Assembly: GCA_013203115.1 (NCBI GenBank)
Contig: JABMQW010000140.1
Location: 1 to 37,209, forward strand
Length of the DNA: 37,209 nt
DNA from: Fidelibacterota bacterium
Lineage (GTDB): Bacteria > Fidelibacterota > Marinisomatia > Marinisomatales > TCS56
Direction: 5' to 3'
Numbering within the stretch: the stretch's first letter is position 1; every line of letters begins with the position of its first letter. Positions 1-37,209 of the stretch are shown one piece after another. The notes below the pieces were generated by a model that saw only the letters and a program-made list of their open reading frames with translations, had not been told where the DNA came from and ran no database searches. The translations under genes and the position numbers were made by a program.

Positions 1-35
1 CGTCCGAATCTGACAAATCAATCACCCATTCCCAA

Positions 36-293
36 GTGAAAGCGAAGCAGCGTTTGATCTTAATTTCAGCTTCGGTTTTTCTGATTGGCCGGTCTTTAGA
101 CGGTTTGCGAGCTGGATTGCTGATTGCGCTGTTCTTTACTTTTTTCCCTGGGCAATTTGAATATTCGATTGGCTTCTTTTCAAAATTCTGGATTACCCCG
201 TTGATCATGTTTGCCTTTTGGAGTCTGGAAAAACGGCTGGAGCATGGCATTATATGTCTGGTAGAGATATTTTCGCTACCAGCAAGTGGTTAG
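36..293 (+). other. hydrophobic ORF (GTG start) of uncertain reality, possibly a chimeric fragment joined to the integrase remnant
   Basis: 85 aa open frame with two hydrophobic stretches; its 3' part overlaps the integrase-like frame; no family recognised. Confidence 0.25.
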
Positions 294-498
294 GACATAG
301 TAGGGTAAATGTTACTGAAAAACATTATGCTGGATTAATTCAGTCATTACAGGTGGAATATTCAAATAAATATGAAGCCACTCTAAATGCCAAGTTGCAA
401 TTAAGTTGCAATTTCCAGACAAAACCAGACCAATCCAGACTAATGCCTAAAAACAAAAAAACCTCAAATTCTCGACGAGAAATGAGGTCTATAGAGAG
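218..498 (+). pseudogene. C-terminal remnant of a tyrosine recombinase/phage-type integrase
   Basis: Frame encodes WHYMSGRDIFATSKWLGHSRVNVTEKHYAGLIQSLQVEYSN, matching the LGHS...T.KHY C-terminal box; catalytic core and Arg-His box absent; frame runs on into antisense tRNA. Confidence 0.7.
451..490 (-). terminator. Rho-independent terminator downstream of tRNA-Asp
   Basis: Minus strand reads ACCTCATTTCTCGTCGAGAATTTGAGGTTTTTTTGTTTTT: interrupted hairpin followed by a T-run. Confidence 0.75.
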
Positions 499-572
<74 letters not shown>

Positions 573-577
573 AAGTT

Positions 578-814
578 TTACTTAACCGCTTTATCGCGGT
601 ATATCAAGGCAAAAGGAATGATCACAACATAGCCCAGGAAAAGCATGGAAGGAGCAATTGTCAGACTCTGAAAACTGTTGACTTCGCCCAGAGCCATGAT
701 GATATAACCAAGGACTATGAAAATAATTCCGACGAGAAAAAGCAGGTAGTTCTTTGCGGTATAAGCCCAGCCTTCAAATAGATGCAGGCTTTCCTTGTGG
801 TTTTCCATGCTCAT
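578..814 (-). CDS. small two-TM membrane protein, DUF3098-like
   Basis: MSMENHKES...AKNYLLFLVGIIFIVLGYIIMALG...SLTIAPSMLFLGYVVIIPFALIYRDK; internal Met preferred over the ORF-track start at 853. Confidence 0.6.
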   Translation of the reverse strand: MSMENHKESLHLFEGWAYTAKNYLLFLVGIIFIVLGYIIMALGEVNSFQSLTIAPSMLFLGYVVIIPFALIYRDKAVK

Positions 815-936
815 AGCAGCCGCGAAAATACGCTGGACAGTCAGTACTAACAAAAGGAAAAATATTTATCATATACATCAGTATTATGCTTTGACTTATC
901 CGAATACAAACATTTAACTTCGCCCCCCGTAAAGCC

Positions 937-2007
937 ATGCAAAATATTCCGTTCATCAACTTTAAAAAGGCTTATTTGGGTATCATCCTACTTCTTCTGA
1001 TTACCAGTGTAATAACGTTCTATTGTTCGATCATTTTCTGGTCTCAGGATAATCCCTTTGACCGGATACGCGTAAAGGTGCCGGAGGGCGCTTCATTAAC
1101 ATCCATTTCCGGGCTATTGAAAGAAAAACAAATTATTAGCAACCAAAAAACATTTACCCTGGCTGCCAAGTTATTGGGACAGGAAAAAAATATACCCGCC
1201 GGTGTATTTACACTGTGGAATGCCAGTAATAATTATGGTATTTTACGTCAGTTAGTAAACGGTTCACCGACTAACAAGTCCATTACAATAATTGAAGGCT
1301 GGACAATTGCTGAAGTTGCTGACGAGGTGTCTGTTGCTTTAGGTTTGAATGGAGCTACTTTTAGCAGTTTATGTCACGATTCTGCTTTTATCAAATCATT
1401 GGCTATACCAGCGGTCAGCAGTTTGGAAGGGTTTCTTTTCCCGGAGACCTACAATTTTCTGGAGGGTCAGAATGAAAAGGAAATCATTACGCGACTTGTA
1501 GATCAGTATAAAAACCACTTTACCCGCGAGATGATGGGTATTGAGGAAAGAATTGGTTTAAGCGAATTGGAGATCATCACCATGGCTTCCATTATTGAAG
1601 GCGAAGCTATCTATGATGAAGAGCGACCAATCATTGCGGCGGTCTACTACAACCGGTTAAAGAAGCACATGCGGCTGCAGGCTGACCCCACTATACAATA
1701 TATAATCGAAGGCTCACCCCGGCGGTTGCTTAAAAGAGATCTGCAGATCAGATCGCCTTATAACACTTATCGTATTTATGGATTACCCATCGGACCAATC
1801 AACAGTCCGGGTCGTCAGTCCATATTAGCTGCATTATACCCGGCAGATGTTGGGTATTTGTATTTTGTTGCTAAGGGTGATGGCTATCATACTTTTTCCA
1901 ATACCCAAGCGGAACATAATCGGGCTAAGCGCAAATTTCAACAAGTTAGACGTAATGCAGCTCGTGAACGAAGAATGAAAATGCAGAATAAGACCGACGC
2001 AATATGA
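937..2007 (+). CDS. mltG: endolytic murein transglycosylase MltG (YceG-like)
   Basis: N-terminal TM; IITMASIIEGEA...ERPIIAAVYYNRL...LQADPTIQY...SPYNTY...GLPIGPINSPG...YLYFVAKGDGYHTFS are MltG signatures. Confidence 0.93.
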   Translation: MQNIPFINFKKAYLGIILLLLITSVITFYCSIIFWSQDNPFDRIRVKVPEGASLTSISGLLKEKQIISNQKTFTLAAKLLGQEKNIPAGVFTLWNASNNYGILRQLVNGSPTNKSITIIEGWTIAEVADEVSVALGLNGATFSSLCHDSAFIKSLAIPAVSSLEGFLFPETYNFLEGQNEKEIITRLVDQYKNHFTREMMGIEERIGLSELEIITMASIIEGEAIYDEERPIIAAVYYNRLKKHMRLQADPTIQYIIEGSPRRLLKRDLQIRSPYNTYRIYGLPIGPINSPGRQSILAALYPADVGYLYFVAKGDGYHTFSNTQAEHNRAKRKFQQVRRNAARERRMKMQNKTDAI

Positions 2008-4184
2008 GTTTGAGAAATTTAAATAAGATCCAGAAAACTGCCGTTGAATCAATCGATACACCGGTTCTGGTATTCGCAGGTGCCGGTAGTGGTAAAACAC
2101 GGGTTATAACTCAAAAAATCGCTTACCTTATTCAGCAGGGATTTTACCAACCCGAGGAAATTTTGGCAGTTACTTTTACCAACAAAGCAGCCAACGAAAT
2201 GAAAGAACGGGTTTGTAAACTGCTAAAACAGGATTCAGTTACTACAAATATTGGTACCTTTCATTCGATTTGTGCCCGTCTTTTAAGGCAGGAAATTAAA
2301 CGGCTTGGTTATACACAGGATTATGTTATTTATGATTCTATTGACCAACTTGCTTTGATAAAACTGGTTCTTGATGATATGAATATCTCCAAGGATTATC
2401 TCTTTCCGGGGAAGGTCCAAAATTATATCAGCGGATATAAAAATAAACTGCTTTTTCCTGAAGATGTGGCTGCAAAAGCAGGAAATAATTTAGTACGTAC
2501 TGTTGCGGAAGTATATGCGAATTACCAGAAGGAATTAAGGAAAAATAATGCAGTGGATTTTGATGATTTGTTGATTCTGCCATTGGTTTTATTTGAAAAT
2601 TATCCTGCGGTTTTAAAAAAATACCAGGAACGCTGGAAATATATCGTTGTTGATGAATATCAGGATACCAATCGGCCACAGTTTTTATTTGTGTCCAGAT
2701 TAGCTGAAAAGCATAACCATATTTGTGTAGTTGGTGATGATGATCAGTCTATTTATGGTTGGCGTGGTGCTGATATACGCAATATTCTTGATTTTGAAAA
2801 AGTATTTAAAGATTGTGTGGTCTTTAAACTGGAAAAAAATTATCGTTCCACACAGAAAATATTATCGGCTGCAACTGCTATCGTACAGAATAACGAGCAC
2901 CGGGCTCATAAGGAATTAGTATCAGTCCGGGGCGCTGGGGAAAAACTGGGCTTGATTGAAACTCAGGATGAGATGGAGGAAGCCGATGCCGTGGTCAACG
3001 CTATCGAGAAAGAAATAAAACTCAATAAACGCAAGTTTAGTGATTTTGCCATATTATACCGTACTAATGCTCAATCTCGCGCTTTGGAAGATAGTTTGAT
3101 GCAGATGGGAATCCCCTATGATATTGTTGGTGGTATTCGGTTCTACAAGCGTAAAGAAATCAAAGATTTTCTGGCCTACTTGAAATTGATAGTGAATCTG
3201 GAAGATACCGTTGCACTACGCCGTGTGATTAATTTCCCTCCGCGGGGTATCGGCAGTAAAACAATTGATAAATGTATTAAGCGGGCCGAAAAGGTGAATA
3301 AGCGGCTGTTTGATGTTCTGGCGGAACCCTCCGCCATCGATATTCGTGGAAAACAAGCCGATTCACTGTCAAGTTTCTTCCGGATTGTGTCTAAATACCA
3401 TGACTTGCTTGATAAATTGAATGTCAGTGAACTGGCTCAAACTTTAATTGAAGATACCGGATTTATTAAATATTATAAAGAGCAAAATACGCCTGAGGAT
3501 CGGGACAGAGTAGAAAACATCGAGGAATTACTCAAGGCGATCGACGTATTTACCCGGCGGAATTCCGAAAATAGCTTGCAGCGATTTATGGAAGAAGTCA
3601 CCCTGTTGACTGATATTGATAATTGGGATGAAAAGGTCAACCGGATAACATTAATGACAGCCCATTCCTCCAAGGGATTGGAATTTCCGGTTGTATTCAT
3701 CACCGGTATGGAGGAAGGATTGTTTCCGCACTTTAATTCTTTGAAGGAAGACGAGAATGTCGAAGAGGAACGTCGGCTATTCTACGTGGCTATTACCCGG
3801 GCTCAGAAACAAGTATATTTATTATACGCTAATGCTCGTCGGCGCATGGGATCGGACCAGGTCGTTGGATTGGTGTCCCGCTTTATTCATGAGATACCTG
3901 AGAATTACCTTACTAAAATACGTTTTACATCTGCCCTGACACGCAAAGTAGTTCGAACAGGCTGGGGTAATACCAAAACGGTGGTAAAACGTACCGTCAC
4001 CGTTTTTGATGATTTCAAAAAAGGTGATTATGTTGAACATGCCATTTTTGGAATTGGTAAAATTGAAGCTTTGAGTGGCAGCGGGGAAAACCAGCGTGTG
4101 GGGATTGTTTTTAAGGATGGTCAAAAGCGTAAACTGGTAGTAAAATTCGCCAAACTTAAAAAAATCCAGAATCCAAACTCTTGA
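2004..4184 (+). CDS. pcrA: UvrD/PcrA-type superfamily 1 DNA helicase
   Basis: GAGSGKT Walker A, VDEYQDTN, GDDDQSIYGWRGA, TAHSSKGLEF, EERRLFYVAITRA motifs; ATGA overlap with mltG. Confidence 0.95.
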   Translation: MSLRNLNKIQKTAVESIDTPVLVFAGAGSGKTRVITQKIAYLIQQGFYQPEEILAVTFTNKAANEMKERVCKLLKQDSVTTNIGTFHSICARLLRQEIKRLGYTQDYVIYDSIDQLALIKLVLDDMNISKDYLFPGKVQNYISGYKNKLLFPEDVAAKAGNNLVRTVAEVYANYQKELRKNNAVDFDDLLILPLVLFENYPAVLKKYQERWKYIVVDEYQDTNRPQFLFVSRLAEKHNHICVVGDDDQSIYGWRGADIRNILDFEKVFKDCVVFKLEKNYRSTQKILSAATAIVQNNEHRAHKELVSVRGAGEKLGLIETQDEMEEADAVVNAIEKEIKLNKRKFSDFAILYRTNAQSRALEDSLMQMGIPYDIVGGIRFYKRKEIKDFLAYLKLIVNLEDTVALRRVINFPPRGIGSKTIDKCIKRAEKVNKRLFDVLAEPSAIDIRGKQADSLSSFFRIVSKYHDLLDKLNVSELAQTLIEDTGFIKYYKEQNTPEDRDRVENIEELLKAIDVFTRRNSENSLQRFMEEVTLLTDIDNWDEKVNRITLMTAHSSKGLEFPVVFITGMEEGLFPHFNSLKEDENVEEERRLFYVAITRAQKQVYLLYANARRRMGSDQVVGLVSRFIHEIPENYLTKIRFTSALTRKVVRTGWGNTKTVVKRTVTVFDDFKKGDYVEHAIFGIGKIEALSGSGENQRVGIVFKDGQKRKLVVKFAKLKKIQNPNS

Positions 4185-4291
4185 TACCGGTCCGGATTCA
4201 ACCAACAATAGCAATAATTTATAATAAAAGTGTTTCTGGAGAAGCTGAAATATTGTAAATTAGGTGAGATTCAATATCAATAAGGTTAATT

Positions 4292-4729
4292 ATGAACTCG
4301 CCTCAAATAGATTTAAGAGCAATTATCAAGCAGGAAGGTTTACGCTATACCCAACAGCGTGAAGCGGTCTGGTTGGAATTACAATCTTCAGATAGTCATC
4401 GTGACGCAGAGAATATTTATTTTGCCTTACGGCAGAAAAGTATAAATATATCCAGAGCGACGGTTTATCGTACAATCGAAATCCTGGTTAAAAATAATCT
4501 CGTCCGTAAACTCGATTTAGGCGATGGTAAAAACCGCTATGAAAGTAAATGGGGTTTGACCCATCATGATCACCTGATCTGCACCAAATGCGGACGGATC
4601 GAGGAATTTTTCCATGAGGGCATAGAAGAAATGCAGAAGGAAATAGCAGCCCAATACAATTTTACTCTGACCAATCATGTCCACCAGTTAATTGGTTTGT
4701 GTGAAAACTGTCGCGCAGATGAAGCATAG
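4292..4729 (+). CDS. fur: Fur/PerR-family transcriptional regulator
   Basis: LRYTQQREAVWLEL, ISRATVYRTIEILVKNNLV, HHDHLICTKCGRIEEF, and C-terminal CENC. Confidence 0.92.
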   Translation: MNSPQIDLRAIIKQEGLRYTQQREAVWLELQSSDSHRDAENIYFALRQKSINISRATVYRTIEILVKNNLVRKLDLGDGKNRYESKWGLTHHDHLICTKCGRIEEFFHEGIEEMQKEIAAQYNFTLTNHVHQLIGLCENCRADEA

Positions 4730-4750
4730 TATTTTGAATAGTAATTCAAG

Positions 4751-4915
4751 ATGAACTGGCAATTGTTGGTAACGGCTATTATAATAATAGTGGCCGGTGT
4801 ATTAGTTATAAGAAATATATATAAACAAGTAATACCTGCTAAAAATTTTACCTGTAATGGTTGTAATGGCGACTGCGTTGAGACATCTACGGGAAAAATT
4901 AATATTCGGAGATGA
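4751..4915 (+). CDS. 54-aa single-TM Cys-rich protein, resembling FeoB-associated Cys-rich membrane proteins
   Basis: Manual translation MNWQLLVTAIIIIVAGVLVIRNIYKQVIPAKNFTCNGCNGDCVETSTGKINIRR; below the ORF-track cutoff; directly downstream of fur. Confidence 0.65.
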   Translation: MNWQLLVTAIIIIVAGVLVIRNIYKQVIPAKNFTCNGCNGDCVETSTGKINIRR

Positions 4916-4918
4916 TAT

Positions 4919-5398
4919 TTAATCCGTCAGCAGTTTTTGCATAATTATTGGTTTAGGTCCAGATTTGCCCTCCGTACTATAGCCCAGTTTATCATATAAT
5001 TGTTGGGCTGTTTGATTACCTCGATTTACATTTAAAGTAAGTTTTTCAAGCTTCAACTCACTGGCAATATTTTCTAAGTAATTAATAAGCTTTCGGGCAT
5101 ATCCCTGGCCACGATATTCCGGAGCAATGATTAAATGAAATATATGACCACGCAGTCGATCATCAGAGAATCGCAGACTGACATGTCCTATAATCAATTT
5201 GTTTTTTAACACTACACAGGAAAGCGTGTCAGAATCGGAGTAGAATTTTTTCTTCCAGTGTTTAAATTTGAACGGGTAGCGTGTTTTGGGTGATGTCAGG
5301 TTCAAATCCTTAGGATTACGAAACCAGTTTTTTAAACAGCCTTCCAACAGTCGGGCTTGTTCCGGATTTTTGTAATCTGCAATATGAATCTTTATCAT
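4919..5398 (-). CDS. GNAT-family N-acetyltransferase
   Basis: HLIIAPEYRGQGYARKLINYLENIA...LTLNVNRGNQTAQQLYDKLGY; start at MIKIHIADY preferred over 5470. Confidence 0.88.
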   Translation of the reverse strand: MIKIHIADYKNPEQARLLEGCLKNWFRNPKDLNLTSPKTRYPFKFKHWKKKFYSDSDTLSCVVLKNKLIIGHVSLRFSDDRLRGHIFHLIIAPEYRGQGYARKLINYLENIASELKLEKLTLNVNRGNQTAQQLYDKLGYSTEGKSGPKPIIMQKLLTD

Positions 5399-5500
5399 TT
5401 TTATACTAATTGATAGGCTGTAAAATAATACTAATGTCCAATATTTCTCAATGATCGCTCTGCTTGACATTGGTATCAGTTATTAGAAAATTCAAGCCTT

Positions 5501-6475
5501 ATGAAAACGATAACTACAATCGATAAGTTTATTGAAGGCGACCGAGTTCAAGGTTTTTATCTATGTGTGGAAAAGCACATACGACACAAGCGCAGCGGTG
5601 ATTTATATTTAGATTTATCATTGCGCGACCGAACTGGAGTTGTTGCGGCTAAGGTGTGGGACAAGGTCGAGGAATACAGTGCAAAATTTGAACAATCGGA
5701 GGCTGTAGCGGTATCGGGAATCATTGAAAGTTTTCAGGATCGTCTGCAACTAATAGTCAAAAAAATCAACCGGGCTACCATTCAACACTATGCCCGCTAT
5801 GGTTATGATCCGGCTTTGATTGTACCTGCCTCCGTTCACGATCCACAGGAAATGTGGGCTGCGATCGTTGCGCTGATTCGCAAAATCAAACATAAAGGTT
5901 TACGAAGATTGGTATCGCTCATCTATCGGGAGAATAAAGACCGATTGCTCATATTACCTGCTTCGATGATAATTCACCATGATTATCGCTCCGGTTTTCT
6001 GGAACATGTATTATCAATGGCTCAAATTGGTAAATTTTTGGCAACCCATTACCAAGTTGATGAAGATTTGTTGATGGCTGGTATTTTATTGCATGATATC
6101 GGGAAATTGCGCGAACTCAGCGGTGAATTTGAAAATCGCTACACTGATGAAGGCAATTTTATCGGTCACATAATTATCGGATATGATATTATTCGGGAAG
6201 CCCTTGGTGAAGTGGGAGGTTTTTCGGATGAATTGCGCTGGAAATTGAAACACATGCTGCTGGCCCATCAAGGCACGCTCGAATGGGGAAGCCCGAGAAG
6301 ACCGGCTTTTAAAGAAGCGCTATTACTGCATATGATTGATAATATGGATGCTAAATTCAATCTGATGGATAAGTTGCTGGAGGAGGATCAGAATGCTGGG
6401 AAATGGACTGATCTGAGGAATTATTTCCGTACTGCATTGTATAAGGGTAACGATGCCGCCGACCCAACTGGTTAA
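5501..6475 (+). CDS. OB-fold plus HD-domain 3'-5' exoribonuclease, YhaM-like
   Basis: N-terminal OB-like region (LYLDLSLRDRTGVVAAKVW) and HD domain (EHVLSMAQI...GILLHDIGKL...HMLLAHQG). Confidence 0.85.
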   Translation: MKTITTIDKFIEGDRVQGFYLCVEKHIRHKRSGDLYLDLSLRDRTGVVAAKVWDKVEEYSAKFEQSEAVAVSGIIESFQDRLQLIVKKINRATIQHYARYGYDPALIVPASVHDPQEMWAAIVALIRKIKHKGLRRLVSLIYRENKDRLLILPASMIIHHDYRSGFLEHVLSMAQIGKFLATHYQVDEDLLMAGILLHDIGKLRELSGEFENRYTDEGNFIGHIIIGYDIIREALGEVGGFSDELRWKLKHMLLAHQGTLEWGSPRRPAFKEALLLHMIDNMDAKFNLMDKLLEEDQNAGKWTDLRNYFRTALYKGNDAADPTG

Positions 6476-7001
6476 AGCATCCATTTTTACTGCTCTGGCA
6501 ATCGGTGCCGGATATGCATTATTACTTGTGCCCAATGTAGAATTGATTACCGCAATAGTATTCTGTGCCGGAGCCTGGTTGGGAATTGGCTGGGGTGTAC
6601 TGGTTGGTGCAATGGCGGAATTGATATTTTCAGTAATGCACCCACTGGGGTCCGGTTTGGCGTTTCCGCCCCTGTTGCTGACTCAGGTAATTGCCATGAG
6701 TCTGACCGGTTTGGTCGGCGGATTATTACGTCCCGTCTTGCTGAATTGGAAAAATTCCTTGTCAGGGAAAGTCGCCCTCGCTTTTATTGGTTTAATTCTT
6801 ACTTTTATCTATGATTCGCTGACGACTTTAAGCTTTCCGGTCAGTGCGGGCTTTGATTGGCCGCAGACGGTAGCTATTTATCTGTCCGGGCTTGGTTTTA
6901 CAATATTGCACCAGGTATCAAATGCGATCGTATTTGCTGTTGGAATACCCCACATAATTGGTACTACAGCCTTTAAGGAAGACAACAAGGTGGTAATTTA
7001 A
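6453..7001 (+). CDS. polytopic membrane protein, ECF transporter S-component-like
   Basis: 182 aa, multiple TMs; GAWLGIGWGVLVGAMAELIFSVMHPLGSG pattern typical of ECF substrate-binding subunits; overlaps the upstream CDS. Confidence 0.65.
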   Translation: MPPTQLVKASIFTALAIGAGYALLLVPNVELITAIVFCAGAWLGIGWGVLVGAMAELIFSVMHPLGSGLAFPPLLLTQVIAMSLTGLVGGLLRPVLLNWKNSLSGKVALAFIGLILTFIYDSLTTLSFPVSAGFDWPQTVAIYLSGLGFTILHQVSNAIVFAVGIPHIIGTTAFKEDNKVVI

Positions 7002-8668
7002 TGATATTACCCGGGCGCTTACTGGTTTTAGGATTCTGTTTTGTACTTTTATCGGCCGGATTCTCCCAAACCACTAATGATTTGCCCTTTGAGTGGAGTG
7101 GACAATATGGTTTACGCAGTATTAACGGGAATTTACTCTGGCATCGTGATTGGACTTCGGGACCCATATTATTTGATCGTTTGGTAGCCATCTATCCCTT
7201 GCGATTGGGTCCGGCGGTCGCCGATCGTTTCGCGGTCCATAGTATGGGTAATTTTCCGCAATTTTCACCGCCACCGGACAGCCTGCCAATTATTAGCCGG
7301 TTTAATTATCAGCGTGGTGATTTCAATTTTGATCAGTTGGAAGTAGAAGCTCGCTTCTCAGAACCAGGCAGCCAGGTTAATTTAATGGGCTTCAAGCGTA
7401 GTTATGCCGGCCAAATAGCCGAATTTATTTTACCTTCCGGTGTTGAGGTCCCGATGCAACAATCTTACCGGTTTGATTATCGTTCCAATGCTCAAAAAAA
7501 TGGGCAATTCGAATTATCATTGCTACGTCTATTATCCAATTCCGGTTTACCGGATTCGTCTGTCCGTGGTTATTACAATGATCAAATAACCGCTGGTGGA
7601 ATCCTGCTGCAAAAACCGTTTGGATCTGGGATATTGGACTTACACGCCAGTCAATTGCATTATAAACAAAATTCCGGTAAGCCTTCTAATGATACCACCT
7701 ATTCACAGAAACTGGTGCGCAGTTTTCTATCATCCCGTTATCGACGACCTTTGGAAAGCAACGCCGAATTATTATTGTTCTTTGCGGTAAACCAACAAGC
7801 CGCACCATCGATTCTCCGTACCTGGTATACCGTGTTAACCGGCTATGAGAATCAGTTACTAAAAGCAGCCGCGGGAGTATCGATCATTGATTTAGCGGTC
7901 TCCCCACATCTGAGAATTGATCTAATCCCCTCGCTCGCTGGTTTGAATGTTAATATGCATATCGCTTATTATAAAAGGAGAGTGCCTCGGGTATTTTTAT
8001 CCGAACAACTTGATAAATCCACCCAGTGGTTTAATGGTTGTTTCACGGTAATAAAGAGCAGTGACAATTTTGATATAACGCTCGAGACCGGAATTATCCA
8101 ATCACCGGATTATCATTATCTGAAAGAAGTTGCTGGTACTGATAATTTTATTACCCAACGATCATCAGCTTATCTATGGCATGGCATGACTCAGTTGGAT
8201 TGGCAAATCACCGATGAATGGCTTCTGGAATGTAATTACCGTCATACTGGCTATGATCAAGTTACCTTATCGGATGGAATCCGTGATCGAATAAACCTTG
8301 GGATTGAAGGTAAATTGAAGTTTATTTTAAAAGATCGTTTGGATTTGTATGCCCGATTGGATATTCAAGGTTGGTTGAATCGTGATCCCGCTTTCGGGTT
8401 TGATCCCTACCGCACTGTACCTTATTCCGGAATTGCAGATGCAGAGCCAATTAACAATCACTGGCCGATCAGCTTTCAGTTACGGGCAGTGATTACCACT
8501 GTAACGATTACTTATCAGATGGAGAATCTGGCTTACGAATTGTCACCCCTATTGGCACGGATTAACTCGTCCCTTTCACCCGATTCCCAAAAAATAACTG
8601 GTAACCGATTCTTTCCTGCAATGGGAAGTTTCATCCGGTTTGGCATTGAGTGGAATTTCGAGAAATGA
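7001..8668 (+). CDS. secreted protein, probable outer-membrane beta-barrel
   Basis: Signal peptide (LLVLGFCFVLLSAGFSQ), alternating hydrophobic strands, C-terminal aromatic-rich strand (FFPAMGSFIRFGIEWNFEK); starts at the stop of the ECF S-like gene. Confidence 0.6.
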   Translation: MILPGRLLVLGFCFVLLSAGFSQTTNDLPFEWSGQYGLRSINGNLLWHRDWTSGPILFDRLVAIYPLRLGPAVADRFAVHSMGNFPQFSPPPDSLPIISRFNYQRGDFNFDQLEVEARFSEPGSQVNLMGFKRSYAGQIAEFILPSGVEVPMQQSYRFDYRSNAQKNGQFELSLLRLLSNSGLPDSSVRGYYNDQITAGGILLQKPFGSGILDLHASQLHYKQNSGKPSNDTTYSQKLVRSFLSSRYRRPLESNAELLLFFAVNQQAAPSILRTWYTVLTGYENQLLKAAAGVSIIDLAVSPHLRIDLIPSLAGLNVNMHIAYYKRRVPRVFLSEQLDKSTQWFNGCFTVIKSSDNFDITLETGIIQSPDYHYLKEVAGTDNFITQRSSAYLWHGMTQLDWQITDEWLLECNYRHTGYDQVTLSDGIRDRINLGIEGKLKFILKDRLDLYARLDIQGWLNRDPAFGFDPYRTVPYSGIADAEPINNHWPISFQLRAVITTVTITYQMENLAYELSPLLARINSSLSPDSQKITGNRFFPAMGSFIRFGIEWNFEK

Positions 8669-8854
8669 GCGTCATATAAACAGCATGATTGGTACCGTTA
8701 AAATGTAAATTTTGTTTTTACCTGCGTTTGATTAATATCACAACCTTATTTAATAGGTGTAATTAATTTTTACCGCTGTCCGACCATTTTTAGAATACAA
8801 TTTTAACCAATTTTCCACCTTAAGGTTTTAAAAATAACAAATACGGAATTCAAT

Positions 8855-11779
8855 ATGAAAACTAAATATAACCATATCTTGTCCCTGACAGGGCTACTGT
8901 TAGTTACCGGCTGTTCGCTCATGGACTTTAAAGATGCCCAATTACCGTCCTGGATCATACAGTTAGAATTTCCCATTACAGAACAGACAGTCGAACTCAA
9001 TACGATGCTGGAAGATTCGTTAATTCAAATCATACCGGTCAACGGTACGGGGGATTCAATTTTTGTTTTTCAGGATAATATATCGATTGATTCGGTTGAA
9101 GTGGGAGACCAACTCAATATCGATGATATCAATAAATCTTTCTCACAATCCGTCGATGATGTGACGATTGAGGACACGGAAATCACGGAAAGTGTTGGAT
9201 TCGACGAGGTTGGAGTAAACCCAATTACAAAACAGATAAGCTCCATGATCGGCCTGATAGAATTAGACGATATTATTCCGACTGAAACCGATCCTTTCCG
9301 TCTGGACCAGATTTATCCTGAAATAAATTTGGTAGACGATGACACCACTCAGGCAATTCCCGGATTTGTGCTAAATCCAGTTGTTAATCCGTTCAACTTC
9401 AGTGATTTTGATCAGGCCGTTTTTGCCAATGGAATTTTGGAAATAACAATAGTAAACGACATGGTTATCACACTGGGAAATCCCATTATTATCCAGTTAC
9501 AGGAAGTGATCGGAGGTGATACCTTGAATATTGTCGGTGCAATGGTACAATTTAATACTTCAATCGTTCCCGGGAATTCCGCTACCGAAGAATTATTACT
9601 TGATGGTATAACGTTACCGGGCAGTTTGTTGATTAAAGTATCCGGTAATTCCAGCGGAACAGATGGCGCCGTAATTATGGTCGATTCCACGGCCAAGGCT
9701 TCAGGTTTTCGCACCAAAATCGGAGCCCGGGACCTGGAGGTAAATTCGGCCACTGCCCTCGTTCCATCCCAGTCGATTGACGAAATCGGTGTCATTAACA
9801 TGGAAAGTGATTCCAATAAGGTCGAACGGGCTGAAATTGCCTCGGGGAACGTTCAGATATCGATCGATAACGGTTTGGCGGTTAATGGCAATCTGATCCT
9901 GACGATTCAGTCACTGGAAGACCCTACCGGTTTACCATTTGAGCAGACAATACCTCTGATACAGAATTTTGTCAGTGAGCAAACATTTTCTATTGACGAT
10001 CATGTCCTGGTTATGACGGTTGCTGAGCAAAGTATTGACTACAACTACCAGATTACTACTGAGGACAGCGACCCGGATATGGTGACTCTGGATGAAGCTG
10101 ATAGCGTTGTGGTTGATATTAACATGTTTGGCGGACAAGCCGGTGAACAGATCACTTTCAAGTCCTTTCAGGGCATCGTGGAACCCCAGGACATGTCAGT
10201 CGATGGCAGTATGAGCATGGATTCCGATTCAGAGATTCTGGAAGCATTGCTATCTAGCGGTGAGTTGAATATTGAAATCAATAACAATATCAACCTGACG
10301 GATGGAGGTATTCCAAGTGTGAATATTACACTTCCCGAATTGTTTGCATCAAATGGCGATACGCTGAAGATTGGTCCGGAGGACCTGAATCCCGGATTGA
10401 ATACCATCCTGGTCAATCTCAGTGGCTATACGCTAAAGATGGATCGAAACAGTCAGGTACTTAATTATGTGGCTAAAGTGATTACACCTTATGGAGAAGA
10501 TGGATCATACAGTCTGCAAGATTCGATCCTGATTAATATTACGGTTGCCGGTTTAACTTTTCAATCAATCACCGGTTATTTTACTCAGGATGCCATGGTT
10601 GATTCGAATACAATTGCTTTGGATAATGCTACCAAAGTACAGGAAGCAATCATCAATACCGGGCAACTGGTTTTGACCATGGAAAACCATATCGGTGTCA
10701 TAGCTGATATCAATTTCCAGATTGATGAATTTTTAATTGGTAGTAGTTTATTGGACACAACCCTGGAATTAGGATCCCAGGCTACACCGCAACAGCATAT
10801 CATTCCCTTAACCGGCTACTCACTGGTTATGCCGTTGGATGATCAAAATATTCATTATGTGTCGCGTATTGCTATACCCAGTGATACTGAGATGACCCTG
10901 ACTTTTGGTGATTCAATAGGCGTAAATGTTGATATTATCGGATTATCATTTCGGTCAATAACCGGGAAAATTGATCCGGTATTTGTCGATATCGATACGA
11001 TCGAACAGGAAATCGATGCCTTGCCTGATGAATTGGAAGGGATCGAATTTGCTGAAGTCGAAATGATTATGAACTTTACAACCAATATTGGTGTTCCGGT
11101 TTATCTGGACTTGAACATAACTGCTTCCAATTCCGATGGCGAAACAGCCGTTTCCAGTGTTGTTCAACATAATATTACCGAGAATAAACAGGTTGTAATA
11201 CCCAACGCGGAAGCATTGATTAATATAAAACCGGATAAAATTGTTGCCAGCGGTCGAGCAACCGTTGGATCACTGGATACGGTGGGGACGGTAGCCTCCG
11301 ATCAATTCATTAAAGGTGAATTTAATATTAATGCGCCTTTGAAATTATATCTGACGGAATCATCGCAGATTGAATTAGATCCCGAGGAAGTCGATACCGA
11401 AGATTTCCCAGAGGAACTGGAACGCATCGTACTCTATGCCGATTACAATAACCAGTTCGATTTTGGATCACAGATCGAGGTTCTGGCCGCTACGGATACC
11501 ACACTGGAAGGATCCCTGGTGATGCCGGATACCTTACTGACCCTGGATATTATTCCCAATCACACCGGCTTGGATTCGATTCTACTCGATGAAGATGAGT
11601 TTGATCTCTTTATCAATTCGGAACAACTGTATATAAAAACTATAGTGAATCTGGTTGGTGAAAAAGACAATCAGGGAAATCCTTTACCTTCGAGTTTTCT
11701 GTCGACCGATTCCTTGAAATTACTATTATATGGATCAATGAAGGTTCTGGTTGATCCGGATGCTGAGGAGGAGGAATAG
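8855..11779 (+). CDS. large repeat-containing lipoprotein of unknown function
   Basis: Lipobox LLLVTGC; 974 aa; five to six related segments of about 122-138 aa; acidic C-terminus DPDAEEEE. Confidence 0.85.
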   Translation: MKTKYNHILSLTGLLLVTGCSLMDFKDAQLPSWIIQLEFPITEQTVELNTMLEDSLIQIIPVNGTGDSIFVFQDNISIDSVEVGDQLNIDDINKSFSQSVDDVTIEDTEITESVGFDEVGVNPITKQISSMIGLIELDDIIPTETDPFRLDQIYPEINLVDDDTTQAIPGFVLNPVVNPFNFSDFDQAVFANGILEITIVNDMVITLGNPIIIQLQEVIGGDTLNIVGAMVQFNTSIVPGNSATEELLLDGITLPGSLLIKVSGNSSGTDGAVIMVDSTAKASGFRTKIGARDLEVNSATALVPSQSIDEIGVINMESDSNKVERAEIASGNVQISIDNGLAVNGNLILTIQSLEDPTGLPFEQTIPLIQNFVSEQTFSIDDHVLVMTVAEQSIDYNYQITTEDSDPDMVTLDEADSVVVDINMFGGQAGEQITFKSFQGIVEPQDMSVDGSMSMDSDSEILEALLSSGELNIEINNNINLTDGGIPSVNITLPELFASNGDTLKIGPEDLNPGLNTILVNLSGYTLKMDRNSQVLNYVAKVITPYGEDGSYSLQDSILINITVAGLTFQSITGYFTQDAMVDSNTIALDNATKVQEAIINTGQLVLTMENHIGVIADINFQIDEFLIGSSLLDTTLELGSQATPQQHIIPLTGYSLVMPLDDQNIHYVSRIAIPSDTEMTLTFGDSIGVNVDIIGLSFRSITGKIDPVFVDIDTIEQEIDALPDELEGIEFAEVEMIMNFTTNIGVPVYLDLNITASNSDGETAVSSVVQHNITENKQVVIPNAEALINIKPDKIVASGRATVGSLDTVGTVASDQFIKGEFNINAPLKLYLTESSQIELDPEEVDTEDFPEELERIVLYADYNNQFDFGSQIEVLAATDTTLEGSLVMPDTLLTLDIIPNHTGLDSILLDEDEFDLFINSEQLYIKTIVNLVGEKDNQGNPLPSSFLSTDSLKLLLYGSMKVLVDPDAEEEE
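9407..11520 (+). repeat. intragenic ~400-nt repeat units (protein-level repeats)
   Basis: Anchor Gly or equivalent codons at 9431, 9845, 10259, 10661, 11057 and perhaps 11423; in-frame spacings 414, 414, 402, 396, 366 nt. Confidence 0.7.
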
Positions 11780-11783
11780 TACC

Positions 11784-13097
11784 ATGCGAAAAATTACAAC
11801 AACACTCATTTTAATTACTGCTCTGTTTCTTAACATACTGTCGGCTCAAGTGGCAATCGGACCCCGGTCTATCGCTACCGCCGGAACATTCGCAACCCAA
11901 TCTCGCGGGGATGAAGCTATCGGTTGGAATCCCGCCAATCTCGGTTTACCTGATAATCCGCGTTTTGGCTTAAGATTTGGAATTCTGCCGCTGGTCGGAC
12001 CATTCCCATCAGTGCAGTTGAATAATGACTTGGTTTCGGTGAACTGGTTCAATGAATGGTTTAACAAAGGTGATTACCTGGATGCAAAAGAAGTATCCGA
12101 TTTGTTGAAGACCTTCCCAGCCGAAGGAATTAATATCAGCCCGCTGATAAGTATGAAGTTGATCGGAATGAATTTTGGATCCTTCGCGGTGGCGATCACC
12201 CCGGAAATACTCACTAATGTATCTTTGCCGAAAGGCTTTTTTGAATTTGTCTTAAAAGGGAATGAATTTGAAAAACCAATTGACCTGAGTGATTTGAGTG
12301 TGCAGACCCAGGCGGTGGTGCCAATTTCTTTTGCCTATGGAATGAAACTGGATTTCCCTGGATTGGATCAATTTGTACAGAATAGCTATGTTGGCGTATC
12401 TATCAAATTGCTGGCTGGTTTAGCCTATGCTAATCTGGAAGATTTTAATGGTCAAATCACGATGTATAATGATCGTATCCATGCCAAGGGTGATGCCACG
12501 GCCAAGTATGCCGTTGGTGGATTTGGTACTGCGTTCGACGTGGGAGTAGCCGTTGACCTGACTGAAAATATGCGCGCAAATGCTGCACTTAATAACCTGA
12601 TCGGATTCGTGCATTGGAGTGATTCAAATGCTGAGGAAGTCAATTACACCTTTGATGGAGAACTATTATCCTCCGAGTTTGAAGATTTCGGCGATTACAC
12701 CGAGAAACAACAGGATTCTATTTTCAATGTAATTGATACAACGTTTGCTATCGATGGGTTTAATACCAATTACCCGCTGTTCATGTTGATTGGTTTCGAA
12801 TATCGGAATATCCTGCCGGCTCTTGATGTATATGCTAATTACCGACAGGATCTAAGCGAGGATTATTATTTTGACATAACACCGCGGGTTTCCGTTGGAA
12901 TGGAGTACAGGGCTGTGTCGTGGCTGCCTCTGCGTGCAGGTATGGCTATTGGTGGATTTGAATCTTTCCAATGGGGCGTTGGTTTTGGTTTGAATTTTAA
13001 ACATTATGCCCTTGACATTGGTTTTTCGCAAGATGGTGGATTATTCAATCATGCTAACGGCTTTTCATTCTCAATTGGACAGCAGTTGCTATTTTAG
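11784..13097 (+). CDS. outer-membrane beta-barrel protein, PorV/TraF-like
   Basis: Signal peptide MRKITTTLILITALFLNILSAQ; RSIATAGTFATQSRGDEAIGWNPANLGL; amphipathic strands; internal ATG at 11784 has a strong SD and is preferred over 11751. Confidence 0.78.
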   Translation: MRKITTTLILITALFLNILSAQVAIGPRSIATAGTFATQSRGDEAIGWNPANLGLPDNPRFGLRFGILPLVGPFPSVQLNNDLVSVNWFNEWFNKGDYLDAKEVSDLLKTFPAEGINISPLISMKLIGMNFGSFAVAITPEILTNVSLPKGFFEFVLKGNEFEKPIDLSDLSVQTQAVVPISFAYGMKLDFPGLDQFVQNSYVGVSIKLLAGLAYANLEDFNGQITMYNDRIHAKGDATAKYAVGGFGTAFDVGVAVDLTENMRANAALNNLIGFVHWSDSNAEEVNYTFDGELLSSEFEDFGDYTEKQQDSIFNVIDTTFAIDGFNTNYPLFMLIGFEYRNILPALDVYANYRQDLSEDYYFDITPRVSVGMEYRAVSWLPLRAGMAIGGFESFQWGVGFGLNFKHYALDIGFSQDGGLFNHANGFSFSIGQQLLF

Positions 13098-13140
13098 AAT
13101 TCCATCAAATTTCACCCTGATCTTTTCACTGATTATTAAG

Positions 13141-13175
13141 GGGTACCTGGAAGTTATTCCGGTACCCCTTTTTGT
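13141..13175 (+). terminator. Rho-independent terminator after the lipoprotein-barrel pair
   Basis: GGGGTACCtGGAA-GTTA-TTCCGGTACCCC followed by TTTTT. Confidence 0.93.
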
Positions 13176-13424
13176 TATTATCATCAAGGTTAGCGCTTGC
13201 GCCTGAGAAAGCGGCAAAGATAAATTCTCACTTAATTTTCTCGAAGATTGGGATGTTGAAATAGTAGGTTTCAACTGCCTTCAAACCACATTGACTATTA
13301 GCAAGATTGCTGACAGTTTGAATAAAAAAGGAGTTCGAGTTCAAAGGTTTTAACATTAATATTAATTTTTCTGCTCTGAATAAATTGCCAGTTATCGCTT
13401 GGGTCACCTGCGGAAGGAGTACAA

Positions 13425-13964
13425 ATGTATTACCATTACCATTCTAACGGTAATATTTTAAACCGAGTAGTTCTGATTGTTAATGCCAATTATTCTCCCC
13501 TGGATATTTGTGATATCAAACGAGCTATCTGTCTATGGTATCTCAAAAAGGTAGACTTAATCGAATCCTACGATGAAATTATCCATTCACCAAGCGTATC
13601 AATCGCAGCTCCCAGTGTAGTTAAGTTGAGGGAATATATTCGTTATCAAAGTTTGGATGTGATATTATCCCGTAAAAATCTGTTAATCCGCGATCAGCAT
13701 ACCTGTCAGTATTGTGGTACGCATATTGGACCTTTAACCATTGATCATGTATTACCTCGTGAAAAAGGAGGCCGGGAAACCTGGGAAAACCTGGTGGTTG
13801 CCTGCATTAAGTGCAATTTAATAAAGAGTAACCGAACCCCGGAGGAAGCGCGGATGCCCTTGCGTAAATTTCCACGTAAACCGAATCGAATACATCATTT
13901 TCAAAATTTCGTACAGAAATCACAGGTATCCTGGCGACCATATTTGTTTATGGAATCATTCTGA
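13425..13964 (+). CDS. HNH endonuclease family protein
   Basis: CQYCGTHIGPLTIDHVLPREKGGRETWENLVVACIKCNLIKSNRTPEEA; SD-like GGAAGGAG upstream. Confidence 0.93.
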   Translation: MYYHYHSNGNILNRVVLIVNANYSPLDICDIKRAICLWYLKKVDLIESYDEIIHSPSVSIAAPSVVKLREYIRYQSLDVILSRKNLLIRDQHTCQYCGTHIGPLTIDHVLPREKGGRETWENLVVACIKCNLIKSNRTPEEARMPLRKFPRKPNRIHHFQNFVQKSQVSWRPYLFMESF

Positions 13965-13994
13965 TCCGAATCAGTCATTGGAATTAATCAATTG

Positions 13995-14960
13995 ATGAAA
14001 AGAGTTTTAAGCGGCATTCAACCTTCCGGTCAGTTACATCTCGGAAATTATTTTGGCATGATGTCACGGATGATTCGTTATCAGTTATCCAGTGATTTGT
14101 TCTGTTTTATTGCCAATTATCATGCATTGACTTCAATCCGGGATAAAGAACAGATTCAGAAATATACCTTCAATGCCGTATGCGATTTTCTGGCAGTGGG
14201 TCTGGACCCTGTTAAAACCACTTTCTGGGTGCAGTCCGATGTGCCGCAGGTTTTGGAATTGACTTGGTTGCTGGCCAATGTTGCCGGTGTAGGACTCATG
14301 GAACGTTCAACTTCTTACAAGGATAAAATCGCCAAAGGAATTATACCGAACATGGGGCTTTTTTCTTACCCGATTCTAATGGCCGCGGATATCCTATTGT
14401 ACGGTGGGGATTTGGTTCCGGTTGGCAAGGATCAGAAACAACATCTTGAGATTGCCCGGGATATAGCAATTCGATTTAATAATATCTATGGTGCTGTTTT
14501 AGTTGTTCCGGAAGCTGATATTGATCAGCATACCATGCAGGTGCCGGGAATCGATGGTCAGAAAATGAGCAAATCATATAATAATACCATCCCGATTTTT
14601 GCGCCCGAAAAAACGATTAAGAAGCGCGTTATGTCAATTATTACCGACTCAACCCCGATTGAAAAGCCGAAAAGTACTGATTCAACTTTGTTTCAATTGT
14701 ACAAGTTATTTCTAAGCGAGGAAAAGTGTATTCAATTGGCTGATCGTTTCGAAACACCCGGTTTACGATACGGTGATATAAAAAAGGAATTATTCGGCGT
14801 CATTATGGACTATTTTACACCTTTCAGGGAAAAGCGGGAAGACCTGTTGAATCACCGGGATTTTGTACTGGATACCTTGCGGCAGGGAGCCGAAAAAGCT
14901 GCGGTTGTGGCCGATACGTATTTAAAACGCGCACGGGAAGCCGTAGGGCTGATTTTCTAA
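13995..14960 (+). CDS. trpS: tryptophan--tRNA ligase
   Basis: SGIQPSGQLHLGNYFG (HIGH-like) and KMSKS (GQKMSKSYNNTI). Confidence 0.96.
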   Translation: MKRVLSGIQPSGQLHLGNYFGMMSRMIRYQLSSDLFCFIANYHALTSIRDKEQIQKYTFNAVCDFLAVGLDPVKTTFWVQSDVPQVLELTWLLANVAGVGLMERSTSYKDKIAKGIIPNMGLFSYPILMAADILLYGGDLVPVGKDQKQHLEIARDIAIRFNNIYGAVLVVPEADIDQHTMQVPGIDGQKMSKSYNNTIPIFAPEKTIKKRVMSIITDSTPIEKPKSTDSTLFQLYKLFLSEEKCIQLADRFETPGLRYGDIKKELFGVIMDYFTPFREKREDLLNHRDFVLDTLRQGAEKAAVVADTYLKRAREAVGLIF

Positions 14961-14965
14961 TATTT

Positions 14966-15688
14966 GTGTACCGGGTTCAATTAGAGAATTTCCAGGGTCC
15001 TCTGGATCTTTTACTTTTTTTCATCAGGCGGGATGAAATTGATATCTATGATATTCCCATTGCCAATATTACCCGGGAATTTCTTGAAACTCTGGATTTG
15101 ATGCATTCCTTGAATATTTCTGTAGCGGGCGAATTTATTAATATGGCTGCTACCCTGATGCAAATCAAGGTGCGGATGATGTTACCAAAACCAGGGATTT
15201 ACGATCCGGATGATAATGTCGATCCCAGAACCAAACTGATACAGCTATTACTGGACTACCAACGTTTTAAAGCAGCAGCGGGCAATCTTAAGACACTGGA
15301 GTTGGAACGGATAAAATTTTTTCCTCGTCAAATTAATGCCCAAATACCAGATATGGATGAAAAAGCGGAAGTGTATCTTCGCGAAGTTACTCTGTTTGAT
15401 CTGGCAAAGCATTTTAAAGCGGCAATGGACGCCAGACCGGTTATCCGTACCTATGAGTTGATCAGGGAACCAGTCAATCTGGATGATCAGAAGGCTTTAA
15501 TTATCCGTGCTTTTGGCAGCTCCCAACAGTTATTTTTTAGCAACCTGTTTACCCAACTGCATAATAAATTAGAGATTGTGGTTACCTTTATGGCGCTTTT
15601 GGATTTGATGCGCCTGGGACAGGTAAAAGTATTTCAAAAAAGCACATTTGATGATTTGGAAATGCAATTGACTGTAAATTTAGCATAA
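14966..15688 (+). CDS. scpA: segregation and condensation protein A
   Basis: FQGPLDLLLFFIRRDEIDIYDIPIANIT and EFINMAATLMQIKVRMMLP; GTG start; followed by scpB. Confidence 0.95.
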   Translation: MYRVQLENFQGPLDLLLFFIRRDEIDIYDIPIANITREFLETLDLMHSLNISVAGEFINMAATLMQIKVRMMLPKPGIYDPDDNVDPRTKLIQLLLDYQRFKAAAGNLKTLELERIKFFPRQINAQIPDMDEKAEVYLREVTLFDLAKHFKAAMDARPVIRTYELIREPVNLDDQKALIIRAFGSSQQLFFSNLFTQLHNKLEIVVTFMALLDLMRLGQVKVFQKSTFDDLEMQLTVNLA

Positions 15689-15692
15689 GCAG

Positions 15693-16259
15693 ATGATAGA
15701 TAAGGAAATTGAGTATATTATCGAGGCGTTGTTATTTGCCACTCCCGAACCGCTGACTCAGAATAAGATAAATTTGATATTCGAATCGGATCCCCCGGTA
15801 CTGAGTGATGTAATCAACCAATTATGTGAGCGTTATCAGCATGAGGGGCATGGTGTGTTAATCACCGCAGTTGCTGCCGGCTATCAATTGGTTACCCGTC
15901 CCGACTATGATCTGTATATTAAACGCTTGCTGAATAAAAGCGGTCGCCTAATGCTTTCACCGGCAGCGCTGGAAACAATCGCTATTGTTGCTTATAAACA
16001 GCCGCTTAATCGCTATGAAATTGAGTCGGTCAGGGGTGTGGACTGTAGCGGAGTCTTAAAGACCTTATTGTCACGCAACCTGATCAAAGTGAAAGGTCGC
16101 GACGAAGGTGTCGGTAGGCCGCTACTTTATGCTACTACGGACAAATTCCTGGAATATTTTGGGCTGAATCGTCTTGCGGACATGCCAAAATTACGCGAAA
16201 TAGAAGAATTAACTGCTGCTGATGACAATTCTCAGGAACAAGTCGATGCGTTTGAATAA
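15693..16259 (+). CDS. scpB: segregation and condensation protein B
   Basis: IEALLFATPEPL, LSPAALETIAIVAYKQPLNRYEIESVRGVDCSGVLKTLL, GVGRPLLYATTDKFLEYFGL. Confidence 0.95.
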   Translation: MIDKEIEYIIEALLFATPEPLTQNKINLIFESDPPVLSDVINQLCERYQHEGHGVLITAVAAGYQLVTRPDYDLYIKRLLNKSGRLMLSPAALETIAIVAYKQPLNRYEIESVRGVDCSGVLKTLLSRNLIKVKGRDEGVGRPLLYATTDKFLEYFGLNRLADMPKLREIEELTAADDNSQEQVDAFE

Positions 16260-16959
16260 ATACCTGGCCCAGGCAGGGGTAGCCTCCCGGCGTAGTGCCG
16301 AAGCCTTGATAAAAGCTGCCACAACGATGGTTAATGGCAAGCTGGTCACCGATCCGGCCCGGGATATTGAGCCGGAAGATATTGTCACTTATGATGGTCG
16401 GCGATTATCAATTGTATCCAAAACGCAGGTTATCATTTTAAATAAACCAACCGGTGTAATTACTACGGTAAGTGATGAGAAAGGACGGAAATCTGTATTG
16501 GATTTTGTACCGCACAAAGAGCGCTTATTTCCGGTTGGACGACTGGATCGCGATACCACCGGATTAGTTTTATTAACCAACGATGGTGCGCTTTCCAATC
16601 GTCTGGCACATCCCCGCTGGCGAATCCCACGATTATACGAGGCAGTAATTGATCGACCTTTAAGCCAGCGTGAAATCGGTCGCTTAAGCAAGGGGATTTT
16701 TATTGGTGAGGGGGAATTTGGAAAAGCGGAAATGATTGATCAGTCTACGGTAAAATCCAGAACCACAGTAATATTACGATTACGCCGGGGTAAAAAAAGG
16801 GAAATCAGGCGCTTATTCTATTATCTAAAAAGAAAATTATTTACAGTGCACCGGACGCAATTTGGTCCACTGAATTTAGGTGACCTTCCAGTCGGTCAAT
16901 GGCGTCAGTTGTCTGATCCGGAAGTAACTCAATTAAAAGGGAGTTTAAATGGATATTAA
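16246..16959 (+). CDS. rluB: pseudouridine synthase, RluB/RsuA family
   Basis: S4-like MRLNKYLAQAGVASRRSAEALI; LFPVGRLDRDTTGLVLLTNDGALSNRLAHP; REIRRLFYYL. Confidence 0.93.
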   Translation: MRLNKYLAQAGVASRRSAEALIKAATTMVNGKLVTDPARDIEPEDIVTYDGRRLSIVSKTQVIILNKPTGVITTVSDEKGRKSVLDFVPHKERLFPVGRLDRDTTGLVLLTNDGALSNRLAHPRWRIPRLYEAVIDRPLSQREIGRLSKGIFIGEGEFGKAEMIDQSTVKSRTTVILRLRRGKKREIRRLFYYLKRKLFTVHRTQFGPLNLGDLPVGQWRQLSDPEVTQLKGSLNGY

Positions 16960-18646
16960 GGGGAAAACGGTATTAATTCTGGGTGGTTGGGGATTAGTCG
17001 GTCGTGCCATCGCATTCTCCATTTTAGAAAATCAACCCAAACGATTGGTGTTAACCTCATTAAGAGAAAATGAGGCCGTCGAAATTGAAGAACAGCTTTG
17101 TGAGCACCATACCAATGTTAATACGGAAATTATTTCTGAATGGGGTGATATTTTTGTGCGTCAAGAATACCGCTATATTCCGCGGGCTGAAGTGCAAAGT
17201 AATACGGAGATGCGTAAGAATTTGATTGCGGATATTTTTGATGAATTAAGTCCGGATTTATTAAAAGCCACCACGGTCTATAATCTTTTTACGGCATATA
17301 ATCCTGACATCATTATTGATAGTATTAATACAGCTACAGCAGTAGCCTATCAGAATCCATATGATAAAATTGCTAAAGTTCGTAATGCAATCAAAAATGG
17401 ACAGATTGATGATGATTTCATTTATAATGTGGAGGAAACGATTCTTTCGCAGGCCGTACCACAGCTAATCCGTCACATGCAGATTTTGATCGAATCGATG
17501 AAAGTTGCTAAAACACGATTTTATATGAAGATTGGTACCACCGGAACCGGCGGCATGGGGTTCAATATTCCTTACACACATTCGGAAGTTAAGCCCTCGC
17601 GAATGTTACTTGGTAAATCGTCAATTGCCGGTGCCCATACGATGATGTTATTCTTGCTGGGACGTACTCCGAATGCACCGATTATCAAAGAAATCAAACC
17701 TGCGGCTGCCATTGCCTGGAAAGAGATTGGCTTTGGTAAAATTAAGCGTCGTGGCAGGTATATCCCCATTTATGATGCCGATCCGAAGACACCGGTACCA
17801 TTAACCGGTGAATTGAAACCGCACGGAAAAGGAAAATGGATTAAGAAGGGCGACAATGTATTAGAATCAGTTTATATTGATGCCGGAGAGAATGGGTACT
17901 TTTCAATGGGTGAATTTGCGGTTATAACTTCCGAAAGTCAGATGGAATTTGTGACCCCCGAAGAAATTGCCGACCGGGCTATAATGGAAATTAAGGGTGG
18001 TAATACCGGTACGGATATTATTACCGCGTTGGATGCAACAGTATTAGGACCGACCTACCGGGCAGCTTTAATCCGTCAAAACGCTTTGGAACATATGTTG
18101 GAATTACAGGACAAACATGAGATTGATTCGATTGGTTTTGAATTGCTTGGTCCACCGCGACTAACAAAATTATTATATGAAGGCTATCTGATTCATCGCA
18201 TTTGCGGAAGCCTGGAGAATATTGATCAATTTGATAATGAAGAACTCAGTTCTCTGGCCTTTGGAATCATTAAAACCAATACGCAACTGCGTACAACTAT
18301 TCTATCCATTGGTACTCCAATTCTGTTGCCGGATGGGAAGAGCTATATCCGTGGTCCTGAAATATCTGAGCCCAATTTTGAAGGTGTTGATTCAATTATT
18401 ATTACGCCCGAATTAATTGAAGAGTGGGCTGCCAATGCCTGGGTTGATTTGCGTGCGAACTGCTTTGAGGAATGGAGAAAGCGTATTAAAAAACTTCAAT
18501 CTGATATGCAGGAAATTGCCGAGAAAGAACACTCGTCTTATTTTTATCGTAAGCGTAAGTTTTTATTGCAGGGAGATATAATTGATATCAGTCGTACCGT
18601 GAGTTGGATATTTGAAACTGAGGATGATGGTTTTCGCATAAAATAA
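16949..18646 (+). CDS. Rossmann-fold (SDR-like) protein of unknown function, 565 aa
   Basis: N-terminal KTVLILGGWGLVGRAIAFSIL nucleotide-binding motif; conserved-looking GTTGTGGMGFNIPYTHSEVKPSRMLLGKSSIAGAHT; overlaps the rluB end. Confidence 0.75.
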   Translation: MDIKGKTVLILGGWGLVGRAIAFSILENQPKRLVLTSLRENEAVEIEEQLCEHHTNVNTEIISEWGDIFVRQEYRYIPRAEVQSNTEMRKNLIADIFDELSPDLLKATTVYNLFTAYNPDIIIDSINTATAVAYQNPYDKIAKVRNAIKNGQIDDDFIYNVEETILSQAVPQLIRHMQILIESMKVAKTRFYMKIGTTGTGGMGFNIPYTHSEVKPSRMLLGKSSIAGAHTMMLFLLGRTPNAPIIKEIKPAAAIAWKEIGFGKIKRRGRYIPIYDADPKTPVPLTGELKPHGKGKWIKKGDNVLESVYIDAGENGYFSMGEFAVITSESQMEFVTPEEIADRAIMEIKGGNTGTDIITALDATVLGPTYRAALIRQNALEHMLELQDKHEIDSIGFELLGPPRLTKLLYEGYLIHRICGSLENIDQFDNEELSSLAFGIIKTNTQLRTTILSIGTPILLPDGKSYIRGPEISEPNFEGVDSIIITPELIEEWAANAWVDLRANCFEEWRKRIKKLQSDMQEIAEKEHSSYFYRKRKFLLQGDIIDISRTVSWIFETEDDGFRIK

Positions 18647-18856
18647 GTAGTCGTTGATTATTTGAGTTTAATTTGTACCGGATAAAGCCAGTGCTGTCCA
18701 TGATATCAGTATATCGGATGGATTTTTTCATTTTAAACAAACGTTTTGGATAGACCTGGGGATAACACTGTAAAAATGGTAATCCCGCCACGGTAATAAT
18801 ATTTGATGTGTATCTCGGTAAGCTTAACTTCGCTGGCTTATTGAGATTAGAAAAAG

Positions 18857-19531
18857 ATGATTATTGCAATAGATGGACCGGCAGCATCCGGGAAAAGTAC
18901 TACAGCACGTTTGGTTGCGAAGGGTTTGGATTTCACTTATCTGGATACCGGTGCCATGTATCGCGCTGTTACTTTTGCGGTAATCGAACAGGCAGTCAAT
19001 CTGAATGATAAAACTCAATTACACACCTTACTAACTGGAATTGAGTTGGAGCTATCGACTAGAGCTGAACAGACAGAAATAGTCCTGAACGGTAACGATG
19101 TTTCGGAGAAGATTCGCTCGGTAAAAGTGACTGGTATGGTTAGCGCCGTCAGCGCCGAACCGGCTGTACGGAAAGCAATGGTTGCGCTTCAACGTCGGAT
19201 TGGCGCTAAGCAAAATTGTGTAATTGAAGGTCGCGATATTGGTACGGTAGTATTTCCCGATGCGGAATTCAAGTTTTATATTGTGGCGGATTATGCTACT
19301 CGAGCAGCACGCAGGCAAAAAGACTTGGAAAAACAGAGTGAACATCGATCCTTGAAAGACCTGATTGAGGATTTGAAGATCAGAGATATCAAGGATTCAA
19401 CACGCACCCATTCGCCACTTCGTCAGGCAGCCGATGCTATCATAATTGATACTTCAAATCTCACCATCAAAGAACAAGTAACCCTGATTGTCGACCAGGT
19501 TAAAAGACGACATAATAAGGTAAAAAAATAA
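18857..19531 (+). CDS. cmk: cytidylate kinase
   Basis: MIIAIDGPAASGKSTTARLVAKGLDFTYLDTGAMYRAVT; VIEGRDIGTVVFPDAEFKFY. Confidence 0.97.
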   Translation: MIIAIDGPAASGKSTTARLVAKGLDFTYLDTGAMYRAVTFAVIEQAVNLNDKTQLHTLLTGIELELSTRAEQTEIVLNGNDVSEKIRSVKVTGMVSAVSAEPAVRKAMVALQRRIGAKQNCVIEGRDIGTVVFPDAEFKFYIVADYATRAARRQKDLEKQSEHRSLKDLIEDLKIRDIKDSTRTHSPLRQAADAIIIDTSNLTIKEQVTLIVDQVKRRHNKVKK

Positions 19532-21447
19532 TGACAGAGACAAAACAACCGGAACAGATAGTTGAAGAGATTACCGAGGATATTTCCAAAGTGATCAGTG
19601 AAGAAGCCCAAGGGGCTGATGATTCACCTGCTACTGAAATAGAAATACCGGAAATTAATTACTTAAACCCGCAATTATTTGATTCTGTACGGGTCATTTC
19701 TAAGCGCGAATTAGATGAGAGCGCGATTGATACTGATATTCCCCAGGAGATAAAAGAGAAGTACTTTGACACCATTTCGGACATATCTGAGAATCAGGTT
19801 ATCACCGGCCGGATCATAGGCATGAATGATAAAGAAGTACTGGTTGATATCGGTTTCAAATCCGAAGGTATTATTAATCGTAACGAATTTGGCAGAGATA
19901 TACCTAAAATCGGTGAAAAGATGGAAGTATTTCTGGAGTACATCGAAGATCGTAGCGGGAAGACGGTGCTATCCAAGGAAAAGGCTGATTTTATGCGCCG
20001 CTGGCGTGAGATTAAAGAATATTATGCCGATAAAGAAATAATTAAAGGTCGTATCGTACGCCGAATAAAGGGTGGTATGATTGTCGATCTAAATAGTGTT
20101 CAAGCCTTTTTACCTGGCTCTCAGATCGACGTTAGACCGGTACAGGACTTCGATAAATATCTTGATCAGGAAATTGATCTTAGGATCGTGAAGCTAAATG
20201 AGACCCGGAAAAATATTGTGGTATCCCATAAAATTATTCTTGAAGAGAGTCTCAAAGAACAGCGGGAAGCATTGTTTGAAAAACTTGATGCAGGTCAGGT
20301 TTTAGAAGGTCGTGTAAAGAATATCACTGATTTTGGTGCATTTATTGATCTGGGTGGCATTGACGGTTTGCTGCATATCACTGATCTTTCGTGGGGGCGT
20401 GTTAATCATCCTTCGGAAGTAGTTACAATGGATGAGAATCTCACTGTTAAAGTGATCGATTATGATCAGGAGAAGAAACGTGTATCTCTGGGATTGAAAC
20501 AACTTTTACAGCACCCCTGGGAAAATGTTGAAGAAAAATATCCAATCGAATCCAAGATCATAGGAAAAGTAGTTAGTATGACTAATTACGGTGTTTTCGT
20601 TGAGATTGAGCCCGGTGTTGAAGGATTGATCCATGTTTCCGAAATGTCATGGACACGGCACGTGCGTAATCCATCAGAGATTTATTCCATGGGTGACAAA
20701 GTGGAAGCAATGGTCTTATCAATTGATTCGGAAGAACGTAAGATCAGTCTTGGAGCGAAACAGTTGCAACCCGATCCTTGGGATGAAATTGAAGACCATT
20801 TCATGGTCGGTACCATTAAGAAAGGTAAAATTATTAATCTCACTCAATTCGGCGCCTTTGTTGAACTAGCGGAAGGAATTGACGGTTTAATTCATGTTTC
20901 CGATCTTTCTTGGACCAAGGTTGTTCGTCATCCAAAGGAAATTGTCGAGAAAAACCAGGATGTGGAAGTGCGAGTACTGGAAGTATCCCGAGAAAGTCGT
21001 CGTATTTCACTGGGTCTTAAGCAAGTCACTGATGATCCTTGGCCAGATATTATCCAACATTTTACCGGCGGCAAATCAGTAGAAGGTGAAGTTATACGCG
21101 TACTTGATAAAGGTATTATCCTGCAATTGGAAAAGGAAGTTGAGGGTATCATACCTATTTCCAGGCTATCCAAACGGGATCGTAAGGCCATGGCCCGCAA
21201 GTATAAACCCGGTTCTACGATCATTGGTGTCGTAATGGAAGTGAAGCCGGAGGATAAAAAGGTGATCCTATTTGTGGATGATTTGACAACTGATGAGAAA
21301 AAAGTTAAATCCGACGATGTATCAGTTTTTCTAGAAAATCAGGAACTACCCGCAACTGAAAAAATCGAATTACCGGATGAGTTAACCCGATTGAACGGTG
21401 ATGAAGACGAAGCAAAGGAAGTAACTGATACTAAAGCTAACGAATAG
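19531..21447 (+). CDS. rpsA: 30S ribosomal protein S1
   Basis: Six S1 motifs, e.g. GRVKNITDFGAFIDLGGIDGLLHITDLSW; directly after cmk. Confidence 0.97.
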   Translation: MTETKQPEQIVEEITEDISKVISEEAQGADDSPATEIEIPEINYLNPQLFDSVRVISKRELDESAIDTDIPQEIKEKYFDTISDISENQVITGRIIGMNDKEVLVDIGFKSEGIINRNEFGRDIPKIGEKMEVFLEYIEDRSGKTVLSKEKADFMRRWREIKEYYADKEIIKGRIVRRIKGGMIVDLNSVQAFLPGSQIDVRPVQDFDKYLDQEIDLRIVKLNETRKNIVVSHKIILEESLKEQREALFEKLDAGQVLEGRVKNITDFGAFIDLGGIDGLLHITDLSWGRVNHPSEVVTMDENLTVKVIDYDQEKKRVSLGLKQLLQHPWENVEEKYPIESKIIGKVVSMTNYGVFVEIEPGVEGLIHVSEMSWTRHVRNPSEIYSMGDKVEAMVLSIDSEERKISLGAKQLQPDPWDEIEDHFMVGTIKKGKIINLTQFGAFVELAEGIDGLIHVSDLSWTKVVRHPKEIVEKNQDVEVRVLEVSRESRRISLGLKQVTDDPWPDIIQHFTGGKSVEGEVIRVLDKGIILQLEKEVEGIIPISRLSKRDRKAMARKYKPGSTIIGVVMEVKPEDKKVILFVDDLTTDEKKVKSDDVSVFLENQELPATEKIELPDELTRLNGDEDEAKEVTDTKANE

Positions 21448-21476
21448 GGCATAAACCTTTACCAGGTAGAGAATCC

Positions 21477-22448
21477 TTGTCATTTATTTCCTTACCAACA
21501 CGCCAGCAGTTAGGCCTCTTTATCGGTGCTTTTCTGCTGGCGTTTTTTCTTTGGCTGTTTGTTTCCAGCCAGAAAGTTTTTATATCCGAACTTGAAATCC
21601 CAATAGAAGTACGTAACATTCAGGCGCGGAAAACTCTGCGCCAGGAAATCCCGCAGGTTGCTAAAGTACGTTTCAGAGGTTCAGGACGAGCATTATTGAA
21701 AGCATATTTATTAAAAAATGTTTTTGACCTGAAACTGGTGATCGATTTAGAGCGTATGCAAACTGAATATGATTTCATTCTGAATGAGTATTTTGAACGC
21801 TATCCCCAAAAAATTTATATCCCAAACGCTTTCGATATTAGCTTTATTGAGATTATATATCCTGACTCCTTACATATCTCACTTGATGATATTATGGTTA
21901 AACGGGTTCCTGTCGTGGCCGAAATTGAGGTCACACCAGCACCGGGTTACCTGATCATGGGTGATCCTGTCTTATCTCCGGCCACTGTCGAATTATCGGG
22001 TCCCTTTGAGTTGGTTACTAAAATAAATCGGGTATTGATGGCCAAAGATACCTTGTATGATCTTGATTTGCCTGTAAAACAAGTTTATCGTTTAGAGCTA
22101 ATAGACCGCTTAATCGACCGGTCCGATTCGGAGATAGTATATACGCTTGACGTACAAGCAATTGGTGAGCGGATTATTACTGAAATACCGGTGGAGGTGA
22201 TAAATATTTTGCCTAATCTGAGAGTATTCGTTAATCCGCGTACCGTATCTTTAACAATTACAGGCGGCATTGAATATATCGCAGGTATAAGACCAGAAGA
22301 TATACAAGTAGTAATTGATTTCAGACGTCAGTGGAATCCCCGAAAGCAGTTTTATGAGCCCTCGGTCAGTATCTCAGGTAATTTATTGGAATGGAGGGAT
22401 TTATCCCCGAGAAATCTGGAATTAGTTGTTACCAGGGAAATAGGTTGA
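21477..22448 (+). CDS. YbbR/CdaR-like domain protein
   Basis: N-terminal TM then repeated YbbR-like units (EIEVTPAPGYLIMGDPVLSPATVELSGP); TTG start. Confidence 0.75.
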   Translation: MSFISLPTRQQLGLFIGAFLLAFFLWLFVSSQKVFISELEIPIEVRNIQARKTLRQEIPQVAKVRFRGSGRALLKAYLLKNVFDLKLVIDLERMQTEYDFILNEYFERYPQKIYIPNAFDISFIEIIYPDSLHISLDDIMVKRVPVVAEIEVTPAPGYLIMGDPVLSPATVELSGPFELVTKINRVLMAKDTLYDLDLPVKQVYRLELIDRLIDRSDSEIVYTLDVQAIGERIITEIPVEVINILPNLRVFVNPRTVSLTITGGIEYIAGIRPEDIQVVIDFRRQWNPRKQFYEPSVSISGNLLEWRDLSPRNLELVVTREIG

Positions 22449-23446
22449 TTGTCCTTGGCATTGAATCATCCTGTGATGAGACGGCGGCAGCCATTTGCTC
22501 ACAAGGTCGCATTCTTGCCAGTATAGTTAGTTCCCAGGAGATTCATACCCTGTATGGTGGTGTTGTGCCGGAGTTGGCTGCGCGGGAACATGAACGCTAT
22601 CTTAATTCAATTGTTGACCGGGTTATGGAACGATCCGGCCTTATCCTGACCGATCTTGAAGGCTTGGCTGTTACCCAAGGTCCCGGTTTAGCTGGTACGT
22701 TATTAACCGGAGTATGTTTTGCCAAAGGACTAGCTCTGAGTCTATCCCTGCCCATTCTTGGCGTTAATCATCTGGAAGCACACATCTTTGCCAATTTCTT
22801 AGCTGAGCCGGATTTAACTTACCCGTTTGTCTGTTTGTTAGTTTCAGGTGGGCATACTCAATTATGGTATATTAAAGGTTTGCAGGATTATCAATTACTT
22901 GGTACGAGCCGTGATGATGCCGCGGGCGAAGCTTTCGATAAGGGTGCCAGAATCTTAGGATTGAAGTATCCGGGTGGCCCTGAGATTGAACGCTTGGCGG
23001 CCGGAGGAGATAACCATGCTGTTGATTTTCCCCGTGCCTTTATTAACAGCCCAGAATTGGAATTTAGTTTCAGTGGCCTGAAAACAGCCTTATTATATTT
23101 CATGGACGATGTTAAGTCTGGTCGGAAAACTGCTCACATTGTTGATGTCGCTGCCAGTTACCAGGCAGCAATTATCGATGTATTAACAGTAAAACTGGCT
23201 CAAGCCGTGTCACGTACCGGAGTTAGCACCTGTGTTATTGCCGGTGGAGTGGCTGCAAATACTTATTTACGACAATCCGTTACTAATATTTTCGAAAATG
23301 AAGTTAAAGTTCTGTTCCCAGAACAGGCTTTATGTACGGATAATGCTGCTATGGTAGCTTATTTGGGGGAAATATATTTATCCAAAGGAATTTCAACCGC
23401 CCTTGATTTTCCGGTAAAGCCCAATTTCAGTCTGGTTAAGAAATAA
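22445..23446 (+). CDS. tsaD: tRNA N6-adenosine threonylcarbamoyltransferase TsaD
   Basis: IVLGIESSCDETAAAI, GGVVPELAAREH, LLVSGGHTQL, GGVAANTYLR; TTG start at 22445 preferred over 22391. Confidence 0.96.
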   Translation: MIVLGIESSCDETAAAICSQGRILASIVSSQEIHTLYGGVVPELAAREHERYLNSIVDRVMERSGLILTDLEGLAVTQGPGLAGTLLTGVCFAKGLALSLSLPILGVNHLEAHIFANFLAEPDLTYPFVCLLVSGGHTQLWYIKGLQDYQLLGTSRDDAAGEAFDKGARILGLKYPGGPEIERLAAGGDNHAVDFPRAFINSPELEFSFSGLKTALLYFMDDVKSGRKTAHIVDVAASYQAAIIDVLTVKLAQAVSRTGVSTCVIAGGVAANTYLRQSVTNIFENEVKVLFPEQALCTDNAAMVAYLGEIYLSKGISTALDFPVKPNFSLVKK

Positions 23447-25561
23447 ATGATAGATATTGAATTCTTGCAATCCTTTGACAATTGGGCTTGGGGATTACTT
23501 ATATTAGTTTTGGGAGCATTAATTTGGAGTTTCCGCGCGATCAGGACACATCGATTTATTCGTTTATTGTTTTTGTTGCGGCTGATATTGTTTTGTCTGT
23601 GTTTAATTCTTTTAAGTCAACCCCGCCTGACAATTCGCAAGGTAGAAAATTTTCCCCGCGAATGGAATTTGTATTTCGATAATTCACTTAGTATGAGCTA
23701 TCATCAAAATTTTTCGCTGGCTGCCTTGAACAACGGTATCCAGGAACTAACACGTGAATTCAATCAGAGAGATCTTCATCTCAATTCTTTTTATTTTACC
23801 CAAGATGTCCATAAATTATTCACTGATCCGATAATTACTGGTGACGGTGCCTCAACCGATTTAGGCAAGGTTCTGACACATATTGCTGACCTCGATCCTA
23901 ATTTCACTTCTGGTGCAATAATAGTTACCGATGGCCAGCCTACTCAGGGAATTAATCCTGTTCAGATTTCTGAAAATATAGCTGTGCCGATTTTCACGAT
24001 AGGGATTGGCGATACGACACCGATGGTGGATGTGGCTATCCATTCTCTGGATGTACCAACGGTAGCTATTATGGGCGATGATTTATCGCTATCAGTATTT
24101 ATTTCTTCGATCGGACCGCTTAACGATCGCATTAATGTAATTCTGATGGATGGCGATAAACCGATTGGTTCAAAGTTTATAACGGTGCATGGGCAGGGCT
24201 CGCAACAGAAGGTACTTTTTCGATTTAAGCCTAAGGTGCTGGGGATTAATAGTTTTGAAATAGTCACCTCTTCATTGGAAGATGAAATCAATGTGCTAAA
24301 TAACCGCCAGAAATTCCAGGTCACGGTTTTAAAGGATCGTTATCAGGTAGCACTTGTGACTGGGAGTCCAAATTTTAATACAACTTTATTAACTAATTTT
24401 TTAAAAAATAATCCACGGGTGAACCTGAATCATTTTCTCCAAGTTGGCAGTGAATTTCGTCCACCTTTGAAGCAATTTTGGGAAGCGAAGTATGACCTGA
24501 TCATATTTGACAATTTTCCTAACTCGCAACTCAGTTCTCAATGGCAGAGAATATTCGGCCGCAAGCTAATTGCGCATAAATCCTCGTTAGCCTGGATCAT
24601 CGGTCCTGATGTCAAAACCAGGTCGGGTCAGGGACTGTATCCTTTCTTCCATTTAAAACCGTTTGGAGATGTGCTTGACCCCAATAAAAGCTTTTCTTGG
24701 TATTTCACTGAAGAATTTATCGATTCTCCGTTGGGCCGGGGATTTACTGCCGCGGATATACCAAACGAAAATCGACTACCACCTTTGAAACCGGGATTAC
24801 AGGTTGAAAGTATCCACGATGATCTGAAAGCCTACGCCTATCTGTCCGGTCCGATTGAATTACCACTAATAATGTTCGGTGAAAAAGAAAATTTACGTAG
24901 CCTGATATGGACGGCGCCTGGTTTTTACGGAGTTCATTATAAATTAACCGGATCCAAATATAGTACTCTGGCAACTCAAATTTTGGATGGTATGCTGGGA
25001 TGGTTATTGCGTACCAGTAGTTCTGAAAAATTGTATTTTCGATTGAATAAAGAAGTTTATCAGCAGGGCGAAGCAATTATTATTACCGGAAATATGGCTG
25101 GTCAGCAGGTCATCAATCCATCAATAACCAAAGCATTCATTCGGATTTATAGAAATGAGGAACGAATGTCCTCAGGAGAATTAATCTACAACTTTGAACG
25201 GCAGCGCTGGGAAGGTGAATTATGGGCTTCGAAACCAGGACACTACCGGTTCGAAATAATAATTGATGATGGCACCGGCTCAAGTACCCAAAGTGGAGAT
25301 TTTTTGGTATCCGAAGGACAAATCGAATTGAATAAAGTTTTTGTCAACCGGAATTCCCTTAATCGTATTTCTGCCAATACAGGTGGTTTATATTTCCCCT
25401 GGAACCTGCGTTTCAATCTTTTTGACCATTTGAATAAGGAGGAAACGGTATCTACCAAACAGATAATTATTCGTTTTGGTGAGGAATATCTGGTACTGGC
25501 TAGCCTACTTTTACTTCTGGTAGTCGAATGGATAGTCCGGCGATTTTATGGTCTGCAATAA
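23447..25561 (+). CDS. vWA-domain membrane protein
   Basis: Two N-terminal TMs and one C-terminal TM; MIDAS-like DNSLS...STDLG...VTDGQPT. Confidence 0.8.
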   Translation: MIDIEFLQSFDNWAWGLLILVLGALIWSFRAIRTHRFIRLLFLLRLILFCLCLILLSQPRLTIRKVENFPREWNLYFDNSLSMSYHQNFSLAALNNGIQELTREFNQRDLHLNSFYFTQDVHKLFTDPIITGDGASTDLGKVLTHIADLDPNFTSGAIIVTDGQPTQGINPVQISENIAVPIFTIGIGDTTPMVDVAIHSLDVPTVAIMGDDLSLSVFISSIGPLNDRINVILMDGDKPIGSKFITVHGQGSQQKVLFRFKPKVLGINSFEIVTSSLEDEINVLNNRQKFQVTVLKDRYQVALVTGSPNFNTTLLTNFLKNNPRVNLNHFLQVGSEFRPPLKQFWEAKYDLIIFDNFPNSQLSSQWQRIFGRKLIAHKSSLAWIIGPDVKTRSGQGLYPFFHLKPFGDVLDPNKSFSWYFTEEFIDSPLGRGFTAADIPNENRLPPLKPGLQVESIHDDLKAYAYLSGPIELPLIMFGEKENLRSLIWTAPGFYGVHYKLTGSKYSTLATQILDGMLGWLLRTSSSEKLYFRLNKEVYQQGEAIIITGNMAGQQVINPSITKAFIRIYRNEERMSSGELIYNFERQRWEGELWASKPGHYRFEIIIDDGTGSSTQSGDFLVSEGQIELNKVFVNRNSLNRISANTGGLYFPWNLRFNLFDHLNKEETVSTKQIIIRFGEEYLVLASLLLLLVVEWIVRRFYGLQ

Positions 25562-25628
25562 TTGGCATTATAAGTTTACTTCTATCAATAACACAGCTTA
25601 TTTTCAGGACTAAAATTTTGAGTGAATT

Positions 25629-26945
25629 GTGAAACATATTACAGTAATTGGAACGGGATATGTCGGATTGGTGAACGGAGCAGGGCTGGCCGATTTCGGG
25701 AATTTGGTCATCTGTTGTGATATCGATGCACGAAAGATTGAAATGCTCAATCATGGACAGATTCCGATTTATGAGCCCGGGTTGGAAGAAGTCGTTGAAC
25801 GGAACGTATCGACCGGCAGACTCTCTTTTACAACCGATCTTGATCAAGCGATCAGTCGATCGGAAGTAATTTACATTGCTGTTGGTACACCCCAGGGCGC
25901 CAATGGTGAAGCTGATATTTCTGCCGTTATGTCCGTCGCGGAACGGATTGGGAAGAATTTAACGGAATATAAGGTCATTTGTACCAAGAGTACTGTTCCA
26001 ATCGGTACCGGAAAAAAAATTATTGCCGCAATAAAAACAAAAGTGGATGTTACCGATTTTGATTATGTATCCAACCCGGAATTTTTACGGGAGGGGGCGG
26101 CCATTAAGGATTTTTTATGGCCCGACCGGGTTGTGATTGGTGCTGAATCCGAGCGTGCTTTCAAGATAATGCGGGATGTTTACCGTCCCCTTTTTATCAA
26201 CGAGACGCCAGTTATCCAGACTAATATTGTCACGGCTGAGACAATTAAATATGCCAGTAACGCCTTTTTGGCACTGAAAATCAGCTATATTAATGAAATT
26301 GCAAATTTATGCGAGGCGGTGGGAGGAGATATCCATCAGGTTGCCCGGGCAATGGGACTGGACGGACGTATCAGTTCAAAATTTCTGCATCCGGGACCTG
26401 GCTATGGCGGTTCTTGTTTCCCCAAGGATACCAATGCCTTGGTCACGATGGCTGAGACGGCAGGTGTTTGTATTTCGACCGTAAAAGCGGCTATTTCCGC
26501 CAATGATATTCAGAAACAAAGAATGGTAAATAAACTGCGGAAACTGGTGGGTGGGAGTTTTGACGGTAAACAGATTGCTGTGCTTGGCTTGAGTTTTAAA
26601 CCACAGACCGATGATGTACGGGATTCCGCCTCAATTGTGATGTTGGAAGCTTTGGAACGTGAAGGTGCTCTAATTAGGGCTTATGATCCGGTGGCGGTGG
26701 AATCGATGCGGAAAAAATTTCCGGAGATCGACTATTATGATAATTGGGAAACGGCCATAGCCGGCGCCGAGGCTGTAGTTATCATGACCGAGTGGAATGA
26801 ATTTCGGGGAATGGACCTGGAAGATCTGGGAAAGCGGTTGTCAAAAAAGATTATTCTTGATACCCGAAACATTTTCCGGCCAATGGAATTGAAACGGTTA
26901 GGATTTATTTTTGATAATGTCGGTAGATTAACCGAACTAATATGA
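25629..26945 (+). CDS. ugd: UDP-glucose/GDP-mannose-type 6-dehydrogenase
   Basis: ITVIGTGYVGLVNGAGLADFG, CTKSTVPIGTG, NPEFLREGAAIKDF, HPGPGYGGSCFPKDT, LGLSFKPQTDDVRDS; GTG start. Confidence 0.95.
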   Translation: MKHITVIGTGYVGLVNGAGLADFGNLVICCDIDARKIEMLNHGQIPIYEPGLEEVVERNVSTGRLSFTTDLDQAISRSEVIYIAVGTPQGANGEADISAVMSVAERIGKNLTEYKVICTKSTVPIGTGKKIIAAIKTKVDVTDFDYVSNPEFLREGAAIKDFLWPDRVVIGAESERAFKIMRDVYRPLFINETPVIQTNIVTAETIKYASNAFLALKISYINEIANLCEAVGGDIHQVARAMGLDGRISSKFLHPGPGYGGSCFPKDTNALVTMAETAGVCISTVKAAISANDIQKQRMVNKLRKLVGGSFDGKQIAVLGLSFKPQTDDVRDSASIVMLEALEREGALIRAYDPVAVESMRKKFPEIDYYDNWETAIAGAEAVVIMTEWNEFRGMDLEDLGKRLSKKIILDTRNIFRPMELKRLGFIFDNVGRLTELI

Positions 26946-27067
26946 AATCAAGTAAAAATTATCTGATGATCGAACAAGCAATATTAATCGATTCTGATCT
27001 TACCGGTTCATCACTCTGACGTTGGTGGAGTACCTTATTAGTAATCAATATAAAATAAGTAGTTAAA

Positions 27068-28258
27068 ATGAGAATAATTTTTATTTCACTAATCCTTACC
27101 ATAACGTCCGTTATTATTCCCCAAACATTTGGACGAATCGGATTGGATCAAGAGCTTGCTTCACAACAGGAAATGCAAGCGCTGGAATCATTTGAAGAAA
27201 CATTTGCTCTGGAAAAAGCTATTGATCCTGCAAATTATATATTAGGGTCTGGGGACGAATTAGGATTGAATATTCTCACGAGTCAGAATATTACCTGGCC
27301 GTTAACCGTTACTCCAACAGGAGATTTATTTATTCCATCGGTCGGAATAATACACGTCGCCGGAATTTCACTGGAAGAGGCAACTGTTAAAGTACGTAAT
27401 TTTATTGTTACACAAGCCTACCCTAATTCAAAGGTTACACTTGCATTAATTAATTTACGCCAATTTAAGGTGCAGGTATCCGGTGCAGTAAACCAACCGG
27501 GGTTTGTGACAATTACACCGGTTGATCGACTAAGTGACGTTATAAAAAAAGTGGGCAATTTTCATCAATTTGCCCGGGAATACAATATTATTATTTACCG
27601 GAAAGAGCAGAAACCGATTATTATTGATTATTTTATGTATTGGCAAAATGGGGATCTGGCGCATAATCCTTCATTTCTCGAAGGTGACGTAATACAAGTA
27701 CCTTTCGGTAACATTGAAACGGAAGGTATTGTAATCCGTGGATCAGTTACCGGGCGTGGATATGATATCATTAAAAAGAATGAAACGCTGGAAAATTATA
27801 TTCGACGTAAGGCAAAATTTGCCACTAATGCTGATTTGGAATCAGTCACAATCACACGACGAATAAAAGATGATCTAGAGATTATTCACATTACACCAGA
27901 TAAATTTCATTCAACATTACTAGAACCAAGAGATGCAATTGATATTTTAGGAGAACGTGGTGTTACGGTTAATGGATATGTACAAGTCCCAGGTGGATAT
28001 TCCTTTTTACCGGGATTTTCAGTCTCGAATTATATCAGCATTGCCGGGGGGAATACACCCACTGGAGATGCTGATAAAGCTTTTGTGCGGCACCTGGACG
28101 GAAGCCTGGAAAAAGGGCAAATGGTATTAGTTAGACGGGGGGATGTCATTGTTGTCCCCCGAACCATAAAAAGTGTTATATTTGGTAATATAGGCATTTT
28201 ACAGATTGTTACGTCACTAACAACAATTTATTTAACTTACATTGCTGCAACAAAGTAA
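27068..28258 (+). CDS. polysaccharide export protein with SLBB domains (Wza-like)
   Basis: YILGSGDELGLNIL, ITWPLTVTPTGDLFIPSVGIIHVAGISLEEA, FKVQVSGAVNQPGFVTITPVDRLSDVI; C-terminal hydrophobic segment. Confidence 0.88.
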   Translation: MRIIFISLILTITSVIIPQTFGRIGLDQELASQQEMQALESFEETFALEKAIDPANYILGSGDELGLNILTSQNITWPLTVTPTGDLFIPSVGIIHVAGISLEEATVKVRNFIVTQAYPNSKVTLALINLRQFKVQVSGAVNQPGFVTITPVDRLSDVIKKVGNFHQFAREYNIIIYRKEQKPIIIDYFMYWQNGDLAHNPSFLEGDVIQVPFGNIETEGIVIRGSVTGRGYDIIKKNETLENYIRRKAKFATNADLESVTITRRIKDDLEIIHITPDKFHSTLLEPRDAIDILGERGVTVNGYVQVPGGYSFLPGFSVSNYISIAGGNTPTGDADKAFVRHLDGSLEKGQMVLVRRGDVIVVPRTIKSVIFGNIGILQIVTSLTTIYLTYIAATK

Positions 28259-28262
28259 AATA

Positions 28263-29609
28263 ATGGAATTAACACCTCACGAAGAAAAAGTATTAGCGTT
28301 AATCAAGCAATATCCTGAGATTGTGGATGATCACCTAGCTCGTGAAAAAATTGCCCAGAAACACGGTTATACAGAAAAAACTTTAAGAAACCGGATCGGG
28401 GATTTGAAGAAGTACGGGATGATAGATAATATTCACAAAAGTCCCGGTATTTCGCAAGCAGACGCCAACCTGATTGATATTTTTCAATTAATTTGGTTGT
28501 CCCGGTTGAAAATTATCAGGAATGTATTTGTAATAACTATTATATCAATTATAATTGCACTAATAATGCCCTTAACATATAAAGCCAGAGCGGTGATAAT
28601 GCCTCCATCGTTAGAAAGTAATTTGGGATTTTCCAGTGCCTTAACATCACTTCCATTCAGTGGATTATTGGGAGGTGGGGGTAACTCCGAGGCAATGACA
28701 TTTCTTGCTATTTTGAGAAGCAGGAAAACAATGCAAGATGTCGTTCAGAAATTTAAACTGATTGAGTATTATAATGTTGAGTATTTAGAAGAAGCAATAG
28801 CAGAACTAAAAAATAATTCCAATTTTGAGATTGAGGAAGAGGGGACAATTTCCATTTCTGTTACAGCTTCAACTTCATGGTTCCATCCGAAAGATGAAAT
28901 GGAGTTCTGCAAAAGACTGGTTGCTGATATATCAAATTATTTTGTTAAAAAACTTGATGAGGTTAATAACAATCTTAAGGGAGAAAAAGCAAAACTTCAT
29001 CGACAGTTAATAGAAAAACGATATAATATGAACATCCATGATCTTCAAGTTGCTGAAGACAATTTAAATTCATTTCAAAAAAAGTACAATACATTAGCCC
29101 TACCTGAACAAACATCAGCTGCCATCGAAATCGCTGCAACAATTAAAGCGCAGAAAATATTTGCAGAAGTGAAATATGAAGTATTAAAACACTCGTATTC
29201 AGTTGATCATCCTGATATTCAAAATGTGAAGAGGGAAATAAATCAACTGGAAATGCAACTCGAAAATATGGATAGAGGGATTGAGCGAGACTTTCTATTC
29301 CCAAAGTTTAAGGAGATACCCGATTTAGGTATTGAACTCGCGAGGTTTATACGAGCAGTAGAGATTCAGAATAAACTCTATATATTTCTTACTCAACAAT
29401 ATGAAGAAGCAAAGATACAAGAAGCAAAAGATACTCCAACTCTTCAAATATTAGATTTAGCAGTTATACCGGAAAAAAAATATAAACCTAATAGGGCAAA
29501 TATTGTTGTTGCATCCTTTTTTGCTAGTCTGATTTTCAGTATTATAATAATATTATCCTTTCAAAGTATTTCGAACTATCGTTTACTGCAAAATCAGAGA
29601 TTAAAATAG
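28263..29609 (+). CDS. Wzz-type polysaccharide copolymerase with N-terminal winged-HTH-like domain
   Basis: N-terminal ELTPHEEKVLALIKQYPEIVDDHLAREKIAQKHGYTEKTLRNRIGDLKKYGMI, then TM, Wzz-like region with coiled coil (YSVDHPDIQNVKREINQLE), PxxPxxPN-like juxtamembrane VIPEKKYKPNRAN, and TM2. Confidence 0.8.
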   Translation: MELTPHEEKVLALIKQYPEIVDDHLAREKIAQKHGYTEKTLRNRIGDLKKYGMIDNIHKSPGISQADANLIDIFQLIWLSRLKIIRNVFVITIISIIIALIMPLTYKARAVIMPPSLESNLGFSSALTSLPFSGLLGGGGNSEAMTFLAILRSRKTMQDVVQKFKLIEYYNVEYLEEAIAELKNNSNFEIEEEGTISISVTASTSWFHPKDEMEFCKRLVADISNYFVKKLDEVNNNLKGEKAKLHRQLIEKRYNMNIHDLQVAEDNLNSFQKKYNTLALPEQTSAAIEIAATIKAQKIFAEVKYEVLKHSYSVDHPDIQNVKREINQLEMQLENMDRGIERDFLFPKFKEIPDLGIELARFIRAVEIQNKLYIFLTQQYEEAKIQEAKDTPTLQILDLAVIPEKKYKPNRANIVVASFFASLIFSIIIILSFQSISNYRLLQNQRLK

Positions 29610-29683
29610 CCTAACAAAAATTTAGCATAGTATTTCTCCTATCCTAATGCATAATTATTTATTAACAATTCTCTTGTTTAGTA

Positions 29684-30928
29684 TTGAAGCACATTTATAA
29701 ATCCATAACGGTTTTAACCTTATTTTTAGTACTCCTAAGAGCGTTGGGATTTTTACGCACTATTGAAATCGCATATCTTTTTGGATCTCAAGAATCAACA
29801 GATGGAATATTTTTAGCACTTACAGTTATTTTATCGGTTTATGCAATTTCATTAAAAGCTTTCTCCGAAGGCATGATACCATATTTAGAAAAACATTATA
29901 CGAGGAATGATTTTATATCGAGCCTTTTATGGGTTATGTGTGTCGCATTTTTTCTTAATTTAATTCTTTTTATATATGCAAATGAGATAACTCAAATAAT
30001 TGGTCCGGGCTTGGGAGAACTTGGTACGCAAGTGACATCCAAATCTTTGAGAATCTTTTCATTTATGTCTTACCCAATGTTGGGTAATGCTCTTTTTTCA
30101 GCTTATTTATACTATTCAAAAAACTATAATATAGTAGATATTGGCGACATTATTCGAAATATTATTTGTGTAGTGATAATCTACTTATGGAGTAACGATG
30201 TCATTGGAGTGGTATATGCTTGGTTTATAGGAAGTTGGATTAGTTCAATATATATTGTTTATATTTTCATTAGAAGAGTTTTCAAGAATCTTGGTAAAAT
30301 CAATCATTCTGATATACCCCTTAAAACTGGTATATTTTTTTCTACAGCAATAAATTTAATAATTTATATCGCAGTAATTATTGATAAGTACTTTCTATCA
30401 TTTAGTACGGAGGGAACAATTTCCAATTTTACTTATGGAAATGCACTTAGAGCGATAATATTAACGACAATAGTTGCAGCTTCCAGAAAGATTTTTCTTG
30501 TAGAATTTACCAATCATGGTTTCGGATATAAAAAATCTTTACTTAATACATTTATATTGTTATCGGTTTGTTCATTTTCCCTTTATATTTTTTCAATTCC
30601 TTTGACAAAACTCTTTTTTCTTAGAGGAGAAATTTCACCCACTGACGTCCAGGTAATTGCTACCGTATTACAGTTTGTTGCTATTAGTCTTCCATTTTAT
30701 TCCCTATTTGAAATTTTATCACAAAAATTATATTCACAGCAGAAGTATTCCATTGTGCTTAAAGGAGCAGTAATACTAGTTATCTTGAAAACTATTATAT
30801 GTTATTTAACATTTGAAAACTTTGGGCTTTTTTCGGTCTTAGGGTCAAAATTATTTTTTGAAATTGGCCTTTTTATGGTTGTATTTATTTATCTTTGGAA
30901 GCGTCAATTCAAGACTGAAAAATCATGA
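29684..30928 (+). CDS. MurJ/Wzx-like oligosaccharide flippase
   Basis: Polytopic 414 aa protein; LRALGFLRTIEIAYLFGSQESTDGIFLALTV is MviN/MurJ-like; TTG start. Confidence 0.82.
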   Translation: MKHIYKSITVLTLFLVLLRALGFLRTIEIAYLFGSQESTDGIFLALTVILSVYAISLKAFSEGMIPYLEKHYTRNDFISSLLWVMCVAFFLNLILFIYANEITQIIGPGLGELGTQVTSKSLRIFSFMSYPMLGNALFSAYLYYSKNYNIVDIGDIIRNIICVVIIYLWSNDVIGVVYAWFIGSWISSIYIVYIFIRRVFKNLGKINHSDIPLKTGIFFSTAINLIIYIAVIIDKYFLSFSTEGTISNFTYGNALRAIILTTIVAASRKIFLVEFTNHGFGYKKSLLNTFILLSVCSFSLYIFSIPLTKLFFLRGEISPTDVQVIATVLQFVAISLPFYSLFEILSQKLYSQQKYSIVLKGAVILVILKTIICYLTFENFGLFSVLGSKLFFEIGLFMVVFIYLWKRQFKTEKS

Positions 30929-32307
30929 GAAACAGTATTCTATTTAGTGCGCCATTCTTTGTCTTAATACTTGGTATCCTTTTAAATTCCGAAACTTTAA
31001 TATTCTTGTTCTACACAATATTTCCAATTGTAATAACGATATTAGTTTTTGGAATAGTTAAAGGCGAAGTCCTCGACATTCGTTTTCTATTTATTTCCTT
31101 TTTTGCCTTGTATATCTCATTGCCTGCCTTTTTCACGGTTATATTTGGATCTGGTGTATTACTGGATCGTTTCAGTGAAGCTGTTTTCGGCGCTACTGCG
31201 AAAGACCTGCATTTCTCATTTATTTTACACAATATTGCAATCATCTTTTTATTTGGGTCTGCTTTTGGGTTGTATCTTTTCACAGGAATTGAAGATAGGA
31301 AAGAGGTAAAACCCAGCTTATCATCAGACGCTTTGATATTATTTAATGGGTTATATTTATGTATCTTATTATATATCTTTTTTATTGTTATTGATATTAC
31401 TTCAATATTCTCATGGGATTATATAAAATACCACAAATTTATAGCAGGAAAGGGTTTATTCTTATTTTGGTTGAATACGTTGCCTTTTATTATTGGTATT
31501 AATTTGCTTATGCAACAAACCAAATGGCAAAAAATTTGTTGGGTATTAATTTATCTGATATTGGCAATAATTTTAGTAATTGCCACTGGAAAAAGATCAT
31601 ATATTTTTCCAAGCATGGTGGGTATATCGATGTATTTGCTCCACTTAAAAAAAATTCACTGGTTGAAAATTACCATAGTGATAATAGTCATTTATGGAAC
31701 AATGCATGCCTACGGTTTTATAAGAGCGTTTAAGGGGGAAACGGATTTATTAAACCAATGGCAGAAAGGATGGACCTTTGTTGTTGAACATAAGGAGTTT
31801 TTAATCAATGATGAATTTTCGGCATCTGTTATCAATTCCACAGGAGTAATCAATCTGCTAAAAAAGGGTATTTGGGATTATCAATATGGTAGAACGGTTA
31901 TTGATATTTTTCCCAGTCTTATTCCTAAAGTCTTTTATGCTGACCGTCAAGAGGGAATTGCGCTACTGTTTGCTAAGAAAGCAAGTATTGGACGATTTCG
32001 AGCTGGAGGAGCTTTTGGATTTTCAATAATTGGTGATAGCTATCTTAATTTTGGAATACTGGGAGTTGTTATATTTTTTATATTATTTGGATTTTTATTA
32101 CAAAAATTGGCATTAGATCCATATCTATTCCAAAATATCTTTGTTTTTGGTATGCTCCCTACTATTATTTTTTTTAGTCGAACAAGTCTATCAGGTACTA
32201 TGAAATCTATTCTTATAAATCCCGCGATTCCTTTTATTCTTTTCGTTTGTTTTTATTACTTTACCTATAAATTTATTACTGTAAAAAAAACCTTACACGA
32301 GGTATAA
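30925..32307 (+). CDS. O-antigen/oligosaccharide repeat-unit polymerase (Wzy-like)
   Basis: 460 aa polytopic protein in a polysaccharide locus; large loop and IATGKRSYIFPSMVGI; overlaps the flippase end. Confidence 0.68.
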   Translation: MRNSILFSAPFFVLILGILLNSETLIFLFYTIFPIVITILVFGIVKGEVLDIRFLFISFFALYISLPAFFTVIFGSGVLLDRFSEAVFGATAKDLHFSFILHNIAIIFLFGSAFGLYLFTGIEDRKEVKPSLSSDALILFNGLYLCILLYIFFIVIDITSIFSWDYIKYHKFIAGKGLFLFWLNTLPFIIGINLLMQQTKWQKICWVLIYLILAIILVIATGKRSYIFPSMVGISMYLLHLKKIHWLKITIVIIVIYGTMHAYGFIRAFKGETDLLNQWQKGWTFVVEHKEFLINDEFSASVINSTGVINLLKKGIWDYQYGRTVIDIFPSLIPKVFYADRQEGIALLFAKKASIGRFRAGGAFGFSIIGDSYLNFGILGVVIFFILFGFLLQKLALDPYLFQNIFVFGMLPTIIFFSRTSLSGTMKSILINPAIPFILFVCFYYFTYKFITVKKTLHEV

Positions 32308-32373
32308 ACAAATCTGTAACATTCGCACTATGCTATTAAATAATATAATAAAAAACAGTTTACAGGTAACATT

Positions 32374-33459
32374 CTGAAGGTCGTAAATATTGGAAGATGG
32401 CCCCCGCCATATGGTGGAGTCTCATCACATATCAACAGATTACATGCGTATCTGATGAAAAACGGAATTAACAGTATCGTGATTGACCAAAATACAAGTA
32501 ATCACTGTGCTAAGAGTTTGGATCAACGTATTATTTATCTTAAAGGTAATAGATCTCAGAAATATATCCAGTTACTTAACTTGTTATCTAGTAGTAATGC
32601 AGATGTGTGTCATTTTCACACATCCCTATTTAAAATATTCATTAAAGGCGGTTTTTTTCTGTTATTCAATCTTATAAATGTGCAAACTGTTCTCACAATT
32701 CACTCTGGTCATTTTGTAAAACAATATGAGAAAAAAAGTCTCATTTGGCAAATAGCTGTGAAAAAAATGATAAACTCATTTAATCACGTCATTGCTCTTA
32801 ATAAAGAACAACTGGATTTTTATCTAAACAGACTGCAAAGACAGCAAACAAACGTAACATTAATCCCACCATTCATTTTCCCATCTGATTTTAATAAGTC
32901 AGCTATTAAATCGATGACAAAAATAAATTCTTTTAAAGCTAACGTTGATATGACAATATTAGTCAGCGGCCGTATTTTTTTGTTGTATGGTTTTGATTTA
33001 ATAATTCAAGCAGCCAATAAAGTAATGTGTATGAGGAATATTAAAATTGGACTTATATTTATTTTTTATACTGCAGAGGATAAAAAATATAGAATAAAAT
33101 TAATGAAAAAAATTAGTAATTATGAGTACCATCTCGTTCTTCGTGATTTGTCCTCCGAACAGTTTTTATCGGTTATGAAGAATTGTAATATTTATGTCAG
33201 ACCAACTTATTATGATGGGAATAGTGTATCAACAATGGAAGCTATTGCATTAAACATCCCGGTGATTGCTAGCGATATCGACGGTCGTCCGAAAGGAGCA
33301 ATATTATTTAAAACTGGAGATGTACCAGATCTTGTTACTAAGTTGTGTTACTGTATTGATAATTATAGTTTAGTAAAAAATAATCTAAGACATTATAAGT
33401 TAGCGGATAATGGAGCAAAAATGTTGACTTTGTATCAAAAGATTGCGAATCACAATTAG
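32374..33459 (+). CDS. glycosyltransferase family 4
   Basis: Upstream in-frame extension from CTG gives LKVVNIGRWPPPYGGVSSHINRLHAYLMKNG, a GT4 N-terminus; C-terminal VRPTYYDGNSVSTMEAIALNIPVIASDIDGRP. Confidence 0.85.
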   Translation: MKVVNIGRWPPPYGGVSSHINRLHAYLMKNGINSIVIDQNTSNHCAKSLDQRIIYLKGNRSQKYIQLLNLLSSSNADVCHFHTSLFKIFIKGGFFLLFNLINVQTVLTIHSGHFVKQYEKKSLIWQIAVKKMINSFNHVIALNKEQLDFYLNRLQRQQTNVTLIPPFIFPSDFNKSAIKSMTKINSFKANVDMTILVSGRIFLLYGFDLIIQAANKVMCMRNIKIGLIFIFYTAEDKKYRIKLMKKISNYEYHLVLRDLSSEQFLSVMKNCNIYVRPTYYDGNSVSTMEAIALNIPVIASDIDGRPKGAILFKTGDVPDLVTKLCYCIDNYSLVKNNLRHYKLADNGAKMLTLYQKIANHN

Positions 33460-33494
33460 AATTAATATTGACGGGAATTAGCAGGATCACAGGG

Positions 33495-35627
33495 ATGAAA
33501 CAAGTTTTACAAAATCTAAAAAGCGGGGAGACACAACTTACTGAAGTTCCAATCCCAGGAATTTTAAATGGTCATTTACTAATTAAGACGAACACTAGTC
33601 TGATTTCATTAGGCACCGAAAGAATGCTGATTGAATTTGGGAAAGCAGGCTATTTAAAAAAGGCCCGCCAACAACCAGAAAAAATCGTGGATGTTATTAA
33701 TAAAATCAAGACGGATGGTTTGTTTCCTACTATTCAAGTAGTAAAGTCAAAATTAGATACTCCATTACCATTGGGTTATTCAAATGCGGGTGAAGTTATT
33801 GCTGTAGGTGATGGAATAACAAAGTTTAAAATTGGAGATCGTGTTGTATCTAACGGTACACATGCAGAGGTTGTCTGTGTCCCTGAAAACCTCTGTGCCC
33901 CTATCCCGGGAAAAGTCGGTTATGAGATGGCTGCCTTTACCGTAGTCGGTTCGATTGCGCTCCAGGGAATACGTCTTGCGAACCCTACTTTAGGTGAAGT
34001 ATTTACCGTCACTGGATTAGGTTTAGTTGGCCTATTGACCGCTCAAATTTTAAAAGCAAATGGCTGTAATGTTTTAGGAATTGATAATGATCCTGAAAAA
34101 TTAAAACTTGCCCAGCAGCTTGGTATTCAAACCGTGGATATTGCACGCGATGTTGACCCTGTAAATACTGCATTCACTGTGACTAATGGGAAAGGCGTAG
34201 ATGGCGTAATTATAACTGCTGCTACAAAAAGTAATTTACCTGTTCACCAAGCTGCGCAGATGTGTAGGAAACGCGGTAGAATTATACTTGTGGGAGTGAC
34301 CGGGTTAGAATTGTCGAGATCTGATTTTTATGAAAAAGAAATTAGTTTCCAAGTATCCTGTTCTTATGGGCCGGGACGATATGATGATCAATATGAACTG
34401 AAAGGTGTTGATTACCCTATTGGTTTTGTCCGGTGGACTGAGCAAAGAAATTTAAAAGCAGTATTGGAGTTGATGAATCAAGGAGCGCTTAATATACGAC
34501 CATTAATTACTGCAGAATTTTCTATTAATGACGCAATTGACGCTTACGAATATATTTTAGAAAATCCATCGACGATTGGAATATTACTGAATTATAATTA
34601 TACTGCAAAATCATTTAAATCATCTGATCAAACTGTTAAAATCTTAGAAAAAAAGAAAGAAAAAATATCTAATAATCGAGTAATACTGGGTCTTATTGGC
34701 GCAGGGAATTATACCAAACAAATCTTATTACCAGTTCTTACTAAAACAGATGCATTCTTGAAAACGATTGCGTCTCTAGGGGGTGTCAGTTCTTCTCACT
34801 TGGGTGAAAAATATAATTTTGTTCAATCAACAACAAATGTTGATGAAATATTTAACGATTCCGAAATCAACGCTGTGGTCATTTCCACTCGTCATGATAC
34901 CCATGGAGAGCTAGTTTGTAGAGCACTAAAAGCAGGAAAAAAAGTATTTGTAGAAAAACCACTTGCTATTAATAATGAAGAACTTAATTCTATTAAAACG
35001 ATTATATCGGAAGTAGAAGACCCATTTCTTACTGTGGGCTTTAATCGGCGTTTTTCCCCGTTAGTAATAAAACTGAATGAATTGCTAGATTCAGTTTCGG
35101 AACCAAAAACAATGGTTATGATAGTTAATGCCGGTTTTATTTCCGATGAACATTGGGTACAAGACCCTAGTCGCGGAGGAGGTCGTATCATTGGTGAAGT
35201 TTGTCACTTTATTGATTTATTTCGGTATTTGATTGGTTTTCCAATTGAATATGTTCGGGCAATACAAATTGGAGGGAAAACTGCTTCAGCAGTAAAAGAA
35301 GATAAAGTATCCATTTCTATTAAATTTCAAGACGGTTCCATTGGAACAATACATTATTTTGCTAATGGTCATAAAACGGTTCCCAAAGAACGACTAGAAG
35401 TGTTTAGCAGTGGAAAAATATTCCAATTGAATAATTATAAAATTTTGAAAGGATTTGGATCACCTGGCTTTCGACATAAAAAAATGTGGACACAAGATAA
35501 AGGACATCGCGCCTGTATACAAGCATTTATTGATACAGTGAAAGAGGATAAACCCGCACCCATTCCATTAGAAGAATTATTCGAAGTCACTAAGACCAGT
35601 TTTAAGATAATGGAAAATTTGAAGTAG
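33495..35627 (+). CDS. bi-domain oxidoreductase: medium-chain dehydrogenase plus Gfo/Idh/MocA
   Basis: N-terminal MDR domain (LGYSNAGEVIAVGDGITKFKIGDRV; VTGLGLVGLLTAQILKANGCNVLGID) and C-terminal Gfo/Idh domain (LGLIGAGNYTKQILLPVL; VFVEKPLAI). Confidence 0.9.
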   Translation: MKQVLQNLKSGETQLTEVPIPGILNGHLLIKTNTSLISLGTERMLIEFGKAGYLKKARQQPEKIVDVINKIKTDGLFPTIQVVKSKLDTPLPLGYSNAGEVIAVGDGITKFKIGDRVVSNGTHAEVVCVPENLCAPIPGKVGYEMAAFTVVGSIALQGIRLANPTLGEVFTVTGLGLVGLLTAQILKANGCNVLGIDNDPEKLKLAQQLGIQTVDIARDVDPVNTAFTVTNGKGVDGVIITAATKSNLPVHQAAQMCRKRGRIILVGVTGLELSRSDFYEKEISFQVSCSYGPGRYDDQYELKGVDYPIGFVRWTEQRNLKAVLELMNQGALNIRPLITAEFSINDAIDAYEYILENPSTIGILLNYNYTAKSFKSSDQTVKILEKKKEKISNNRVILGLIGAGNYTKQILLPVLTKTDAFLKTIASLGGVSSSHLGEKYNFVQSTTNVDEIFNDSEINAVVISTRHDTHGELVCRALKAGKKVFVEKPLAINNEELNSIKTIISEVEDPFLTVGFNRRFSPLVIKLNELLDSVSEPKTMVMIVNAGFISDEHWVQDPSRGGGRIIGEVCHFIDLFRYLIGFPIEYVRAIQIGGKTASAVKEDKVSISIKFQDGSIGTIHYFANGHKTVPKERLEVFSSGKIFQLNNYKILKGFGSPGFRHKKMWTQDKGHRACIQAFIDTVKEDKPAPIPLEELFEVTKTSFKIMENLK

Positions 35628-35730
35628 AATTATTATCATAAATCAATCCCAAACCAAATAATTAATTCACCCATATAAAATTGAAGAATGACTCATAATC
35701 AGGAATACTTTAGGATAGGAAACAAATAGT

Positions 35731-36558
35731 TTGGATATTTCAGAGCTAAAAAAAATATGTCAAAAAGAGCATTACGATGATCTGCATCAGGTTGTAGTGC
35801 GTAAATATTCTATTTATTTTACTAAACTGCTAGTCAAGTATAATATTACGGCAAACCAATTATCTATAATTAATGTATTTATAGGTATAGCAGCTTCGCT
35901 AATTTTCTTATTACCTGCTGGAATACATTGGTTTTTAATCCCCGTGATGTTGGTTTTAGTTACAATTTTAGATCATACAGATGGAGAAATTGCCCGATTT
36001 CGGAAAGAATCTTCACTTACCGGGCTCTTTGTTGATAGGCTTTTACCAGTGACTATATTCCCATTCATACTTATTTGTATAGCAATCCGGCTAAGTTGGG
36101 ATATAGGTTCTATAGTACCTCTGATTTATGGAGCACTCGGGGCATGGACAACCTGTTTGATGAGATATTTAAGAGCTAGTGTTGCTCATTCATTTAGTGA
36201 CGCTATCCGTAACCCACTTAAAGCGACAATATCTCAGCAACAATTAAAACAATTTAAAGGTAAAACAATTAACATTGATGGTTTGGGTTCCACAGGTGCA
36301 AAAGATACATTATTGAAAAGGTTGATATATTTTGCAAGTTCAATTATTATCAAAGGATTAGGGATATCCATATTCATACTTTTATGCATATTTTTATATT
36401 TAAATAAAATTTATGTGTTAGGCTTGGATGGCCTTTATATCTTTTTGATTTTAAACTTTGCAACAACATTCCTTGCCGATATTTATTTAATTCGTTTAAT
36501 TATTTTAAATAAAACTCCTGATAGATTATTTGTAGAATATCTCAGAAATCATGAGTGA
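35731..36558 (+). CDS. CDP-alcohol phosphatidyltransferase family membrane protein
   Basis: LDHTDGEIARFRKESSLTGLFVDRLLP matches DxxDGxxAR(x)8GxxxD of the family, with a deviation at the fourth Asp; TTG start. Confidence 0.83.
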   Translation: MDISELKKICQKEHYDDLHQVVVRKYSIYFTKLLVKYNITANQLSIINVFIGIAASLIFLLPAGIHWFLIPVMLVLVTILDHTDGEIARFRKESSLTGLFVDRLLPVTIFPFILICIAIRLSWDIGSIVPLIYGALGAWTTCLMRYLRASVAHSFSDAIRNPLKATISQQQLKQFKGKTINIDGLGSTGAKDTLLKRLIYFASSIIIKGLGISIFILLCIFLYLNKIYVLGLDGLYIFLILNFATTFLADIYLIRLIILNKTPDRLFVEYLRNHE

Positions 36559-36701
36559 TTTGCAATTTTCAATTGTCCTATCCTAATTGGGAAGTGTTTG
36601 TCAAGCATCGACTTAGTCTGTTTATGATTAGTATCAGAGCATGAATTTTCAATATCTAATAATACCTTTAATAATACACTATAATATAATTCCTACTAAA
36701 T

Positions 36702-37209
36702 ATGAATCGCGTTGAACGGTTTTTTTATAATTTAGTAAGATTCCACCCAAGTTTGAAAAAAAGGGTAGTATCAATATATCAATATTTTTTTTCCTTATTA
36801 CCTCAATTGAAAATAGTTAGTACAAACCCTATCCAAATTCACGAAGGATTTTTCTTTGGATTCCATGATAAATGTCCCTGGTCACCAGATAATACAAAAT
36901 TGTTAGCTCATAAATATACAAACCCCCTGATGATGCCTGCTGCAGATGACGAAATTCAGGTGGGTTATTTTACTGCCCCGGATTATGATTCATTTCATCA
37001 GATTGGAACTACGAAAACCTGGAATTGGCAGATGGGGGCCATGCTCCAATGGCTAGGGGATACAGGTAAAATAATTTATAACGATTTCATTGATAATCAG
37101 CATAAAGCAATAATTGTTAATCTCTATGGAGATAGATTTGAACGGCTTGACGGTCCGGTAGCGACAATCAGTATGGATGGGAAGTGGGCAGTCAGGCACA
37201 GTTTTATAC
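36702..37209 (+). CDS. beta-propeller-like protein (truncated by window end)
   Basis: MNRVERFFYNLVRF...HEGFFFGFHDKCPWSPDNTKLLAH...KTWNWQMGAMLQWLGDTGKIIYNDF; open to the window edge and absent from the ORF track. Confidence 0.6.
   Translation, partial: MNRVERFFYNLVRFHPSLKKRVVSIYQYFFSLLPQLKIVSTNPIQIHEGFFFGFHDKCPWSPDNTKLLAHKYTNPLMMPAADDEIQVGYFTAPDYDSFHQIGTTKTWNWQMGAMLQWLGDTGKIIYNDFIDNQHKAIIVNLYGDRFERLDGPVATISMDGKWAVRHSFI

Follow-up and report, generated by a model that had tools for sequence, protein, structure and literature searches.

Wzz is a membrane protein that helps to set the chain length of surface sugars. Polysaccharide co-polymerases of the Wzz/Wzc type (PCP-1/PCP-2) have two transmembrane (TM) helices, an alpha0-like helix, a periplasmic Wzz domain, a GNVR region and the PCP fold, and their genes are placed beside wza, wzx and wzy. 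The BY-kinase co-polymerases (PCP-2a, Wzc) carry a P-loop tyrosine kinase in addition. In flagella and secretion systems the status of the export machine is coupled to gene expression; to our knowledge, no such coupling is known through a Wzz co-polymerase. Regulators of the ToxR, CadC and TcpP class combine a DNA-binding-type domain and a TM helix on one chain with a cytoplasmic N-terminus. A survey of transmembrane regulators defines them by the presence of a DNA-binding domain and a TM segment, and Wzz is not named in its main text (PMC10269533).

In this study, we analysed a gene of a Fidelibacterota bacterium that joins a helix-turn-helix (HTH) domain to a Wzz co-polymerase. It lies in a window of 37,209 nucleotides, by which we mean the whole stretch of DNA analysed. 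The gene, the parts of its product and the neighbouring genes are as follows:

25629..26945, + strand: ugd, UDP-glucose/GDP-mannose dehydrogenase family (domain match, synteny)
27068..28258, + strand: wza-type outer-membrane export protein (Poly_export, SLBB; Pfam), adjoining the fusion 5' in nearly all relatives
28263..29609, + strand: wHTH-Wzz fusion gene, 448 aa, ATG start
28263..28430, + strand: cytoplasmic HTH domain, residues 1-56, with recognition helix 38-51 = EKTLRNRIGDLKKY (alignments, AlphaFold, Foldseek, profile scans)
28431..28469, + strand: variable disordered linker, residues 57-69 (low pLDDT, low pairwise identity)
28470..28565, + strand: alpha0-like helix and TM1, residues 70-101 (TM survey of loci, full-length model)
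28566..29492, + strand: periplasmic Wzz/PCP domain with long coiled coil, residues 102-410 (Pfam Wzz; Foldseek)
29343..29555, + strand: GNVR region, residues 361-431 (Pfam PF13807)
29493..29606, + strand: TM2 and short cytoplasmic tail, kinase domain absent (Pfam, full-length model)
29684..30928, + strand: wzx, MurJ/MOP-type flippase (Pfam)
30925..32307, + strand: Wzy family, O-antigen polymerase (Pfam)
32455..33459, + strand: glycosyltransferase group 1 (domain match)

The open frame runs uninterrupted from 28242 to 29609, with its true start at the ATG at 28263, 4 nt past the wza stop (28258). Pfam matches Wzz at residues 69-163 (E 9.5e-8) and GNVR at residues 361-431 (E 2.4e-9), both above cut-off, and finds no kinase domain after TM2. 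The full-length AlphaFold model places in order the HTH, a disordered linker (residues 56-68, pLDDT <50), alpha0/TM1 (residues 70-101), the Wzz periplasmic fold and TM2; in Foldseek it resembles Wzc, WzzE, WzzB and KpsE. The two TM helices enclose a periplasmic domain of alpha/beta and coiled-coil make-up. By sequence and predicted fold, the fusion protein is a polysaccharide co-polymerase. WzzB also has an alpha0 helix before TM1 (PMC7809406), as in our model. Compared with Wzz and Wzc, the fusion adds an N-terminal HTH of about 56 aa and lacks the C-terminal BY-kinase; as the P-loop tyrosine kinase is missing, it is not a member of PCP-2a. PCP topology places the HTH in the cytoplasm. The original prediction of one frame starting at 28263 and joining a cytoplasmic N-terminal HTH, TM1, a Wzz periplasmic region and TM2, with no BY-kinase P-loop behind them, is borne out by the uninterrupted frame, Pfam, AlphaFold, PCP topology and the same start in homologues. 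The genome itself (a 2.64 Mb draft, 88% complete) contains a single match to the fusion protein, and a BY-kinase search of this draft (TIGR01007) gave none above cut-off. At 23447-25561 the window encodes a 704-aa protein without a Pfam match; in many relatives a protein of similar size is encoded immediately 5' of ugd, and that of L062 is VWA-like at E 0.005.

Residues 1-76 of the window protein alone give winged-HTH matches below threshold in Pfam (E 0.01-0.1), and the case for the HTH therefore rests on comparison among relatives. Across 57 family members, HTH_24 is matched in 48 (best E 7e-7), CggR_N in 44, HTH_11 in 41 and HTH_AsnC-type models at E <= 0.05 in 17, while the recognition helix has a charge of +3 to +4 in 57/57. 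AlphaFold predicts helices at residues 5-16, 18-21, 24-33 and 38-51 with a core pLDDT above 90, and no wing strands. The top solved structures in Foldseek are Lrp/AsnC proteins (probability 0.96-0.99, rmsd about 2 A), but for this short domain the E-values are no better than 0.24-0.48. A profile of the N-terminal domain finds Csa3 at E 2e-5 among the sequences of solved structures, CARF/CasR models also match the domain, and the nearest genome matches outside the family are NtrC-Fis, Crp and Lrp HTHs. In its predicted fold the domain is an Lrp/AsnC-like trihelical HTH with a minimal wing at most. The winged-HTH head originally proposed thus stands as an HTH of DNA-binding type whose basic recognition helix is conserved, as opposed to a non-DNA-binding helical cap, but the wing itself is not predicted. 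The trihelical fold and the recognition-helix pattern resemble those of Lrp/AsnC and Csa3/CasR domains; unlike these, the fusion protein is membrane anchored and has neither a CARF domain nor, by Pfam, a RAM/Lrp ligand domain.

The likeness to ToxR/CadC-type regulators, which had also been proposed, is retained as a functional analogy, not as family membership. Trans_reg_C (OmpR/ToxR-type) has no match up to E = 1 in the window protein and is absent among the families listed for the 57-member scan. The fusion protein falls under the survey's definition of a transmembrane regulator (PMC10269533) by composition only. It differs from ToxR, CadC and TcpP in that its HTH is Lrp/Csa3-like, not OmpR-type, and in that the output domain sits on an apparently working subunit of an export machine, not on a dedicated sensor.

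Within the window's order (Marinimicrobia/Fidelibacterota), 61 genomes contain the fusion, at about one copy each. Matches to the fusion protein occur in 58 of 101 related genomes, most of the best loci spanning from residue 1-3 to the end. The N-domain profile alone has matches in 64 of 245 genomes of the phylum, namely the 61 of the same order, one elsewhere (G213) and two weak NtrC matches. In almost all genomes the domain is present as a single copy heading a frame of 400-500 aa; the short frames inspected (L143-L145) reach contig ends. Of the complete loci among 56 species-level loci, nearly all have TM1 around residue 80-110 and TM2 close to the end; the exceptions are the archaeal ones and L081. 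The start M-x-L-T-x-H-E recurs right after the wza stop; where upstream DNA sufficed, the distance is -4 to +64 nt in nearly all loci. The HTH has a mean pairwise identity of 56%, compared with about 18% for the linker (residues 57-80) and 37% for the periplasmic part, and is thus the best-conserved part of the protein. EKTLRNR is nearly invariant; the 56 loci were gathered with the peptide pattern [TS]EKTLRNR[IL] and this constancy is partly by selection, but a first alignment from a protein search without the pattern gave the same conservation with one L-to-M change. The dN/dS of the HTH is roughly 0.02-0.17 in near pairs with enough divergence. By these sequence comparisons the HTH domain is under purifying selection.

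Several candidates were set aside. Weak partial profile matches in G195, G200, G099 and G396 do not represent fusions but NtrC-Fis, Crp and Lrp proteins. L090 and L100, MAGs labelled as Alphaproteobacteria and Legionellales, have matches on contigs that look like misbinned Marinimicrobia DNA. An apparent split gene at L081:6001-7332, in which pieces of flippase and Wzz come inverted after the HTH at the contig end of a single-cell genome, is probably an amplification chimera.

In family f13, wza is followed 11 nt on by a Wzz without HTH. In a tree of the Wzz core the HTH-less rows are nested and force at least two changes; HTH-bearing proteins stand on both sides of the deepest split, as read by midpoint, which suggests that the HTH is ancestral and the HTH-less rows are losses. 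If so, the tree suggests that the HTH was lost at least twice with wza-wzz intact. Wzz then has no strict need for the HTH, which is, on this reading of the tree, an accessory function. In the related genomes L103 and L105 the HTH is similar (dN 0.14) and the Wzz part highly divergent (dN 0.79), suggesting that the Wzz part was exchanged while the HTH was kept. Moreover, three marine euryarchaea encode a stand-alone protein of 101 aa with this HTH and a C-terminal TM helix (L085:5791-6096, L096:5771-6076, L101:5359-5664). These proteins share about 50-60% HTH identity and a membrane anchor at similar distance with the fusion; they differ in lacking Wzz, in TM sequence and in their unrelated neighbourhood of archaeal genes (eIF-6, MeaB, respiratory genes such as cytochrome b). 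Only three of 195 genomes sampled from that archaeal order contain them, which makes transfer between lineages likely.

A single family, f7, offers a candidate operator. All f7 loci that have sufficient upstream DNA contain the palindrome GCCCGGGC at the 5' end of wza, about 0.95-2.4 kb ahead of the HTH start (L066, L071-L075, L077, L081, L082, L084, L086-L088, L091, L093-L095, L099, L102, L107, L108, L111, L112, L115). The palindrome is often extended as GGGC-N3/4-GCCCGGGC, and in the remainder of these genomes it is rare. In loci with a divergent serS it is located about 160 bp upstream of wza; L077 and L093 have it in the 5' leader, and L066, L071, L073, L074 and L075 within the signal-peptide codons GCC-CGG-GC. 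GCC accounts for 9.3% of Ala codons there and CGG for 3.8% of Arg codons, and the retention of these rare codons argues for constraint on the DNA itself; the five loci are related, however. Twelve f7 genomes have few TGCCCGGGC matches each, with one at wza in 12/12. Other sites of the GCCCGGGC type that were examined lie mostly inside unrelated reading frames; the only other intergenic site seen is TGCCCGGGCA in L121 and L122, upstream of a homocitrate/isopropylmalate-synthase-like gene. Some f7 copies (those of L088 and L091) are part of a longer perfect palindrome, a form to be expected if a dimeric protein binds the DNA. Inspection of the f7 locus L084 revealed no further regulator gene. 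A conserved leader, AGGAATACTATCGATATAAACTGCGCCCAGTTT...AAAGGCAA, is present upstream of wza in L084, L099, L107, L112 and other serS-divergent loci, and contains no Rfam element at the gathering threshold.

Families with the same recognition helix, that of the window included, are without GCCCGGGC at wza, and L075, which belongs to the f7 lineage but whose Wzz groups with family f9 (L008) in the Wzz-core tree, keeps it. Another f7 factor may thus read GCCCGGGC, which we regard as a candidate operator in f7 that follows host lineage, not the HTH. Upstream of ugd, wza and wzx in the window and its sister genome, the search yielded neither an operator nor a conserved inverted repeat, and comparison of the ugd and wza upstream regions in the window lineage gave no shared operator. 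The one GCCCGGGC site in the window lies inside ugd codons and is not above chance; the match in L061 is likewise inside ugd.

We propose, with a probability of about 0.5, that the fusion protein is a membrane-tethered one-component regulator on a Wzz scaffold, for which we infer DNA binding, target and signal. By analogy with the ring and clustering model of E. coli WzzB (PMC7809406), the scaffold would form an inner-membrane ring beside Wzy and Wza and cluster several HTH heads beneath the membrane. How the heads bind a specific DNA target, most plausibly the promoters of the polysaccharide locus, could then depend on whether the export machine is assembled or occupied. The narrower version, in which the heads read a specific operator within the locus (for one family, GCCCGGGC at wza) and pass assembly or chain status directly to transcription, is put forward tentatively and with less confidence. 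The regulator reading draws on the HTH homology, the conserved basic recognition helix, purifying selection, the wza linkage and the PCP fold, on the HTH-only membrane-anchored archaeal proteins and the nested HTH losses, and on the f7 palindrome at wza, held against codon bias in signal-peptide codons of five loci. It is weakened by the failure to find an operator in the window lineage and by the lack of the f7 palindrome in same-helix families.

HTH folds also mediate protein-protein contacts, which counts against a regulator. The fold might have been recruited as an assembly module that serves as a hub of the Wzz ring or docks a glycosyltransferase, Wzy or some other partner in the cytoplasm, with loss of DNA binding. 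We consider this the main rival, though rather unlikely. It would agree with the negative operator search in the window lineage and with a genome that has no above-cut-off BY-kinase to supply a cytoplasmic function, and the N-terminus of WzzB already forms a cytoplasmic hub (PMC7809406). However, conservation is highest at polar and basic positions of the recognition helix, as is typical of residues that contact DNA, the domain occurs apart from Wzz in archaea, and it appears to have been lost at least twice while wza-wzz was kept. The basic helix on a multimeric scaffold would also suit an HTH that binds DNA non-specifically or at few sites and anchors chromosome or locus at the membrane (for positioning or a transertion-like coupling) without regulating transcription; the constancy of single recognition residues suggests sequence-specific contact instead and makes tethering improbable. 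That the fusion is an artefact, caused by a misplaced start codon, a chimeric assembly or a chance resemblance to an HTH, could be argued from the sub-threshold scores of the single sequence, but this is refuted by the comparative data and hardly deserves consideration: fusion, start and synteny are common to more than 60 genomes, the HTH is under purifying selection, and close and distant homologues with the same start rule out a start-site or frame artefact.

The original prediction named no characterised protein of this architecture, and our search of open-access papers likewise found no HTH-on-Wzz protein described. The HTH and Wzz halves are each known; we know of no earlier report of their combination. 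The natural HTH-less relatives and the HTH-only archaeal proteins represent ready-made controls. If the HTH binds DNA, the fusion would connect the assembly of surface polysaccharide with transcription through one protein, and, if true, this link would extend over an order of uncultured bacteria that are abundant and mostly marine.
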